A stretch of 64,000 bases of DNA from an uncultured bacterium (lineage in GTDB: Bacteria; Verrucomicrobiota; Kiritimatiellia; CAIKKV01; CAITUY01). Shown here one piece after another: positions 1-64,000 of this stretch. Made by a program: the position numbers and the translations under genes. The notes under the pieces are model-generated. The model was not told where the DNA came from. It made no database searches and saw only the letters and a program-made list of their open reading frames with translations. Each line of letters opens with the position of its first letter. Position 1 is the stretch's first letter. The DNA lies in contig CAITUY010000178.1 in assembly GCA_903895695.1 (NCBI GenBank), forward strand, positions 1 to 64,000, written 5' to 3'.

Positions 1-58
1 ATCTACCCGAGTTGTCGTACTTCGTAGTTTCAATCCACGCCCCCGCGCGGGGGGCGAC
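1..58 (-). CRISPR. Leader-proximal end of a type I-C CRISPR array (one repeat, partial spacer)
   Basis: One 32-nt repeat lies at 27-58. Read on the minus strand it starts GTCGCCCCCC, has a GC-rich palindromic centre and ends in TGGATTGAAAC, the form typical of subtype I-C. Bases 1-26 are part of the newest spacer, and the array continues beyond the left edge. The orientation puts the leader between this repeat and cas2, as in other I-C loci. Only one repeat is visible, so the call rests on the repeat sequence and its position next to cas2. Confidence 0.9.
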
Positions 59-240
59 GCGTCCAATCTAACTCATTGCGCCACAAAAGCAAAGATGCCC
101 GTTTCCGCGAACCGACTCCGCGAACCGGGGTCTATTCAGGTATCAAAGAGCACCATCAGCGCAACGCCATACCTGCGTGTCAGTTGCGCCAAGCGCGAAC
201 CGCCCGGGCGCCCGCTGTTCGCTTCCGGTACGCGGACACA
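59..240 (-). promoter_or_regulatory. CRISPR leader
   Basis: This 182-bp stretch between the end of cas2 and the first repeat has no convincing gene. In a minus-strand array it is in the leader position, where array transcription starts and new spacers are integrated. It holds a tandem direct repeat (ccgcgaaccg at 105-114 and 118-127, 13-bp period), which could be a leader motif for the integration complex. No strong sigma-70 promoter is obvious. Confidence 0.65.
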
Positions 241-531
241 TCAAATCAGCAACGGCCCCTCGAGATCAGGGACTTCCTTGGCACCGGTATGCTCGACGCG
301 CCGTTGCCAGTTGCTGCCCAGGAAGTAGAACCGGAGGCTGTCCTGTTCCGGATCGTATTCCTCCTCCAACCGATGCTTCAAAGCCGCCCACTGCGCCGGA
401 TCGACATTGCACTCGAAGACCGAATTCTGCACGCGCTGACCGTAGTCCTCGCAAGCCTTTGCCACTCGCTGCAGCCGCCGTTTCCCAGCGGGCGTCTTGG
501 TCGCAACGTCGTAACTGACCAGCACCATCAT
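241..531 (-). CDS. cas2: CRISPR-associated endonuclease Cas2
   Basis: This 96-residue protein begins with a beta strand ending in the SYDV motif (Asp8), the Cas2 ferredoxin-like core. Cas2 dimers bridge two Cas1 dimers in the spacer-integration complex. The length is normal for the family. It starts 10 bp after the cas1 stop and is the last gene of the minus-strand cas operon, directly before the leader and array. Two adjacent ATG codons are possible starts, differing by one residue. Confidence 0.95.
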
Positions 532-541
532 GGCCGCCTCC

Positions 542-1573
542 CTATTTCCACACGAACGGCGGATAACCGTCCAGATCGCCCCGCAAATGCCTCGCCAGCA
601 ACAAGGCCTGCACGTACAACAGCAGTCCCACCGCCACCGTCTCGCCCAAGAACGGCTGCTGAATCTCCTCTTGCTTGCGCTTCTGGTAGGCGACCAGCAC
701 CGTCTTGCGCGTGTCGTCCGTCATTTCGACCGCGCCGGTTTCTGTCTTGCGAAAACCGCTTCCCTGCACCTGCTTCAAGTTCACCAGCGAAAGCGCGAGC
801 CGGTCGGCGAGAAAGGGCCTGAATTCCTCCATCAAGTCGAGCGCCAGACTGGGCCGGCCGGATCGCTCGGCGTGCAGGAACCCCACCTGCGGATCGAGTC
901 CCACCGTCTCCAGCGCCGCCGTGGCATCATGCGCCAGCAACGTGTACAGGAACGACAGCAGCGCGTTCATATTGTCGAGAGGCGGCCGTCGGCTGCGCCC
1001 GGTAAACGCGAAATCCTCCTTCTGTGCCGTGACCAGTTGGTCGAACGCCCCGAAGTACGTGTTGGCCGCGTCCCCTTCCCTTCCGCGCAGAACGGCCACG
1101 TCCGTTTCCTTCCCGGCCTGGTCGAGCAGCACCCCAAGCCGCCGGATCGCCGAGTCAAACGTCTCCGCGCCCGGTTTCTCACCGTGGTCGCGCGCCGCGC
1201 GCTGCAGCACGGTCCGGCAGTTCGCCATTTTGGCCAGCACCATGGCCCGCGCGATGAGCACCTGTTTCGCGGGTTCGTCCGCCCGCCGATACTGTTCGCG
1301 CCGCAGAAGCACGTTGCCGTGAATGGGCCCGACCACGCGGCCCTGAAACTGACCGCGCTCGGTCAGAAACGAGATCAGCACGTTGCGTTCGCCGCACAGG
1401 TGCATGAGAGACGGGCTCATCGACACTTGCCCGAAACACACGATCCCGCCTAGTGTATGGATCGGCAGACGCAGTTTGGTGTCGTGTTCCACGCGCACGA
1501 GTACGGCTTCGCCTTCGTGGCAGAGATACGCGTTCTGGGTGGTAACGTAGAGCGTGTTGAGCAACTTCTTCAT
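542..1573 (-). CDS. cas1: CRISPR-associated integrase Cas1 (I-C type)
   Basis: This 343-residue Cas1 has the normal subtype I-C length. The catalytic region is intact: Glu in the [10 protein letters not shown] segment, then His in GFLHAERSG, and Asp in the following [11 protein letters not shown] helix. Cas1 integrates prespacers at the leader-repeat junction together with Cas2. Its start codon overlaps the cas4 stop by 4 bp (ATGA), so the two are translationally coupled. The N-terminal beta domain (KKLLNTLYV) starts right at the predicted methionine. Confidence 0.96.
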
Positions 1574-2220
1574 GGTTCACCCGATTTCAGGCATTCCTCC
1601 AGATATCGCGCCACCGACCGGCCGCCGCCGGTTTCCTTCGGCAGGCAGAGTTCCTTGAGCGAGCACTTGTCACACCTTTCGTCGTAAACGGCGGGCGGCG
1701 TGATGCCGGCCTCGACTAGGGAATGCGCGCGCTGTGCGGCTTGTTCGGTTCTGGCCCGCAGCGTGTCGTCGAAGGTCACATCGAAACGGCGGCGCGAAAG
1801 ACCGTAGAACATGGCACCGCAGGGCACCGCCACATTCAACATCTCCTCCAAGCACAGGGCCTGCGCGCAGAGTTGAACCTCGAAACTCAACTCGTGCCGG
1901 AGCACTCCGCGTTTGTATTCCACCGGAAACGGCCGCCAAGGCTTCGACGCGGGCTCGCCTTCCGGCCGATGAAACTCCACCACATCGGCTATGCCGGTGA
2001 TTCCGAGCCGCAACGACCGCAGCCGCAGCCCGCGCACGATGCGGACGTTGCCACGCGACTCCGAATCCGGCTCATGCACCTTGTCGTGCAAGTGATGGCC
2101 TTCGGTGGTGGCCACGTTTTCCTGCCATATCTGCTCGATCCGGTGCAGGGCGCACCGGCGTTCGCAGAAAACGATGTCCGTGAGAGCGGACAGCGGCAGA
2201 AGATCGTCTTCGGGGAACAT
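1570..2220 (-). CDS. cas4: CRISPR-associated Cas4 exonuclease
   Basis: This 216-residue RecB-type nuclease trims prespacers and helps select PAM-containing ends. It shows the PD-(D/E)XK core (GIADVVEF, then PVEYKRG with the catalytic Glu and Lys). The four iron-sulfur cysteines are one near residue 19 (DIVFCERRC) and three C-terminal (CDKCSLKELC). It is separated by only 3 bp from the upstream HEAT-nuclease gene and overlaps cas1 by 4 bp, so it belongs to the same transcript as both. All key residues appear present. Confidence 0.95.
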   Translation of the reverse strand: MFPEDDLLPLSALTDIVFCERRCALHRIEQIWQENVATTEGHHLHDKVHEPDSESRGNVRIVRGLRLRSLRLGITGIADVVEFHRPEGEPASKPWRPFPVEYKRGVLRHELSFEVQLCAQALCLEEMLNVAVPCGAMFYGLSRRRFDVTFDDTLRARTEQAAQRAHSLVEAGITPPAVYDERCDKCSLKELCLPKETGGGRSVARYLEECLKSGEP

Positions 2221-2223
2221 CGA

Positions 2224-3144
2224 TCAGAGACCTTCCGAGTTCTGTCGCTTCGCCGTCCCGCCGCCATCCGGCAACCGCACATGCTGCCCCAGCTTCTCGC
2301 GCAACGCCTCGCGCAGGCGCGGCTTCTCGTGTGCGTAGAGCGACACCAGCTTCTTCCCCGCCTGCTGGTAGAGTTTCTGTTTCTCCATCATGCCGATGCG
2401 ATAGTCGGTGTTGTCCTCCATGCCCCAATACTCGATGTAGAGGTCGAATTCAGGCAGGTAGAAATCGGGCCGGATGGCGTAGCCCTTGATGATGCGGAAC
2501 CGATTGTCGTAGCGGAAGGCGATCCCCAAAGCCGCGAGTTCCTCGGCAACAATGCGTTCGCCATCCGACTGCACCACGGTGCCGTTGGCGGCCTGAATGG
2601 TCTTGTTGAGTTCCACCTGGGTCTCCCAGTTGCGACGTTTCAGGAACACTTCGTCGAAGCAGGTGTCGCAATACGTGCGCTGGAAGGCCTTCTGCGAACG
2701 GGCGTATTCATCGGCCGCCACAGCCTTCGAGCAGCGGCCGCACTGGTGCACGGCCGTCTTTTCGACAATGCACAGAGCCTCGCGAATCGTCTTGCCCGCT
2801 GCCTCGATGGACCGCTTCACGTAGTCTTTCTCGGCCGGATTGCGATAGAGGTCGCGCAGGTCTGGCAGCGCCGATTCGGCGGCGGGGCCGAACGCCCCGA
2901 GTGCCTTGGCGGCGTATTGCCGCACCTGGGGGTGTGCATCGGCGAGCAGTGGGCGTAGCAAGTTCACCGACGCAGCGGCGTCCACAATGCCCGCCAGTTT
3001 GCCCAAGGCCGAAGCCGCCAACCGTCGAACCAGCGGCGATTCAGAGCGCGTGAATTCAGCCAACGCCGGAAAAGACGCTGCCTCGGCGCTTTCGCCGAGA
3101 GCGGTGGCTTGGGCAGCCAGGCGTCTTTCGTTGGCAATGTTCAT
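2224..3144 (-). CDS. HEAT-repeat/zinc-ribbon/PD-(D/E)XK nuclease embedded in the cas operon
   Basis: This 306-residue protein has three visible parts. Residues about 20-125 are alanine- and leucine-rich HEAT-like helices (VRRLAASALGKL, VRQYAAKALGAFG). Residues 135-162 form a CxxC...CxxC zinc ribbon (C135, C138, C159, C162). Residues about 195-290 are a PD-(D/E)XK domain with Glu196, RPDFYLP (Asp227) and LYIEYWG (Glu238); a lysine in the following MMEKQKLY helix probably replaces the usual ExK lysine. It lies 3 bp before cas4 and after a DUF433 gene. The reading frame is open upstream to 3321, but that extension looks non-coding, and the ATG at 3144 overlaps the stop of a small upstream frame. 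It is not a standard I-C component that I know; an accessory nuclease or toxin-like role is inference. Confidence 0.8.
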   Translation of the reverse strand: MNIANERRLAAQATALGESAEAASFPALAEFTRSESPLVRRLAASALGKLAGIVDAAASVNLLRPLLADAHPQVRQYAAKALGAFGPAAESALPDLRDLYRNPAEKDYVKRSIEAAGKTIREALCIVEKTAVHQCGRCSKAVAADEYARSQKAFQRTYCDTCFDEVFLKRRNWETQVELNKTIQAANGTVVQSDGERIVAEELAALGIAFRYDNRFRIIKGYAIRPDFYLPEFDLYIEYWGMEDNTDYRIGMMEKQKLYQQAGKKLVSLYAHEKPRLREALREKLGQHVRLPDGGGTAKRQNSEGL

Positions 3145-3290
3145 GCGGGCATCCACTTGGGCGGAACTCGTTGCGCGTCCAGTGCGGACGCTTCCCCGCG
3201 TTCCACGACAGGTTGAAATGCGAGAAGGGCCACGGGCAATGCCGCCGAGTCGAACGCAAAAACCCGTAAACAAGAACGCGGTGACTGCAC
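3141..3290 (-). CDS. Possible small ORF coupled to the HEAT-nuclease gene
   Basis: A 49-codon frame starts at a GTG preceded by AGGA at a 5-nt distance. It ends in a TGA that overlaps the ATG of the HEAT-nuclease gene (ATGA). It fills the otherwise unexplained gap between the DUF433 gene and the nuclease. The product would be a short, moderately hydrophobic peptide ending PPKWMPA. It matches no family I recognise. Codon third positions are only moderately GC-biased, so it may be a leader peptide, a decayed remnant or chance. Confidence 0.3.
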   Translation of the reverse strand: MQSPRSCLRVFAFDSAALPVALLAFQPVVERGEASALDAQRVPPKWMPA

Positions 3291-3345
3291 AGCGTTCCTG
3301 CAAGTCCATGTCATGTTCCATCGACTATCTCAGCGCCTCCCCTTC

Positions 3346-3708
3346 TCATGCCGGCATTGGAACGGGTGATTGACGTGGCATAGCGGCAATATTGCGGGCG
3401 TACTCAAGTGCGAAGTGGATATCTGCCTGCGTCAGCAACGGATAATCGGCCCGGATATCTTCCCACGTTTCCTGATTCGAGAGCATCTCCAGGACCACAT
3501 ACACGGGTATGCGCGTGCCCTTGAAATGCGGTCTGCCGCCGCAGACGACGGGATCGACACAAATGCGTCCCGGCAACGTCTTCCTGCTGTCTCGCCGAAC
3601 AACCGCAACGGGTTTCGACCAGGCCGAATCGTCGCCCGCCTGGGCCACGACCCGCTCGTCAATCGCGTCTTCGTTGCTTCGTTTCTTCATCGAAGTCGTA
3701 CTCGACAT
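3346..3708 (-). CDS. DUF433 (VapB-like) protein
   Basis: This 120-residue protein has a C-terminal DUF433 domain (about residues 45-110): RICVDPVVCGGRPHFKGTRI, then IPVYVVLEML and a second helical segment. In established cases DUF433 proteins are small HTH-fold antitoxins, often paired with a PIN-like toxin. Here no PIN gene follows; the next large gene is the HEAT/PD-(D/E)XK nuclease. The N-terminal 40 residues are polar and probably disordered. An alternative start is Met7. Two dyad symmetries lie upstream of it, consistent with autoregulation. Its presence between cas7 and cas4 is unusual. Confidence 0.75.
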   Translation of the reverse strand: MSSTTSMKKRSNEDAIDERVVAQAGDDSAWSKPVAVVRRDSRKTLPGRICVDPVVCGGRPHFKGTRIPVYVVLEMLSNQETWEDIRADYPLLTQADIHFALEYARNIAAMPRQSPVPMPA

Positions 3709-3827
3709 CGCTGGGCACGAATCTCCGCGGGTTGGTCAACCTTTACGCCCTTGCAGACGCGGAACGCACACACCAATCTTGCGCCTCCCCCTCCCCGCCT
3801 CGCCATGCCCGCCGAGGGCCCCGCTTC

Positions 3828-3852
3828 AGTTATCGACAAGCCGTCGACAACT
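3828..3852. promoter_or_regulatory. Operator-like dyad upstream of the DUF433 gene
   Basis: The 10-bp arms agttatcgac and gtcgacaact, separated by aagcc, are inverted repeats with a single mismatch. The site lies in the 236-bp gap between cas7 and the DUF433 gene, about 120 bp upstream of the latter's start. That is where an autoregulating antitoxin-type protein could bind. Binding itself is inferred. Confidence 0.4.
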
Positions 3853-3904
3853 CACTCCCTCAATCGTCCACATTCCCAATGCCCACCTTCGCCGTGCCAC
3901 GGTC

Positions 3905-3927
3905 TAAGGTGCCAATTTGGCACCTTA
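3905..3927. promoter_or_regulatory. Perfect 23-bp palindrome 3' of cas7
   Basis: The arms taaggtgccaa and ttggcacctta match perfectly around a single central T. It begins 18 bp beyond the cas7 stop. There is no U-run after it on the minus strand, so it is not a classic intrinsic terminator. It is either a protein-binding operator or a 3' mRNA hairpin that stabilises the cas5-cas8-cas7 message. A smaller palindrome (ccgtg-c-cacgg) sits next to it at 3892-3902. Confidence 0.45.
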
Positions 3928-3944
3928 AACTTCCTCGATAGCGT

Positions 3945-4928
3945 TCACGTTGCGGGTAGCGTCCGTACGGGTTGCTCATGACGCAGGTGAAGTCTGACGC
4001 CAGCCGGCAGTGCCTGTTTGCCTGCCCACACGCAGTCGACTCTGTAATCATCCCACCCCTGAGGGAAACCGCGAGTCTTAGCGTCATCAGTCAGCGAAAC
4101 CGTGACACCCTCGAACAATTTGTGTGAATGAGCGCACCCCAACCGGGCCTCGCGTTTGTTCTGTGCCGCGTTGTTCTCGTGCTGCGTCCCGACGTGCTCG
4201 AAGTCATAGATGCCGCGGACGATCATCTCGCCGCGCGCAGCCGATCGGTCGTGCGTGAACATCTCGCCGAGCGCCTCGAAGAACAAGTCGAGATCTTTCT
4301 GCGTGAATCCCGTCTTTTCGGCAAAGGCGGGCGAGACGTAGCACTTTGCCGCGTACAGGGCATAGGGGACGATGTGTTTGTGGCCCATGGTGCGCTCTTT
4401 TTCTTTGTCCTCTTCTTTGGTTACGGCACAGCGAGTGACGGTGACTTCCAGAGGGGTGATCGGATGGAACGACTGCGAAAAAGTGAACTGAACAGGTCCG
4501 CGAACCTGGCCAAATGCAGAGCCCCTCATAATGTCTTTTCCAACGGACAACACACCGCCGAAAGTCCGTATGTCGAAGAACTCGCGACAGAGCCACTTCA
4601 TGGCGGCCTCCGCCTTCTGATCATCGGAGGCGTCTTTGGCAAGGGTATTCTCTCCGGCGCGAATCCCCTTCTCGACCTCTCTCTCCAACACTGCGCCTTG
4701 TCTTACCATAAGAGCAAACCCGTTACCTTGCTCAGATTTCCTTGCGGGCTTGGTGATTTCCACATAGTTCCGGACTTTCCGTTTCAGACACACGTCGGAG
4801 ATGATTCCCCGACTCGTATTGGGATCGATCCTCGGCATGTTGCCGGCGTCCGGATCGCCATTGGGATTGCCGTTGGTAACATCGAACAGGACATAAACAT
4901 CGTGACGGTTCGTGATGATTTCGCTCAT
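3945..4928 (-). CDS. cas7: Cas7c (Csd2) Cascade backbone protein
   Basis: This 327-residue protein starts MSEIITNRHDVYVLFDVTNG, followed by NPNGDPDAGNMPRID, the hallmark Csd2 N-terminus. Several Cas7c copies form the backbone of the I-C effector complex along the crRNA. It starts 21 bp after cas8c, with an AGGAGG Shine-Dalgarno 11 nt upstream of the ATG. The length is slightly above the usual 280-300 residues because of a C-terminal tail. The four downstream operon genes begin only after a 236-bp gap. Confidence 0.95.
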   Translation of the reverse strand: MSEIITNRHDVYVLFDVTNGNPNGDPDAGNMPRIDPNTSRGIISDVCLKRKVRNYVEITKPARKSEQGNGFALMVRQGAVLEREVEKGIRAGENTLAKDASDDQKAEAAMKWLCREFFDIRTFGGVLSVGKDIMRGSAFGQVRGPVQFTFSQSFHPITPLEVTVTRCAVTKEEDKEKERTMGHKHIVPYALYAAKCYVSPAFAEKTGFTQKDLDLFFEALGEMFTHDRSAARGEMIVRGIYDFEHVGTQHENNAAQNKREARLGCAHSHKLFEGVTVSLTDDAKTRGFPQGWDDYRVDCVWAGKQALPAGVRLHLRHEQPVRTLPAT

Positions 4929-4949
4929 GGTATTAATCCCCTCCTGCCT

Positions 4950-5405
4950 TTACTCCTTGGTCTGTTTCTGTGCTGCCTTGGCCTTCATCGCATCCACTTT
5001 ACGGTCCGCGCTCGCTGCCTTTTCCTGGTAGAAGCCGAGGGCAAAACGGCCCTGTTCCACAAGTGTAAAGGTGCGCGGAAACTCCGGCGGCAGACCAGAT
5101 GACGGCTGGCAGAAGAGTCGGGCAATCCCCGCGATGCGCCCCTCGATGGCCAATGCCGCCGCCCGGCCTCTCTCTCCCGCGCGGTTGAGTTTGCGCAGGT
5201 GATGTTGGTGAAGGCGCCAGAGAATGCCGAACGCGCTGTTCGGCGCTGATGAGGCCGTGCCGTAGTATCGTTCGACCACCCCTGGACCTTCAAGCCGGAC
5301 CCCCTGCATCCTATTTGAATCCTCCTGTAACGCGTCAAAGATGGCCAGAAGCCGTCCACAGTTGTAGGCGGCGTCATTCGTCTCGCATACCACCGTTTCG
5401 ATCAT
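4950..5405 (-). CDS. Predicted Cas11c small subunit from an internal start in cas8c
   Basis: Subtype I-C effectors contain Cas11c, translated from an internal start near the 3' end of cas8c; this is established for Desulfovibrio-type systems. Here an in-frame ATG at codon 506 of cas8c is preceded by AAAGGAG at a 9-nt distance, a stronger Shine-Dalgarno than most gene starts in the window. It would yield a mainly helical protein of 151 residues sharing the Cas8c C-terminus. The position and length fit Cas11c. Translation from this site is predicted, not shown. Confidence 0.75.
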   Translation of the reverse strand: MIETVVCETNDAAYNCGRLLAIFDALQEDSNRMQGVRLEGPGVVERYYGTASSAPNSAFGILWRLHQHHLRKLNRAGERGRAAALAIEGRIAGIARLFCQPSSGLPPEFPRTFTLVEQGRFALGFYQEKAASADRKVDAMKAKAAQKQTKE

Positions 5406-6920
5406 GGGATCACTCTCCTTTCGATTTCGATTGAGAATCAGTTTCAGCAGAGCAAAACGGGATTCGTTGTCGGGATAGCGCGAATTCTCCTTTGAATCCT
5501 CAACCAAGGCGGAGTGGAATTCAGAAAGAATAGGTTGCAGAAGTGCAAGCGATGGAGCGGTCCCTTCGAGCGCGGCGCGGTACAATTGTGCCGCGACGTC
5601 TGTCTTGATATCTTTCGCATCCCGAACCGTGGCACAGGCGAGACGAAAGACGGCCAGAGGCGGCACCCCTTCCTTTTCCCGTTTCTTTGCACCTGCAGAT
5701 GAAGATCGAATCGGCTTAATCTCCAGATCCCGGAACCACTCTTGGAGGTTTTCCCGCGCCGCTTCCACTGTTTGCTGCATCCAGTGCCGCACAACCACTC
5801 GGCCGGCGTTTCCTGCGAGAGTCACCGAATAGAAAGCGTCGTTCTTGGCCAGATTCCTGTCCACGCCGGACCACGGTGCCTTGATGAAGTCCGCCACTGC
5901 TCTTGGATCGGGGCGGTTGAGCATCTGAGCGAAGAAGTCGCCAGCACCGACTTCCTCTTTGGCCCAAAAGCACAGTTTGCTCGGCCCCAACTTGACCGAG
6001 GTGTTCTCATTGTCCAGGAGGGTCTGGAGCGCCAATGCGTATGATGCGGCGACCTCCTCAGAAACAGGGGCATTCTCGCCCATCTCAAAACCGTACGAAG
6101 AGAAAGAGGGACACTCTGTGGCAAAAGAAACGATGTAGCCGCCACTACTCAGGTTTGGAATGTGCAGCAGTTTGGGTTTGTGGGAGCGGGCAATCGGCAC
6201 ATCCTGCTGCCCGGTGACCATGCAGAGTCCTTTCCGGGAACGAGCCGTCTTGTCACCGAAGTCGTCGTCACTGGTGAATGCCTCTTCACGAAACGCACAC
6301 GCCCAATACCGAGTCAGGGGATGTTCTCGATTTAAACCGTCAAACACCATGCGCCCATCTACCTGAAACGTAAGCGTCGCCTTCTCAAGGTGTTCCCAAG
6401 TTCCGACACTGGTTAGCGCACCCAATTCCGGTACGCCTCGCTTGTTCGGACGAATGTCGAGGAATGGAACTGCGGGATGTACTACTCCCTCGCTGATCTT
6501 GATGTAGCGGGCTTTGAACTCAAGTAGCGCCTTGAGTTCAGCCAGCTTAGTTGCCACCTCAGCGTCGCCAACGCGCTGCCAGAAGTGCAGGAATGACTTG
6601 GCCGCATTATCAATTCGCTTACCCTCGACAGTCAGATCCTCGCCCGTATCTTTCTCGACGCCAAGAATGGTTGTGCATGAATCAGCAAGGAAGAGCGACT
6701 TGCCTCCGTTGTTTTCACCAGGAAACCGTGGCATAGTCAACGCTCGACCCAATCGATCTTTCCCCTTCTCATCCTTCGTGAACAACGGAACCACCCCATC
6801 GCCCAACAGAACGCCCTGTGAGTCTATGGGTATCAGTAAATGCACCGTTCGAACTTGGAGGTGAACGGTTTCAAACAACCTTCGTGTCTGGGCGAGGTCA
6901 TAGAGCGCTTTGAGCAACAT
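4950..6920 (-). CDS. cas8c: Cas8c (Csd1) large Cascade subunit
   Basis: This 656-residue protein begins MLLKALYDLAQ and has the Csd1 features LLIPIDSQGVLLG, the FPGENNGGKSLFLAD segment and the central WAKEEVGAGDFF region. Cas8c recognises the PAM and recruits Cas3. The length is normal. Its start lies inside the end of cas5 (23-bp overlap), and cas7 follows after 21 bp. The 3' third also carries the probable Cas11c internal start. Confidence 0.95.
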   Translation of the reverse strand: MLLKALYDLAQTRRLFETVHLQVRTVHLLIPIDSQGVLLGDGVVPLFTKDEKGKDRLGRALTMPRFPGENNGGKSLFLADSCTTILGVEKDTGEDLTVEGKRIDNAAKSFLHFWQRVGDAEVATKLAELKALLEFKARYIKISEGVVHPAVPFLDIRPNKRGVPELGALTSVGTWEHLEKATLTFQVDGRMVFDGLNREHPLTRYWACAFREEAFTSDDDFGDKTARSRKGLCMVTGQQDVPIARSHKPKLLHIPNLSSGGYIVSFATECPSFSSYGFEMGENAPVSEEVAASYALALQTLLDNENTSVKLGPSKLCFWAKEEVGAGDFFAQMLNRPDPRAVADFIKAPWSGVDRNLAKNDAFYSVTLAGNAGRVVVRHWMQQTVEAARENLQEWFRDLEIKPIRSSSAGAKKREKEGVPPLAVFRLACATVRDAKDIKTDVAAQLYRAALEGTAPSLALLQPILSEFHSALVEDSKENSRYPDNESRFALLKLILNRNRKESDPMIETVVCETNDAAYNCGRLLAIFDALQEDSNRMQGVRLEGPGVVERYYGTASSAPNSAFGILWRLHQHHLRKLNRAGERGRAAALAIEGRIAGIARLFCQPSSGLPPEFPRTFTLVEQGRFALGFYQEKAASADRKVDAMKAKAAQKQTKE

Positions 6921-7695
6921 GGCGGGCCTCTCCCTTCTGCATGATCAGTTTCTCCTTTTCCGGATGGCAAAGCATCTGGGCATTCCGGACGTGAGCGTTG
7001 AAGAACAACGCCTGCGGCTTGAGAACTCTGCCCTCGTATCGCACGGCCCCTTTCCCCTCGACCTCCAGTTCCGCAGCAGTCAACCAGCGGAAACCCTCGG
7101 CACGGGCCGATGGATCGAAAACATCATAAAGCATGATGCCTAAATCCTCATCCGGCCAGTTACCAAGGGCGACCGCGTCTGGCGTCTCCACCCATTCAAA
7201 ATCGGCGGCGAACTCCCGCATGCCGAGTGCCGGACGGTGAAAGCACTTGCCTTGGCGCGCACGGCGTTCGATTTCGCAGGTGTATTTCTCGATGTCTTGA
7301 CCGGCTCTCTTACCAAGTTCCGAAAGACGAATCTCGGCAACTATCAGGTATTCGACGTCCTCAAGGGCCAACATGTTCCGCTGGGTGCCGTCATCAGCGC
7401 CGCCGCCGGCGTGGATGGGCCGGAACTTCTCCGGGGATTTCATCCATGTCTTGGCGCTATCCATGCTGACAACGGCAGTTACCTCATTCCGTCGAAACGA
7501 GACCCATCGGCCTTTCTTGACAACTCGGATATTGTCCACGAGGTAGTACATCTGTGGTTCCCAGAAGATCGCCTCCAGAACGCCACGGGCTGCGGATGGA
7601 GTCATGATGGGATAACTGACCCGCTCAACCTTCATCTCCGGCCGCGTAAAACACGCGAAGTCGCCCCAAGCCCGAATGGTGATTATGTTAGACAC
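6898..7695 (-). CDS. cas5: Cas5c (Cas5d) crRNA-processing protein
   Basis: In subtype I-C, which lacks Cas6, Cas5c cuts pre-crRNA and caps the 5' handle. This 265-residue protein shows the typical IRAWGDFACFTRPEMKVER start and the SYPIMTPSAARGVLEAIFW helix. I chose a GTG start at 7695: it has GGAGG 8 nt upstream and gives the conserved N-terminus, whereas the longer reading frame adds unrelated sequence. The start overlaps the end of cas3 by 8 bp and the gene overlaps cas8c by 23 bp, indicating tight coupling. Confidence 0.94.
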   Translation of the reverse strand: MSNIITIRAWGDFACFTRPEMKVERVSYPIMTPSAARGVLEAIFWEPQMYYLVDNIRVVKKGRWVSFRRNEVTAVVSMDSAKTWMKSPEKFRPIHAGGGADDGTQRNMLALEDVEYLIVAEIRLSELGKRAGQDIEKYTCEIERRARQGKCFHRPALGMREFAADFEWVETPDAVALGNWPDEDLGIMLYDVFDPSARAEGFRWLTAAELEVEGKGAVRYEGRVLKPQALFFNAHVRNAQMLCHPEKEKLIMQKGEARHVAQSAL

Positions 7696-9961
7696 CGCAA
7701 AGATCCTCCGTTGGTAACTTGTCGACGATGACGCCCAAAGCAGGGTGATAGCACGCCTTATCCAGCACATGCACATCAAGATTCGGCAACAACGCCGTGA
7801 CCGCCCCGTTATTCTCCAGAAACATGTAGTCCTTTCGCCTGAGGTTCACCACGTAGCGTTGAAGGCGGCGCATGTCATCACGATCGAATCGCCGGCGTCC
7901 GCTGGCCGGGTCTCTCTCTCGTATTTCCCGGATGAGTTCCTCTCCTTGCTTGTACGGTACAACCACGGCCACCGTGTCATCGGCAATCACCTTGGCCTTT
8001 CTGGCCACTTCTCGGAATCGCAACTGCTCCCGGTCCTCCTGTATGCCGCACTCCCTACCGCGTGCATAATCGGTGTCAACGCAGTTGAAGAGCGCGCTGA
8101 AGTACTCGGCAAAGTGCTCCGCCAGCAGTGGCTTATGCTCGATGTCGAACCCGGCCAAGAATGCCGCCGTTTGACCGGTTGCGGTCTTGTAGACACCCGG
8201 CGGCGATCCACCCTGCGCAGGCGTGAACACGCCGACCCGGCCTTTGGCGGGCAACTTACCCTCCCGATTACAGCGCCCGGCCGCCTGCACAATGGAATCC
8301 AGCGGCGCCATGGCTCGCAAAACGAGAGGAAAGTCGATATCGACACCTGCCTCCACAACCTGAGTCGAGACCAGACGGCACGGCATACCAGCAAGTAGCC
8401 GATACCGGATGCTGTCGTTCTGCGGGCAATCGACGCGTCCAAGGATGTCGGAGCGGTGTTCGGCACACAATGCCGATGAGAGATGGAAGATACTCTGGCG
8501 TTGATCAGCGGGCAGTGCATCCCGAATGAGTTCCCATAACGTAAAGGCGTGTCCGCGTGTGTTGACCACACAGAGTACCCGCGACTCAACGACGGCCTTG
8601 GCGGCCACAGCGCTCCAGTCAAGCGTTCCAAGGCGTTCGTATCGCACCCTGTTTAGGGCATGGGAAAGGTCATCAACCTCAGTTCTGTTGCCAGCGATTT
8701 CTATGGTCTCTGCCTCAGTGAAACCGTCCGGCAGTCCGGAACTGCGCCGGAATGCAGGTTGGGTAGCCGTGGAAAACACGAACGATGTGCCGTAGTGTTC
8801 TTTCAATTCCCGACACACACTGAGCAGCGGGGTCAATAGGTGAGTGGGCAACGCCTGGACTTCGTCCAGCACGACAACTGCCCGAGCGACATTGTGGAGT
8901 TTTCGGCACGCGGCCGGCCGATTAGCAAACAGCGACTCAATGAACTGCACAGAGGTCGTGACAATGATGGGCGCATCCCAATTCTCCGTGGCAAGTTCCA
9001 GTTCAAGTTCAGCAGCCGATCGATCGCTATTCTCATCCGGGCAACTGCCTGTCCCCGAATGGTGTTCAACAACCAGTCCTCTTTCATCAGGGTCCAGAAC
9101 TCGTCGATATGTGGCTGCGTTTTGCTCGATAATGGAGAGATACGGGATGACTACGATCACCCGGTTCAGATCATGGGCACGGGCGTGCGCCAGAGCGAAG
9201 GCCATCCCGGAGAGCGTCTTGCCGCCTCCCGTCGGGACCGTCAAAGCGAAAAAGCCCGGTTTGTTCCTTGCGGCAGTCAGACATCGATCAAATATGCCGT
9301 TGCGGATTCGATTCACATCCCCGTCGTGTGGCTTGGAGTTCTTCTCTGCAAGTAATCGCTCGATAAGGTCGTCCTTCAACCCACGAGACAAGGCCACTGG
9401 TGACCGTATCCGTCCAGAACAGGCGCTCTCTGTATCGAGGTAATCAGCGTCCACGAGACACGAGAACAACATGCGTACATAGTATTCACAACCCAGCACT
9501 CGTCCCCTCACGAAACCGGGATCTGTGAGGTCGCTTGGCACCCGCCCCACGTCCGCCTCGAAATGCTCGCACACGCCAGTCATGCGGGCATCAAGGCGAT
9601 ACTTCGGGTCAGCGATAAAGGACTGAAAAGCGCCAGAGTCGTGTAGACCGGCATGGTGTCCAGCCGAGACAAAGGCCGGCCCCATCAGCGACAACCGCTT
9701 GGCTATCGCGGCGCCGAACACGGCATGTTGAGTCTCGACACCTCCATCCAGTTTCTTTGCAAGGTAGGCTTGAAACTCGGCGGTGTACTTTCCAACATCG
9801 TGAAGCAGCCCTGCCCACAGCGCTGCCTTGCGGAATGACTCATCGCCAGGCCGAACATCAGCAGCAAATCCTGCCGACAGTTCTGCCGTCGCGTGAAGAT
9901 GGTCCACCAGTCTTTGCCACTTGGCCGGGTTAGGGTGGCTATGGGCGTAGCATTCCATCAT
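7688..9961 (-). CDS. cas3: Cas3 helicase-nuclease
   Basis: This is a single-chain Cas3 of about 757 residues. An N-terminal HD nuclease (YAHSHP, LLHDVGK with H54/D55, GHHAG near 101) is followed by a superfamily 2 helicase: Walker A TVPTGGGKT near 241-249, DEVQ near 366, FSTATQPAF (motif III) and QAAGRCNREGK (motif VI). It unwinds and degrades target DNA marked by Cascade. The start at 9961 follows GGAG by 5 nt; the next ATG (9958) is equally possible. It is the first gene of the cas operon. Confidence 0.96.
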   Translation of the reverse strand: MMECYAHSHPNPAKWQRLVDHLHATAELSAGFAADVRPGDESFRKAALWAGLLHDVGKYTAEFQAYLAKKLDGGVETQHAVFGAAIAKRLSLMGPAFVSAGHHAGLHDSGAFQSFIADPKYRLDARMTGVCEHFEADVGRVPSDLTDPGFVRGRVLGCEYYVRMLFSCLVDADYLDTESACSGRIRSPVALSRGLKDDLIERLLAEKNSKPHDGDVNRIRNGIFDRCLTAARNKPGFFALTVPTGGGKTLSGMAFALAHARAHDLNRVIVVIPYLSIIEQNAATYRRVLDPDERGLVVEHHSGTGSCPDENSDRSAAELELELATENWDAPIIVTTSVQFIESLFANRPAACRKLHNVARAVVVLDEVQALPTHLLTPLLSVCRELKEHYGTSFVFSTATQPAFRRSSGLPDGFTEAETIEIAGNRTEVDDLSHALNRVRYERLGTLDWSAVAAKAVVESRVLCVVNTRGHAFTLWELIRDALPADQRQSIFHLSSALCAEHRSDILGRVDCPQNDSIRYRLLAGMPCRLVSTQVVEAGVDIDFPLVLRAMAPLDSIVQAAGRCNREGKLPAKGRVGVFTPAQGGSPPGVYKTATGQTAAFLAGFDIEHKPLLAEHFAEYFSALFNCVDTDYARGRECGIQEDREQLRFREVARKAKVIADDTVAVVVPYKQGEELIREIRERDPASGRRRFDRDDMRRLQRYVVNLRRKDYMFLENNGAVTALLPNLDVHVLDKACYHPALGVIVDKLPTEDLCGV

Positions 9962-10019
9962 CCATTCTCCATTCAACCGCCAGCCCCCGCGGGCGCATGG
10001 CACCCAGCCGGCAGTCGGC

Positions 10020-10048
10020 ATTATGACTGTTCAATCGCTCAGCGCAAA
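10020..10048 (-). promoter_or_regulatory. Candidate cas operon promoter
   Basis: On the minus strand, CATAAT (10020-10025) is preceded by TTTGCG (10043-10048) at a 17-bp spacing, about 60 bp upstream of the cas3 start. The -35 match is poor. The -10 and its downstream bases (CATAATGCCG) recur exactly in the candidate promoter of the neighbouring DinD/BRO gene, which supports function or a shared regulator. Confidence 0.35.
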
Positions 10049-10086
10049 CGTCCTTTTCGCAGGCGTCTTACTTCGTGGCAACGGCC

Positions 10087-10935
10087 TCACCCTCTCACCC
10101 GCTTCCGCGCCGCCTCCTGCCGCAGGTAGTTCCGGCTGGAAACGACGGGGCGCTTCAACCGCTTCTCCAGGGCCTTGCGCGCATCGCCGGCGATCTGGCC
10201 GCCGGCATTGGCATCGGCCTTCAGTTTCGGAACTCCCTGTGAGTCCTCCTGACGATGAATCTCCGTGGTCGAACGTTCTCCCAGCATGGTGAAGATGAGT
10301 TCGAAATCGTCCATGTGGTCGCGCAGGTTCTCACGCTTGAGGCCCTTGATCGCCTTGTACTCGGTCGGTGTGACGCCAAAGGCAGCCTTGGAAATCTCCG
10401 CCGTCAGGATCTCGTATTCGGTTCCTTCGGCGGCACCCCGCTTCTGCCACTCGTCCGTCAGTTCCTCCCGGATCGCAATGCCGCGCATGCGCTTCTCGAT
10501 CCAGTCGTCGCTGTAACCTTTGAGTTTGTACAACAGCCGGGTTCGTTTCGTGGCCAGTTCAGGATTCTCGATCTCCTGGACCCGCTCGAACCCCACCTTG
10601 GCCAGCCAACGCTTGAACGGTTCGGCCTTGGGCGAGGGAATGGATTGGATGATGCGGAAGAGTCCCTCCGTGTCGGCACAATCGGTCTCATACTGCTTGC
10701 CGTCGGAAGCAGGCAACCTCAGTCCGTGACAAAACGTCACGACCTCACTTCCCTCCGCGTTCAGGCGTTGTTTCACTTTTCTCCAGTAAGCCCCGGCATC
10801 GGGGCTATCGGTGAGCACCGCCACGACATCCACGACCGAAAACCACCACTCGCCGTCATGCAGAATCCGGCGAACCTGCCGGCCCTTGAAAACGGCGATC
10901 GGGGCCGCTTGAACTGACATGCCTTTCTGCGTCAT
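10087..10935 (-). CDS. DinD-like / BRO-N family protein
   Basis: This 282-residue protein has an N-terminal BRO-N domain (residues about 8-110: VRRILHDGEWWFSVVDVVAVLTDS, YETDCADTEGLFRIIQ). A DinD-type C-terminal half follows (FGVTPTEYKAIKGLK, then LIFTMLGERSTTEI). DinD is a DNA-damage-inducible protein reported to antagonise RecA filaments; BRO-N proteins are common on phages. The start has AAGGAG upstream and a good promoter further up. It is on the cas3 strand, 125 bp upstream, each with its own promoter-like sequence. A link to CRISPR is possible but unproven. Confidence 0.75.
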   Translation of the reverse strand: MTQKGMSVQAAPIAVFKGRQVRRILHDGEWWFSVVDVVAVLTDSPDAGAYWRKVKQRLNAEGSEVVTFCHGLRLPASDGKQYETDCADTEGLFRIIQSIPSPKAEPFKRWLAKVGFERVQEIENPELATKRTRLLYKLKGYSDDWIEKRMRGIAIREELTDEWQKRGAAEGTEYEILTAEISKAAFGVTPTEYKAIKGLKRENLRDHMDDFELIFTMLGERSTTEIHRQEDSQGVPKLKADANAGGQIAGDARKALEKRLKRPVVSSRNYLRQEAARKRVRG

Positions 10936-10976
10936 TGATGTTTCTCCTTGAAGTGCCCTTCCCATCCTCAACCGGC

Positions 10977-11004
10977 ATTATGGTAGTTTAGTTAATTAAT
11001 GCAA
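10977..11004 (-). promoter_or_regulatory. Candidate promoter of the DinD-like gene
   Basis: TTGCAT (10999-11004) and CATAAT (10977-10982) are separated by 16 bp on the minus strand in an unusually AT-rich patch. The translation start is 42 bp downstream of the -10, with a good ribosome-binding site between. Confidence 0.5.
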
Positions 11005-11034
11005 CTCGCTTGTGCCGGCCGGCTCAGTCCTCCC

Positions 11035-12270
11035 TCACCCTCTCGTCTCGCTCATCGCATTGGCACTCAGGCCCTTCAGTTTGAGACGGCGCAACTGGGT
11101 GTCCAGCTCCAGCGCCTCCAGGCGGGCATCGGGTTTGCGCCAGGCCGCCAGGAGCAGGTCCCCCAGCCGGCCGTTCGGGCTCAATACCCGGCGCGCGGAA
11201 TCGGGTTCGCCGTAGTTGGTCGCCCGGTAGTGCCGCTCGATTCGCGCGCGTAAGGTGGCGGCCAGGCCCTCCTCAATCAGGCCGAGTTCGCCCAACCGGA
11301 ACAAGAACGCCTGCGCCGAGACGCCGAACCGGTGCTTGATCCGCAGCAGCAACTCATAGGACCACTCGCTTGGCGCCAGCCCGAGCTGGGCCACCGTCGC
11401 CCGCACCGACGCGGCCGGCATCAAGAACAGTGCCGCGAATTTTCGCGCTGCATGCGCGTCGTCCATCACCGCGGCGGCTTCCTTCCCGGGCACGACACCG
11501 TAGAGCCGGCGGGTGTGGCCGAATATCGAGCCCAAGCGCTTCAGGACTTCAAAGAGCTGCCGCTCAACGTTGAGGTCGTCCTGCACAATCAGGAACGCAT
11601 TGGCGTTCTCGGCATCGTAAAAGGCCGCGCTCTGCAACGGTTTCGGCAACGGCAGGAAGATCACGCGTAAACCGGCATTCTCCAGGAGTTCGAGGTAGTC
11701 GAATATCACGGCCTGCCCGATGCCCAGCACCTGCCGAACGTGCTGCGTCAGCGCTTCAACGCCGCTATCGTGCAGTACGAAGGGCAGGTACAAGGGAATG
11801 TGCGCCCGCTTCTGCGCGCCGCAGAGATCTTCCAGCGTCAAGTAAGCCCGCACGACGCGATCCACCCGCGCCCGAATCGCCTTGTCCATGGGAGGGTCGT
11901 CGGACAGGGGAACGGCCACGGCATGCGGCCAATCCCCCGCTGCCGCCGATCCGCCGTCCGCGGCAGCATCCACGTAAAAAGCAACGTCGTCATCCTGGGA
12001 CGCCGGGGTCAGCACGGCGACGGCACGTCGGCCCAGTATCGCGTCCACGGAAGTGCCCAGCGCCTCGGCCAGCGCGATCAGGACGCGTCCCGACGGCACA
12101 TGCCGCCCTTGTTCGAGCATGTTCATGGGGCCGGGCCGCATGCCCACGCGACGCCCCAGCTCGGCCTGGGTCAAGTGCCGGATCTGCCGCAACGCCCGCA
12201 GATTGCCCGCAATCCGTTGCCTCAGTTCATGATCGGAAACTTCATTCGACAGACCGCGCTGTGTATTCAT
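11035..12270 (-). CDS. XRE-family regulator with degenerate ImmA/IrrE-like domain
   Basis: This 411-residue protein has an N-terminal XRE helix-turn-helix (residues about 15-75: LRQIRHLTQAELGRRVGM, then a GRVLIALAEALGTSV helix). The C-terminal half resembles the ImmA/IrrE (DUF955) domain, ending in the usual AARKFAALFLMPAASV segment. The zinc-binding HELGH position reads KRLGS, so peptidase activity is probably lost. ImmA/IrrE proteins normally cleave repressors. The ATG at 12270 is preferred because the dyad at 12278-12305 then lies upstream; an ATG at 12309 is the alternative. It lies between the CRISPR locus and the glycan operon. Confidence 0.7.
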   Translation of the reverse strand: MNTQRGLSNEVSDHELRQRIAGNLRALRQIRHLTQAELGRRVGMRPGPMNMLEQGRHVPSGRVLIALAEALGTSVDAILGRRAVAVLTPASQDDDVAFYVDAAADGGSAAAGDWPHAVAVPLSDDPPMDKAIRARVDRVVRAYLTLEDLCGAQKRAHIPLYLPFVLHDSGVEALTQHVRQVLGIGQAVIFDYLELLENAGLRVIFLPLPKPLQSAAFYDAENANAFLIVQDDLNVERQLFEVLKRLGSIFGHTRRLYGVVPGKEAAAVMDDAHAARKFAALFLMPAASVRATVAQLGLAPSEWSYELLLRIKHRFGVSAQAFLFRLGELGLIEEGLAATLRARIERHYRATNYGEPDSARRVLSPNGRLGDLLLAAWRKPDARLEALELDTQLRRLKLKGLSANAMSETRG

Positions 12271-12277
12271 GGCAAAA

Positions 12278-12305
12278 TGAATATCATCAGCCTTGATGCA
12301 TTTCA
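12278..12305. promoter_or_regulatory. Operator-like dyad before the XRE gene
   Basis: tgaatatcatca and tgatgcatttca are 12-nt half-sites separated by gcct, with nine of twelve positions symmetric. The site is AT-rich against a GC-rich background and ends 8 bp upstream of the XRE start codon, a typical place for autorepression. This is inference from position and symmetry. Confidence 0.4.
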
Positions 12306-12362
12306 ACATGAATTGCGTCGGTAAGACGAGCCCTGCCTGATGCACAAGGTTCGGATCGGCCG

Positions 12363-15300
12363 TTACTTCGTCAGCAGTCGGAACGTACGGATCGCGAACG
12401 GCCGAACGGGGACCCGGAAGGCCCCCTGCCGTACCGTCACCGCGGCGCCATTCTCCTCGACCAGGTTGCACTCGACAACGCGTTTCACTGGCGTTCGCAG
12501 CCTGACCGTGGCCTCGCCGCGCGCGCCGTTGGGTTCGTACAACCGCAGGATCAGCCCCCGGCCGTCTTCGGCCGGCTTGAGCGTTTCGACCACCACGTCG
12601 AGCCCATCGATCGTGATGAAGTTGTGCGCCTCCGGCTCCCCGGCCGCACACCGCACGGGCCGCGCCGTGGCCGGCACGTTGAGCTCCCAGGCCCGGCGCA
12701 CGGTCTCGCCCTCGGCCCAGCCGCCCGCGTGCGGCAGCAGCGCATAGGTGAATTCGTGCCGTCCGCGGTCGGCCTGCGGATCCGGCCAGCTCGCGCTCCG
12801 CAGGAGCGTCAGGCGCAGCACGTTTTCCAGCGCGTCGTAGCCATACCGGCAATCGTTGAGCAGGCTGACCCCGAAGCCTGTCTCGGACAGGTCCGCCCAG
12901 CGTTGCGCCGGTACCTCGAACTTCTGCTGCTCCCACGACGTGTTCCGGTGGGTCGCCCGTTCACACGCGCCGAACTGCACTTCATAGGTGGCCCGCGTGG
13001 CGCGAACGTCGAGCGGAAACGCAACTTTCAGGAGGGTCTGCCGCTCCTGCCAGTCCACGCGCGTCACGAAGTCGATCCGCGCGACCCCGGCATAGACCAC
13101 GATATCCTGCTCGAAGGTGCTACCACGATGGGTGCGCTTCACTCGCACCACGCCGCGCACTGGCCCGGTCTCGACCAGGCGCACCGTGGTTGCGCCTTCG
13201 AACGGGTAGTGGCGTTTATCGTTCGTGTCGTGAACATTCCAGGCGTCTTCAAACTCCGGGCCGTCCTGCAGGAGCTGCAGCTCGTTTCCGACAGTGCCCG
13301 GCGCCAGCACGTCGCGCCGGCTGCGCTTGTCGTAAAGGCGCGTGATGCCGCCCTCCCGGTTCAGCGCAATCCGGAAAAAGTCGTTCTCGATACGAGTCAT
13401 GGAGACAGACAGCTTGCCGTCGAACGCGTCGGCCGGCTCGCTGGAAAGCGGCAGCACGGCATAGCCCAGAGCCGGCAAAGCGCCGGGCCGGCATACGATG
13501 GTAGCCCGGCCCCGGCTCCGGCCCACGACCTGCACCGCATGTCGCGTGCCGTCGGACGCCGTGATGCTACGCACGCCCTTCGCGTCCGGGATCTCCGCTG
13601 TCACGACATCCTGGCGCTCCCATGACAAGGTATTGAAGACACACAAGGCGTTCGCGGGACCGCCGATGTCCGTGCGACCGAGAGCCGCCATGCCGGCCTC
13701 GGCGACGCGGCCAACCTCGGCCTGAACGCGCGCCAACGACGGCAGGGCCTCGGCATACACCTCGCCGATGCTGCTGCCCGGAAGGATATCGTGGAACTGC
13801 TGCAGGAGCGTGGCTTCCCAGGCGCCGCGCAGCGCAGCCGCGTCGAATTTCTGTCCCGCCAGGCTGGCCAGGGATCCGATAATTTCCGCCTCACGCAAAC
13901 GCAGTTCGGTGAGCCGGTTGGCCCGCTTCATCTCCGACTGCGTGGTGTAGGTGCCGCGATGCGTCTCGACGTAGAGTTCGCCGTCCCAGAGCGGCAATGC
14001 CGGCCGGGCGGCGACCACGTCGTCAAAGTAGCCTTCGGCCGTGCCGAGCCGGACAGCCGGCAAGCCGGGGAACTGGCCCTTGGCCCGCTTGAACATCTCC
14101 ATCATGTCTTCCGTCACGCCCCCGCCGCCGTCGCCAAAGCCGAACGGGAAGATGACCTCCGGGTATTCGGCCTTCTGCGCGTAGAGGTCCCAACCCTTGG
14201 CCAGGTGTTCGGGCGTCATCATGTTATTGTAGGCCCCGACGTGGTTCACGACATGCGCGACCACCTCCGAGCCGTCCAGTCCCCGCCAGCGAAACAGATG
14301 CACCGGGAACGGATTCTTCGCCTGCCAGTGAAGTTTATAGGTGTAAAAATATTTCACACCGCAACCGGCCAGAATCGTGGGCAGCGACGCCGGATACCCG
14401 AAGACATCGGGCAGCCAGCACATGCGGGGACGCGTGCCGAACTCCTTGCGGAAGAAGTCGAGCCCGTACAGCATTTGACGGATGAGCGACTCGCCGCTGG
14501 TGGCGTTGCAGTCGGCCTCCACCCACATGGCGCCGGCCGTCTCCCACCGCCCGGTCTTCACCCATTTCTTGATCTCCCGGAAAACCTCGGGATGGTGTTG
14601 CTTGGTGTACTGGTAAAGCTGCGGCTGACTGCACGTGAACCGATAGTCGGGGAAGCGCTCCATTAACCGGCAGGCCGTTGAGAAAGTGCGGCCACACTTG
14701 CGCACGGTCTCGCGCAGCGGCCACAGCCAGGCGGTGTCGATGTGCGTATGACCCACGGCGTAAAGGCTGCCCGCCTCGCGATCCGGGGCGATCGCGCCGA
14801 GCTTCTGCCTAAGTAGCCGGCCGGCCCGCGCCACTTCGGATAGCAGGCGCTCCCGGGGCAGGGTCAGGTCCACGGCCAGCAACGCCGCCTCGATGGCCTC
14901 GTCGAGCAACGGCTTGCGGCGCGGGTCGGTAATCGTGCGCGCGGTTTCCCAGGCGAAGCGCAAATCGTAGCAGAAGCTTTCGATCTCGCGGTCCACCACA
15001 CACAGGCTGCCCCCGCCGAAGGTGCCGCGCCGCGAGGCCGGTTCCGGCGCCTGCCAGATGCCCGGCACGGACATGAATTCAAGCTCCACCTCCAGCCGGC
15101 CGCGCTTCGGCACGACCACCCGTGGATGAGCCCAATCGATGCCCGCGTAGGCCGCTCCGTCGAGGCGCAGCAATCCCTCCATGTCCGGAAAATCGAAGCT
15201 CAGATAGGTACGGTCGAGCGGCAGGCCTGCCGGCACAGTCACCTCGGTTCGGAGGAACACCGTCTTGCCGGCCGGAAAAGTGACCGGCACGGGCGTTTTC

Positions 15301-15440
15301 CGCCATGGCACGTCGAACCGGTATTCGCCTGGGGCGATGTGGTCTGCGGTCCGGGCCTGCCAGCCGGTTACCGGCCGGGAATTCTCGATCGCCAGACCTT
15401 GAAGAATCTGTAACTTTTTGCCGACTACGCGATAGTCCAT
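12363..15440 (-). CDS. GH38 alpha-mannosidase
   Basis: This retaining alpha-mannosidase has 1025 residues and the catalytic domain starts near residue 225. GHTHIDTAWLWP (H231, H233, D235) provides zinc ligands, MWVEADCN follows, and CWLPDVFGYPASLP carries the predicted nucleophile Asp345. The C-terminal half is the beta-rich GH38 domain. No signal peptide is present, so it likely acts in the cytoplasm on imported mannose-containing oligosaccharides. AGGGG precedes the ATG. It starts 35 bp after the second small transporter gene and is the last gene of a five-gene operon. Confidence 0.92.
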   Translation of the reverse strand: MDYRVVGKKLQILQGLAIENSRPVTGWQARTADHIAPGEYRFDVPWRKTPVPVTFPAGKTVFLRTEVTVPAGLPLDRTYLSFDFPDMEGLLRLDGAAYAGIDWAHPRVVVPKRGRLEVELEFMSVPGIWQAPEPASRRGTFGGGSLCVVDREIESFCYDLRFAWETARTITDPRRKPLLDEAIEAALLAVDLTLPRERLLSEVARAGRLLRQKLGAIAPDREAGSLYAVGHTHIDTAWLWPLRETVRKCGRTFSTACRLMERFPDYRFTCSQPQLYQYTKQHHPEVFREIKKWVKTGRWETAGAMWVEADCNATSGESLIRQMLYGLDFFRKEFGTRPRMCWLPDVFGYPASLPTILAGCGVKYFYTYKLHWQAKNPFPVHLFRWRGLDGSEVVAHVVNHVGAYNNMMTPEHLAKGWDLYAQKAEYPEVIFPFGFGDGGGGVTEDMMEMFKRAKGQFPGLPAVRLGTAEGYFDDVVAARPALPLWDGELYVETHRGTYTTQSEMKRANRLTELRLREAEIIGSLASLAGQKFDAAALRGAWEATLLQQFHDILPGSSIGEVYAEALPSLARVQAEVGRVAEAGMAALGRTDIGGPANALCVFNTLSWERQDVVTAEIPDAKGVRSITASDGTRHAVQVVGRSRGRATIVCRPGALPALGYAVLPLSSEPADAFDGKLSVSMTRIENDFFRIALNREGGITRLYDKRSRRDVLAPGTVGNELQLLQDGPEFEDAWNVHDTNDKRHYPFEGATTVRLVETGPVRGVVRVKRTHRGSTFEQDIVVYAGVARIDFVTRVDWQERQTLLKVAFPLDVRATRATYEVQFGACERATHRNTSWEQQKFEVPAQRWADLSETGFGVSLLNDCRYGYDALENVLRLTLLRSASWPDPQADRGRHEFTYALLPHAGGWAEGETVRRAWELNVPATARPVRCAAGEPEAHNFITIDGLDVVVETLKPAEDGRGLILRLYEPNGARGEATVRLRTPVKRVVECNLVEENGAAVTVRQGAFRVPVRPFAIRTFRLLTK

Positions 15441-15475
15441 GTCATGTCCCCTCTCGAATTATGCCCGGCCCGTTC

Positions 15476-15829
15476 TCAAGGCGTGGTTCCCGTGCCGCCC
15501 AGGGTCGCCACCGCCGTGCCGGCCGCCACCAGCGCGATGCCGGCCCACTGAACAAACGTGAGGCGCGATCGAAACAGCCAGGCCAGCAGAAGCTGGCTGC
15601 CGACGAACCCGCCGCTACCGGCCAGGACTGCCGCGAGATTGCAGTTGCCCGGCACGGTCTCGAAAATCTTCATCATGAAATAGATGCTGGACGCGCCCAC
15701 CACGTTCCCGCTGATGAAGCCAAGCAGCCAGCGCCTGGACCGCCCGGCTTCGCCATGGCTTCCATACTTGAACGCCACATTGGCGAAGATCTGCATCGCC
15801 CAGAAGATCACCAGGTACGCGGCCAGCAT
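15476..15829 (-). CDS. Half-size EamA/SMR-type membrane protein, second of a pair
   Basis: This 117-residue protein has four predicted membrane helices (LAAYLVIFWAMQIFANVAF; LLGFISGNVVGASSIYFMM; NLAAVLAGSGGFVGSQLLLA; WAGIALVAAGTAVATLGG). It resembles one half of an EamA-type drug/metabolite transporter. The ATG overlaps the stop of the preceding homologous gene (TGATG), so the two are coupled and probably form a heterodimer, like other paired SMR proteins. Its place between GH2 and GH38 suggests transport of an operon-related metabolite; the substrate is unknown. Confidence 0.75.
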   Translation of the reverse strand: MLAAYLVIFWAMQIFANVAFKYGSHGEAGRSRRWLLGFISGNVVGASSIYFMMKIFETVPGNCNLAAVLAGSGGFVGSQLLLAWLFRSRLTFVQWAGIALVAAGTAVATLGGTGTTP

Positions 15830-16224
15830 CAGGTTGCCTCCTGTTGCGCAGGCCGCGCTTCGACTCGCGAGGCCATGGCCGTGCCGATGGCCACAAGCAG
15901 AATACCCAGACACTGCACCCCGGTCAGGGGGGTGTGGTAAACGAGCCAGAAGACCAACTGCACCAGGACGAAACCTCCACTCGTGGCAAGCACCATCGCC
16001 AAGTTCACGTTCATGCGGGCATAAACACCCATGAGCAGCGCGGTGCTGGTGATCCCGAAGGCGTTCCCCACAATGAAACAGAAGAGCCGACGCGACGGCT
16101 CCGTGCCGCCTTCCTTGAAGCACAGGCTGGCGGCCAGGTTGATGACATAGTAACCGACCAGCAGCGCCACCGTGGCGGTTGCATGGCGGGGCCGCCGCTG
16201 TTCTGAGATTGCCGCTTGATCCAT
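15829..16224 (-). CDS. Half-size EamA/SMR-type membrane protein, first of a pair
   Basis: This 131-residue protein has a short polar N-terminus and four membrane helices (LLVGYYVINLAASLCF, FCFIVGNAFGITSTALLM, NLAMVLATSGGFVLVQLVFW, VQCLGILLVAIGTAMA). It is homologous in layout to the next gene: both share the LA(M/A)VLA-SGGFV segment in helix 3. It starts 3 bp after the GH2 stop. Conserved sequence in both partners suggests duplication, with an antiparallel heterodimer as the likely active form. Confidence 0.75.
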   Translation of the reverse strand: MDQAAISEQRRPRHATATVALLVGYYVINLAASLCFKEGGTEPSRRLFCFIVGNAFGITSTALLMGVYARMNVNLAMVLATSGGFVLVQLVFWLVYHTPLTGVQCLGILLVAIGTAMASRVEARPAQQEAT

Positions 16225-16227
16225 GGG

Positions 16228-19119
16228 TTACTTCAACTCCTCGGCATAACGCACGATGTTCAACAACAGGCGATCCGCCGCCGGGTGTTGGTCCAGTTGT
16301 TCCAGAATGCTCAGCGTATTGAGCACGAGCCATCCGGCGCCCAACTTGTACCGCCCCACCATGACGCCGCAGTCATACCCGCCCGGGCAGCAATAGCCGG
16401 CGGCAAAGGCCGCCACAACCGTTTCCTCCGGCGTGTCCTGCCCCTGGAAGATCTCGTGGCCGATCAACTGGTCATAATAGTCCCAGTCCAAGATGGCGCC
16501 GGTCTGCAACCCTTCAAATATCGCATGCCGCTTGGCGACGCAGTCCTTGTGATATAGCCAGTCTCCAAAGGTCTTGCAGACCCCCTTCTTTTCCAGGGGC
16601 AGCCAGTGCGTACTGTCATCGCCGAGCGCAAACACCTTGGGCTGCAGGAAGACGGCCGTGCGGCCTCGCGCCACCTCGTCGCGCAACGCCACCCACTCCG
16701 CCTCGCCCGAATCGGCCGGTCGCCCCACGACGATGACGCGGTTCTTCTGGTGCACCGGATCGTCCCACGGGACACACTGGACGCCATGGGCCGCCAGCCA
16801 TTGGACCGCCCGAGCATCGAGCCCCCACGCGGTCACGGTCGCACTAACCTTCGGCAGGTCCTGCGCATCGGACAAACGGAACTTCATCCGGTCGCCAGCC
16901 GGGCACCCGCCCTTGTCAAGCCGGGCGGCAAACTCGTAGGAGCCGGCCGGGCCGTCCAAGACGATCTCTTCGTTCAGGACCGGCACGGACAGCAGGGCTT
17001 CACGTCCGGCGACGGGCGCCGCAATCCGGAAGGAAACCGTCTTTTCCCAGGCAATGCCCCGCGGCCCCAGGATCCGGAAGGTGGCGGAGTAAGCCCCGGC
17101 AGGAAGCACATCCTCGTTGGCGAGCACCGCCTCCACCCGCAGCGGGCGCCCCGCATAGCCGTGCAGCGGGTTGACGAACAGGCACCAGCGCAGGGGCGCC
17201 CAGCCGTCCCTCAGAACGTCGGCGCAACCCGGTTTCCATTCGCGCCAGAAGGTCCACATGCCTTCGCCCGTGAGGGCGTGATCCAGCATGCCGGTGAGAT
17301 TGTAGCCGCAGAGATTCGGGTTGGAGCGGATCAGGTCGAAACCCATCCGACGCTGGCGCATGCTGAGCCGCTGGCTATCCCGCAGCATGTCTTCCGGGAA
17401 CGGATAAACGCCATCCAACCCTAGGCGCCCCCAGTCCGCCTGGAGCCTATCCGCCATGGACTTGATGAACACCGCATCGGGCGACTCCATCGAGAACCCG
17501 GCTTCCGCATACTTGCGGCTTTCGTCGATGACGTTCATCAGGCTGCCGATGCCGTACTCGGACAGGAACACCGGCTTCGTGCCTTGGCCGAGATTGCGGA
17601 TAAACGCGCCCATCGCGGCCGGTTGCGGCGTGAGGGGATAAGCATGCGCGTCGCCGGCATTCTCCGCGTAGCCGCCCGGCGACCAGCTCAGTTTGACTTT
17701 CACGGGAACCGTATCGGCCTCTTCAACGCCCCAGACGTGCTCCCAGGTCCGGCTGCCGGGATTGCAGACCGAGCCGATATTCCACTGCCCGTCCCAGCGT
17801 CCGCTATGGAGAAGCACCAGCCGGGTCGGGTCCAAATCGCGAATGAGCGGGAGGGCCTCGACCGCGTGACGAAAGACGGGTCCATCGAAGGTCTCGTTCA
17901 GCAGGCCCCAGATCGCCACCGAGGGATGATTGCGATCCCGCAGGATCATTTCACGCGTGGACAAATCGAAGCGTCGCGCCAGGTCCGGCGCATCGGCGAA
18001 ACGTGAGCCGTTCACGTTTATGCCGAGACACCAGCCGGCCAGGTTTTCCTCGTACACCAGCAGGCCCAACTCGTCGCAAAGATCGAGCTGGTCCGGCCAC
18101 GCCACCCCCGAAATGAACCGGACGCAGTTGTAGCCGCACGCCTTGGCATACACCAAGTCCCGGCGCAGGAAGTCCAGCTTGCCCGGCACGACTTGGCCCA
18201 CAGGGACATGGTTCCCGGTGTGCGTCGATCTCAGGAACAGCCGCTTGCCGTTCAGATGGAACCAGCCGTTCTTGACAGTGAAGTCACGGAATCCGAATCG
18301 CACGGACGTCTCGTGCTGCGCGGGCGCCTTGCCGGCGCTTTCCGTCAAGCGAACGGTCGCCCGGTAGAGGTAAGGGTCATCCGTGCTCCAAAGATGCGGT
18401 TGGGGAACCCGGAGCACGAGCCGGTGCTTCGACTCGCCGGACGGGAAGGAATCCGTCATCGTCCCGGCGGCCGTCGTATCGCTCCAGAGCTGGGACGATA
18501 CAAGGCCGAACAGTTCCGCCCGGACCGCCGCGACCCCGTCGTTTCTGACCGTAACATGGAGTTGCACCGAACCGGTCTTCGCATCCGGCTCGACGAACAC
18601 ATCCGCAACCCGCACGGAGGGCACGGTGAGAAGCTCGACGGGCAGCAGGATCCCCCCGTAGTTGTAGCTACTTCCCACGGCGAACGGAACGACCTTGTTG
18701 CGGTGCGGCGTCTCCGCAAGGATAACGCCGTCGATCCGCTCGTTTCCGGGATTCAGAACGCGGACCGCGAGGAGATTCGCGACGCCCGCCTTGATGGCCG
18801 AAGTCACATCGAGCGTAAATGGCGTCTCGCCGCCTTCATGGCTTCCCACGGGCTGACCATTGATCCAGACCTCGGCCATGTAGTCGACGGCCCCGAACCT
18901 GAGCAGGAAACGCTGATCGGAAACAGTGGGCGCCGCGGGCGTGAACTCGTGATAATACCAGAACACGCCGTACGTGTCGGGAAACACCTGCTGCACGATC
19001 CCAGGCACCGGCGCCGGCTGCGCTTCTGCGCGGACCCGTTCAAACCACGCGTGCTCTCGCCCCTCGTTTTGCGAGTCCCTGGCCAGACGCCATCCGTCAC
19101 TGAGTCGTTGACAGCTCAT
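16228..19119 (-). CDS. GH2-family glycoside hydrolase
   Basis: This protein of about 963 residues has the GH2 order. A sugar-binding jelly roll (RLSDGWRLARDSQ, DYMAEVWINGQPVGSHEGG) and an immunoglobulin-like domain precede a TIM barrel with the acid/base Glu in AIWGLLNETFDG and the nucleophile Glu in PVFLSEYGIGS. The C-terminal 250 residues add a GATase-like alpha/beta segment (VIVVGRPADSGEAEW). No signal peptide is seen. The exact linkage (galactosidase, glucuronidase, mannosidase) cannot be told. The start overlaps the end of the PQQ-propeller gene by 23 bp; an ATG at 19140 is the alternative. Confidence 0.88.
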   Translation of the reverse strand: MSCQRLSDGWRLARDSQNEGREHAWFERVRAEAQPAPVPGIVQQVFPDTYGVFWYYHEFTPAAPTVSDQRFLLRFGAVDYMAEVWINGQPVGSHEGGETPFTLDVTSAIKAGVANLLAVRVLNPGNERIDGVILAETPHRNKVVPFAVGSSYNYGGILLPVELLTVPSVRVADVFVEPDAKTGSVQLHVTVRNDGVAAVRAELFGLVSSQLWSDTTAAGTMTDSFPSGESKHRLVLRVPQPHLWSTDDPYLYRATVRLTESAGKAPAQHETSVRFGFRDFTVKNGWFHLNGKRLFLRSTHTGNHVPVGQVVPGKLDFLRRDLVYAKACGYNCVRFISGVAWPDQLDLCDELGLLVYEENLAGWCLGINVNGSRFADAPDLARRFDLSTREMILRDRNHPSVAIWGLLNETFDGPVFRHAVEALPLIRDLDPTRLVLLHSGRWDGQWNIGSVCNPGSRTWEHVWGVEEADTVPVKVKLSWSPGGYAENAGDAHAYPLTPQPAAMGAFIRNLGQGTKPVFLSEYGIGSLMNVIDESRKYAEAGFSMESPDAVFIKSMADRLQADWGRLGLDGVYPFPEDMLRDSQRLSMRQRRMGFDLIRSNPNLCGYNLTGMLDHALTGEGMWTFWREWKPGCADVLRDGWAPLRWCLFVNPLHGYAGRPLRVEAVLANEDVLPAGAYSATFRILGPRGIAWEKTVSFRIAAPVAGREALLSVPVLNEEIVLDGPAGSYEFAARLDKGGCPAGDRMKFRLSDAQDLPKVSATVTAWGLDARAVQWLAAHGVQCVPWDDPVHQKNRVIVVGRPADSGEAEWVALRDEVARGRTAVFLQPKVFALGDDSTHWLPLEKKGVCKTFGDWLYHKDCVAKRHAIFEGLQTGAILDWDYYDQLIGHEIFQGQDTPEETVVAAFAAGYCCPGGYDCGVMVGRYKLGAGWLVLNTLSILEQLDQHPAADRLLLNIVRYAEELK

Positions 19120-20326
19120 AGGCGTAGAGGGAGTCGTCATAGCGCAGGTAGAGGCGGCCGCCGGCGATAACGGGATGCGCCCAACTCGACCCCTTGCCCT
19201 GCACGGTGAAATCGCCGGCGAGTTTGAACCCGGTAGGCACGGCCGCGCCAAAGCCCACATGGCCGCCGTTCTCGCTGAACAGGTACAGCATCCCGTCGGC
19301 ATAACAAATCGAGCCCTTGCCAACCGCCTGTTCCTGCCATTTCTTCTGGCCGGATTTCAGGTCCAGGCAGGCCCACCCGCCGCCGTTGTTACCGTAGATA
19401 TAGCCGTCCTGAATGATGTACCCGCCGTGGTGGCAGACCATATCGCCGGTCCGCCAGGCTTCCGTGGCCGTGACCTTGCCATCCTGCACACCGAGCTTCA
19501 GGCAGATGCCGCCCTTGCCGTAGCCGTTGGCCCAGAACACATAGCCGTCCGAGTAAGCGGGCGTCGGGCAGTTGGCGGTATTCCCGGCGGAGAAGGCGTT
19601 CGTCCAGAGTTTCTTCCCGGTCTTGGCATCCACCGCGATGAGGCCCGCGTGAGTGCCATTGATGATCATCGCCACGCCCTCGAACTGGACGAGAATCGGG
19701 GAGCTGTAGTGCGCATCGCCAAACGGCTCGGATGCCCACACCGTGGCGCCGGTCTTCCGATTGAAGGCGACCAGGCAGTTGGTGCCGCCGGGGGTGGCAA
19801 TGGCGAGGTCCCCGGTTACCAGGACGGATTCCGAAAATCCCCAGGGAGGCGTCTTGCCGCCGAACTCGCTGAGCTGACGCGTCCACTTCTCGGCGCCCGT
19901 GGCGGCGTCGTAGCAGCCAACCTTGCCGAGGTCCGTTTCCAAGTAGACGCTACCGTTGTCATAGGTGGGCGTGGACCGTGAGCCCGGACGGTCATCTACA
20001 AAGCCGGGCTCGACGTCCTTGGACCACTTCGGGGCGCCGTCCATGCCCAGGGCAATCAGGTACAGATGCCCGCCCTTGATTCCGCTCGTGAAGATCGCGC
20101 CCCCAGCCACGGTCGCGCTGGAGAAGCCCTGCCCCAGGCCGGTGGCCTTCCAGGCGAGCGCGGGCCCATTCGTCGGCCAACTCTTGAGAAGACCCGTATC
20201 GTCCGACTTGCCGTCGCGATTGGCCCCGCGCCAACCCGGCCACTCCGTACCCGCGCCGGCACCGGCCGTGGACAGAGTCAGGGCGATGATGCTGCAACCG
20301 AACTTCAGGAACACGCTTCTGGTCAT
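19097..20326 (-). CDS. Secreted PQQ-like beta-propeller protein
   Basis: This 409-residue protein begins with a signal peptide (VFLKFGCSIIALTLSTAGAGA), then WPGWRGANRDGKSDD, a start seen in many PVC-phylum propellers. Repeated blades follow (YDAATGAEKWTRQ, FNRKTGATVWASE, VDAKTGKKLWTN, LDLKSGQKKW), the PQQ/BamB-type motif. It is likely periplasmic and either a binding scaffold or a dehydrogenase-like protein; no PQQ-ligand set can be confirmed. It is the first gene of the operon with GH2, the transporters and GH38. Confidence 0.85.
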   Translation of the reverse strand: MTRSVFLKFGCSIIALTLSTAGAGAGTEWPGWRGANRDGKSDDTGLLKSWPTNGPALAWKATGLGQGFSSATVAGGAIFTSGIKGGHLYLIALGMDGAPKWSKDVEPGFVDDRPGSRSTPTYDNGSVYLETDLGKVGCYDAATGAEKWTRQLSEFGGKTPPWGFSESVLVTGDLAIATPGGTNCLVAFNRKTGATVWASEPFGDAHYSSPILVQFEGVAMIINGTHAGLIAVDAKTGKKLWTNAFSAGNTANCPTPAYSDGYVFWANGYGKGGICLKLGVQDGKVTATEAWRTGDMVCHHGGYIIQDGYIYGNNGGGWACLDLKSGQKKWQEQAVGKGSICYADGMLYLFSENGGHVGFGAAVPTGFKLAGDFTVQGKGSSWAHPVIAGGRLYLRYDDSLYAYELSTTQ

Positions 20327-20542
20327 ACCGATCCTCCTTCGAAAAGAATGCGCTGAGTCTCGCGCTTTTCACCGAGCTTGTCTACCCCTCCACCCGGAAA
20401 AAAAGACGCCTTCGCCGACGCCACTCCTTTCTTGTGCGCCGCGCCCACTCGTGTATCTTTGCCATCGTGTTCAGGAAGGTGGTCATCGTAGAGCGTTCCG
20501 CCGAGATACTGGGTAGTCTTACGCAATAACAGGAGAACAACC

Positions 20543-21202
20543 ATGAAGACCGCGTGCATTGCGACCGTAGTATTGACCCTGGCCGTCACCCTGGCCGCCG
20601 CCGAGGCCGACAAACGCTCGAGCGACATCAATCTGCCCACCCCACGCATGGAGGGAGGCAAACCCCTCATGGCGGCGCTGAAAGACCGCCAGTCGACGCG
20701 GGCCTACAGTGACAAGCCGCTGCCGCTCCAGACGCTGTCCGACCTGCTGTGGGCGGCATTCGGCATCAACCGCGCAGATTCCGGCAAACGCACGGCGCCC
20801 TCTACCATGGACTGGCAGGAAATCGACATCTATGTCGTCCTGCCTGACGCTACCTACGTCTACGACGCCAAGGCCAACACGCTGCGGGCCATCGTGAAAG
20901 GGGATCTGCGCAAACAGACCGGCAAGCAGGAGTTCGCGGCCACGGCCCCGCTGAACCTGGTGTTCGTTGCGGACTTGTCAAAGATGAAGGGCATAGCTGC
21001 AGCCGACCAGGCGATGTACTTGGGCGCGGACACCGGCTTCATCAGCCAAAACGTCTACCTCTTCTGCGCCTCTGAAGGGCTTGTCACGGTGGTGCGCGGC
21101 ATGTTCGATGGCCCAGCCTTGGCCAAGGCGTTGAACCTGCCTGAACAGCGGAAGATCGTGCTCACCCAAACGGTCGGCTATCCCGCCGCCGCGGCGCGGT
21201 AA
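20543..21202 (+). CDS. Exported nitroreductase-family protein
   Basis: This 219-residue protein has a signal peptide (MKTACIATVVLTLAVTLAAA) and a nitroreductase fold: LKDRQSTRAYSDKPLPLQTL, LLWAAFGINR, and a C-terminal DTGFISQNVYLFCASEGLVT helix. These enzymes use FMN to reduce nitro groups, quinones or thiazolines. An exported form is unusual but common in anaerobic PVC and Bacteroidetes genomes. An AGGAG site precedes the ATG. It is transcribed divergently from the propeller gene and converges on the DUF1638 gene, with only 12 bp between their ends. Confidence 0.85.
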   Translation: MKTACIATVVLTLAVTLAAAEADKRSSDINLPTPRMEGGKPLMAALKDRQSTRAYSDKPLPLQTLSDLLWAAFGINRADSGKRTAPSTMDWQEIDIYVVLPDATYVYDAKANTLRAIVKGDLRKQTGKQEFAATAPLNLVFVADLSKMKGIAAADQAMYLGADTGFISQNVYLFCASEGLVTVVRGMFDGPALAKALNLPEQRKIVLTQTVGYPAAAAR

Positions 21203-21214
21203 AAGCGCGGGCAA

Positions 21215-22030
21215 CTACGGGGCGGTTGGGGCAGGCGCGGGCTCGAAGTCGAGAACGCCGTCGTCGTTCCGGGCCACGATCGTTCCTCCGGGCGGGACGA
21301 TCACAAAATCCTGGTCCCATTCCCCGTTGAACAGCTTGCGCAGCAGGCTCCATTCGCCCTTGCGAACCTCGAACTCCCAGTTCTGCTCGGTCGCGCGCGC
21401 CTTGGCCAGGTCGATGAACGGCCGCTCATCGCAGACGCCCATCTCCAAATAGAGGCTGCGGCAGTAGCTCTTCTGCCAGCCGCCAAGGCTTTCGATGATG
21501 TAGTCGGCGTTCTCTTTGCCGTACTTGGCCACCATGACGTCGTATGGATCGGTGAGACCCAGCTTCGCCATGACTCCTTCCATGCCGTAGGCCGGCCGTG
21601 CGTAGCCGTCTTCGCCGAACTGGTTGCGTTCGGTCCAACCCGTGGTCATATAGTAGGTGCCCGGGTGCTGGTCAAAATACGCCCGGTAGGCGGCACGCGA
21701 CCCGAAGAAGAATGTGATGCAGTCATGCGCCCGCGGAATCACAAGCGGGATCTGCCGCGCCTTGAGGCCGACCAATCCGTCGTTGCAGCGCGCATAGCCC
21801 AACAGGACCGCCTGGTACCCGATGTCCGGGTTCGCAGCGTCGACGACGGCCTGGATCTTCGCGAGCATATCCGCGCGGGGCAGATCGTGGAGCCCCTTGA
21901 GCAAAAACTCGACGTCGACGCGGTGCGGCGCCGAGGCCGCCAGGGCGCAGGCCTCCCGGTAAACGATCTCGCACCCAATGAACTTCAGCCTACGGCCGCC
22001 TTCGGGTACGGATTTCCAATTCAAGAGCAT
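21215..22030 (-). CDS. DUF1638 protein
   Basis: This 271-residue protein matches DUF1638: LKFIGCEIVYREA at the N-terminus, GYARCNDGLVGLKARQIPLV, PRAHDCITFFFGSRAAY, and GTYYMTTGWTERNQFG. DUF1638 genes are known near corrinoid-dependent methyltransferases in methanogens and anaerobes; their biochemical role is not firmly settled. It starts 13 bp after the GH42 stop, with AAAGG upstream, and is the last gene of an operon that also encodes a URO-D methyltransferase homologue. The initiator is placed at 22030 rather than upstream ATGs because of that site. Confidence 0.8.
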   Translation of the reverse strand: MLLNWKSVPEGGRRLKFIGCEIVYREACALAASAPHRVDVEFLLKGLHDLPRADMLAKIQAVVDAANPDIGYQAVLLGYARCNDGLVGLKARQIPLVIPRAHDCITFFFGSRAAYRAYFDQHPGTYYMTTGWTERNQFGEDGYARPAYGMEGVMAKLGLTDPYDVMVAKYGKENADYIIESLGGWQKSYCRSLYLEMGVCDERPFIDLAKARATEQNWEFEVRKGEWSLLRKLFNGEWDQDFVIVPPGGTIVARNDDGVLDFEPAPAPTAP

Positions 22031-22043
22031 GTCGCGACACCTT

Positions 22044-24269
22044 TCATGACACGCCATTATAGACAATCATCACACGAACGTCGAGCGGTGCCACCGTCAG
22101 GTCAACCACGCCATCCGTCTTCGCCACCGGTTCGCCCAGCAGGTCCTCGACCCGCGACCACCCGGCAACGGAAACACGCTCGGTGACGGGCTCGCCGGTC
22201 GGATTCGTGAAGATCCACGCTTCCTTGCGGGGAGTGACGCGCTTGCGCACGACGAGGCGTCCTTCGTGCTCGGGAGTCACGCCGCAGGCGGCGAGCAAGG
22301 TGCGGATGCAGGCATGGATGGCCGGGTCGCGGTAGGCCGTGCCATTATGGCCGACATAGGTACCGAGCAACCAGGCTGACCCCTTCCCCACCTGGCGTCG
22401 CACGCCGGCCGCCTCCGTGCCCGCACGAAGAACCGGCTCGCTCCCCGCGGGGGCGAAGGTCTCCAGGTACACGTTGGCCAGCATGCGCTGCCCCTGCAAC
22501 GGACCTGCTCCCTCCAGCATCTGCGTCGCCCGGTATTCGCCCCAGGTCCGTTCCGCCGGCGACCAACGTGCCCCATCGCCGGGTTCGCGCACCATCTGGA
22601 AGCTGGCTTGCTTCACCCCGAACAGGTCGGCGAGGATCGGCGACAGTTCGCCGCGATTGCAGAACCCGTTCTCGCTGACGCGGCCCGGCGCCGCTTCGCT
22701 GACCAGATGGCCACCGGCCTCGACGTAGCCCGCCAGCTTCGCCGCCACGTCCTCGGAGAGCGAGAGCGGAAATGGCAGGACCAGCACCGGGTACTCCGCC
22801 GCATGGTCCCAGTCGTGATCGACGCTGACGAAATCGAGCGGCACATTCAGGTCCCAGAGCAGGCGGTGCCAACCGCGCAGGCTGTACGCCAGGTTTTCGC
22901 CGCCCTGCGCCAGGTGCGCACAAATTTGGTGGGTGCGCTCGTTCACCAGGAGGCCGACTTTCGCCGGCTGCAGGGTCGGTCGGGCAAACACATCGGCGTT
23001 CGCCTGCAACGCGCGGCCAACACGCCCGGCCTCTTCCAGGCGCGGCGTGGTGTCGCCCGCGCTGTCGAGCAGACTGAAGCCGTTCTGCTCCGCGACTGCA
23101 ATCTCGGCGCGGGTCACCCAGAAAGAGATCGCCGTCACGCCCGAGCCCGTCGCGGTCAGCATCCAGCGGCGGATATCGTCGGCCGAGGGCACGCGCCCCT
23201 TCTGAAAACCCGTGCTGACCGGACCGCCCTGAAACTCCGCCGCCCAGACGGGCACGCCGCCCGCGTGGCCCTGGCCGGGATTGGCGGATCGAATGTAGTC
23301 ATACCGGTACGCCACGGTGTCCCAGGCCTCCGTGAGCAGGGCGTACTCGCGGGTAAACGGGCGTTTTTGCCCGTCGTCCCAACCATGGCCGCAGCCCCAG
23401 GCCGGATAGCACGACGAACCGAGGAAGTCCTGCGTCCGCGCGTAGGCCCAATCCTGCGCCGCCCCCAGCGCCGGACCGCCCTTGTGGGCAAACACGGGCC
23501 GCTTCAGCGGATCGGCCGCGCGGATGGCATCGGCGCGCGCCCTCAGGACGCCGGAAATCTGCACGTTGTCCATGAAGTACTGCCAGCACAGGTCCACCGG
23601 CGCCACTTGCCTTGGCGTTCCCGCGCCGCGAGAGGGAATGATGTCGCCCCAGGCGGCGTACCGGGTGTTCAAGGCGCGGTTGAGCGCATCGAGATCGCCG
23701 TAACGCTCGCCCAGCCAGCGGTGGAAAGAAGCCAGGGTGTTTTCGCAAAAACAGACCGCGTTGCCGACGATCCCATCGGACCAGTAACCGATCTCCTGCC
23801 AGGTATTCCAGACGACCACGTTCTCGTGTTTGCCGAGAGTCTGCACCAACCGGGTGATGAAGCGCAATTGATCAGCCATGGCGCCGGGATGATCGTAGCA
23901 CGGGCCCGGCTTGCCGTCGGCGGGCAGCGTGGTCGGCGCCTCGTAAGCGATGGTCAGGCCGTTACGCCCCACCATGCGGCAGGCCGGGTGTTTCACGTAG
24001 AGCCAGTGCGGGGCCTGTTCGCAGGTGAGGCCAAGGTAGACGCCCAGGTCGAGCTTCGCGGCGTGGCCGATCAATTCGTCATAACGCTCGAACTGGAACT
24101 GGCCTTCGGCAGGCTCGTCCGTCATCCAGTGTTCCTGAAGCTTGATCAGGTTGAAGCCCTGCTTCTTCAGGCGCTCCATGTCGCGCTTCAACTCCGGCAT
24201 GGCCGGCATCGGCTCGCGGCAGAGATGGGATCCGAGCGGAAAGAGCTTGCTGAACTGTGACGTCTTCAT
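22044..24269 (-). CDS. GH42-type beta-galactosidase
   Basis: This 741-residue protein has a TIM barrel starting LKKQGFNLIKLQEHWMTDEPAEGQF, the conserved VVVWNTWQEIGYW segment with the acid/base Glu, and a later VPVWAAEFQGGPVS segment with the probable nucleophile. A trimerisation-like GATase domain follows (LLVNERTHQICAHL, YPVLVLPFPLSLSEDVA). No signal peptide is seen. AAGGG precedes the ATG. The substrate may be beta-galactosides or related oligosaccharides. It lies between the FIST gene and DUF1638 in the same operon. Confidence 0.88.
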   Translation of the reverse strand: MKTSQFSKLFPLGSHLCREPMPAMPELKRDMERLKKQGFNLIKLQEHWMTDEPAEGQFQFERYDELIGHAAKLDLGVYLGLTCEQAPHWLYVKHPACRMVGRNGLTIAYEAPTTLPADGKPGPCYDHPGAMADQLRFITRLVQTLGKHENVVVWNTWQEIGYWSDGIVGNAVCFCENTLASFHRWLGERYGDLDALNRALNTRYAAWGDIIPSRGAGTPRQVAPVDLCWQYFMDNVQISGVLRARADAIRAADPLKRPVFAHKGGPALGAAQDWAYARTQDFLGSSCYPAWGCGHGWDDGQKRPFTREYALLTEAWDTVAYRYDYIRSANPGQGHAGGVPVWAAEFQGGPVSTGFQKGRVPSADDIRRWMLTATGSGVTAISFWVTRAEIAVAEQNGFSLLDSAGDTTPRLEEAGRVGRALQANADVFARPTLQPAKVGLLVNERTHQICAHLAQGGENLAYSLRGWHRLLWDLNVPLDFVSVDHDWDHAAEYPVLVLPFPLSLSEDVAAKLAGYVEAGGHLVSEAAPGRVSENGFCNRGELSPILADLFGVKQASFQMVREPGDGARWSPAERTWGEYRATQMLEGAGPLQGQRMLANVYLETFAPAGSEPVLRAGTEAAGVRRQVGKGSAWLLGTYVGHNGTAYRDPAIHACIRTLLAACGVTPEHEGRLVVRKRVTPRKEAWIFTNPTGEPVTERVSVAGWSRVEDLLGEPVAKTDGVVDLTVAPLDVRVMIVYNGVS

Positions 24270-24326
24270 GATTCCCTTATTCCTGTACACATCATTGGGT
24301 TCGGAACGCCGCAGCGGCACTACGCA

Positions 24327-25232
24327 TCACTCCGCCACCAGGCGTGAAGCCATCAGGTTGCCGAACTGGGGACGGCCGCCGAGCGTAACGAGTTCGCCGA
24401 ACAAAAAGCCGGCCAGGGTCCCCTCGCCCACGGCCAGCGGTGCGCGGAGCAGGCTCCTTAGCCCCGCGCAGCCGAAGACCAGCGCGTTCGGAACCGCACA
24501 GAACTCCTCCAGCCGCCGCGCCGCTGCCGCGCGCGACACGGTGCGCAATACCAGCCGCTTGTCGACGGGCAGGTCGGCGCCGGTGCAGAGGCGCTCGCCA
24601 TCGAATGACGCGTGGACGTTACGCCCGCCGGCATCGGCGAACGTGATGGATTCGCAGTCGCCCGCTTCCCGGTCACAGGCAGTCTGCCGTGCCCGAAAGT
24701 AGGAGGACGCCGACTGCCAGTCAGCGGCCGGATTCTCGCGCACCTGCGTGATCGTCCGGGGCCCTTGGGCCCGGAACTCGACGGCGGTGCCGGCCGGATC
24801 ATGCACGTTCAACGACTCAGCCCGCCAGACGCCGTCGGCGATCAACAGCACGGTCACATCCTCGGCCGGGCGCATCAATTGCCCCTGTACCTGCCCGGGC
24901 CCCCGCGCCGCGCCGCCGCCTGCCACGGGCACGCCCGGCAGAAGCTCCGCCCAACGGTCCAGGAAGGCCTCCATGCCCGACGAATGCGCAAACAAGACGA
25001 TGGCCGCCGTCGGTCTGGTTACGTCGTTGCGAAGTTGCGCCAGCACGCCGGCATAGCTCCCCGAAAAGGCAACGCCCCGCAGTCCTTTCTCGGGCCAACC
25101 GGCCGCCGCCGCCTCATCCGGCCCGCGCCAGACGCCCGGGGCCGCAATTCCATGCGATGCACAACCAAACGTATGCCCATCATCGGGCGGTGCATTACCG
25201 GGCGTCCAGAATGTCATGCGCCAATTCTTCAC
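24327..25232 (-). CDS. FIST-domain protein
   Basis: This 301-residue protein shows a FIST-like arrangement: an N-terminal half with IVLFAHSSGMEAFLDRW and LPGVPVAGGGAARG, and a C-terminal half with NALVFGCAGLRSLL, then GTLAGFLFGELVTLGGRPQFGN. FIST domains are thought to be small-ligand sensors linked to signalling. The GTG start at 25232 overlaps the GH2 stop (GTGA), which supports it over the internal ATG at 25217. A sensory module inside a hydrolase operon is odd; it could sense an amino acid or sugar acid. Confidence 0.7.
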   Translation of the reverse strand: MKNWRMTFWTPGNAPPDDGHTFGCASHGIAAPGVWRGPDEAAAAGWPEKGLRGVAFSGSYAGVLAQLRNDVTRPTAAIVLFAHSSGMEAFLDRWAELLPGVPVAGGGAARGPGQVQGQLMRPAEDVTVLLIADGVWRAESLNVHDPAGTAVEFRAQGPRTITQVRENPAADWQSASSYFRARQTACDREAGDCESITFADAGGRNVHASFDGERLCTGADLPVDKRLVLRTVSRAAAARRLEEFCAVPNALVFGCAGLRSLLRAPLAVGEGTLAGFLFGELVTLGGRPQFGNLMASRLVAE

Positions 25233-27382
25233 AGAAACTCTCGCTCCTCGCCGTTGAGCTCGCTGCGGAAGCCCATGCCTCCGGTCACCTCGTAGTAGAG
25301 GAGATCGTCGTCGAAACGCGGCGCGCCGTCTTTCTCCACGACCAGTTTTACAAAAAGCTGCGTATTGAACTTCGGGGTCTCGAAACGCATGGTTGCCGGG
25401 AACGAACAACCCGGTTCGACACTTAGGATACAACTTCCCCGGTCCCAGAGGCGATTGGCGGGATGCCCCTCGCGGACCTCCCAGCGCAGGAGCAGATCGC
25501 GCCCGGCAAACTCGTCGTTGAAGACGAGGATCGTCCGCTCGACTGCCGTCGCGGCGGGCAGCCCCGGTGCGCACAGGGGAAAATGCCCGCAGGCGTCGGC
25601 CTTGCGGTTGAGTCGCCAGAATTCGAGATCGAGCGCGAGCAGCGGGTGGCAGGCTTTCTGCAGGAGCCGGAGACCCGCGTGGCTCCAGGGGTTGGGCAGG
25701 TTGTTCTCGCCATAGACCGGATGGCGATTCTCCTCGGTCAGGAAGTCGGTGTTCTTGACGCCGGGGATGCAGGAGGCCCAACTCGACAGCAGCGTGTACG
25801 GCCGGGCATCGCTGGCGCCCGCCGCCCGGTACAGGGCAATGGAGGTGGCCCACCACGTCAGCCCCACCGCCGTGGAACCGCGCATCCAGTTGGACTCGCC
25901 GATGCCGTACGGACGGTCGTCCAGTGGGATTAGCGCATCGTTGTAGTCCAGCGGCGTGAAATAGACGCCGCCCTTGTCGTCATGGGTCAGATAGTGCTCG
26001 ATCCAGGTGAAATCCGGCTTGGCCCGGAGCGGCGCGAAAATCTCCAGCGGATTGAAGCCGGCCCGATCGCCAACCACGATGTCCTCAAAAATGGGGCGGG
26101 TGTCGTCCAACGCCTTGATGGCCTCGTACAGTTCCACGTGATAGCGCGGGTCCTTGTTCTGGGCCTCGTTCTTCGAGCTCCAGCGCACAATGGACGGGTG
26201 GTTCCGGTCGCGCCGGACGATATCCTGGAGACACTTCACCTCGTGGAAGCCGACGCCAGCGTCCATGTCGAATCCGTTCCAGCGGCAGGCGCTCTCCCCG
26301 ATCAGCATCAGCCCCAGTTCGTCACACACGTCGAGCATGTAAGGCGACCAGGGTCCCATGTGCTCGCGCTGGACGTTGTAGTTGAGCCGCAAGAAGTTGT
26401 CCACCGCCTTGGGCCAACCCGGATTCTCCGGACTCGGGGGAAGGAAACCCGGAAGGGTGTCTATGGCGTCACCCTTGCCGTCGTGGTCGATGCGGTCATA
26501 GTTGGCGACCTGCAGGTTGTCCCCGCGGAAGTTGATGCGAACGCCGTTTAGCTCGAAATGGTTCCCGGCCTGCCGTAGTTCGCGGAACCCGAACCGCGTT
26601 GCCCGCGCGTCGACCGCCGCCCCGTTCTCGAAGAGCGTCAGGTCCAGGTTGTGGAGTTGGGCGCGGTAACCCTCGCGGTAGGGAACATTCGGCCACCAGT
26701 AGCTTCCCGCTCCGCACGGCCAGGCGATCGGCCCGGTCTTGACGGTCCGAGTTTCGCCCGGCGCCAGCACCAGTTCCGTCGAAGGCAGCGCGGGATGCGG
26801 CCAGACATCGTCGTTGCAGGAGGCCAGGCTGCCGCCGATGCGGATCTTCCGCTCGCGCGCGGAGGCGTTCACAACGCGGATGTCGGCGTCCAGCGCGCCC
26901 CGCGCGACAGACGTCCGGACGAATACGTCGTCGATGAAGACGTCGGGATAGACTCGCAGCCAGGCGTCGCGGAAGATGCCGCGGGCGATGCATTCGCACC
27001 ACTCGGCCCAGTGCGGGGCGATTGGCCGCCCGTTCTTCCAGGCGCGCACGCTGATGCGCAGCACACAGCTTTGCCCGGGCCGGACGTACGGCGTCAAGTC
27101 CACGACCTGCGGGGTGAAGGCCGTCACCTCCTCGTGGATCTTCCGAAAGGAATCCACGTCAGTTCCAACGAAATACTCGGCCTGATGATTCACCGCCCCC
27201 AGTTCCAGGCGCGTCACCTGCGGCCGGCCGGTGTCGAGGATGGCGATACGAGTCTCGTACGTGCCGGCTTCGCAGGCAAACCCCTGCTTCAGCCAGCCGC
27301 CGCCGGGCACGACGATCGTCGTCTTCGCGCCGTTCTCGGGCGTGAAGGACCAGGTTCCGCCCAGGTTCATCTCGCGTAGCAT
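25229..27382 (-). CDS. GH2-family glycoside hydrolase, second copy
   Basis: This 717-residue protein has the GH2 layout: jelly roll from residue 1 (LGGTWSFTPENGAKTTIVVPGGGW), a domain with LYEAIKALDDTRP later, and a TIM barrel with the predicted acid/base Glu in SIVRWSSKNEAQN and a nucleophile candidate in YGIGESNWMRG. There is no signal peptide. It differs strongly from the other GH2 protein, with long insertions in the barrel. It lies between the URO-D gene (with a 186-bp repeat-bearing gap) and the FIST gene, and overlaps FIST by 4 bp. Confidence 0.85.
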   Translation of the reverse strand: MLREMNLGGTWSFTPENGAKTTIVVPGGGWLKQGFACEAGTYETRIAILDTGRPQVTRLELGAVNHQAEYFVGTDVDSFRKIHEEVTAFTPQVVDLTPYVRPGQSCVLRISVRAWKNGRPIAPHWAEWCECIARGIFRDAWLRVYPDVFIDDVFVRTSVARGALDADIRVVNASARERKIRIGGSLASCNDDVWPHPALPSTELVLAPGETRTVKTGPIAWPCGAGSYWWPNVPYREGYRAQLHNLDLTLFENGAAVDARATRFGFRELRQAGNHFELNGVRINFRGDNLQVANYDRIDHDGKGDAIDTLPGFLPPSPENPGWPKAVDNFLRLNYNVQREHMGPWSPYMLDVCDELGLMLIGESACRWNGFDMDAGVGFHEVKCLQDIVRRDRNHPSIVRWSSKNEAQNKDPRYHVELYEAIKALDDTRPIFEDIVVGDRAGFNPLEIFAPLRAKPDFTWIEHYLTHDDKGGVYFTPLDYNDALIPLDDRPYGIGESNWMRGSTAVGLTWWATSIALYRAAGASDARPYTLLSSWASCIPGVKNTDFLTEENRHPVYGENNLPNPWSHAGLRLLQKACHPLLALDLEFWRLNRKADACGHFPLCAPGLPAATAVERTILVFNDEFAGRDLLLRWEVREGHPANRLWDRGSCILSVEPGCSFPATMRFETPKFNTQLFVKLVVEKDGAPRFDDDLLYYEVTGGMGFRSELNGEEREFL

Positions 27383-27435
27383 GTCAAACTTCCTTCCTCC
27401 AGGCCCTCAGTCGCACGCTGGGGCCGCGGCCACTT

Positions 27436-27569
27436 AGCGCCTATCGAAAACCATCCTGCCACCGGGAGCGGAGCCGCTTCCGGCTCCGGCCCTTCGATGG
27501 CACTCAGGGCAGGCCGGCGCGGGAAGCCGCGCCGCTCCACAAGAGGCAGACGGGTTCTCGATAGGCGCT
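27436..27569 (+). repeat. Structured palindromic repeat, copy 1
   Basis: This 134-bp element has 17-bp terminal inverted repeats (agcgcctatcgaaaacc at 27436-27452 against 27553-27569, one mismatch). Inside are two hairpins, GGAGCCG-CTTC-CGGCTCC (27470-27487) and GGCGCGG-GAAG-CCGCGCC (27516-27533), enclosed by GGAGC/GCTCC. A 23-bp insertion separates the hairpins compared with copy 2. Its right end reaches the last base of the URO-D stop codon. It is homologous to 51892-52002 and, in its core, to 54597-54646. Confidence 0.8.
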
Positions 27570-28543
27570 CATCCGGCAGCGCGCAGGAACGCCTCGTAGG
27601 CCCACTGGTCCCACTCCGGCTTCACACCGATGCCGTTGAGATCCGGGTAGTTCTTGGCGATGAACCCGCCCCTGAAGGTTTCCACCAGGCGTTGCGTTTC
27701 GCGCTCGATCAACCCGCGGTCACCCGTGGGCAGAACCTTCTGGATATCGCAGGGTGCGAACAAACCAACCTTGTGTTGCCGCAACTTGGCCGCCAGGGCC
27801 GGCTGGTCATACACGGCGGGTTGATCGAACTGCAGACAGTCGATGCCGGCTTCGCACAGGTCGTCGACGAGGGCCCAGTTGTAGCCGCAGGAATGCTGGA
27901 TGACTTTCAGGCCGTGGCGGTGCGCGCGGGCGGTCAGCCGTTCGTAAAGCGGCCGGAAGATCTCGCGCCACATCGCCGGGCTCATCAGGGTCCGGTCCTG
28001 GACGCCGAGATCTTCGCAGAACATGATGCCGTCGAGACCCGCCTCGCCGAACCGGTCAATGGCCCGCTCCAGCAAGGTCGTCACCCGGTCGTGCAGCACG
28101 TCAATGCGGTCGCGGCATTCGATCAGGTCCATCAGGTAGACCTCCATCTTCCGCATGTAGCGGCAGATGGCGAACGGCCAGCCGACCATCCAGCCGACCT
28201 TGAACTTGTCGGTCGCAGAGACGCCCAGGTCGCGGGCGCCCTGGTAGCAGGCGGGGCTGGCGAGATCGGGGAGCTTGAGCTCGTCGAGCCGGTCCCACGA
28301 CTCAAGCACCGGCTTGAAGATCTCGCCGCCCTGCGACAGGCCGATGATCCGGTGCCACACGTTGCCCCAGAGGTCCGTGGAGTATTCAAAGTTGCCTTCC
28401 ACCCACACCTTGGGCTTGAACCCGTGGTCGGCGCCCGTCCAGGCAAAATCGTCCCGGCGATCCCGGTCAAAATTCAACCCGATGCGCTCCTCGCAGCGGT
28501 ACTCCATGTTCTGGCGGATGACTTCACGCGGTATCAAGGGCAT
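27569..28543 (-). CDS. URO-D family methyltransferase homologue
   Basis: This 324-residue protein has the uroporphyrinogen decarboxylase fold, in the branch that includes MtaA/CmuA-type methyltransferases. MFCEDLGVQDRTLMSPAMWREIF, LKVIQHSCGYNWALVDDL (with the His and Cys that bind zinc in MtaA-like proteins) and LFAPCDIQKVLPTGD are visible. True HemE is excluded by sequence and context. It probably moves methyl groups to or from a cobamide or thiol, but no corrinoid protein is nearby. It follows the isomerase gene by 46 bp. Confidence 0.8.
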   Translation of the reverse strand: MPLIPREVIRQNMEYRCEERIGLNFDRDRRDDFAWTGADHGFKPKVWVEGNFEYSTDLWGNVWHRIIGLSQGGEIFKPVLESWDRLDELKLPDLASPACYQGARDLGVSATDKFKVGWMVGWPFAICRYMRKMEVYLMDLIECRDRIDVLHDRVTTLLERAIDRFGEAGLDGIMFCEDLGVQDRTLMSPAMWREIFRPLYERLTARAHRHGLKVIQHSCGYNWALVDDLCEAGIDCLQFDQPAVYDQPALAAKLRQHKVGLFAPCDIQKVLPTGDRGLIERETQRLVETFRGGFIAKNYPDLNGIGVKPEWDQWAYEAFLRAAG

Positions 28544-28589
28544 GGTCCAGGGATCCTTTCAGCTTGCGTCGGCACAGGTCTCGCGGCCT

Positions 28590-30434
28590 TCACCCCTTCT
28601 TCCAGCGCAACTGCACCACCGTGCAAAAGCCGCCGTCGGGATTGACGAATTCATACTCGCCGAAACAGGCGGGCACAAGCGCCGTCTGCCATTTGCGGAT
28701 GGTGCTCGTCAACTTCGGGTTGCGTTTGGAGCGGATCGCCACAGCCTTGCCGACGGTCAGGGTCACAATATGCATGAACTTGCCTTCCGTGTCGGCATCG
28801 GCGCGGGTCTCGAAATGGTAGCGCTCGATCTCGAACGGCATGCGCGGATCGGAGGTGTACCGGTCCAACTGGTACTCCCGGGTCCACCGGATGACCTTGG
28901 GCTTGGCACGCAGGTGGTCCTTGACCCACGATTCCCGGCAATACTTATCGTTATCGAAGCTGTGGTCGAGATGCATGTTGCACGGCTTGCCGGTCATTGT
29001 CTTGGTCTTGTCGTCCCAGGACGGCCGGGCGAAGTCGTAGGTGAAGAACGAATACTCCGTTGCCGCGATGCTCGGGCAGGTATCCATCTCCAGCACCATC
29101 TGGTTGCCGCCGTGACCGTGGACGGTGCCGGGCGGGATCAGGAAAAGATCGCCGACGTTGGTGTCCCAATTAACGATGAAATCCTTCCAGTTGGGGATCA
29201 CCTTCAGGTTCTTCGAGTCGCGGCAAAGGCGTTCCCACTCCTCGATATCGGCTTCGTCCTTGTAGCCCATCCAGGTGTTGGCGCCCTCGTAGGCCTCGGC
29301 AATGTAGTAGGTCTCGTAGCGGCCGAGGGGTTCCTTGAAATGCCGACGGACATAGTCGGTGCCGGGGTGGTTGTGGATCGGCATGCTGATTCGTTCGGCC
29401 GGGGTCGGCTTGGGGAAATAGCCGTCGTCCAGCCAGACGTCCATGGGGAAGAGCCCGGGATAGGTCTCGGCGATGTGGCGGCCGAGAAACTTGTCCGCGT
29501 ATTGCATAAGATTCATCGTCGGCATATTGAGCATGGTCTCGCCGCCGATATCCACCAGCATGCTCAGTTCGGGGCCCGCGAGTTCATTCCAGGCGTTGCA
29601 TTCCAGGCCGGGCACGTCGAACTGTCCGCCCAGGTCCCTGTAACGGTAGGCGCCCCAGGGGCCGGGTTGATAGATCGGGACCTCCTTGACCGGGTATTGC
29701 AGGAGGGTCTGCATGATGCCGTCGTAGGCGGCGCGGGTCAGAAGTTTCAGGCTGTCGAAGGCGATGCCTTCGACCCAATAGTCCATGTGCTGGAGCAGGT
29801 AATGCTTTTGGCGGTCGAGCAAGTGGTAGTCGCAGTAGTAGTAGTCTTTCCAAGCGTAGTCCTTCTTGGGTTCATCCCAGCCGAAGGGCACGAGTTTGCC
29901 ATCCCACATCTCCCAGAGTATCGGCTGGCGCGTCTTGTCAAAATAGAAGCGCGCATCATAGGCGTCGCTCAGTGCCGGCACGGCGGCGCCCGGGCCGTAG
30001 ACGACGATCGCATCCGCGGCCGCGGGGGCACGCAGTTCGGCGCGAAGGGCTTCCACGGCGGCCGGCACCATCAGGTCGGCCAGATGCCCCTCGGTGTTGA
30101 CCACGCCGAAGCCGGGGTCGTCCGTCTCGGTGAACGAGCGCTTGTAGGCGGCGATCTCGTCGCGGGACTGGAAGACCGGCACGATCGACTTGCTGATCAC
30201 TTTGAGACCGGCGGCGGAGGCCTGTTGCGCCAGCGCGCGATTGATGGCCGGCCAGTCAATGTTGTACCAGCCGTCGAAGGCCAGGCGGAGCGGCCGCTTG
30301 CGGTCGGCCCGTCCGGCGATCAGACGGACGATACATTGCACGACCTTGTCGGGCCCGACCGCCAAGGCGTCGCGCCATTCGGGTTTCACCTCGATACGGT
30401 TCTCGGCGTATTTTCTCGATTCGTACAAGGGCAT
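28590..30434 (-). CDS. Class I mannose-6-phosphate isomerase-like protein with N-terminal extension
   Basis: This 614-residue protein has a C-terminal cupin of the class I phosphomannose isomerase type, with metal-site segments PIHNHPGTDYV, YETYYIAEAYEGANTW and IPPGTVHGHGGNQMVLE. It would interconvert mannose- and fructose-6-phosphate, fitting the nearby mannosidase. The first 230 residues (PLRLAFDGWYNIDWPAINRAL, DAIVVYGPGAAVPALSD) resemble a nucleoside-kinase-like alpha/beta domain without a recognisable P-loop. An AGGAG site 6 nt upstream decides the ATG at 30434. It is the first gene of the URO-D/GH2/FIST/GH42/DUF1638 operon. Confidence 0.8.
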   Translation of the reverse strand: MPLYESRKYAENRIEVKPEWRDALAVGPDKVVQCIVRLIAGRADRKRPLRLAFDGWYNIDWPAINRALAQQASAAGLKVISKSIVPVFQSRDEIAAYKRSFTETDDPGFGVVNTEGHLADLMVPAAVEALRAELRAPAAADAIVVYGPGAAVPALSDAYDARFYFDKTRQPILWEMWDGKLVPFGWDEPKKDYAWKDYYYCDYHLLDRQKHYLLQHMDYWVEGIAFDSLKLLTRAAYDGIMQTLLQYPVKEVPIYQPGPWGAYRYRDLGGQFDVPGLECNAWNELAGPELSMLVDIGGETMLNMPTMNLMQYADKFLGRHIAETYPGLFPMDVWLDDGYFPKPTPAERISMPIHNHPGTDYVRRHFKEPLGRYETYYIAEAYEGANTWMGYKDEADIEEWERLCRDSKNLKVIPNWKDFIVNWDTNVGDLFLIPPGTVHGHGGNQMVLEMDTCPSIAATEYSFFTYDFARPSWDDKTKTMTGKPCNMHLDHSFDNDKYCRESWVKDHLRAKPKVIRWTREYQLDRYTSDPRMPFEIERYHFETRADADTEGKFMHIVTLTVGKAVAIRSKRNPKLTSTIRKWQTALVPACFGEYEFVNPDGGFCTVVQLRWKKG

Positions 30435-30540
30435 GGGCTCTCCTCTTCTTTTCGTTTCGGTCGCCGGCGTGGCACGGCATGGTTCCGTTGGTGAGCGGCC
30501 CTTTGCGCGGTGCATCGCTCCGAGCCGACCATCGCGCCGC

Positions 30541-30569
30541 ATTATTGGGGTAATCGACCGAGTCCGCAA
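30541..30569 (-). promoter_or_regulatory. Candidate promoter of the isomerase operon
   Basis: TTGCGG (30564-30569) and AATAAT (30541-30546) are spaced 17 bp on the minus strand, 107 bp upstream of the isomerase start. The long leader could hold regulatory signals, but none is clear. Confidence 0.35.
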
Positions 30570-30601
30570 TTGACATTCGGTTCGCCCGAGGCATCATTTC
30601 G

Positions 30602-30802
30602 TTCTCGGTCTTCAATGAACAAACCGGCCAGTCGCCGGGGGACTGGATTCGGAAACAGCGCGTCCGGGTCGCCCAGGAACTGCTAAAGCGCGGCCTGTCC
30701 GTTCGCCAGACAGCGGAACGCCTGGGTCTTTCATCGCGCCAGCAGTTCGCGCGCAGCTACCGCGCCGTGACCGGGCGCGCCCCATCGGGCCGCGGTCCTT
30801 GA
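30602..30802 (+). pseudogene. Remnant of an AraC-family regulator (C-terminal helix-turn-helix)
   Basis: The plus strand encodes an open segment reading FNEQTGQSPGDWIRKQR, RVAQELL, then SVRQTAERLGLSSRQQFARS, YRAVTGRAPSG and a TGA at 30800-30802. This is the second half of an AraC DNA-binding domain. The first helix-turn-helix and the sensor domain are absent, and a TAA blocks the frame just upstream at 30551-30553. It is a 5'-truncated remnant lying in the gap between the isomerase operon and the GH5 gene, and may have been the regulator of this region. Confidence 0.65.
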
Positions 30803-30838
30803 TCGCAGCCCAGGCAGCGCGTGTTCTGTACTCAGGCC

Positions 30839-31846
30839 TCAGCCCAGCAAGACTTCCGCGATGCCAGTGCTCTTGCCGTCACGCATCAGCGCGAATCCGC
30901 CCTTGTAGTCCCAGTTGGCCCAGGCAATGCCGTATTCCTTGAAGACCGACACGACATCCCGGTACCACGCCAGTCGCACGGGTTGCGGGGTCAGGCTGTA
31001 GGCGCCGAACTCGCCGCAGTAGAGGGGCAGGCCGGTGCGCCGCGCAACGACCAGGGGTTTGGCCAGATCGGCGACCATGGCGCTGCGGTCGTAACGCGCG
31101 TTCAGGCTGGCCAGGCGGCTGCGCGCCGGCTCGGCCACCCTGGCAAACTCGGCGGCCGGGATCGGTTGGCCAGGATACTGGACCGGCCCGTCGTATAGGG
31201 CGCTTTCCGCCCACCAGGTGGCCCGGTAGTGCGTGATCAGCATCGGGCTGTAGAAGTGAAACGTCAGGATCGTGTTCGGGTCGTTGGGGACATCCAACTC
31301 GTCGAACGTGAGCGGTGAATTCCACCGGTTCGAGCCCAGCACGACGGTGCGGTCGGGTTCCCGGGCGCGGATCGCCCGGAAGGCGCGCTGCGCCACCCGG
31401 TTCCAATCCTTGGCGTTCGTGGCCACGGCCTCGTTCATCAGTTCGTAAGCGACACGGTCAGTCGCCCGACGTTCGAGGCAGACAGAGAGCTGGTGCCACA
31501 GGTCCGCAAACCGCTCCGCCTCGGCTGGATCGGTGAACAGTTTCGGTTCCGTGGCTGAGATGAAGTAATGACTGCGCAGGATGTGCAGGTCGACGACTAC
31601 CTTCAAGCCGGACTGCTCGGCCCAGTCCAGGGCGGCCTCCATCAGGCCGAAGGCTTCGGCATCGTGACTTCCGTCCTCGTGCCACATTTGTTCCTCGTCG
31701 ATGGGCAGACGGATGTGATCGAAGCCCCAGTCGGCGATGCGCTTGATGTCGTCGCGCGTGAAAAACGCCTTGCGTTCGGCGCCGCGCCGATCGCTCTGGC
31801 TGAGCCAGTGAGAAATGTTCGTTCCCCGTTTGATCGGCAGTGGCAT
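30839..31846 (-). CDS. GH5-family glycoside hydrolase
   Basis: This 335-residue TIM-barrel enzyme starts KRGTNISHWL and has HIRLPIDEEQMW, VVVDLHILRSH, the acid/base Glu139 in VAYELMNEAV and the nucleophile Glu279 in PLYCGEFGAY. GH5 enzymes cleave beta-1,4-glucans, mannans and related polymers; given the mannosidase and isomerase nearby, a mannan- or glucomannan-derived substrate is plausible. There is no signal peptide, so it acts on short oligosaccharides in the cytoplasm. GGAGG lies upstream of the ATG at 31846. It is monocistronic on the minus strand. Confidence 0.9.
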   Translation of the reverse strand: MPLPIKRGTNISHWLSQSDRRGAERKAFFTRDDIKRIADWGFDHIRLPIDEEQMWHEDGSHDAEAFGLMEAALDWAEQSGLKVVVDLHILRSHYFISATEPKLFTDPAEAERFADLWHQLSVCLERRATDRVAYELMNEAVATNAKDWNRVAQRAFRAIRAREPDRTVVLGSNRWNSPLTFDELDVPNDPNTILTFHFYSPMLITHYRATWWAESALYDGPVQYPGQPIPAAEFARVAEPARSRLASLNARYDRSAMVADLAKPLVVARRTGLPLYCGEFGAYSLTPQPVRLAWYRDVVSVFKEYGIAWANWDYKGGFALMRDGKSTGIAEVLLG

Positions 31847-31995
31847 GGTCGGTTCCCCTCCAAGGCGCGGCGATAACATGTGGACGTCCCCCGAACAGAC
31901 GTCTGCGCCCCAAACGCCCTAAGCGATGAATCAATAAGTGCTCGACGGCAACATGTCGAGATATTCTCGTTTCGGACCGCCCAGGGATTCGAGGC

Positions 31996-33381
31996 CTAGC
32001 GTTCCTTCCAACCGGGATTGCGCTGCGGCATCTTGGCCTCGACGCTCTGGCGCCACGCCACGAGTCGTCCATGCAGGCGCTGGCAGACGTCGGGGCACGC
32101 CGTCGCCAGGTTGCGAGTCTCGCCGATGTCGTCGCGCAGGTTGTAGAGTTCGAGCCGGCCGTCCTCGAAGAACTCGATCAGTTTCCAGTCGCCGTCACGG
32201 ACGGAAGAACCGGGCGTACCGCCCTGGTTGCCGTAGTGCGGGTAATGCCAGAACAGCGGGCCGCGGTCGAAGCCGGCCGCCCCGCGCAAGGCAGGCATGA
32301 AACTCACGCCATCCACGTGCTGTTGCGGACGCAACGGCAGGCCGGCGGCTTCCAGCAGGGTCGGGTAGAAGTCCGGGCTGGTCACCGGCGCCGTGCAAAC
32401 GCCGCCGGACTGTATGACGCCCGGCCAGCGCATGATCAGCGGCTCGCGCGTGCCGCCCTCGTACATCCACCCCTTGCCCTCGTTCAACGGTCGGTTGGTC
32501 GTGGGCGAGCCCTCGGCGGTGGCCAGGCCACCATTGTCGGAGGAGAAAATAACGAGGGTGTTTTCGGGCACTACGGCCAGCAAACGCCCGATGTTGGTGT
32601 CGAGGCTCTCGATCATGGCCGCGTAGACCGGATCGGACTGGATTCGTCTCCGTTGTACCCGCTGCTGGCGTTTGTGTTCCACCGGGAAAAACTCCCCCTC
32701 TTCCAACGCCGGGACTATGTCCAACCCCAGCCGCTGCGCCTTGGCTTTGTACTTCTCGACCAAGTCGCCCGGCGCCTGGATCGGCGTGTGAACGGCATAG
32801 TGCCAGAGGTTGAGAAAGAATGGCCGATCGTCCCGGCTGCGGACCAACCGGATCGCCTCGTCGGTCAGATGATCGGTCAGATACTTCCCGGGCTCGGCGT
32901 CCGGCAAGTTCGGGAGACTCCACGGGCTGAAATAGCCGTGAATCGGGCATCCCAGCACGCCCCCCCCGACGTTCACGTCGAACCCGTGATCTTCGGGCTG
33001 GAACCCCGGGCCGCCCAGATGCCACTTGCCGACGTGCCACGTCTGGTAACCGCCCTCGTGCAGCGCCCGCCCCAGGCTGCATTCGGCCAGCGGCAACTGT
33101 TTCACGTAGGGCACATCCACGAGCCTGCCCCGGCACGGATGCAGTCGCCCGGACCAGTCAATCCAGTCGGTCACGCCCACGGTGGCCGGGTATTTGCCGG
33201 TCAACAGGCTGGCCCGCGTCGGCGAGCAGACCGGGCATGCGGCGTAGGCGTCCGTAAACCGCATGCCTTGCGCGGCCAACCGGTCGAGGTTCGGCGTTTC
33301 GTAGAACGTGCTGCCGTAACAGGTCAAATCCCGCCAGCCGAGATCGTCGATCAGAACAAAAACAATATTGGGTTGCTGCAT
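31996..33381 (-). CDS. Type I sulfatase
   Basis: This 461-residue formylglycine-dependent sulfatase begins with the metal-binding IVFVLIDDLGWRD. The activation motif CSPTRASLLTG has Cys52 as the residue to be oxidised. LFSSDNGG-type residues (VIFSSDNGGLAT) and HTPIQAP follow. It removes sulfate esters from glycans. No signal peptide is visible, whereas most polysaccharide sulfatases in related phyla are exported. The ATG at 33381 has a GGGTGG-like site; an upstream ATG adds eight residues. It is divergent from the polyamine genes. Confidence 0.9.
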   Translation of the reverse strand: MQQPNIVFVLIDDLGWRDLTCYGSTFYETPNLDRLAAQGMRFTDAYAACPVCSPTRASLLTGKYPATVGVTDWIDWSGRLHPCRGRLVDVPYVKQLPLAECSLGRALHEGGYQTWHVGKWHLGGPGFQPEDHGFDVNVGGGVLGCPIHGYFSPWSLPNLPDAEPGKYLTDHLTDEAIRLVRSRDDRPFFLNLWHYAVHTPIQAPGDLVEKYKAKAQRLGLDIVPALEEGEFFPVEHKRQQRVQRRRIQSDPVYAAMIESLDTNIGRLLAVVPENTLVIFSSDNGGLATAEGSPTTNRPLNEGKGWMYEGGTREPLIMRWPGVIQSGGVCTAPVTSPDFYPTLLEAAGLPLRPQQHVDGVSFMPALRGAAGFDRGPLFWHYPHYGNQGGTPGSSVRDGDWKLIEFFEDGRLELYNLRDDIGETRNLATACPDVCQRLHGRLVAWRQSVEAKMPQRNPGWKER

Positions 33382-33598
33382 GCCCCACCCTTCACGATTG
33401 CGCAATGGCCCGAAAAATCCGCTGAGTACGATACCTAAGGCGGCGGCACTCTAGCCGCAAGCCAATACGCCATCAAGCCGTGACTGTGCTTGCGCGGCTT
33501 CAGGGCTCACTGAATCGTATTGCGCCCGGCTTTCCGAATCGTGTACGAATGCCGCGGTGAATCGCCCGCCCGGCGGGCCTTTGCGAGGCATGCGACTG

Positions 33599-34705
33599 AT
33601 GACCCGACTAGCGACACCCTATTATCTGATCGACGAAAAGCGCTTGGTCCACAACCTGGAGATCATCCGCCAAGTCCGCGACGTCTCCGGCGCCAAGTCT
33701 GTGCTGGCGCTCAAGTGTTTCTCCACGTGGTCCGTGTTCGGCCTCATGCGGCAATATCTGGACGGCACCACGAGCAGTTCCGTGCTCGAAGCCCGGCTCG
33801 GCCGCGACAAGTTCGGCAAGGAGGTCCACGCCTACAGCGTCGGCTACTCCAGGGACGACATCGTGGCCGTGCGGGAATTTGCCGACAAGGTGATCTTCAA
33901 CTCAGTCTCCCAGCTTCGTCAGCACCAGCGCGCCGCGCGCGGCCTGAAGCTGGGGCTCAGGGTCAATCCCGGCCACAGCTTCTCGCACTACGATCTGGCC
34001 GATCCGGCCCGCAAGTTCTCCCGCCTTGGCGTTTCCGATCCGGCCGCCCTCCGCGCCGTGGCGCCCCTGCTCAGCGGGCTCATGTTTCATTTCAACTGCG
34101 AGAACGATGACCTCGACAATTTCTGCGACGCCCTCGACCGGATCGGCCGCCGTTATAGGGCCCTGCTCAAGAACATGGAGTGGGTCAGCCTCGGCGGCGG
34201 GCTCTGCTTCACCAAGCCCGGCTACGACCTCGACCGGTTCTGCGCCCGGCTGAAGGCGTTCAGTGAAGCCTTCGGCGTTCAAATCTACCTGGAACCCGGC
34301 GAGGCGGCGATTACCCAGACCGCCCAACTCGTGACCACCGTGCTGGACGTGGTGCACAACGAGATCGACATCGCCATCGTGGATGCCTCGACCGAAGCCC
34401 ACATGCTGGACCACCTGATCTACAAGACCAGCCCGAAGCTTACAGCACCGGCCGCCGGCCGCTTCAAAGTCATGATCGCCGGGCGCTCCTGCCTGGCCGG
34501 CGACGTGTTTGGCACGTACCGCCTGCGGGCCCGGCCGAAACCCGGTACCACCGTACGTTTCGCCGATGCCGCCGGCTACACGATGGTGAAGAAGAACTGG
34601 TTCAATGGACTGCCCATGCCGTCCATTTGCGTCAAACGACTCGACGGAACGCTGGATACGGTCCGGACATTTGGGTACAAGGATTACGTGGCGAGTCTTT
34701 CGTAG
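33599..34705 (+). CDS. nspC: Carboxynorspermidine/carboxyspermidine decarboxylase
   Basis: This 368-residue PLP-dependent fold III decarboxylase has VLALKCFSTW with the PLP lysine (Lys39), LRVNPGHSFSHYDL, GLMFHFNCEND, and WVSLGGGLCFTKPGYD. It makes spermidine or norspermidine from the carboxylated precursor. The ATG at 33599 is chosen because GAGG lies 10 nt upstream; a GTG at 33557 would add residues unlike the family. The dehydrogenase follows after 9 bp, giving a two-gene operon for the aspartate-semialdehyde route of spermidine synthesis. Confidence 0.92.
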   Translation: MTRLATPYYLIDEKRLVHNLEIIRQVRDVSGAKSVLALKCFSTWSVFGLMRQYLDGTTSSSVLEARLGRDKFGKEVHAYSVGYSRDDIVAVREFADKVIFNSVSQLRQHQRAARGLKLGLRVNPGHSFSHYDLADPARKFSRLGVSDPAALRAVAPLLSGLMFHFNCENDDLDNFCDALDRIGRRYRALLKNMEWVSLGGGLCFTKPGYDLDRFCARLKAFSEAFGVQIYLEPGEAAITQTAQLVTTVLDVVHNEIDIAIVDASTEAHMLDHLIYKTSPKLTAPAAGRFKVMIAGRSCLAGDVFGTYRLRARPKPGTTVRFADAAGYTMVKKNWFNGLPMPSICVKRLDGTLDTVRTFGYKDYVASLS

Positions 34706-34714
34706 GAGAGCATC

Positions 34715-36100
34715 ATGAAGAAGAACGTACTCATCATCGGGGCCGGCGGCGTCGCGCACGTTGCGGCGCATAAGGCGGCCATGAACAACGACGTGCTGGG
34801 CGATATCTGCCTCGCCTCGCGCACGCAGTCCAAGTGCGACGAGATCATCGAGAGCGTTCGGCGCAAGAAGCACCTGAAGGTCGCCTCCCGGAAACTGTAC
34901 TCCCGCCAACTCGACGCCCTCGACATCCCCGCGACGATCAAGCTGATCAAGGACACCAAGTCCGAGATCGTGATCAATCTCGGCAACGCGTTCATCAATA
35001 TGTCCGTGCTCGAGGCCTGCCTCGCCACGGGCGCCGTCTACATGGATACCGCCATCCACGAGGACCCGGACAAGGTCTGCGAGGAGCCGCCGTGGTACGC
35101 CAACTACGAGTGGAAACGCATGGACCGCTGCAAGGCCAAGGGGCTCACCGCCATCCTGGGCGTGGGTTTTGATCCCGGCGTGGTCAACGCCTACTGCGCC
35201 CTGGCGCAGAAGCGCTACCTCGACAAAATCGACACCATTGACATCATGGACGTCAACGCCGGCCGGCACGGCAAGTACTTCGCGACGAACTTCGACCCGG
35301 AGATCAACTTCCGCGAGTTCATCAAGGTCTGGACATGGATCGACCGGAAGTGGAAGGAATACCCGACGCACTCCGTGAAGCGCGTCTATGACTTCCCGGT
35401 GGTCGGCCCGTGCCCGATCTATCTGAACGGCCACGACGAGTTGCACTCACTGTCCAAGAACATCGACGCGAACAGCATTCGCTTCTGGATGGGCTTTGGC
35501 GACCACTACATCAACGTGTTCACCGTGCTGCGCACGCTGGGCTTCCTCTCGCACCTGCCGGTCAAACTCACGACCGGCCAGGAAGTGGTGCCGCTCAAGG
35601 TCGTCAAGGCCCTGCTGCCCGACCCCAAGACGCTCGCGCCCGGCTATACGGGCAAGACCTGCATCGGCAACTTCTGCAAGGGCTGGAAGAACGGCAAGAA
35701 GCGCGAAGTGTTCATCTACCAGGTCTCGGACCACCACGCCTGCTACGAGGAAGTCGAGTCGCAGGGCATCAGCTACACGGCGGGCGTGCCGCCGGTGGCC
35801 GCGGCCATGCTCGTGGCCCAGGGCGTGTGGGACCCCAAGACCATGGTCAACGTCGAGCAGCTCGATCCCGAGCCGTTCATCGGCATCCTGGACAAGATCG
35901 GCCTGCCCACCGAGGTGAAGGAGATCAAGCCCGGCAGCAAGGCCGAGTTCGACGGTACCGTCCGCGACCTGGCCACGGAACTGGCCGAGTCCACGGCCAC
36001 CTGCACGGTTTCGGCCGCCAACCCGCTGATCGCCATCCAACCCCGGCCGGCCGCCAAGCCAGTCCGGAAGACGAAGGCGAAAAAGACGAGCAAGCGCTAA
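34715..36100 (+). CDS. Carboxynorspermidine dehydrogenase (saccharopine dehydrogenase family)
   Basis: This 461-residue protein has an N-terminal Rossmann motif (VLIIGAGGVAHVAAHKAA), EIVINLGNAFINMSVLEACL, and GVGFDPGVVNAYCALAQK, typical of carboxyspermidine/carboxynorspermidine dehydrogenase. It condenses a diamine with aspartate semialdehyde and reduces the imine with NADPH. AGGAG lies 5 nt upstream of the ATG. About 20 residues at the C-terminus are a Lys/Ala/Pro-rich tail (PVRKTKAKKTSKR) beyond the catalytic domain, an unusual addition. It pairs with nspC. Confidence 0.9.
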   Translation: MKKNVLIIGAGGVAHVAAHKAAMNNDVLGDICLASRTQSKCDEIIESVRRKKHLKVASRKLYSRQLDALDIPATIKLIKDTKSEIVINLGNAFINMSVLEACLATGAVYMDTAIHEDPDKVCEEPPWYANYEWKRMDRCKAKGLTAILGVGFDPGVVNAYCALAQKRYLDKIDTIDIMDVNAGRHGKYFATNFDPEINFREFIKVWTWIDRKWKEYPTHSVKRVYDFPVVGPCPIYLNGHDELHSLSKNIDANSIRFWMGFGDHYINVFTVLRTLGFLSHLPVKLTTGQEVVPLKVVKALLPDPKTLAPGYTGKTCIGNFCKGWKNGKKREVFIYQVSDHHACYEEVESQGISYTAGVPPVAAAMLVAQGVWDPKTMVNVEQLDPEPFIGILDKIGLPTEVKEIKPGSKAEFDGTVRDLATELAESTATCTVSAANPLIAIQPRPAAKPVRKTKAKKTSKR

Positions 36101-36109
36101 CTCTTCGAT

Positions 36110-36137
36110 GAGGATACACGCTCATGCGTGTATCCTC
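36110..36137 (+). terminator. Strong hairpin 3' of the polyamine operon
   Basis: A perfect 12-bp stem (gaggatacacgc against gcgtgtatcctc) with a TCAT loop begins 9 bp after the dehydrogenase stop. There is no T-run after it, so it is not a textbook intrinsic terminator; it may stabilise the 3' end or stop transcription with other factors. Confidence 0.4.
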
Positions 36138-36179
36138 GGTAGGGCGACGGTTACCTGCCCGCCGTGGCGGGTCCTTGCC

Positions 36180-36211
36180 GCGCCGTGTCAGTAGCGTTCC
36201 TGTCACGGCGC
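36180..36211 (+). repeat. Palindromic repeat, second family, copy 1
   Basis: A 12-bp stem (gcgccgtgtcag / ctgtcacggcgc, one mismatch) encloses an 8-nt loop (tagcgttc). With its left flank (ccttgccgc) it matches the reverse complement of 52181-52229, which carries an extra 11 bp. It lies just upstream of the DNA glycosylase gene. Confidence 0.45.
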
Positions 36212-36250
36212 CCGCAGAGCGTACGCCCTGCAGTGCGGCAGGAACAAGAC

Positions 36251-36706
36251 ATGCGACTCTGGACCCTGCATCCGCAGTACTTGGACCGCCAGGGGCTGCT
36301 CGCCCTCTGGCGGGAAGGGCTGCTGGCACAGGCGGTCTTGCGTGGCAAGACCAAGGGCTATCGTCACCATCCCCAACTCGATCGGTTCAGGCAACAGCAG
36401 GATCCCGTCGCCGCCATCGCCACTTACCTCGCGTCGGTACACCGCGAAGCCGAGAGGCGTGGGTATGACTTCAATGCGCGCAAGATCGGCAGACGCCGAA
36501 TGCTGACCCGCATCGTGGAAACGAGCGGACAGGTTCTGTACGAATGGCAGCACCTCAAGGCGAAGCTGGCGCTACGAAGCCCCGCCCTTCTGGCGCGATT
36601 CGGAACCATCGTCCAACCGCTTCCACATCCGCTTTTTAGAATTGTCCCCGGCGCAGTGAGGAATTGGGAGAGGCGGGAGCCTCAACATGAGCGAATCACC
36701 AGATGA
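36251..36706 (+). CDS. Pyrimidine dimer DNA glycosylase (T4 endonuclease V-type)
   Basis: This 151-residue protein starts MRLWTLHPQYLDRQGLLALW, with EGLLAQAVLRGKTKGYRHHP and DPVAAIATYLASVHREAERRGY, matching the small pyrimidine-dimer glycosylase family. It would nick DNA at UV-induced cyclobutane dimers in base-excision repair. AGGAA lies 6 nt before the ATG at 36251; the reading frame is open further upstream without family sequence. Its 3' end overlaps the convergent PIN toxin by 11 bp. Confidence 0.85.
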   Translation: MRLWTLHPQYLDRQGLLALWREGLLAQAVLRGKTKGYRHHPQLDRFRQQQDPVAAIATYLASVHREAERRGYDFNARKIGRRRMLTRIVETSGQVLYEWQHLKAKLALRSPALLARFGTIVQPLPHPLFRIVPGAVRNWERREPQHERITR

Positions 36707-37082
36707 CACGCAAGCGCGGGTAGCGCGGGAGAATCGTGTCGCGCGAGATCAAGGTTCCACCTCGCTCCAGGCATTCGGCTGCCAGGATCCGATCAAAGGG
36801 ATCGCTATGAATGTCGGGCAGCGCGACCGCGCGTTCGACCACGCGGCGCTCCAAGGGCAGTTCCTCAAGCCCGTGATGCCGGATAGCGCGCGTGATGAAC
36901 TCGCCCGGCGGCAGCGGCAACTCCAACCGCCCGCGCTTGACTAGCAACGCGATTTCCCACGCCGAGACCACGGAGATGCAGAGTGCTTTGGGTTGCTTCT
37001 CAATGGCGCGGACAGCCGCCTTGGAGAGTTGCCCGGGATCTGACGCAAGCCAGACGAGCACATGCGTATCAAGCAGGATCAC
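36696..37082 (-). CDS. PIN-domain toxin
   Basis: This 128-residue VapC-type ribonuclease toxin begins VILLDTHVLVWLASDP with the first catalytic Asp. It continues with SVVSAWEIALLVKRGRLELP and ends with the second acidic cluster DIHSDPFDRILAAECL. PIN toxins cleave tRNA or rRNA when free of antitoxin. The GTG start overlaps the antitoxin stop (GTGA, 4 bp), which fixes the start and supports coupled translation. Confidence 0.9.
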   Translation of the reverse strand: MILLDTHVLVWLASDPGQLSKAAVRAIEKQPKALCISVVSAWEIALLVKRGRLELPLPPGEFITRAIRHHGLEELPLERRVVERAVALPDIHSDPFDRILAAECLERGGTLISRDTILPRYPRLRVIW

Positions 37083-37321
37083 CGCAGCGCCTCCGGCCAG
37101 TCCTCGGGGGTGAGCGGGGAGCACGGGTCTCCGCGGAAACGGGCGCCAGCCAGGGCTGGGTCGGAAGTCAAAGGACCTTGTTTGTGCACCCGATGCGGTG
37201 TCAGGTCGGCGACCGGTTTGCCGTGGCGACAGATTACCATGCACGATCCACTTCGTTCGACCGTCGCAATAAGGTCAGAGAAATGCGCCTTGGCATCATA
37301 GATGTTCACAGCGGTCTTCAT
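37079..37321 (-). CDS. Phd/YefM-family antitoxin
   Basis: This 80-residue protein begins MKTAVNIYDAKAHFSDLIAT, followed by VICRHGKPVADLTPH, the Phd/YefM DNA-binding fold. Its variable C-terminus (DPALAGARFRGD, PLTPEDWPEAL) would wrap the toxin. It is coupled to the PIN gene by a 4-bp overlap. The candidate promoter leaves almost no 5' leader, so the message may be leaderless. Confidence 0.9.
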   Translation of the reverse strand: MKTAVNIYDAKAHFSDLIATVERSGSCMVICRHGKPVADLTPHRVHKQGPLTSDPALAGARFRGDPCSPLTPEDWPEALR

Positions 37322-37327
37322 GACACC

Positions 37328-37356
37328 AGTAAATCAGGTCAGATTAACTTGGTCAA
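37328..37356 (-). promoter_or_regulatory. Antitoxin promoter
   Basis: TTGACC (37351-37356) and TTTACT (37328-37333) with a 17-bp spacer lie directly before the antitoxin ATG at 37321. The expected transcription start falls on or next to the ATG. Confidence 0.6.
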
Positions 37357-37467
37357 GTCTATGCGTTGATGAGCCCGGATGCACCCCTCTGCCGACTGCG
37401 GGACTCGCCATCCGGTAGCCAGGATCACGCCTTCCCTGTTCGCCGGCGCCGTGCTATAAGAACCCTC

Positions 37468-39936
37468 ATGGACCACGAATTGCTCCTGCTTGCGATCCTG
37501 GTGCTCTCGGTCATCTCCCTTCTTCAGGTCGGCAGCCTTCGGCGGCGACTCAACCGGCTGAACCTCGAACGCCTCGAAGAACGGATTGCCGATCTTGCGT
37601 CCAACGTCCGGCAGGAACCCCGCGACCGCAAGCCCGAGGCCGACGTCGCCCGGCCGGCCGGTACGCCCACCACGACGCCGGTCGCCTCGCCGCCGGTAAG
37701 CGCGCGCACCATCGTCTCCTCGCCGCCTGCACCGGCTTCCGCGAAAACCTACAGCGACATCCTGGCAGAGCTCCGCCCCTCCGAGCCGGCCGTCGCGCCG
37801 CGCCCCCCGCCGATCCCGCCCCCGCCGTCCGTGCCGGCCGCTCCGGCGGCGCCACCTTCGCGGTTCGTCCAGTCCGTGCAGGATATCCTCATGCACATCT
37901 GGCAGTGGCTGCTGGTAGGCGAGGAGTTCCGGCCCAAGGGCGTGACCCTGGAATATGCCGTGGGCACCACCTGGCTCGTGCGTGCAGGCATCGTGGCCCT
38001 CGTCTTCGGCGTGGGTTTCTTTCTCAAATGGTCCATCGACAGGAACCTGCTCGGGCCCACGGGCCGCGTCGTGATGAGCACCCTCTTCGGACTGGGCTTG
38101 CTGATCGCGGGCTTGCGTCTGTTGGGCAAACGCTGGGACCTGCTGGGCCAGGGGTTCACCGGCGGCGGCTTGGCCGTGCTCTACTTCAGCATGTACGCCC
38201 TCGGCCCGCTCTACCACCTCGTCGAGTCGACGTTACTCATGTTTGCCCTGATGATCCTGATTACCGTCAGCGCCGGCGTGCTCGCGCTCTACGCCAACTC
38301 CATGCTCGTCGCCATCTTTGGCATTATCGGCGGCTTCCTCACGCCCATCCTGCTGCACACGAACACGCCGAACCTGCCCGGCCTCTACGGCTACATCCTG
38401 CTGCTCAACCTCGGTATCCTCGGCATCGCCCATCTGCGCCAGTGGCGCCTGCTGAACTATCTCAGCTTCACGTTCACGTGGCTGCTCTACGCGGCCTCCC
38501 GCGACGCCTACACGCACGCTGATTTCGCGGCCACCCTCACTTTCCTGTGCCTCTTCTTCGCCATCCAGTCCACGCTCGTCTTTCTCTACAACCTCCGACG
38601 CGGCCCGGCCTCGACCGTCCTGGAGTTGATCCACCTCGTCCTCAATGCCGGCCTGTTTTCGCTGGCCGCCTACTGGCTGATCCGCACGGCTGTGGGCCGG
38701 CCGTGGCCGGCTGTAATGACGCTCGGTCTGGCGCTCTACTACGTGCTGCACGTGGCCGTGTTCGTGAGCCGTGGGCTCAAGGACCGCGGCCTGCTGATCG
38801 CGCTCATCGCACTGGCCGGCATCTACACGACCCTGACCATGCCGCTGGCCATGGAGCAGGAATCGCTCACTCTGGCGTGGGCGCTGCAGGCCTTCATGTT
38901 CGTGTGGCTCGGCCACCGTCTCTCCAGCCACTTCCTGCGCCAACTCGGCTACGCCGTCTACGGGATCACCCTGTTCCGCCTGATGGCGTTCGAGATGCCC
39001 CGCATCGATGCCGCCACGGCCGCCCATTACACCTTCGCGCTTTACTGGAAAGCCCTGGCGAGCCGCCTCTGGACGTTCGGCGTGTCGTTCGCGTCCATCG
39101 TGGCCGCCTTCCTCATCGAGCGCCGCGCGGCCCGGCTGCGACCCGCGGAGCCGCTACCGGATACGCCCGATCTGGCGCCCGCGGGTATCGCCAGCCGTGT
39201 ATTCTTCTGGAGCACGGTTGTCTTCCTTTTCGTGTACCTGCATCTCGAACTCTATGCGATGTTCGGCTACTGGCTGCCCTGGCGCCCCACGGCCCTGACC
39301 CTGCTCTGGTGCGGCGCGGGCCTGGCCTTTCTCGCGCTCTACCTGGACTCGGGCTCGCCCGTCAGCCTCGCCGCGCTCGGGGTGTTCCTTGCCGGCGCCG
39401 TTGCCAAGACCCTCTTCGTCGACCTGCCCGAGTGGCGCTTCTGTCCCGGGTGTTACTTTGACATGGAATGGAGTCCGTTCCTGGCCCTCACGCGCTGGCT
39501 TGGCTTCGGCGCCGTGCTGGCCCTGCTGGCGGGCGCCTGGTACGGAACGGGCCGACGCCGGGCCCGCCTCGTGCCTCAGGCGTTCGGGTATGCCGCCCTG
39601 GCCCTGCTCTGGCTCTACACGACGCTCGAGCTGAGCACGCTGCTGAAATGGCGCGTGCCCACGTTCCAGGCCGGCGGCGTTTCGGTCCTCTGGACAGTCT
39701 TCGCGCTGGCCTTTGTCGCCGGCGGCATCTGGCGAAACGTCCGCCCGATCCGCCTGACCGGGCTGCTGCTCTTCGCGATCGTGACCGCCAAAGTGTTCCT
39801 CGTGGACCTCGAACACATGCCGTCGGTCTACCGCGTCATCGCCTTCATGGCCGTCGGCGCCCTGCTGTTGCTGGGCTCATTCGCCTACCTTCGCGCCAGC
39901 CGAAAATTCGCAACCGTCGGGGAGGACGCGCCATGA
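37468..39936 (+). CDS. DUF2339 multi-spanning membrane protein
   Basis: This 822-residue protein has one N-terminal helix (ELLLLAILVLSVISLL), a coiled segment with LNLERLEERIADL, and a Pro/Ala-rich linker (about residues 60-140). About twenty or more membrane helices follow, starting with TTWLVRAGIVALVFGVGFFLKW. The repeated two-helix pattern and the GVGFFLKWSID segment match DUF2339; no enzyme activity is established for it. The ATG at 37468 begins the conserved N-terminus. It overlaps the DUF3999 gene by 4 bp (ATGA), and these two families are usual partners, suggesting a joint envelope function. Confidence 0.85.
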   Translation: MDHELLLLAILVLSVISLLQVGSLRRRLNRLNLERLEERIADLASNVRQEPRDRKPEADVARPAGTPTTTPVASPPVSARTIVSSPPAPASAKTYSDILAELRPSEPAVAPRPPPIPPPPSVPAAPAAPPSRFVQSVQDILMHIWQWLLVGEEFRPKGVTLEYAVGTTWLVRAGIVALVFGVGFFLKWSIDRNLLGPTGRVVMSTLFGLGLLIAGLRLLGKRWDLLGQGFTGGGLAVLYFSMYALGPLYHLVESTLLMFALMILITVSAGVLALYANSMLVAIFGIIGGFLTPILLHTNTPNLPGLYGYILLLNLGILGIAHLRQWRLLNYLSFTFTWLLYAASRDAYTHADFAATLTFLCLFFAIQSTLVFLYNLRRGPASTVLELIHLVLNAGLFSLAAYWLIRTAVGRPWPAVMTLGLALYYVLHVAVFVSRGLKDRGLLIALIALAGIYTTLTMPLAMEQESLTLAWALQAFMFVWLGHRLSSHFLRQLGYAVYGITLFRLMAFEMPRIDAATAAHYTFALYWKALASRLWTFGVSFASIVAAFLIERRAARLRPAEPLPDTPDLAPAGIASRVFFWSTVVFLFVYLHLELYAMFGYWLPWRPTALTLLWCGAGLAFLALYLDSGSPVSLAALGVFLAGAVAKTLFVDLPEWRFCPGCYFDMEWSPFLALTRWLGFGAVLALLAGAWYGTGRRRARLVPQAFGYAALALLWLYTTLELSTLLKWRVPTFQAGGVSVLWTVFALAFVAGGIWRNVRPIRLTGLLLFAIVTAKVFLVDLEHMPSVYRVIAFMAVGALLLLGSFAYLRASRKFATVGEDAP

Positions 39937-41411
39937 GCCCTTTACTTACACCATGGTGTCACTGGCTGTCATGGAGCCGGCGGTCCTCCGCCGGTAACCC
40001 ATGTTCCGCGCCTGTCGCTACCGGCCGGGGACGGCCGGCTCCATTTCCAGGCCGGGCGACGGCGACTCTCGCATCCTGCGTATGCGCCCTCACACTCCAC
40101 GCCGCCGTGGCCCCGGGCCAGTTCACGCTCCAACGCCGCCTGGACCCGCCCGCCGCGCCGCGCAACGAAGTCGGCCGCTTCTACCTCGACGCCGCCGTGT
40201 TCTCCGTGGCCGATGAGTCACTGGCGAACCTGCGGCTGTTCGACGACACCGGGGCCGAGACGCCCTTCGTGGTGCGCCGCAGCGTTCCCGTCCGCCAGGT
40301 GGTGCGCCGGGTGCCGTTCCCGGCGCCCTCCCCCGTCACCGCCTTCCGCGAACTGTCCGGCAATCGCGTGGAACTCACCGTGGCCCGCGATGCCCGCTCC
40401 CCCCAGGCGGCCGAAATCCGGCTTGAATCGGGCGTCCGGAACTTTGAGAAACTGGTCTCCGTCTACGGCTCGACCGACGGCCAGACCTGGGCCCCGCTGG
40501 CCAAGGATGAGGCGATCTACGATTACACGCGTTTCGTCGACGTTCGCAAGGACGCCATCCCCGTGACCCCCGGCCCTTACACCCTTTACCGGATCGAGCT
40601 GGGCAACATCGTCGAACGCAAGGACTCGCCCCTGGTCCAGATCGTCCGCCAGACACGCGGCGGTGACAGCGAGACCGAAACCTCTTCGTTCCTGCGCGAG
40701 CCCTTTCGCATCGAACGCGTCCTGTTCGTCGAACAGCGGGAGGAAACCGTGGCCGAGCAACTCGCCGTTGAAACCGCCGAGTTCGACGCGGACGGCCCCA
40801 GCGTTGTTACCGACACCCGCGAGCGCCGAACCGTCGCGACGTTCGACGCCGGCGGCCGGCCTGTGACGCGCCTGACGCTGCGGACGGAGGACGAGAACTT
40901 CAGCCGCGCCGCGCGCGTCGAGGGTTGCCGCGTTGACACGCCGGACGCCTGGCAGGAACTGGCCTCCGGCCGCCTTACGCGCATCCGCGCGGGCCGTATC
41001 CGGCAAGACGCCCTGTCTCTCGATATCCCGGAGACCCGCTGCCGGCGCCTACGCCTGACGATCGACAACGAAGACAACCCGCCCATTGCGATTGCCGGGA
41101 TTCGCCTGAGCGAGATACGCTACGAGGCCCTGTTCTTCCCCAAGGCCGGCCGCCACTACGCGCTCGCCGCCGGGGGCCGTGGGTTCGATGTGCCGCGGTA
41201 TGACACGGCCGCCGTGCTGCAACCCGTCCCCTCGGGTTCGGCCGACCTGTGGACGCTGGCGGCCGCGACCCCGGTCCCGCCCGCTCCCGCCCCGCGCTGG
41301 ACCTGGCCCACCGGTCGCACCGTGCTCGTGGCCGTGCTGGTGCTCATGGCCACGGTACTGGCCATTGTCATCGCCCGCCTTGCCCGCCGCGTGGATATCA
41401 CCGGGGCCTGA
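39933..41411 (+). CDS. DUF3999 envelope protein carrying an in-frame palindromic insertion
   Basis: This 492-residue protein has a hydrophobic export signal (TATLASCVCALTLHAAVA near residues 51-66) and beta-rich domains (FTLQRRLDPP, YRIELGNIVERKDSPLVQI). A C-terminal membrane helix (VLVAVLVLMATVLAIVIARL) lies before the end. DUF3999 typically pairs with DUF2339. The start overlaps DUF2339 (ATGA). Between that start and the signal sequence are about 40 Arg/Pro/Ser-rich residues, most of them encoded by a palindromic repeat at 39971-40044. A later start may be used instead. Confidence 0.8.
   Translation: MSPLLTPWCHWLSWSRRSSAGNPCSAPVATGRGRPAPFPGRATATLASCVCALTLHAAVAPGQFTLQRRLDPPAAPRNEVGRFYLDAAVFSVADESLANLRLFDDTGAETPFVVRRSVPVRQVVRRVPFPAPSPVTAFRELSGNRVELTVARDARSPQAAEIRLESGVRNFEKLVSVYGSTDGQTWAPLAKDEAIYDYTRFVDVRKDAIPVTPGPYTLYRIELGNIVERKDSPLVQIVRQTRGGDSETETSSFLREPFRIERVLFVEQREETVAEQLAVETAEFDADGPSVVTDTRERRTVATFDAGGRPVTRLTLRTEDENFSRAARVEGCRVDTPDAWQELASGRLTRIRAGRIRQDALSLDIPETRCRRLRLTIDNEDNPPIAIAGIRLSEIRYEALFFPKAGRHYALAAGGRGFDVPRYDTAAVLQPVPSGSADLWTLAAATPVPPAPAPRWTWPTGRTVLVAVLVLMATVLAIVIARLARRVDITGA
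39971..40044 (+). repeat. Palindromic repeat inside the DUF3999 N-terminus
   Basis: Perfect 11-bp inverted termini (atggagccggc / gccggctccat) enclose GC-rich internal hairpins (ggcgg-tcct-ccgcc and a GGCC pair) over 74 bp. The frame stays open through it. Its size and form resemble palindromic elements that insert in coding genes, such as the Rickettsia palindromic elements. Confidence 0.6.
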
Positions 41412-41429
41412 CGTCACGAGGCCTTCGAC

Positions 41430-42677
41430 TTACGGCTGTCCCTGCAGTGCCTCCAGGCCGCGCACCATATAGGCCTGCAAGTGGCCCGACTCGTCGGAGT
41501 TGAAGAATGCCTTGGTGCCGTCCGGTGACAGGCAGGGATGGATATGCACGTCCGGGCCCCAGGACGAACGCGGATGGGCCACGCAGGTCCAGGATGAGAG
41601 CGCATCTCTTCCCGCTCGGTGAAACCTCGCGATATAGAGGCGTCCGCCGTGATCCGTCTTCCCGGTGTCAGTCACCAGCCAATGGCCCGCGGCATCGGTG
41701 GCGAAGTGATAGAAGCAGGGGGCATCGACCTTCCGGCTCAGGTCGTTGCGGATTCCCCCTGGCGAAGCGGCCCCCAGGTGCCCCGCTTCCGTCACCGCCT
41801 TACTTTCAATCAACTGGCACTCTGCCGGCTCCTTCGTCATGGTGCTGGTAATGGCCCAATCGGTTTTCCCCCGCCAGCACTGGTGTCCCTGGCATTGTTC
41901 ATTGCCATCCCGTCCCCACGGCATGGTCCCGAAGTCCGTTCCGTCATCTTTGATCACATGGATGTCGGCCCCGTTGCCGCCGACCAAACGACGAATCTCG
42001 CCGGCCGCATCACACGAATTTCCGTGATTCTCCTGAACCAGGATATCACGCCGTTTCGCTTCATCGGTCGATCGAGAATACTGGGGGTGCACGTTGCACC
42101 AGCTCGGCCCTTCCAAGATCAACTCCACGGACAGACGGACGAGGTCAAAGACCATCAATCCCCACGGCTGCTCTTCCCGGCGACCGTCACCGAGGAAGCA
42201 CGACAGGGCCAGGCGCTTGCCGTCCGAACGGATGGTGGACAGGGGATAGATGCAACTCGGACGATAAGCCGTCCCGGGAAGGACACTATCCACGACGAGT
42301 AACGTCCGCCGGTCCGTCCCGTCGAGGCCCACGCGCTTCAAGGTCAACTTCCCGCCGTTGACCTCAGTTTGATCGACAAAATAGTAAAGATGTCTTCCAT
42401 CAGGCGAGATCGAGGGAGCGGTGACTCCTGTTTCGTCGGTGATGGGACGCAGGGCGCAATTGTCGTCAAGATCACAGACCAGATACCGGTGACGGGGATC
42501 GTCCTTCGAACTGCCATGGGCCGTAGCGGATTCGTGCAGCACGAAGCGCTTGGAGTCCGGCGTAAAAACCTGGGCTTCCATGTAGAGGTGCGAACTTGGC
42601 AGGGGACCGGTTGTCAGTTGAACCACTTCCAGCCCCTGGGCGCCGTCAGGCGCCAAAAGGTCGTTACGAAGTTTCAT
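41430..42677 (-). CDS. TolB-like beta-propeller, possibly an oligogalacturonate-lyase relative
   Basis: This 415-residue protein has propeller blades of the TolB/WD40-like type (FTPDSKRFVLHES, ISPDGRHLYYFVDQ, RSDGKRLALSCFLGD, LSPDGTKAFFNSDESG). The general layout and conserved WCNVHPQYSRS and GRDGNEQCQGHQCW histidines recall PL22 oligogalacturonate lyases, whose metal site uses His and Gln, but I cannot prove the match. No signal peptide is seen. AAGGA lies 7 nt before the ATG. It follows the M55 peptidase gene by 49 bp and is the last gene of a URO-D/M55/propeller operon. Confidence 0.6.
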   Translation of the reverse strand: MKLRNDLLAPDGAQGLEVVQLTTGPLPSSHLYMEAQVFTPDSKRFVLHESATAHGSSKDDPRHRYLVCDLDDNCALRPITDETGVTAPSISPDGRHLYYFVDQTEVNGGKLTLKRVGLDGTDRRTLLVVDSVLPGTAYRPSCIYPLSTIRSDGKRLALSCFLGDGRREEQPWGLMVFDLVRLSVELILEGPSWCNVHPQYSRSTDEAKRRDILVQENHGNSCDAAGEIRRLVGGNGADIHVIKDDGTDFGTMPWGRDGNEQCQGHQCWRGKTDWAITSTMTKEPAECQLIESKAVTEAGHLGAASPGGIRNDLSRKVDAPCFYHFATDAAGHWLVTDTGKTDHGGRLYIARFHRAGRDALSSWTCVAHPRSSWGPDVHIHPCLSPDGTKAFFNSDESGHLQAYMVRGLEALQGQP

Positions 42678-42726
42678 CGGGGATTCCTTTCCTGCTGTGC
42701 CGTCGCCCGGCGTTGTCCTTCTCTTC

Positions 42727-43545
42727 TCAACTCTTGGCAATCGGCTGGTTCATGAGCGCAATGATGCTATCCGGGTGTTTGTCGGAAGTCTCGTACGGCG
42801 CAACGCTCCCGTTCTTCCGGAACCGAACCGTTCGCGTGTAGGGCGAATTCAGGACGGGAAAACGGAATGCCCCCGCGCTCTCCTTCAACGTCTGGAGCGC
42901 CCGCACTGCGCCTTCGCGAATCAGTGACCGGACAAGCTTGGGCGACTTGTGGACGGCGCTCAGTTTGGCGCTCCGGTACGATTCGGCATCCAGGTCGTCC
43001 AGGCCATCGGGCAGCAACCCGCGCTTGCCCGACACGGTCACGACCCCGGGCGTCAGGGCCGCTGCCTCCACGGTCAGCGCCTCCTCGCCGCAGGCCAAAA
43101 TCACCGGGACCCCCAGTTCCATCGCACACAACGCGAATTGCCCGTACTCACCGATCGAAATGCCGTTCACCCGCATGTCGGCATAGTTGAACCATTGCGT
43201 GTGAGTGATGTGCGAGTACGGCGTCCCTGCCTTGGCATGCTGCCCCACAAATGCCACGGCGGAAAATGTGCGATCCAACCCCCACGGCCACGCCGGCTCG
43301 CCGGGGCCTCGGAGCAGCAATGCTCTTTCGTCGAGCGTTTCCGGATCGATCCCGCCCGCCCCATGGCCATCCACCACCAGGACCTCTTTCGCCCCGGCGG
43401 TCATGAACCCATCGATGGCGGCATTCACCTCCTCGGTCAGAAGCCGTACGCCCTTCGCATAGAACCGCCCGGACGGGAGCACCCAGTCGTCATGATTCAG
43501 GACGCCGGCAACGCCCTCCATGTCCGTCATGATCAGTATCTTCAT
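42727..43545 (-). CDS. M55-family D-aminopeptidase (DppA-like)
   Basis: This 272-residue protein starts MKILIMTDMEGVAG with the metal-binding Asp8 and Glu10. VLVVDGHGAGG and VAFVGQHAKAGTPYSHITHT follow, the M55 zinc site. DppA-type enzymes release D-amino acids from D-peptides and form a decamer. The start overlaps the URO-D stop (ATGA). The grouping with a URO-D homologue and a propeller in one operon is uncommon; the M55 enzyme may act on a peptide- or amide-containing intermediate. Confidence 0.9.
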   Translation of the reverse strand: MKILIMTDMEGVAGVLNHDDWVLPSGRFYAKGVRLLTEEVNAAIDGFMTAGAKEVLVVDGHGAGGIDPETLDERALLLRGPGEPAWPWGLDRTFSAVAFVGQHAKAGTPYSHITHTQWFNYADMRVNGISIGEYGQFALCAMELGVPVILACGEEALTVEAAALTPGVVTVSGKRGLLPDGLDDLDAESYRSAKLSAVHKSPKLVRSLIREGAVRALQTLKESAGAFRFPVLNSPYTRTVRFRKNGSVAPYETSDKHPDSIIALMNQPIAKS

Positions 43546-44612
43546 TGCAGTGCGCCGCCCCCGCCTCGGATGCTCTTTCGGTTCTCGTCATACATCGCCA
43601 GGATATTCTCCAGGGGGATGTCCTCGATGAACTCCTGGCTACCGCACAGGATGTATCCGCCCCGCCCCTTTGTGATCTCCAGGTAGGACCGGACCTCGGC
43701 CCTGACATCCTCCGTCGTTCCGAAGGGCAGCGTTCTTTGGGTGTCAACGCCGCCATGGAAACAAAGATCGCCACCGAAATCCCGCACCAAGCCCGCCAAG
43801 TCCATTCCCTGTGCTGCCACTTGGATGGGATCCAGGATGTCCACCCCGTCTTCAATCAGGGCGGGGATAATGTCGCGCACGCCGCCGCATGAGTGCTTCA
43901 TCACCTTGCAGCCGTGCTCATGGGACACTTGGAAATAGCGCTTCAGCGGTTTGCGGAAGAACTCGTTCCACATCCCGGGCGATACAACCAGTCCGCGCTG
44001 GGTTCCGAAATCGTTTCCGAAATAGGCGATGTCCAGCAGACCGTCGGCAGCCTCCAGGAAACGCCGGGTGGCTTCGACCTCGTAATCCACCACATGCTGA
44101 ATAATGGCATGCGCCACCTCGGGCTTCGTGTGCATCCACACCATGAAGTTCTCCTGCCCGATAAGCCAACCGACTTCGTGGAAGAACGGACTCCACGGTG
44201 CGCCGAAAGTCGCATACGTGTCATGGACCTTTTCGCACTGCCCGCGCACCTGCGTGTAGTCGAGAACGCCCGGGTCAGGCCAGTGATGACTGTGGACCTC
44301 CGCGAGGCTCGTCTCCTCCGTGAACGGCGCAAGGGTAGTCGGGCGGCCGTCGCCGGGGTCGTTCTTCCGGTATTTGGCTCCCCACAGGTTCCGCCAGTAG
44401 CCATCGGCGTCGGGCCCCGTGTCCGGCTGTCCGTAGTCGAAGTGGACCCGCCGCATGTCCACGCCAAGAGCCTTCAGCAGTTCCTCGTAATCGGCCACGC
44501 CCAGTTTCCGCATCAGCCCGTCGGTTACGGACGGGTGCGCTCCATAGTCGGCCGGAGCCCGGTCCGTGGGCTTGTGGGCGATTGCCTGGAGCACTCTCTC
44601 TCGTGATGTCAT
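43542..44612 (-). CDS. URO-D family methyltransferase homologue, second copy
   Basis: This 356-residue protein begins MTSRERVLQAIAHKPTDRAP, a frequent start in the MtaA/CmuA-like branch. FGNDFGTQRGLVVSPGMWNE, CKVMKHSCGGVRDIIPALI (His and Cys as candidate zinc ligands) and CFHGGVDTQRTLPFGTTEDV follow. It is longer than and clearly different from the copy at 27.6 kb. AGGAG lies 8 nt before the ATG. It is the first gene of a three-gene operon. Substrate unknown; no corrinoid protein is present in the window. Confidence 0.82.
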   Translation of the reverse strand: MTSRERVLQAIAHKPTDRAPADYGAHPSVTDGLMRKLGVADYEELLKALGVDMRRVHFDYGQPDTGPDADGYWRNLWGAKYRKNDPGDGRPTTLAPFTEETSLAEVHSHHWPDPGVLDYTQVRGQCEKVHDTYATFGAPWSPFFHEVGWLIGQENFMVWMHTKPEVAHAIIQHVVDYEVEATRRFLEAADGLLDIAYFGNDFGTQRGLVVSPGMWNEFFRKPLKRYFQVSHEHGCKVMKHSCGGVRDIIPALIEDGVDILDPIQVAAQGMDLAGLVRDFGGDLCFHGGVDTQRTLPFGTTEDVRAEVRSYLEITKGRGGYILCGSQEFIEDIPLENILAMYDENRKSIRGGGGALQ

Positions 44613-44680
44613 CCCATCTTCTCCTGCATATGTGCCGCCAGACACTCAGTGACAAGGTTGACTACCCTTCAATGGCAGGC

Positions 44681-44709
44681 AGAGTAGGATGCCGGTCGCG
44701 GTGAATCAA
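44681..44709 (-). promoter_or_regulatory. Candidate promoter of the URO-D/M55/propeller operon
   Basis: TTGATT (44704-44709) and TACTCT (44681-44686) have a 17-bp spacing and lie about 70 bp before the URO-D start on the minus strand. Confidence 0.35.
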
Positions 44710-44770
44710 GGGTGGATCGACCCGTATGGCGTAGGCGTGGTGCCACCCCGGGGAATCGTTGCCTCAACCG

Positions 44771-44889
44771 TCAGGTCGTCGGCATGGCCAGGGTGACACA
44801 GGTTCCCTTGCCCGGGGAGGAATCCAATCGCAACTCGCCGCCGAAGCAGGCCACGCGCTCGCGCATTTTGGAAAGCCCCAGAAGCGAGT
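44771..44889 (-). pseudogene. Remnant of a NarL-type sensor histidine kinase
   Basis: The minus strand encodes LLGLSKMRERVACFGGELRL, then DSSPGKGTCVTLAMP and a TGA at 44771-44773. This is the C-terminal end of a HATPase_c domain (compare the GLGLxGMRERV and SxPGxGTxVT consensus). The rest of the kinase is missing; the preceding gene ends immediately upstream at 44890. The scrap shows a deletion or replacement at this junction. Confidence 0.65.
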
Positions 44890-45849
44890 CTATGGTTTAT
44901 GTGCGATGCCGTTGCCGATGGCTCTGAGTTGCTTGATAAATGATTCGGGAATCAGTCCGTTTTCTTGGATCGGGACATCCCAGGTGATCACTCCGCCCTT
45001 GCTCACGACGTGCTGAGTGTAGCCGCAGACCATTTCATTCGGAAAGCGAGGCTGCCCTGTGCACCAGTATTCGCCAAGGTAGGACAGCATGTGGAATCGG
45101 TCTTTGTGTCCGCTGGGTCCCGCAACGAACGGGCCTTTGCATTCAGGCAGGGCTTCCGCGACCTCTCCCGCGGTGAAGTCTTCGTGATCCGTGTAGTGGA
45201 TCACCGGCGTATGGATGCCGGGGTTAAAGGCGATGATCGCGTTCGGATTGCCGGCGCGAAGTGCAGCAGCCAACGTCCGGAAGTTAGGTTCCTCGTGATC
45301 GGGATACCGAAACTCAGCTCCGTAACACCCATCCACCCACCACCCCTGCACCTTTGACCCCCAGCGTAATGACCAGTCGCGGCACACCGCTTCCCAATGC
45401 CGCATGAATTCAACCCACCGGAACTGCGCCCAGCGTTCACCGGATCCCCATTCAAATCCGCCGTCGCCCCAATGCCGAGGCATTTCCAGTCCCTTGCGCG
45501 CCTCTCGATCGGCCCACGAACCATCGGCGGGCACATAGACCAGCAATTCGATCCCCAGCGGATGAAGGGCTTCATGCAGGTCAGACACAAGGTCACGCCG
45601 CGAGCATTTGCTCGGGCAGATCCCGGCGATACGGTCATAGGTTGCGTTCGGCGCACAATAATGCCCGGACCCTTGGCCGATCGTGATGCAGAAGTACGGG
45701 GCTTTCACCGACTGCAACTGTCGCGCGAGCCCGGCAACATCAAACGCATCGACCCGGCGATTCCATGCATCTGCTGTTGTTGGCGGTACGGTAAGGTAGT
45801 GGCAGAAGACACCCCAGCCTGAACGGGCGAACCATTCTGTGTCATGCAT
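44890..45849 (-). CDS. GH29-like alpha-L-fucosidase-family protein
   Basis: This 319-residue TIM-barrel protein begins HDTEWFARSGWGVFCHYL, the usual start of GH29-type fucosidase domains. YFCITIGQGSGHYCAPN and KVQGWWVDGCYGAEFRYP follow, where the Asp of WWVDG matches the GH29 nucleophile position. It is shorter than typical fucosidases and lacks the C-terminal beta-sandwich and a signal peptide. It starts 10 bp after the large heparinase-like gene. Hydrolase function is likely; the sugar is uncertain. Confidence 0.65.
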   Translation of the reverse strand: MHDTEWFARSGWGVFCHYLTVPPTTADAWNRRVDAFDVAGLARQLQSVKAPYFCITIGQGSGHYCAPNATYDRIAGICPSKCSRRDLVSDLHEALHPLGIELLVYVPADGSWADREARKGLEMPRHWGDGGFEWGSGERWAQFRWVEFMRHWEAVCRDWSLRWGSKVQGWWVDGCYGAEFRYPDHEEPNFRTLAAALRAGNPNAIIAFNPGIHTPVIHYTDHEDFTAGEVAEALPECKGPFVAGPSGHKDRFHMLSYLGEYWCTGQPRFPNEMVCGYTQHVVSKGGVITWDVPIQENGLIPESFIKQLRAIGNGIAHKP

Positions 45850-45859
45850 GCCGTGTTCC

Positions 45860-48800
45860 TTAGCGACTCGTGGCGCTGACGGCCGGGACCAGCGCCCCGG
45901 CCAGGGTCGGCGTAAAGGGCCGGGCCCAGCCTGCGGGAAAGACCAGGTTCTTCAGGGTCAGCTCGTGTTTGCCGCCGGGCACAGAGAGGGCAATCAGGTT
46001 GGTGTCCCGGTACGTGCCCCAGCCGCTCGCCGGATAATCGGTCCAGCAGGCCATCCATTCCTGGCCGTCAATCCAGTACTGCGGCCGCTCGATCCAGTCC
46101 GGGCGGGTGACGAACAGCACCCGCGCACGGCCATCGATCGTCAGGCGAATGGTGTCGCCGTCCAGCTTCGCCTTGAACGGACCCTCGCCGCGCACGGCGA
46201 CTCCCCGGCCCAGGTCGGCCGTCTGCGCCTTCTTTTCGTAGGTGTCGGTCACCGCCGTCTCGCCGGCCTTGAGGTCGGCCAATTTGACTACGCGCTCGAA
46301 CGGACCGGGCCCGCTGAACACGCAGCCCTTATAGCCGACCTGGCCGTTGCCGGCGTTCAGGCACAGCACCACGCGATCGGCGAATACCCGCACCGCGCCG
46401 GCCTTGCCGGTGAACACCACGTCCTCTTTGGCGAAGTGCAGCGGGGTATCGCTGATGAAGAGGTAGTCGGTCGACTCCGTGGTCGTCACTTTCACGCCCC
46501 CGCCAAGGTCCGTGCACGTCGGCACGGGCTCCGCGTCCTTATGTGGATAGACCACGTAGTTGTAGTCCGCGCCCGGCTTCGCCACCGCCTCGATGGTCGT
46601 CTTCGTCTCCTTGGGCGCGAGCTTCGGGAACTGGTCGCTGGTCATGCGCAGCCGGCCGCCCTGGGGGTAATCCCACACCATGCGCGCCCGGATGGGCAGC
46701 GCCTCGGTGAACCAGAAGTAGGTGCTCGCGCCGTAGGCGGTCTTCATTTCCAGCGTACGCCCGGTCATGGTCGGCATTTGCGCCTCGGGCACCAGCTTAT
46801 TGAGAGGCACCGCCGCCGGATCGAAGGCCTTGCCATCGACGCTCACCTTCTCCGGGCCGTCCAGGTTCATCCAGGTCCACCAGGTCGGCCGGCCGCTGCT
46901 GCCCGCCTGCCCTGAGCCTGCCTGCGGTGAGCCAGTCGAACCCGTCGAAGAGGGGAAGGTGTCGCGCATCAAGAAGTAGTTGGCCCCCGCGGGCGTCGCG
47001 CTCTTCAGGAAGAGCACGTGGCGGTTCCAGCTCATGCCCTCACCCTGGCGTACGCGCTGGCCGTCCTTGTACTCGTCGAAGGCCTCCGGCGGGTAGTAGC
47101 GGCTGGCCACCGCGTAGTCGGCCTGCGCGCCGAAGCCATAGTCCTGCACCGCGCCGTCCACCCGGCCGAAAATCTCCGGCTTGTTGTAGGCGCCCACCTT
47201 CACCTGGTTGTGGTAGATGATATTGTCCTGCACGCCGACGCCGTAATAGTACTGATAGCCGGTGCCCGGCGACAACGGCGCGCCCTTGCCATAGAGGATG
47301 GTGTTCAGCGGGTCCGTATCCCAGTGGCCCCAGTTGATGCCGGCGCGCAGGAGCAGCGCTGTCTCGTCCGGGCTGCCGTAGTGAGCGCGGAAGACCACGC
47401 CATAGGTGGGGATGATCGTCGTCGTCAGACCGGGATTCTGCGGGACGAGGTCCGGCCGGAAGTTGAACGCGAAGGTGGCGTTGCCGTCGTTGTTGAGCAG
47501 GTTCACCAGCGGCTCGGTGGTGTAGCACTGCTGCTCCAGCGCCAGCATGCGCGCGGCCAGCTTCGGATCGGCGCGCTCCACGCTGTTGAGCGTGACGCCG
47601 AAGATGCTCTCCAGCATGTCGGAGCTGTTGCCCATGCCGGGGATGATGCGCCGGCCGTCCACGCGGGCGTCGGGCATGGTGAGGTTGGCCAGGTAGCCTA
47701 CGTTCGCCGCCACGTAGGACGCGAAATCCGGTCCGCCGGTGTTGTGGATGATCGTGACCGCTTCATCGAGGAAGCGCGTCGGGCCGTAGAGCTGGTAGGT
47801 GGGGCACTCCAGGTTTGCGCCGTCCCAGGCGTTATGCGTGGCCAGCTTGTACCGCACGAACGCCGTGCCCCGTTCCATCCAGTACGCGTACTGCGGGTGG
47901 TCGGGCAGCAACCCGGCAAGGTCGATCAGGGGGCACGTGCGGTTGATGCTCATGTTGTTGTTGCCCAGGTGGACCCCGACGCCGCGCGGGTTCAAATCCG
48001 GCTCGGCCATCATGTAGGCGCCGAACGCCAGCGACCGGCGCAGCGCGCGCCGCAGCTCAGGGGGCAGGTCGGGACACGCCAGCGCGTCATCGGCCAGGGG
48101 CGTCAGCCGCGCAAATCCCTGGGACTGGCGGTAGTGCGACAGGCCGCCGACATACCAGTTGCCGAGATAACCCATCTGCGAGACGACGCCGTCGGCCGCC
48201 TCCTGGCCATGCGCGATCGCATGTTCCTTGTTGCCGCTTACCACGTAGTACTTGGCCAGCATCTCCCGGTCCGGGTACTGGGCCAGGTTCTTCTTCAAGC
48301 GCGCAATGTCCGCCTGGGTGAAGGCCGCGCGGGGATAGTCGGAGACCTTGGCCGTCTCCGGCCACTCGAGCATCCAGTTCTTGTAGTTGTCCAGGCCAAT
48401 GTAACCGATGGTCTCCTGGACGGCGGCGGGGTCGGCGGCAAAGCTGAGCGCCCAGTCGCGGCGGCCGTAGCTGGGCTTCAGCCCGGCATCATGCTCGTGG
48501 GAGGAGAACGGCGAGATGTCGTCGGTTGTCTCGGCGTACCAGGTGATGTGCCGCACGCTGATCGGCAGCGCGACTACGATGCCCGCGCCCGGTTTCTGCC
48601 AGACCGTCAGCGCCATGGCCCGCCGCCATCCGCCGACGTGCAGCGGCGCCACGGCGACGCGGTCCGCCGGCAGCTGGGCGGCGGCCGGTGCCGCGGCGCG
48701 CAGTTCGATGCCGCCGATCAACCCACCCCACTTGCCGCCCGCCACGATCTTCTCCAGGAGTACCATGCCCGGCTCGGGCCGCGGCGGCATGGGCGTGACC

Positions 48801-49693
48801 CCGGCGCCGCCGACCGGCGCGGGCGGGTTGGCCCCGTCCTTCATCTTCGCCGCCAGATATTCCGCCAGCGGCTTGCGGTCGGTAGTCGCGCGGGCCGCTT
48901 CGCCGCCGGGCATGCAGCGACCGAGCGTGGCGGGCGCGAAGCCTTTCTGCAGTTCCAGGAGCAGGAAGTCCTGACCTTGGGTGATCGCGCCGAAATCAAA
49001 CTCCTCGACGAACTCCGCGTGGTCAAGCCCGTTCACGATCCGGGCCCGGCAGACGTACTCGCCGGCCGGGACGAATTGATAGCGCAGTTCCACCTCGCAG
49101 CACACCGGCCCCTCGCGCAACACCTTGAACGCATAGCCGCTGATCTTGCGGTCGGTGACGAACCGTGCGCCGCCCATCCACGTGCCGCCCGCCGGCTGCC
49201 AGCCGAGGATCGGGGCCGGCACCTGCGCGGCGTCGGCCGCGTCCACCGGCGCCTTGAACGTCTTCATCCCGGCCGCGGGCAGGCGGAGACGGAAGAAGGC
49301 ATTGCCGACCTCGATCCGGTCCTTACCCTTCTGCACCGTCAGTGCCGTGGCCTTCGGGTCCGGGTTGCCGGCGGCGACGCGATAGGTCACGCTGCTGCCC
49401 TTCGCCAGCGCCGCCACGAAGCTGAGTATCCCGTCCTCCACCTGGCAGGGGATCTCCTGGCCGTCCGGCGCGCGGACCACGGCATGGCCGGGCTTGAACC
49501 GAGTGCCCACGGTGTAGTGCACCAGCTCCGGGCTCCACTCGCGATAGCCGTAGTCCGTGAGGGTGATCGCGCCGTCCGTCGGCACGGCGCGCGGGGGCGT
49601 GGCGCCGCTGTCAGCGCCCAACGCGGTCAACGCGGTGACCCCAAGCGCCCCGGCACAAATGAGAGCATTCGACAACTTCGCTGGCATCTTCAT
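45860..49693 (-). CDS. Large secreted heparinase-II/III-like protein
   Basis: This 1277-residue protein has a signal peptide (LSNALICAGALGVTALTALGA). The N-terminal third is beta-rich (VHYTVGTRFKPGHAVVRAPD). A helical region around residues 400-800 follows (AFGAYMMAEPDLNPRGVGVH, GMGNSSDMLESIFGVTL). The final third is a beta-sandwich with YNYVVYPHKDAEPVPTC, resembling heparinase II/III-type lyases that combine an alpha-toroid with beta-sheets. The catalytic residues cannot be assigned with confidence. GGGAGG precedes the ATG. A 56-bp repeat-like sequence is inserted in frame near residue 920. It heads an operon with the GH29-like gene. Confidence 0.5.
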   Translation of the reverse strand: MKMPAKLSNALICAGALGVTALTALGADSGATPPRAVPTDGAITLTDYGYREWSPELVHYTVGTRFKPGHAVVRAPDGQEIPCQVEDGILSFVAALAKGSSVTYRVAAGNPDPKATALTVQKGKDRIEVGNAFFRLRLPAAGMKTFKAPVDAADAAQVPAPILGWQPAGGTWMGGARFVTDRKISGYAFKVLREGPVCCEVELRYQFVPAGEYVCRARIVNGLDHAEFVEEFDFGAITQGQDFLLLELQKGFAPATLGRCMPGGEAARATTDRKPLAEYLAAKMKDGANPPAPVGGAGVTPMPPRPEPGMVLLEKIVAGGKWGGLIGGIELRAAAPAAAQLPADRVAVAPLHVGGWRRAMALTVWQKPGAGIVVALPISVRHITWYAETTDDISPFSSHEHDAGLKPSYGRRDWALSFAADPAAVQETIGYIGLDNYKNWMLEWPETAKVSDYPRAAFTQADIARLKKNLAQYPDREMLAKYYVVSGNKEHAIAHGQEAADGVVSQMGYLGNWYVGGLSHYRQSQGFARLTPLADDALACPDLPPELRRALRRSLAFGAYMMAEPDLNPRGVGVHLGNNNMSINRTCPLIDLAGLLPDHPQYAYWMERGTAFVRYKLATHNAWDGANLECPTYQLYGPTRFLDEAVTIIHNTGGPDFASYVAANVGYLANLTMPDARVDGRRIIPGMGNSSDMLESIFGVTLNSVERADPKLAARMLALEQQCYTTEPLVNLLNNDGNATFAFNFRPDLVPQNPGLTTTIIPTYGVVFRAHYGSPDETALLLRAGINWGHWDTDPLNTILYGKGAPLSPGTGYQYYYGVGVQDNIIYHNQVKVGAYNKPEIFGRVDGAVQDYGFGAQADYAVASRYYPPEAFDEYKDGQRVRQGEGMSWNRHVLFLKSATPAGANYFLMRDTFPSSTGSTGSPQAGSGQAGSSGRPTWWTWMNLDGPEKVSVDGKAFDPAAVPLNKLVPEAQMPTMTGRTLEMKTAYGASTYFWFTEALPIRARMVWDYPQGGRLRMTSDQFPKLAPKETKTTIEAVAKPGADYNYVVYPHKDAEPVPTCTDLGGGVKVTTTESTDYLFISDTPLHFAKEDVVFTGKAGAVRVFADRVVLCLNAGNGQVGYKGCVFSGPGPFERVVKLADLKAGETAVTDTYEKKAQTADLGRGVAVRGEGPFKAKLDGDTIRLTIDGRARVLFVTRPDWIERPQYWIDGQEWMACWTDYPASGWGTYRDTNLIALSVPGGKHELTLKNLVFPAGWARPFTPTLAGALVPAVSATSR
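46895..46950 (-). repeat. In-frame low-complexity repeat insertion
   Basis: On the minus strand this reads cttcgacgggttcgactgg, ctcaccgcaggcaggctcag, ggcaggcgggcagcagcggc. It resembles a dispersed intergenic repeat type (TTCGAC...GGCAGGCTCAGGGCAGGC) common in environmental genomes. Here it adds about 19 Ser/Thr/Gly/Gln residues between DTFPS and RPTWWTW without breaking the frame. Confidence 0.45.
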
Positions 49694-49903
49694 CCTATTC
49701 CTCCCTTTGGCGTTGCAGGGCCTTTGCAGAACCCTTGCGGCGGCAAGGGAAGGCCTCCAGAACTGTAGCAGACGGCATTATCCGAGACGGCGGCAGGTAG
49801 GGTATACAACCGCGCCCTCCCGTTTCAACCTTCCATTGTCGACTGACGCGCGGGCGCATCTCCGAGTCCTGGCGTTCTGGCCTGTGGAGAGCGGATGGCC
49901 TGA

Positions 49904-50203
49904 CTACCGGTATGCGTCTTTCCGATCGTCGATGGCCAGCATGAACACAATCCTCTCACCCTCGTCTACGGAGTAGAAGATCCGATATGGGCCTGTTCGG
50001 TGTCGCCATGTTGCGGGCGCGTAGCCCTGTAACTTACGGATGTTAGGACCGAAGTACGGTCCCTGCTGCAACTGGGGGTAGATGTAACTCTCCAGTTTGT
50101 TCGGCAGAAACCGAGGTGGTCCCAACCGCGCTAACGCCTTCTTGAACTCATCGGTCTCAAAGATCCGGAATTCAGACGAATGAGCCGCGTCGGTGTTTGG
50201 CAT
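49904..50203 (-). CDS. RelE/ParE-type toxin
   Basis: This 99-residue protein shows the RelE/ParE fold: FKKALARLGPPRFLPNKLES, KLQGYAPATWRHRTGPYRIF, then YSVDEGERIVFMLAIDDRKDAY. The arginines and the terminal tyrosine are in place for ribosome-dependent mRNA cleavage, or gyrase inhibition if ParE-like. It overlaps the antitoxin gene by 32 bp. Confidence 0.85.
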   Translation of the reverse strand: MPNTDAAHSSEFRIFETDEFKKALARLGPPRFLPNKLESYIYPQLQQGPYFGPNIRKLQGYAPATWRHRTGPYRIFYSVDEGERIVFMLAIDDRKDAYR

Positions 50204-50411
50204 CCTGGTGCCCTCGCTTCAGGCTTTGATTGAGACCGGTGTTCGCGCGGATCTCCGCCATCTCAAACTCATCTACGGTTTCGTGGTCCTGCACGAAACG
50301 CAACACGGCCGTCTCGATGAAGTTCGAGATGGGTCTATTCTCCCGTTCGGCCACTCCTCTGAATAACCGATAGACACTGTCGTCTAGTCGCAATGTCACT
50401 GTTTTGGACAT
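50172..50411 (-). CDS. Ribbon-helix-helix (CopG-type) antitoxin
   Basis: This 79-residue protein starts SKTVTLRLDDSVYRLFRGVA, then RENRPISNFIETAVLRFV, a ribbon-helix-helix DNA-binding domain. The C-terminal half would mask the toxin. It has a strong promoter and a 10-bp tandem repeat just upstream, consistent with autoregulation. The 32-bp overlap with the toxin is longer than usual. Confidence 0.85.
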   Translation of the reverse strand: MSKTVTLRLDDSVYRLFRGVAERENRPISNFIETAVLRFVQDHETVDEFEMAEIRANTGLNQSLKRGHQDAKHRRGSFV

Positions 50412-50445
50412 CCTCGTCTCCTATCCGTTTCTTCGTTCAGACCGG

Positions 50446-50477
50446 AATAGAATACAATAGAATACATTTGACGTCAA
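50446..50477 (-). promoter_or_regulatory. Promoter and tandem operator of the RHH/RelE module
   Basis: TTGACG (50472-50477) and TATTCT (50449-50454) have a 17-bp spacing on the minus strand. The -10 region is built from two 10-bp direct repeats (plus strand aatagaatac at 50446-50455 and 50456-50465). Ten-bp repeats put half-sites on one DNA face, as expected for ribbon-helix-helix autorepressors. Confidence 0.6.
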
Positions 50478-50523
50478 TATGCGATTGGCGTACCAACGGT
50501 GGGCAGTAGGCTGAACGGACCCG

Positions 50524-50808
50524 TCAGGGCGAGTTCTGGCCTGGCTGCCGTTGTTGGCCTAAGATCAGCCTGTCGTACTCCGCGTGAGTGCCGATCCAGA
50601 CCCACAGGAATCCAGTTGGATCGGGCACGGCAAGCGCACGATGGTGGATCCCCACACGAGCCGACCACAGTTTGCCGGTCTTCTTGAAATGAAGGGATGG
50701 GTGCCGAGGGTCGCGCTGGAGCAAGGCAAAACTCTGATCGGCGACCCTCTGTATCTCCGGCGGTAAGGCGTCGTAGCAGCGCCAGAAACGTCGGTTCGTT
50801 CGGTGCAT
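50524..50808 (-). CDS. RelE-superfamily toxin (HigB/ParE-like)
   Basis: This 94-residue protein begins MHRTNRRFWRCYDALPPEIQ, followed by FALLQRDPRHPSLHFKKTGK, LWSARVGIHHRALAV and FLWVWIGTHAEYDRL, a ParE/HigB-type fold common in TA modules. It starts inside the stop of the preceding antitoxin gene (TGATG). Its target is not known. Confidence 0.8.
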   Translation of the reverse strand: MHRTNRRFWRCYDALPPEIQRVADQSFALLQRDPRHPSLHFKKTGKLWSARVGIHHRALAVPDPTGFLWVWIGTHAEYDRLILGQQRQPGQNSP

Positions 50809-51008
50809 CAGAGCGGTCTCGTATCGCCGGACTCGGTATCTCGCAGAGCCTCCTCCACGAGGAAGTCAAGCTTGCCGTCGGCGCTGTCGCGCTCGACCTG
50901 CGCATCCCACGTCTGCCAGTCCTTCTCCACGATCCAGTCATGGATCTTGGAGAACTGGTCACTCGGCAGTTGCTCAATCGCACGCTCGATTTCCAGTACC
51001 GTTGTCAT
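50808..51008 (-). CDS. Small antitoxin of the second RelE-type module
   Basis: This 66-residue acidic protein begins MTTVLEIERAIEQLPSDQFS, then VEKDWQTWDAQVERDSADGK, and ends with a helix LDFLVEEALRD. The type is often seen upstream of HigB/ParE-like toxins. AAGGAGG lies 13 nt before the ATG at 51008; the longer reading frame adds a basic non-family extension. The stop overlaps the toxin start by one base. Confidence 0.78.
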   Translation of the reverse strand: MTTVLEIERAIEQLPSDQFSKIHDWIVEKDWQTWDAQVERDSADGKLDFLVEEALRDTESGDTRPL

Positions 51009-51089
51009 GTCGATAATATACCTCCTTCCGGCAGGCGTGGGCAATCCTCTTCGCCCCTGTTTGCGGGCCAACGCAGGGGCTCTCCCTTT

Positions 51090-51383
51090 TCACACCGCGG
51101 CGGCGCGGTGTGAAAGAGGCGAGCAGTCCGTTGTTGGCGGTTCGTTTGCTTTCCTTCTTGCACCAATGAGCAGCAACATCACCAGGACAACGAGGATGAG
51201 AAGACGACGTCCGTAACTGCCAGTGATCATGACGACCACCGTGGCGACTGCAGCAATGGCAAGCCCCCACGGCGGCAGTACGCCGGACCAAACGAACCAA
51301 TTTGCAGCGCCAAGGATAAATGCCGAACAGAGCACCATGACAGTGGCGTAGCCGGGGTACGGTTGTTCGGACCACGGAAGCAT
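51090..51383 (-). CDS. Small membrane protein of unknown function
   Basis: This frame of about 97 residues encodes at least two to three membrane helices (YATVMVLCSAFILGAANWFV, LAIAAVATVVVMITG, LLILVVLVMLLLIG) and a polar C-terminus. I recognise no family. The start has a weak GAGAG site. A perfect 11-bp stem hairpin (51088-51115) covers the stop codon. It may be real, but coding support is limited. Confidence 0.45.
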   Translation of the reverse strand: MLPWSEQPYPGYATVMVLCSAFILGAANWFVWSGVLPPWGLAIAAVATVVVMITGSYGRRLLILVVLVMLLLIGARRKANEPPTTDCSPLSHRAAAV

Positions 51384-51415
51384 GGATGTCACTCTCTCGT
51401 GTCTCCTAACGAATA

Positions 51416-51498
51416 GCGTTTTATCCCTTGTGTGGCGAGCGTAGGACGGTGGTGGGTAGGGATCAAGGCTAATTCGAGCCACATGAGGGATAAAATGC
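51416..51498. repeat. Imperfect inverted repeat flanking an IS-like scar
   Basis: The 24-bp arms at 51416-51439 (gcgttttatcccttgtgtgg...) and 51475-51498 are inverted with 19 of 24 positions matching. They sit at one side of a 51.4-52.3 kb gap with no intact gene. The rest of this gap holds the IS91-like remnant, two palindromic repeats, and otherwise nothing I can assign. Confidence 0.4.
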
Positions 51499-51746
51499 CG
51501 TTGGACGGAGCCGCGGGTTACCGGTGCGGCGCTATGGAGTTTGGAAGGGCGGCGGGAGGGCCGGCCGTGGCAGGGCGGTTCGCATGGCGGGGAGCAGAAG
51601 CGTTTGCCGGTGGGGTTTCAGGCCGCGCGAAGAGGACGACCGGCGACGGTTGCCAGGCGCAATTGGCTGGCGTGAACAGACCGCGGCGTTGACGGGCGGA
51701 AGGCGCTCGCCGAGCCGGCTAGACCCTGACCGGATGTGGGACACGT

Positions 51747-51891
51747 TCATGCGGGTCCATCACGCGCGGAGGGAAGTCTGCTGACACATTGCAGGTGGCC
51801 GGCCTTGCAGCGGGGACAGAGCGTGACGTCGACGCCGGTTAGTCGAAGGATTCGGGCTGCGGCATCTTCCCCGATTGGCGAAGCCTCGGGT
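51747..51891 (-). pseudogene. C-terminal remnant of an IS91-like transposase
   Basis: The minus strand reads ...EDAAARILRLTGVDVTL, then CPRCKAGHL and a short tail to a TGA at 51747-51749. The LTGxD...CPxC pattern is the zinc-finger-like end of IS91/IS1294-type transposases. All upstream parts are missing; palindromic repeat copy 2 begins exactly where the open segment stops. The identification is from this short motif alone. Confidence 0.5.
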
Positions 51892-52002
51892 AGAGCCTAT
51901 CCGAAACCCTCCTGCCACGGGGAGCGGAGCCGCTTCCGGCTCCGGCCGGCGCGGGAAGCCGCGCCGCTCCGCAAGTGGTAGACAGGTCTCGGGATAGGCT
52001 CT
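51892..52002 (+). repeat. Structured palindromic repeat, copy 2
   Basis: This 111-bp element has terminal arms agagcctatccgaaacc and a near-complementary right end. Its core 51921-51970 reads GGAGC, hairpin GGAGCCG-CTTC-CGGCTCC, GGCC, hairpin GGCGCGG-GAAG-CCGCGCC, GCTCC. It is homologous to 27436-27569 but lacks that copy's 23-bp insertion. Differences in the terminal arms are partly compensated on the other arm. Confidence 0.8.
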
Positions 52003-52180
52003 TGAGAGGGTTGGATTCACACAAGTCCCGTGCAATCCTGTAAATCCTGTCGAAACTTGGCGTGTGGCATCCGCAGATGTGCTACGTGCCCTGCCTAGCT
52101 GGTCCGAAGCCGGAGACTACGACAAGGGAACGGGTTGGTTGAAGTCGAGAAGGCAATAGGCGTGACACAGACAACCAACC

Positions 52181-52229
52181 CGCCGCGACAAAAGCGTTAC
52201 TGTCGCGCCACTGTCACGGCGCGGCAAGG
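52181..52229 (-). repeat. Palindromic repeat, second family, copy 2
   Basis: Read on the minus strand, ccttgccgcgccgtgacagt, then an 11-bp insertion, then aacgcttttgtcgcgg, aligns with 36171-36211. It forms two adjacent hairpins (GCGCC/GGCGC and GCGACA/TGTCGC). It lies in the gap upstream of the LamG-like gene's 3' end. Confidence 0.4.
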
Positions 52230-52318
52230 ATGCCGTCGCCCTACCCAAACACGCACACGACGTTCATCACCATCGCCGAAGGTCGGCCGCCTGCAAACTC
52301 CGAACCGGGGCTCCGCCC

Positions 52319-54397
52319 TTACGTCGGCCCGAGCGGCACGATCTCCACGTCGTCGACCCACACGGTGCCTTCGCCGCGGACGTCGATGTACATCTTCCAG
52401 AAGTGCGCCAGGCGCGGGAAGTCGGTTTCGAAACTCACGTGGGTCCAGTCGCACTTGCCGTCGATCGCCAGTTCGGCTTCCTGCTTGGGGATATCCCGCT
52501 TTGACGGAAACGTAATATCCTTGGCCCTAATGGCCACCTTGCCCTTGAAGTTGTCCGCCTTGACCCACAGGCCGATGCGGTACTTCAGGCCCGTGTACGG
52601 GCCGGAGCGATAGGACGGGCCCATCTCCATCCACGGCGAATTGTCACCGTTAGCCCCGGTCTTGGCGCCATCGATGCGCATGGATATGGAATCGCCGTGC
52701 CCGACGGACCGGTCGATGGCGTACTGCCCCAGCCAGCGCAACTTGGAGTCGCCCGCGACGGCGTTGACACACTCGCTGAAATGGTTGGTCGGCTCCTCGT
52801 GCACGAGCATCAACTGCGACAACAGGGCCGGGTTGGCCGAAGGGGGCGGCACGCTCTGGGCCAGCAGTTCCCTAACTTTGGCCGGCGGGAAGGCATACAT
52901 GCGGACGTGCCCCTCGTAGACGGCGCCCTTCTTGACCGGCTTCTTGGTCGCTTCGCCGTTGATGCCCAACGAGGACGGCGAAAGGTGCTGATCCAGGCCC
53001 CAGTGGCAATAGTCGCCGGCATACTGGAAGGGATTGTCCGCCGGCAGTTCGAACGCAACCGCCCAGTCGTCAACGGTCGTGGCCCAAAAGCCGCCCTGCT
53101 TGACCAACCGGTCGCCCTCGGTTGTGCCGCCGGCATTCTTAAACTGGTGATTGGCCGGGAACGAATTGCACGGCCCGTTCGTGCCCTGCCATAGCGCGTA
53201 GTTCGCGTTCGTCCGGCAGGCCGGCATCTTGCTCGTGGCCGGCGCCACGGTCTGGTAGAGGCAGGGATCGGCCAGGTCAAACGCCCAGCGCTGTTTGTCA
53301 TCGGTTAGGGCAGTCAGTTTGGTTTTGTGGTCCCAGACGTAGCCGATCTTCGGCTCATAGGTCAGCGCCCAGGTGCTCACACCCTTGCAGTTGCCGTTCT
53401 TCTCCTCCATCGCCCACGTCCAGCCCAGCGTGGCGCCGTCCCGCACGATCCGGAATTCAATATTGGACTTCCAGTCGATCCCCCAGGAGGGCGTGCCGGT
53501 GAGCGTACAGAACGGCATCAACCCCGGCACGAACTTGACTTCTTCCAGGAACGGCGAGTCGGGCCTGTCGCCAAAATGGGCGATCGGTTCGTCGCCGTCG
53601 AAGATGTAGGACCGGCCGACCCACGTCCGCACCTTGAAGTCGGCTTTGTGCTTCGGGGCCTTGTCGGTGATCGCCGCCACGGGGCTCACCCGGATATCCG
53701 CGAACTGCACTTTGCTTTCCCGCACGGCGATGCCGGCCTTGCCCGTCTGGATCGGGTCCACGGTATCGCAGTAGCGGATCAGCTCCCGGCCGTCGACGGC
53801 GACGACGATCCAGTTCCCGGCCGCGGTCACAGCCACCTTGTAGTCCTTGTCGGCCGCAAACGCGAACGGGGCGACCCGCACCACGCCGCCCTTGGTCTTC
53901 CAAAGTTCGACGTGGCCGAAGCCGCTGGAGAGGCGGACCATGTAGTTGCGGTCCGGCCCGGCGTAACGGACCAGAAGGGCGGCGTCGGATCCCATTGCCT
54001 CGCGGCCCCACTGGTAGTTCATGAAGACGCTGCCCTGGCCGGGGCGGACGCCAGCGACCGGCGCCGGGCTCAGGATCTTCACGGTCGTTTCGAGCGTGTA
54101 GTTGTCCCAGTTGGTCGTGCCCGTCAGCGCATAGCGCCAGAGGTTCACGGCGTGGACGACGAAGTACGTGTGCGCGTCGTCCGCGAAGTCGCCCAGGGCC
54201 GTGCCGGGCACGTCGCGGTAACGGGGACTCACGCCGACCGCGCCATGGTCGTTGGCGGTCCAATCGCCGCTAACGATCTCGAACGACTTCCCGAAATCGA
54301 CGGCGTTCGAGACGGCAAGAGCCGCCGACTCCGCCTTGCCGAGACCGCACCAACCCAACAAAACCGCCGTCACGATCATCCGAACGCGTGAATTCAC
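52319..54397 (-). CDS. Secreted protein with a LamG/DUF1080-like domain
   Basis: This 692-residue protein has a signal peptide (MIVTAVLLGWCGLGKAESAA). An N-terminal concanavalin-like domain (residues about 35-240: FEIVSGDWTANDHGAVGVSP, WDNYTLETTVKILSP, YMVRLSSGFGHVELWKTKGG) is of the kind found in 3-keto-disaccharide hydrolase (DUF1080) and LamG proteins. The middle part is unassigned. The C-terminal 150 residues resemble a carbohydrate-binding beta-sandwich (HVSFETDFPRLAHFWKMYID, GTVWVDDVEIVPL). It is likely extracytoplasmic and glycan-binding. The divergent gap upstream carries the third structured repeat. Confidence 0.65.
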   Translation of the reverse strand: MNSRVRMIVTAVLLGWCGLGKAESAALAVSNAVDFGKSFEIVSGDWTANDHGAVGVSPRYRDVPGTALGDFADDAHTYFVVHAVNLWRYALTGTTNWDNYTLETTVKILSPAPVAGVRPGQGSVFMNYQWGREAMGSDAALLVRYAGPDRNYMVRLSSGFGHVELWKTKGGVVRVAPFAFAADKDYKVAVTAAGNWIVVAVDGRELIRYCDTVDPIQTGKAGIAVRESKVQFADIRVSPVAAITDKAPKHKADFKVRTWVGRSYIFDGDEPIAHFGDRPDSPFLEEVKFVPGLMPFCTLTGTPSWGIDWKSNIEFRIVRDGATLGWTWAMEEKNGNCKGVSTWALTYEPKIGYVWDHKTKLTALTDDKQRWAFDLADPCLYQTVAPATSKMPACRTNANYALWQGTNGPCNSFPANHQFKNAGGTTEGDRLVKQGGFWATTVDDWAVAFELPADNPFQYAGDYCHWGLDQHLSPSSLGINGEATKKPVKKGAVYEGHVRMYAFPPAKVRELLAQSVPPPSANPALLSQLMLVHEEPTNHFSECVNAVAGDSKLRWLGQYAIDRSVGHGDSISMRIDGAKTGANGDNSPWMEMGPSYRSGPYTGLKYRIGLWVKADNFKGKVAIRAKDITFPSKRDIPKQEAELAIDGKCDWTHVSFETDFPRLAHFWKMYIDVRGEGTVWVDDVEIVPLGPT

Positions 54398-54507
54398 TGC
54401 TTCGTCTCCTGTTGGTTAAAGGGGCCGAGTATACCATATCTGTCGCGGGTGCAACATAGGCAGTTTTGCGAGGTTGCACTTGCGAATGATGCCGGAAATA
54501 TCGGGCT

Positions 54508-54710
54508 TCAATGTGGAGGCGCGCTCCGTCGCGCCGATGAACCTTGAGCGGCATCCATCGGGAACTATGCGTGACCTCACTGGTGCACACAGCCTCGGAG
54601 CGGCGCGGCTTCCCGCGCCGGCCGGAACGCAAAAGCGTTCCGCTCCGGGAAGTGGCTGACTTGGGCCGTTATGTGTAAATCGGCGCGACGGAGCGCGCCT
54701 CCCACATTGA
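54508..54710. repeat. Structured palindromic repeat, copy 3, nested in a long inverted repeat
   Basis: Outer arms 54508-54538 and 54679-54710 are inverted repeats of 31 and 32 bp that differ by one inserted base. Between them, 54597-54646 is a 50-nt core with the same geometry as copy 2: GGAGC, hairpin GGCGCGG-CTTC-CCGCGCC, GGCC, hairpin GGAACGC-AAAA-GCGTTCC, GCTCC. It fills most of the 394-bp divergent gap between the LamG-like gene and the DegT operon, so any promoter there must work around it. Confidence 0.8.
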
Positions 54711-54791
54711 CGCAGAGCAACGACTCAGTGCCTGGTTACACCCGCCCGATTCTCCTTTCTCACGGGCGGCCGGGTTCTGTAGACTCGCGCG

Positions 54792-56021
54792 ATGAACAGA
54801 GACAAGCTCGCCGTGTTGGGCGGCTCTCCCGTATTCAAGACGCCGGTCAGGCTTGCCTGGCCGCCGACGGACAAGGTCACCGAAGACGCCCTGGTCGAAC
54901 TCTACCGCAGCCGGAACTGGTCCTGGAACGGGCCGTGGGAACAGAAGTTCAGCCGCGACTTTTCCCGGCTGCACACGGCGCGGCACACGTGGTTCATGGC
55001 CAACGGCACCGTCACGCTCGAGGCGGCGCTGCACGTGCTGGGCGTCGGGCCGGGCGACGAGGTCATCGTGCCCTCCCTGACGTGGCTGGCAACAGCGATG
55101 GCGGTGCTCTACGTCGGCGCCAAGCCGGTCTTTGTGGATATCGAGCCGGGCACGCTTTGCCTGGACGTCAAGAAGACGGCGGCGGCGATCACGTCGCGGA
55201 CAAAGGCGATCATCCCCGTGCACTTGTACGGCGGCATGGCGGACATGGATCGCGTGCTGGCGCTGGCGCGCAAGCACGGCCTGAAGGTCATCGAGGATTG
55301 CGCGCACGCCCACGGCGGGATGTGGAACGGCAAGGGGCTGGGCAGTCTCGGCGACATCGGCTCCTTCAGTTTCCAGCAAAGCAAGACCGTGGCGTGCGGC
55401 GAAGGCGGCTGCGTGACCACCAACGACGACGAACTAGCCGAACGGCTCTTCCGCTTCAAACACATCGGTTACGACCTGAGCGCCCGGCAGGGCAAAGCGG
55501 CCGCCGGGCCGCCGCCGGGATTGATCTGCCACAATTACCGGGGAACGGAATTCCAGGCGGCAGTCCTGCACGGCCAGTTGGCCGGTTTGCGGGCGTTGAC
55601 CGAGCGCCGGAACTGCAACGCCGATTTCCTGACGCGCGAACTGGCGCGGATCCCCGGCGTGAAGGTGCAGGCGCGCGGCCGGCGGGCGACGCGCCATCGC
55701 CAAAGCTACTACTGCTTCATGACCATCCTCGATTTCCACCACTGGGCGGGGGCGACGAAGAGCCAAGTGATCCGCGCATTGCAGGCCGAAGGCTTGCCGG
55801 CGGATGGCAGCTACGGAACGGTCTGGCGTCACCCGTTGTGGAACGTGCCGAAATCACGGTATCGGATCCACAGCGGCCAAGTGAGCGACGACGTCGGCAC
55901 GGCGCGGTGCGTCGGGTTCCATCATTGGTATCTTGATCTGCCGCAACGCGACCTGGGCAAGTTTGCGGCCGCCTTTGCCAAAGTGCAGCGCCACGCGCAC
56001 GAACTCGCCAAAATGGTATGA
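54792..56021 (+). CDS. DegT/DnrJ/EryC1/StrS aminotransferase
   Basis: This 409-residue PLP-dependent sugar aminotransferase-family protein has WFMANGTVTLEAALHVLGV, VPSLTWLATAMAVLYVGAKP, KVIEDCAHAHGGMWNG and FSFQQSKTVACGEGG with the PLP lysine (Lys198). These enzymes aminate keto-sugars; in PVC genomes related proteins are also found in inositol or sugar catabolic operons. It heads a plus-strand operon and overlaps the ceramidase-like gene by 4 bp (ATGA). Confidence 0.9.
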   Translation: MNRDKLAVLGGSPVFKTPVRLAWPPTDKVTEDALVELYRSRNWSWNGPWEQKFSRDFSRLHTARHTWFMANGTVTLEAALHVLGVGPGDEVIVPSLTWLATAMAVLYVGAKPVFVDIEPGTLCLDVKKTAAAITSRTKAIIPVHLYGGMADMDRVLALARKHGLKVIEDCAHAHGGMWNGKGLGSLGDIGSFSFQQSKTVACGEGGCVTTNDDELAERLFRFKHIGYDLSARQGKAAAGPPPGLICHNYRGTEFQAAVLHGQLAGLRALTERRNCNADFLTRELARIPGVKVQARGRRATRHRQSYYCFMTILDFHHWAGATKSQVIRALQAEGLPADGSYGTVWRHPLWNVPKSRYRIHSGQVSDDVGTARCVGFHHWYLDLPQRDLGKFAAAFAKVQRHAHELAKMV

Positions 56022-57343
56022 AAGCCGGCTTCGGTAAAGTAGACATCACGCCGCGCGTCGGCGTCGAACTGTGCGGCTTCGGGCCTTACCTGAACCGGCA
56101 CTCGACACGCGTGGTCGAGCCGCTCTATGCGCGCGCCATGGCAGTCGAACTGGGCGACGCGCGGTGGGTGCTGGTGAGTTGCGACCTGATCGCGGTCAAC
56201 GCCGCGCTGACGCGCCGTGTGCGCGAGATCGTGCGCCAGGCGACGGGCCTGCGCGACGACCAGATCATGGTGCACGCAACGCACACGCATTCCGGACCGT
56301 GCACGCTCCCGGAGCTGATCGGCTGGGGCGATCCCGACGATCCGTATGTGGAAATCCTGCCGCGCTTCGTGGCGCAAGCGTGCATCGACGCGGTGCGCGA
56401 CCTCGCGCCGGCCTCGTTCCACCACGCCGAGGTGGAGGCGGCCGGTTTTTCCTACAACCGGGAATTGCCGGATACCGGGCGCACGAACGAACTGGCCATG
56501 GCGTGGCAGTGGCAGACCGACACCCCGGACGAGACCGACACCCGCGCACACGTCTTCCGCGTCGAGCGCGCCGGAAAGTGCGCCGGGTTCCTGACGTACT
56601 TCTCGTGCCACCCGGTCGTCTGTTGCGAGCGAAACACAGAGATTCACGGCGATTTTGTCGGCGTGGCAACGAACCGTGTTGAAAAGGAATTCCCCGGCGC
56701 CGTGGGACTGTTCCTGCAGGGCGCCCAGGGCGACATCAACACCAACCACGTGCACGGACCGGCCGCGCAATCGCTGGTGGCGCTGGAACGATTCGGCGAA
56801 CGTTTTGCCGGCGTGATCCGCAAAGGGCTCAAGCAGGCCGAGCCGTTCGAAACGACCAAGATCGACTCCGCGTTGGACATCGCGCCGTATACGCTGGCGA
56901 AGTTCGACGAGCCGGCACTGCGCGCAAAGCTCGCGGAGCACGAGGCTACGCTCGCGAAGGCCGGCCTGCTGCTGGAGGAGCGCGAGTCGCGGATGGCGAT
57001 GGTCTACGCAAAGGGGATTCGGAGAATTCTGGCCGGAGGAAACATGCGGCAGCCGCTGCCGGCGCAGGCGTTGCGCCTCGGCGCCTTCACGTTCACGGGG
57101 CTGCCATTCGAAATGATGCATCGCATCAAGCGTCGCTTCCTATCGGAAGCAGGCGGCCAGGCGTTGTTGATGTCGCTCACCAACGGCGGGTTCGGGTACG
57201 CGCCGCTGCGCGAGTATTACCAGGCCGGGACGATGCGGTACGCCGTCATGACCGTGCCCCTGATGTCCGGTAGCCTGCCCTTCACCGAGGCCATCGAGGA
57301 CGAAGTCCTCGCGGCGGCAACCAGTGTGGTACGAAAGGTATGA
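56018..57343 (+). CDS. Neutral ceramidase-like hydrolase
   Basis: This 441-residue protein begins MKAGFGKVDITPRVGVELCG, the standard start of the neutral/alkaline non-lysosomal ceramidase family. The metal-site segments HATHTHSGPCTLPEL and LTYFSCHPVV and a GLFLQGAQGDINTN segment follow. It lacks the signal peptide and the C-terminal domain of true ceramidases, so it is probably a cytoplasmic amidase or hydrolase of another substrate, as for many such proteins in PVC bacteria. Confidence 0.8.
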   Translation: MKAGFGKVDITPRVGVELCGFGPYLNRHSTRVVEPLYARAMAVELGDARWVLVSCDLIAVNAALTRRVREIVRQATGLRDDQIMVHATHTHSGPCTLPELIGWGDPDDPYVEILPRFVAQACIDAVRDLAPASFHHAEVEAAGFSYNRELPDTGRTNELAMAWQWQTDTPDETDTRAHVFRVERAGKCAGFLTYFSCHPVVCCERNTEIHGDFVGVATNRVEKEFPGAVGLFLQGAQGDINTNHVHGPAAQSLVALERFGERFAGVIRKGLKQAEPFETTKIDSALDIAPYTLAKFDEPALRAKLAEHEATLAKAGLLLEERESRMAMVYAKGIRRILAGGNMRQPLPAQALRLGAFTFTGLPFEMMHRIKRRFLSEAGGQALLMSLTNGGFGYAPLREYYQAGTMRYAVMTVPLMSGSLPFTEAIEDEVLAAATSVVRKV

Positions 57344-57364
57344 CGATCGCTTAAGGAGACAACC

Positions 57365-60300
57365 ATGAATCTGAAAACCTCGCTCTGCCTCGCAACGACG
57401 CTCGCCGGAATTGCATCCGCCCGGGCCGCGGAACCGGCCCCGGCCGTGCTCTTCTATGGATTCACGCCGCATGCCTCGTACATCACGCAACCGCTGCACG
57501 CCCAAGGAATCCAGGTGGGGACCTGCGCGCGCGGCACGCTGGCCGCGACCATCGCCAGCAACCGCTACAACGTGCTCGTCGTCGCGACGCTGAGCGACGC
57601 CGACCGGCAGACCGTGGATGGGTTCCTGGCCCGGGGCGGCGGCGTGCTCGCTTGCAATCCGTCGTGGAGCGCGACGGAGAAGGACTTCGGCCGATCGTGC
57701 GAGTGGCTGGCGTCGCAGGGCGCCCGGCCGCGGTGGGAAATGCTGCAGGACGCCGACCGCTCCAATATCGTCAACGTGACGTTCGGCGAGCTCTCCTGGA
57801 GTGCGCAGGTCTTTGCGCCGGTGCGCGATGGGGTGCGCGGAGTGCTGACGGTCCTGTCGCACTCCACCACCGGATGGGAACCGCCGATGTCGTACGAATT
57901 CGGCCCGGAGTGGACGGTGACCGTGCGCGGGGCGCCGAGCCTGCACACCGTGACCGACCGGCGCAACGACCCGAGCCTGCAGGCCTGGCTGCCGAAAGCG
58001 GCCGTCACCTCCGCGCCGCCGCTGATGGGCGTGCGCGACGTGGGCCCGGGCCGCCTGGCCGTCATCCCCTACCGCGATCACTGGATCTTTGCGCCGCCGC
58101 CGAACTGTCCGCCCGTCGAAGCCCTGCTGAAGTACGACAAGGGCGACCGGCCGAGCGACTGGCTGCTGGTCTGCGCCAACACTTTCCGCTGGCTGGCGGC
58201 GCCCTCGCTGAAGCTGGGCTGGGGCGGGGCCGAGACGTCGGCCGACCTGCTCAACCCGCGCAACGCACCCTGGGACATCCCCGCGACCAACGACTGGAGC
58301 AAAGCCAAGGCCCTCAGCGAGGTCGCGGACATTCCGCAGCACTCCGGCCTCGTCGGTGCCCGCACGGCGCTGTCCGGCGGAACCGGCAGCGTGGCCGACT
58401 ACGTGCAGGCTGCCAAGGCGGCCAAGCTCGATTTCATCGTCTTTCTGGAGGATAGCCTGAAGATGGACCAGGCCGCGTGGGACAAACTCACGCAGGAATG
58501 CGTGGCCGCCTCGGACGACCACTTCGTGGCGGTGCCGGGCCTCACGTACGAAGACGCCCAGGGCAATCACCTGTACGTGTGCGGCGACAAGGTCATGTTC
58601 CCGAAGCCGGCCATGCTGCTGCCCGACAAGCGGCTGAATACGGCGAAGGCCAACCGCTGCGACATGTACTTCCAATACATCAACGAACTGATCGGCCAGC
58701 ACGCCATGGTGGGGTTCTGGCATCACCGGCAAAACCAGCTTCCCGTCAAGGACTACAAGCTCTACAACTCGTTCCCGATCGTTTCCTTCGAGGACGGCAA
58801 GCCGGTGGATGACGCGCTGCCGGAATACCTCGACTGGATGGGCATGGGCGGGTGCCAGGCGGTGATGGCGCTGGAAATCATGACGCGGCCCGCCGAGGTC
58901 GCGGAACGTGCGCAGAAGGGCTGGCGCGTGGTATGGAACCGGGACCTGAAGAACCTGCGCACGGGCAGCGAGGATCCGCAGACGGCGCTCTGGCACCGGG
59001 GCGCGTTCTCGTTCTGCGGCATGGGCGCGCAGTACATTTCCAGCGGGCCGTCGATCCTCGTCTGGGACTCACCCCAGAACCTGGTCGGGGCGAACGGCTT
59101 GTGGTGGCGGCCGGACCAGTGGGAGTACCGCCTGCGCTTCCGGGTGGCATCCGCGGCCGGGCTGAAGTCCGTGACACTGCACGACGGCGACCGGCAGGTG
59201 CTGCGCCACTGGCTGGTGAACGGCGCGAAATCCTTCGAGCAGGAACTGGTGCTCGCCAACTGCCAGCAACGGGGGCTCACGCTGGAGGTGGCGGACGTGA
59301 ACGGCGGGCGCGCCATCAGCACCGGATACTGGAACCGCAATCTCAACCAGGAAGAGTTCTTCTGTTCCGACCGGTGCAACATCCTGGGCAGCGCCCGGCT
59401 GCGCCGCAAGGCCGACGGCACGCAGTATTGGACCCCCGTCGGCTTCCAGGGCAACATGGGCTGCACGCCCTCCAAGGGCCGCATGAACAGCTTCGTCCAA
59501 CCGGCCGTGGGGTTGACCGGCAACTCGCCAACCATCCCGGTGGACGGCCAGCCGCTCGGTTTGCCGCCGGTCAACATCGACCTGAACATTACCATTCCCG
59601 GCGAATGTCCGAACCTGTTCACGACGCCGGCCACCTACCTCGCCAGCCCGGAAATGGTGATCGGGCAGTACGGCTACCAACTGGCGTATGACCCGGCCGA
59701 GGAGAAGGCCGAGAAGTCGCCGCTCGGTCACGTGTACGAGCAGCCGCAACAAGGGCACGGAAACTCGTGGTCGAGCTGGCACAACCTGATCCCCACCCGC
59801 AAGGTCGCCGGCTGGGCGCGGCTCCATGCCTGCAACTGGCTGACCGAGGGATTCCGTATCGGCTGGTATGAGGTGCAGCTTACGGTCAAGGACCCGGTGA
59901 CCGTGGAGACCAACAAGGGCGGCATGAGGATCGGCTACACGCAAGGCATCGTGTATCGCGATGGTCAGCAGGTCACCGGCACGAACCAGGCGCTATTGGT
60001 CGGCACGTTTGGCCGCGGCACGTATGCGCTCACGGAGAGCGGCGCGGGCGCCGTGGTGACGATCGGTATGGACGACAAAGTCAAGTACCGCGCGAACGGG
60101 GCAAACCTGCAGTTCACCTATGACCCGGGCCAGGCGGAACTGCCCGTGGGCGCCCCCATCCGCTATACGATTGCGTTCGCCGGCGCCGACGGGCGCACGA
60201 CCCTGGACCAGATGCAGGACTTCGTCCGGAAGTTCGGCGTGGCCGTCCCGGGCCAGGCGGGCTATGCCCCGCAGGTGAAGACCGGCCGCACGCTCGACAC

Positions 60301-60748
60301 CTACCTGACGTGGCGCGCCGACGCGCAGGACGGCGTGCTCGACGCGCGCCTGCCCAAGGCCGCCATGCCCGGCTTCCTCACGGCCTGCGTGGGCGGGCTG
60401 AACGACAACTGGTCCGTACAACTGCTCAACCGGGCGCAGCCGTGGCCGAACCACCGGGCGCTGCCGGTCCGCGACGGCATGGCCTATGCACAGTTGGACC
60501 TGAACGACGCCGACCTCGACCTCTTCATTGGGCACCCAGTGACGGCCGACCGCAAGGACTTGGTCATCCAGGTTTCGTGGCAGGAGCCGGGCAAGTGGTA
60601 CGTGGAAGCCCACAACCCCACGGACAAGGCCGTGACGGCCAAACTGAAGTCATCGCCGGGCTGGACGCCGTTCGTGTTTAGCGAAAAGATCGACCTGCCC
60701 GCCGGCGCGAGCAAAGTCTGGACCGTGGCGGCCAAGGCGGGGAAATGA
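57365..60748 (+). CDS. Large secreted protein with a PHP-like central domain
   Basis: This 1127-residue protein has a signal peptide (LKTSLCLATTLAGIASARAA). Residues about 25-110 look ThuA/GATase-like (VLFYGFTPHASYITQPLHAQ, FLARGGGVLACNPSW). Around residues 320-560 there is a segment like the PHP metal-dependent phosphoesterase fold (VADYVQAAKAAKLDFIVFLED, HFVAVPGLTYED, GFWHH). The last 500 residues are beta-rich. I do not recognise the full architecture. AAGGAG lies before the ATG. It sits between the ceramidase-like and DUF4838 genes in one operon. Confidence 0.5.
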   Translation: MNLKTSLCLATTLAGIASARAAEPAPAVLFYGFTPHASYITQPLHAQGIQVGTCARGTLAATIASNRYNVLVVATLSDADRQTVDGFLARGGGVLACNPSWSATEKDFGRSCEWLASQGARPRWEMLQDADRSNIVNVTFGELSWSAQVFAPVRDGVRGVLTVLSHSTTGWEPPMSYEFGPEWTVTVRGAPSLHTVTDRRNDPSLQAWLPKAAVTSAPPLMGVRDVGPGRLAVIPYRDHWIFAPPPNCPPVEALLKYDKGDRPSDWLLVCANTFRWLAAPSLKLGWGGAETSADLLNPRNAPWDIPATNDWSKAKALSEVADIPQHSGLVGARTALSGGTGSVADYVQAAKAAKLDFIVFLEDSLKMDQAAWDKLTQECVAASDDHFVAVPGLTYEDAQGNHLYVCGDKVMFPKPAMLLPDKRLNTAKANRCDMYFQYINELIGQHAMVGFWHHRQNQLPVKDYKLYNSFPIVSFEDGKPVDDALPEYLDWMGMGGCQAVMALEIMTRPAEVAERAQKGWRVVWNRDLKNLRTGSEDPQTALWHRGAFSFCGMGAQYISSGPSILVWDSPQNLVGANGLWWRPDQWEYRLRFRVASAAGLKSVTLHDGDRQVLRHWLVNGAKSFEQELVLANCQQRGLTLEVADVNGGRAISTGYWNRNLNQEEFFCSDRCNILGSARLRRKADGTQYWTPVGFQGNMGCTPSKGRMNSFVQPAVGLTGNSPTIPVDGQPLGLPPVNIDLNITIPGECPNLFTTPATYLASPEMVIGQYGYQLAYDPAEEKAEKSPLGHVYEQPQQGHGNSWSSWHNLIPTRKVAGWARLHACNWLTEGFRIGWYEVQLTVKDPVTVETNKGGMRIGYTQGIVYRDGQQVTGTNQALLVGTFGRGTYALTESGAGAVVTIGMDDKVKYRANGANLQFTYDPGQAELPVGAPIRYTIAFAGADGRTTLDQMQDFVRKFGVAVPGQAGYAPQVKTGRTLDTYLTWRADAQDGVLDARLPKAAMPGFLTACVGGLNDNWSVQLLNRAQPWPNHRALPVRDGMAYAQLDLNDADLDLFIGHPVTADRKDLVIQVSWQEPGKWYVEAHNPTDKAVTAKLKSSPGWTPFVFSEKIDLPAGASKVWTVAAKAGK

Positions 60749-63144
60749 GGCCCCCCTCCCCCACCCTCGTTCTGGCAACCGACGGCGTACCGGACGTCGA
60801 TCTGCGTCTGCCGGCCGATGCCGCGCCGGCCGTCGAATATGCCGCTGAGGAATTCCGGCGCCATCTCTGCGCCATGGCGGGCGCCAAATCCTGCGTGCGC
60901 GGCGGCCGGACGCGGATCCACATCGGGGACGCGGACGCGGCGGGCGAGGCGGGAATCGACGTCGCGGGCCTGGCGCTCGGGCCCGAGGCGTTTCACGTGG
61001 AAGCGCGGAACGGCAGCCTGTTTATCGTCGGTGGCGGCCCGCGCGGCGTGTTGTACGGCGTGTACGAGGTGCTCGAGCGCCTTGGCTGTCGCTGGTACAC
61101 CCCGGAGACCGCGCGGATTCCGCGGCAGACCGAAATTCGCCTGGCCTGGGGCAGCGAGACGCACCGGCCGGCGTTCGAGTACCGCGATAACTTCAACTGG
61201 GAGACGGCCGACCCGGTCTGGCGAGCCCGCAACCGGTTCAACGGCTGGAAACCGGCGATCCCGGATTACCTCGGCGGACACAACGACTACGGGATGTGGT
61301 GCCATACCTTCTTCGAGCTGGTCAGCCCGAACGAACACTTCGAACGGCACCCCGAGTACTTCGCCATGGCCGGCGGCGTGCGGCGCCGCGATGCCAACCA
61401 GCTCTGCCTCTCCAATCCCGCGGTCCTGCGTCTGCTGACGCAGCGACTGCTGGCGCGAATTCGCGCCGCGCCCAAGGCGACGCTCTTCTCCGTCTCGCAA
61501 AACGATGGAGTGGGTTATTGCGAATGCCCGGCCTGCATGGCGATTGCGGCCGAGGAGGGTTCGCAGAGCGGGCCGATCCTGCGCTTCGTGAACGCCGTGG
61601 CCGCCGAAGTGGCCCGGCGCCATCCACGCGTACTGATCGACACGATCGCCTACCTGTACAGCGTGGAACCGCCCCGCCACGTTCGGCCGGCCCCAAACGT
61701 GCGCGTCCGGTTGTGCGCGTTCGGCTGCTGCCAGGCGCACGGGTTCGGGACCTGCGACCAGTCGGAAAGCCGTCGGTTTCTGAAGGCGCTCAACGGTTGG
61801 TCGCGGATCACCTCCCAACTGTACATCTGGCATTACAGCACAAATTTCGTCCACTATCTCCTGCCCATGCCGAACCTTGAAGAAATCCACGCGAATATCG
61901 GCTTGTATCACCGGCGCGGAGTTTATGGGATCTTCATGCAGGGACAGGGCGACACGGGTGGCGGGGCCGAAATGACCGCGCTGCGCGGGTACACGATCGG
62001 CCGCCTGCTCTGGAACCCGCGGCAGCCGCTGTGGCCGCTGGTGGATGAATTCCTGTCCGCCGAGTACGGCCGGGCCGCGCCCGCGGTGCGGCGGTACCTG
62101 GACGTGTTTCACGGGGCCGTGCGCGCGGATCGGTCGCTGCATTTCAGCCTGGGCGAACCACCCACCAGCCGGCTCTATGACGAGTGCCGACTGAGGCCCG
62201 CCGACCGGGCCCTGGCGGCCGGCGAGGCGGCGGTGACCGGACGGGAGCGCCTGCGCGTGCGGCTGCTGCGCGACGGGCTCGGGTATGCCCGCCTGGGCCG
62301 TGCCGTGCGAGGTTTCCGCATCAAGGGAAATAGCTACCGCAACGACGCCGGGCCGGTGGAACGCGCCCTCCTGGCGCGCATGATCGCGGACTGGCGGCAG
62401 GGGGCAATCGAACACCTGAGCGAAGGGTCCCCCATGAAAGATCGGCTGGCGATGTGGCGGAATCGCCTTTCCGCGCATCGCATTGTCCGGTTGGGCGACG
62501 CGGACATGACCGTGGCCGTGGTGCCGTCGCTGGGCGGACGGCTCCTGGAACTGCACGCGGCCGGCCGGCAATGGCTGGTCCCCGCGGATCCCGCAGGCGG
62601 CGGCGACTACCCGTGTCCCGAAGGCTACTCCGAGGTCGCCGGCTACGTGTCGGGCTCCGTGGAGCCTTACAGTTGCCGGCGCCAAGGCGGGTGGTTGCAC
62701 TTGGAAGGCACGGCCGGCAACGGCCTTAAGCTCGCACGCCGGCTGCGCGTACGCGACGGCGTGCTGCGCATCGAGAGCCGCATGTGGAACCCCGCGGAAC
62801 TGGTCGCCGATTGCTCCTGGGGCGGCGGCTTCAAGCTGCTGGCGGATGGGTTCGTGGCCGGGCAAGTGGCGCTGGCGGGCGCCATGGAAAGCGTGCCGGC
62901 TGCCCGGCTCCCAGCAGACGGCACGCTGGCGTTCGAAGGCGAGCGCCTTCCTGCCGGCTGGGAACTCGACTTCGGCGACGCCGTGGTGAAACACCGGTTC
63001 GGCGGGCATGCACTCTACCGGGCCGCCTTGAAACGCGGCAACGGCTTGTCGCTCTACTTGTGCTCCAACCTGCTGCATCTGGAGCCGGGCGCCGAAATTC
63101 GGTGCTGGCAGGAAATTGAGATCGATGCGAAGAAGTCCGGGTAA
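60745..63144 (+). CDS. DUF4838 glycoside hydrolase-like protein
   Basis: This 799-residue protein has an N-terminal GH20/GH67-like alpha/beta domain (PAVEYAAEEFRRHLCAMAG, FIVGGGPRGVLYGVYEVLER, LGCRWYTPE). A DUF4838 barrel follows, with FSVSQNDGVGYCECPACMAI and YIWHYSTNFVHYLLPMPNL. The last 200 residues are a beta-sandwich (VVPSLGGRLLELHAAGRQWL). DUF4838 proteins are thought to act on glycans; activity is unproven. No signal peptide is seen. It overlaps the preceding stop by 4 bp (ATGA). Confidence 0.75.
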   Translation: MRPPSPTLVLATDGVPDVDLRLPADAAPAVEYAAEEFRRHLCAMAGAKSCVRGGRTRIHIGDADAAGEAGIDVAGLALGPEAFHVEARNGSLFIVGGGPRGVLYGVYEVLERLGCRWYTPETARIPRQTEIRLAWGSETHRPAFEYRDNFNWETADPVWRARNRFNGWKPAIPDYLGGHNDYGMWCHTFFELVSPNEHFERHPEYFAMAGGVRRRDANQLCLSNPAVLRLLTQRLLARIRAAPKATLFSVSQNDGVGYCECPACMAIAAEEGSQSGPILRFVNAVAAEVARRHPRVLIDTIAYLYSVEPPRHVRPAPNVRVRLCAFGCCQAHGFGTCDQSESRRFLKALNGWSRITSQLYIWHYSTNFVHYLLPMPNLEEIHANIGLYHRRGVYGIFMQGQGDTGGGAEMTALRGYTIGRLLWNPRQPLWPLVDEFLSAEYGRAAPAVRRYLDVFHGAVRADRSLHFSLGEPPTSRLYDECRLRPADRALAAGEAAVTGRERLRVRLLRDGLGYARLGRAVRGFRIKGNSYRNDAGPVERALLARMIADWRQGAIEHLSEGSPMKDRLAMWRNRLSAHRIVRLGDADMTVAVVPSLGGRLLELHAAGRQWLVPADPAGGGDYPCPEGYSEVAGYVSGSVEPYSCRRQGGWLHLEGTAGNGLKLARRLRVRDGVLRIESRMWNPAELVADCSWGGGFKLLADGFVAGQVALAGAMESVPAARLPADGTLAFEGERLPAGWELDFGDAVVKHRFGGHALYRAALKRGNGLSLYLCSNLLHLEPGAEIRCWQEIEIDAKKSG

Positions 63145-63165
63145 CGCATCTCGAGGGAAATCAGG

Positions 63166-64000
63166 ATGAAAGTCTGCGTGGTCGGTGGGACTGGCAACAT
63201 CAGCACGAGCATTGTTCGGCTGCTGGTTGAAGTGGGCCATCAGGTGGCCGTCTTCAATCGCGGCACGAAGGGACCTGTGCCGCCCGGCGTCAGAGCTATC
63301 CGGGGCGATCTCAAGGACCGGCCGGCTTTCGAGGCCGCCATGCAGGCGGAGAAGTTCGATGCCGCGATCCACATGATCTGTTTCGATGCCGAGGACGCCC
63401 GCAGCGCCCTGCGTGCGTTCCGGGACGTCAAACACCTAATCTACTGCTCCACGGTGTGCACCTATGGTGTGCAATACGATTGGCTGCCTGCGACTGAGGA
63501 CCATCCCCTGCGGCCAATCAGCGATTACGGACGCAACAAGGCGGCCGCCGACCGCGTGTTCCTGGAGGCCTACTACGGCCAGGAGTTCCCGGTGACGATC
63601 ATCAAGCCGACCACGACCTTCGGTCCGGCGTGGAACCTGTTGCGGCAGATCGCCTGGGACGCGACGTGGGTCGACCGCGTGCGCAAGGGGAAGCCGATCG
63701 CCATCTGCGGGGACGGACAAGCCCTGCACCAGTGGATGCATGTCGACGATGCCGCGCCCGCGTTCGTCTATGCCCTTGGGCGCACGCCCTGCATCGGGCA
63801 GACCTACAACATGATGAAAAGCGAGTTCGGGACCTGGGCCGACTACCACCGCACGGCGATGAAGGTGATCGGGCGCGAAGTGGAACTGGTGGGAGTGCCG
63901 CGGGACACGCTCGTCGCCGCCAAGGTTCCCAATGTCGGCATCTGCGTGGAAATCTTCTCGCACAACTGCATCTACAGCCCCGCTCGCCTGATGCGCGACG
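63166..64000 (+). CDS. NAD-dependent epimerase/dehydratase, 3' end outside the window
   Basis: At least 278 residues are visible. The protein starts MKVCVVGGTGNISTSIVRLL with a GxxGxxG Rossmann motif, followed by YCSTVCTYG and a YGRNK motif (the YxxxK catalytic pair). This is the extended SDR/NAD-sugar epimerase family. It begins 21 bp after the DUF4838 gene with a GGG/AGG-rich site, continuing the operon, and suggests conversion of a nucleotide sugar or of a free sugar product. The gene is cut by the window edge. Confidence 0.88.
   Translation, partial: MKVCVVGGTGNISTSIVRLLVEVGHQVAVFNRGTKGPVPPGVRAIRGDLKDRPAFEAAMQAEKFDAAIHMICFDAEDARSALRAFRDVKHLIYCSTVCTYGVQYDWLPATEDHPLRPISDYGRNKAAADRVFLEAYYGQEFPVTIIKPTTTFGPAWNLLRQIAWDATWVDRVRKGKPIAICGDGQALHQWMHVDDAAPAFVYALGRTPCIGQTYNMMKSEFGTWADYHRTAMKVIGREVELVGVPRDTLVAAKVPNVGICVEIFSHNCIYSPARLMRD

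Follow-up and report, generated by a model that had tools for sequence, protein, structure and literature searches.

The question raised by this locus is why genes for a URO-D superfamily protein and a DUF1638 protein are found in one array with glycoside hydrolases. The window (the whole stretch of DNA analysed, 64,000 nt of contig C178) was initially annotated as carrying a six-gene operon with no corrinoid protein, and the set was proposed to serve either the removal of methyl groups from methylated sugars or a methyl-linked regulation of sugar breakdown. Taken together, the relatives of this bacterium and the rest of its genome suggest anaerobic use of methylated sugars.

Organization of the operon

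All six ORFs were verified at positions 21215-30434, on the minus strand, and their tight, operon-like spacing suggests that they form a single operon. From its upstream end, it comprises a phosphomannose-isomerase-like (PMI-like) cupin of 614 aa (28590..30434), a URO-D superfamily protein of 324 aa (27569..28543), which is our candidate methyltransferase I, a GH2 family glycoside hydrolase of 717 aa (25229..27382), a FIST-domain protein of about 300 aa (24327..25232), a GH42 family glycoside hydrolase of 741 aa counted from the ATG at 24269 (22044..24269), and a DUF1638 protein (21215..22057) starting from the ATG at either 22057 or 22030. Pfam matches to GH42 (PF02449, 117.6 bits), GH2_C (PF02836, 54.5 bits), URO-D (PF01208, 53.5 bits) and DUF1638 (PF07796, 108.9 bits) each exceed the curated cut-offs. 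The PMI-like and URO-D genes are separated by 46 nt, the GH2 stop codon overlaps the GTG start of the FIST gene (GTGA, 25232-25229), and the GH42 and DUF1638 genes either overlap or lie 14 nt apart, depending on the start chosen.

The URO-D and GH2 genes are 186 nt apart, the widest gap in the operon, and in this gap lies a dispersed palindromic repeat (27436..27569, no strand assigned) with 25-nt arms 84 nt apart, which has no part in the function proposed below. The repeat is about 135 bp long and MITE- or REP-like: it occurs in many copies genome-wide, with 78-97% identity among loci, including a further copy in the window (51891-52002) and others at loci L307, L087, L310, L287 and L324. 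In divergent orientation to the PMI-like gene, 30608..30787 (plus strand) encodes what is left of an AraC-type regulator, a C-terminal piece that is 73% identical over 62 aa to an AraC protein encoded in the same divergent position in genome G016; since the gene in G016 is intact, the operon studied here seems to have lost its own regulator through decay.

Conservation of the gene set

Gene neighbourhoods were mapped by tblastn and HMM searches, as longest-ORF calls yielded antisense ORFs in high-GC DNA. Among the genomes compared, the complete six-gene set was found in the genome of origin alone, and DUF1638 together with GH42 was not seen outside it. What is conserved is a core, which recurs in relatives and is partly present in Clostridia, Spirochaetes and Armatimonadota: a PMI-like gene, then URO-D and GH42 genes, often accompanied by FIST. 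Thus, the gene set of the initial annotation is conserved in its core and not in its exact composition. Orthologues of the window URO-D (up to 82% identity) occur in other contexts, with the remaining five genes not nearby, and we rejected them as a sole guide to conservation, since the URO-Ds that accompany PMI-like orthologues belong to other subfamilies.

The five closest PMI-like loci are all at least 78% identical, and in four of them (the window, G016, and G133 twice; the exception is G021) the next gene is a URO-D, a pairing that exceeds chance. The genes in G016 run AraC (divergent), PMI-like, URO-D, GH3, BNR, FIST fragment, URO-D and GH42; G133 has two copies of the PMI-like, URO-D and GH42 combination, while G046 and G083 combine PMI-like with FIST. 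GH42 orthologues at the PMI-like loci of G016 and G133 are 72-75% identical. Across 80 named PMI-like loci from many phyla we counted AraC-type regulators at no fewer than 26, GH42 at 12 or more, FIST at 11 or more and URO-D at 10 or more, all of which are lower bounds because many of the loci are short; most of them have neither URO-D nor corrinoid genes within the available sequence. The PMI-linked URO-Ds fall into several subfamilies, as if the isomerase were retained and the URO-D swapped together with the hydrolases.

It could be argued that URO-D and DUF1638 serve general corrinoid or methionine metabolism and that the fluidity of the genome brought them next to hydrolases by accident. 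That neither the exact six-gene set nor this placement of DUF1638 was found in another genome would agree with this view, as would the dispersed repeat and the decayed AraC regulator, both signs of rearrangement. Yet the PMI-like/URO-D/GH42 order recurs independently, and with different URO-D subfamilies, and we regard placement by chance as improbable.

The PMI-like and FIST proteins

The PMI-like protein gave no match in a Pfam search. Its N-terminal part of about 240 aa matches no family, and its likeness to class I phosphomannose isomerase is confined to the C-terminal part and is weak (E 0.27 against 1QWR); it is also similar to small homologues in relatives. Residues H354/H356, E374 and H439, which are plausible cupin metal ligands, are invariant in all seven aligned orthologues. 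Other neighbours of PMI-like genes are sugar-binding proteins, LacI regulators, D-lyxose isomerase, DUF4432 and PfkB, and these sugar-related genes across loci indicate that it is a general sugar-catabolic protein. PIG-L-type deacetylases are the commonest genes beside it (13 of 86 neighbours at the 80 loci). Proteins of about 1300 aa with no Pfam match are encoded near the PMI-like/FIST pair in L155 (11377-15324) and L156 (2840-6679).

The FIST protein scores just under the FIST_N cut-off (20.9 versus 23.2 bits). A confident AlphaFold model built from 12 homologues (pLDDT 91.9) has a single PDB match at E<=0.001, the FIST-domain protein FBXO22 (3e-4), although it superposes poorly. In G016, the FIST fragment (L193, 16801-17073) lies just upstream of URO-D and GH42 and is about 70% identical to the C-terminus of the window protein, which suggests that FIST has been lost in that genome.

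Could FIST sense a methylated ligand and control sugar breakdown, as in the methyl-linked regulation put forward initially? In the class sampled, FIST homologues were found in four of the 146 relatives' genomes, each time at a PMI-like locus, and beyond the presence of FIST nothing specific speaks for such regulation. The protein carries no attached output domain, and FIST lies beside the PMI-like gene with no URO-D in L155, L156, L204 and L212. We consider regulation of this kind extremely improbable.

The URO-D protein

The AlphaFold model of the URO-D protein (pLDDT 94.8) has human UROD and Methanosarcina mazei MtaA as its top folds, with a TM-score of about 0.6; Foldseek also matched sugar aldolases and epimerases, though less strongly. 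While the single sequence found no PDB match with phmmer, a profile of 25 homologous sequences retrieved MtaA (4AY7) as the sole sequence match, over the H-x-C-G segment. In this segment H217, C219 and G220 are invariant in all 25 homologues, and H217 and C219 align with zinc ligands of MtaA. Of the methyltransferase residues asked for by the initial annotation, H217-x-C219-G is kept, but the third zinc cysteine of MtaA is absent: the region reads KNYPDLN, with Y299 and D301 invariant. Because of this replacement the protein is not MtaA in the strict sense, and it scores 30.1 bits with the NCBIfam MtaA model, for which the cut-off is 400. Loss of the third cysteine is nevertheless compatible with methyltransferase I activity, since CdmB lacks zinc and a Moorella O-demethylase is also reported to be zinc-free (PMC13222342). 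The known O-demethylases MtvB, OdmB, VdmB and MtoB likewise belong to the URO-D superfamily (PMC13222342).

The genome encodes 68 URO-D homologues. The N-terminal RQAGR signature of HemE was found in none of the 60 examined, the window protein included, which rules out a HemE (uroporphyrinogen decarboxylase) function for the latter. The two highest-scoring homologues, on contigs C89 and C109, were also rejected as HemE: they lack the signature and have methyltransferase-type motifs, CG...GC or HICG...GC. The H-x-C motif is kept in about 34 of the 60, and the third position is mostly His, Asn or Asp. The URO-D gene on C109 adjoins a GH5 homologue, and, among the matches listed for 37 own-genome URO-D regions, the neighbours include GH95, GH4, arabinofuranosidase, GFO/IDH/MocA, BNR and GH42. 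None of these carbohydrate families is among the 25 families listed for control regions; the counts are small, and give no more than a hint that hydrolases are enriched near the URO-Ds of this genome.

A second URO-D gene in the window (43542-44645, within 41430-45849 on the minus strand) has as neighbours an M55 D-aminopeptidase, a beta-propeller protein and a weakly alpha-L-fucosidase-like protein. Elsewhere, we noted URO-Ds with a C-terminal thioredoxin-like extension in L161 (16052-17428, with a Thioredoxin_3 match) and, by eye, in L009 (1492-3120).

Corrinoid genes in the genome and in relatives

A search found no B12-binding or RACo match on the window contig C178, in agreement with the initial annotation, and the corrinoid protein and RamA-like activator that it proposed to seek elsewhere are indeed present in the rest of the genome. 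A single standalone corrinoid protein is encoded on contig C146, followed by a Pterin_bind methyltransferase, FTHFS, MTHFR and FolD; the genome also contains two RACo genes, a CdhC/ACS-family protein and a second DUF1638. Hence, corrinoid protein, methyltransferase II and activating enzyme are all encoded in the same genome as the window URO-D, but not beside it.

The presence or absence of window-URO-D homologues agrees with that of RACo in 135 of the 146 relatives, and the two co-occur in 77 of 82. Of 20,000 permutations within genera, 2 attained this agreement, and a Fisher test at the genus level gave p = 4e-13. In one genus with nine genomes, URO-D and RACo are found in exactly the same three. 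This co-occurrence could stem from a shared anaerobic lifestyle. DUF1638 also tracks RACo, which is present in 65 of the 66 DUF1638-containing genomes among the 146 relatives, and DUF1638 orthologues in relatives often adjoin RACo, the corrinoid protein or both. L161, L169 and L170 have DUF1638 in the company of URO-D, RACo and the corrinoid protein, and in L169 and L170 a URO-D gene is part of the group itself. Published fitness data link DUF1638 to a RamA-like protein and to corrinoid reactivation (PMC5764234).

These data bear on the possibility that the URO-D is not a methyltransferase at all and represents a TIM-barrel clade recruited as a sugar isomerase, epimerase or lyase, with only an indirect corrinoid link. 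Loss of the third zinc ligand with invariance of Y299 and D301, the weaker structural matches to aldolases and epimerases, and the many PMI-like loci with no corrinoid genes (most of the 80, many of them short) would be expected in this case. The invariance of H-x-C-G in the 25 homologues argues against it, as do the correspondence of URO-D with RACo even inside genera and the adjacency of URO-D to the corrinoid protein and RACo in L169, L170 and L256, and we find recruitment to such a role unlikely.

Loci uniting sugar and corrinoid genes

L256 and L161 provide the best support for a single pathway that unites URO-D, corrinoid chemistry and sugar catabolism. In L256, from Spirochaetales bacterium SM3-B16.1, 16 kb of DNA carry two URO-Ds, an AraC gene, a PMI-like gene, RACo, a PocR-type regulator and a corrinoid protein, along with a three-component sugar ABC transporter, a PfkB kinase and a mannitol dehydrogenase; the single Pterin_bind match in that genome is inside a 1215-aa frame of MetH size. 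In L161, genes for a corrinoid protein, RACo and DUF1638 lead into a second group, which comprises an AraC regulator, a sodium symporter, rhamnose mutarotase and two URO-Ds.

The same loci help to weigh the nature of the methylated substrate. The URO-D might act as a corrinoid methyltransferase on a methylated aglycone, that is, a methoxylated aromatic or other small methyl compound that accompanies the glycan or is released with it. Characterised URO-D methyltransferases I use methoxylated aromatics and haloalkanes (PMC13222342), and the corrinoid associations of URO-D leave its substrate undefined. However, in L256 and L161 the URO-D and corrinoid genes lie amid sugar transporters, a sugar kinase, a polyol dehydrogenase and rhamnose mutarotase, and no aromatic catabolic genes are found among the genes annotated there. 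An aglycone substrate therefore appears rather unlikely to us. Demethylation of methylated sugars, as first proposed for this locus, is the most economical reading, with such sugars as candidate substrates; overall, the initial proposal is supported in part.

A proposed route for sugar demethylation

Many polysaccharides of algae, plants and microbes contain O-methylated sugars. We propose, with chances that we judge to be about even, that the operon serves the catabolism of an O-methylated glycan, the URO-D demethylating sugars onto a shared corrinoid protein. GH2 and GH42 would release the methylated sugar, and the URO-D, judged by homology and context, would act as methyltransferase I, passing the O-methyl group to cob(I)alamin on the corrinoid protein encoded elsewhere. 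The Pterin_bind methyltransferase II, the gene for which lies beside that of the corrinoid protein, would transfer the methyl group to tetrahydrofolate, from which it may flow onward through MTHFR, FolD and FTHFS, and possibly CODH/ACS; the genes are present, and the flux is our supposition. Inactivated corrinoid would be re-reduced by RACo, a known role of that protein, presumably aided by DUF1638, as the mutant fitness data indicate. The PMI-like cupin may isomerise the demethylated sugar or its phosphate, and FIST may sense a ligand. In such a scheme one corrinoid hub would serve many substrate-specific URO-Ds scattered over the genome. Its extension to anaerobic glycan degraders in general, with dozens of URO-Ds, each with its own hydrolases and sugar enzymes, acting on sugars of differing methylation and feeding a single corrinoid protein and, through it, folate one-carbon metabolism, is offered more tentatively, and we lean somewhat against it at present.

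Comparison with known systems

It is already established that URO-D-superfamily corrinoid enzymes cleave methyl ethers of methoxylated aromatics, and that a P450 acts on 6-O-methyl-galactose (PMC13222342, PMC10033563). The proposed route resembles the MtvB, OdmB, VdmB and MtoB systems of acetogens and archaea, and the related CdmBCA system, in combining a URO-D methyltransferase I with a corrinoid protein, methyltransferase II and an activating enzyme; their substrates, however, are methoxylated aromatics or haloalkanes, while the URO-D studied here sits with glycoside hydrolases, and CdmBCA forms one cluster, as opposed to one corrinoid hub that would serve many URO-Ds (PMC13222342). With methylcobamide:coenzyme M methyltransferases of the MtaA type (4AY7) and the Mlp clusters (PMC10418091) the window URO-D has the H-x-C-G segment in common, but it differs from MtaA in lacking the third cysteine, in scoring far under the MtaA profile cut-off and in having no coenzyme M context. 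The P450 acting on 6-O-methyl-D-galactose from porphyran also removes a sugar methyl ether after glycoside hydrolases, but needs oxygen and yields formaldehyde (PMC10033563), whereas the route proposed here is corrinoid-based. In Phaeobacter and Ruegeria, DUF1638 is likewise tied to a RamA-like protein and corrinoid methyl transfer, and serves methionine synthase and glycine betaine demethylation (PMC5764234, PMC12478193), in contrast to its position here at the end of a sugar operon. Corrinoid demethylation of sugars was not found in the open-access literature, with subscription papers mostly outside the scope of the search, and open-access searches on URO-D and glycans in Kiritimatiella or Lentisphaera, on methyl-rhamnose and corrinoid, and on FIST and sugar operons returned nothing relevant.

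If confirmed, the proposed demethylation would account for the dozens of URO-D genes in these bacteria, would provide a function for an unassigned part of the URO-D superfamily, and would place the tie between DUF1638 and corrinoids in a new setting. It would also link polysaccharide breakdown to folate/Wood-Ljungdahl methyl metabolism, and, should the more general arrangement of many URO-Ds around one corrinoid protein hold true, polysaccharide methylation would be a methyl source for anaerobes.
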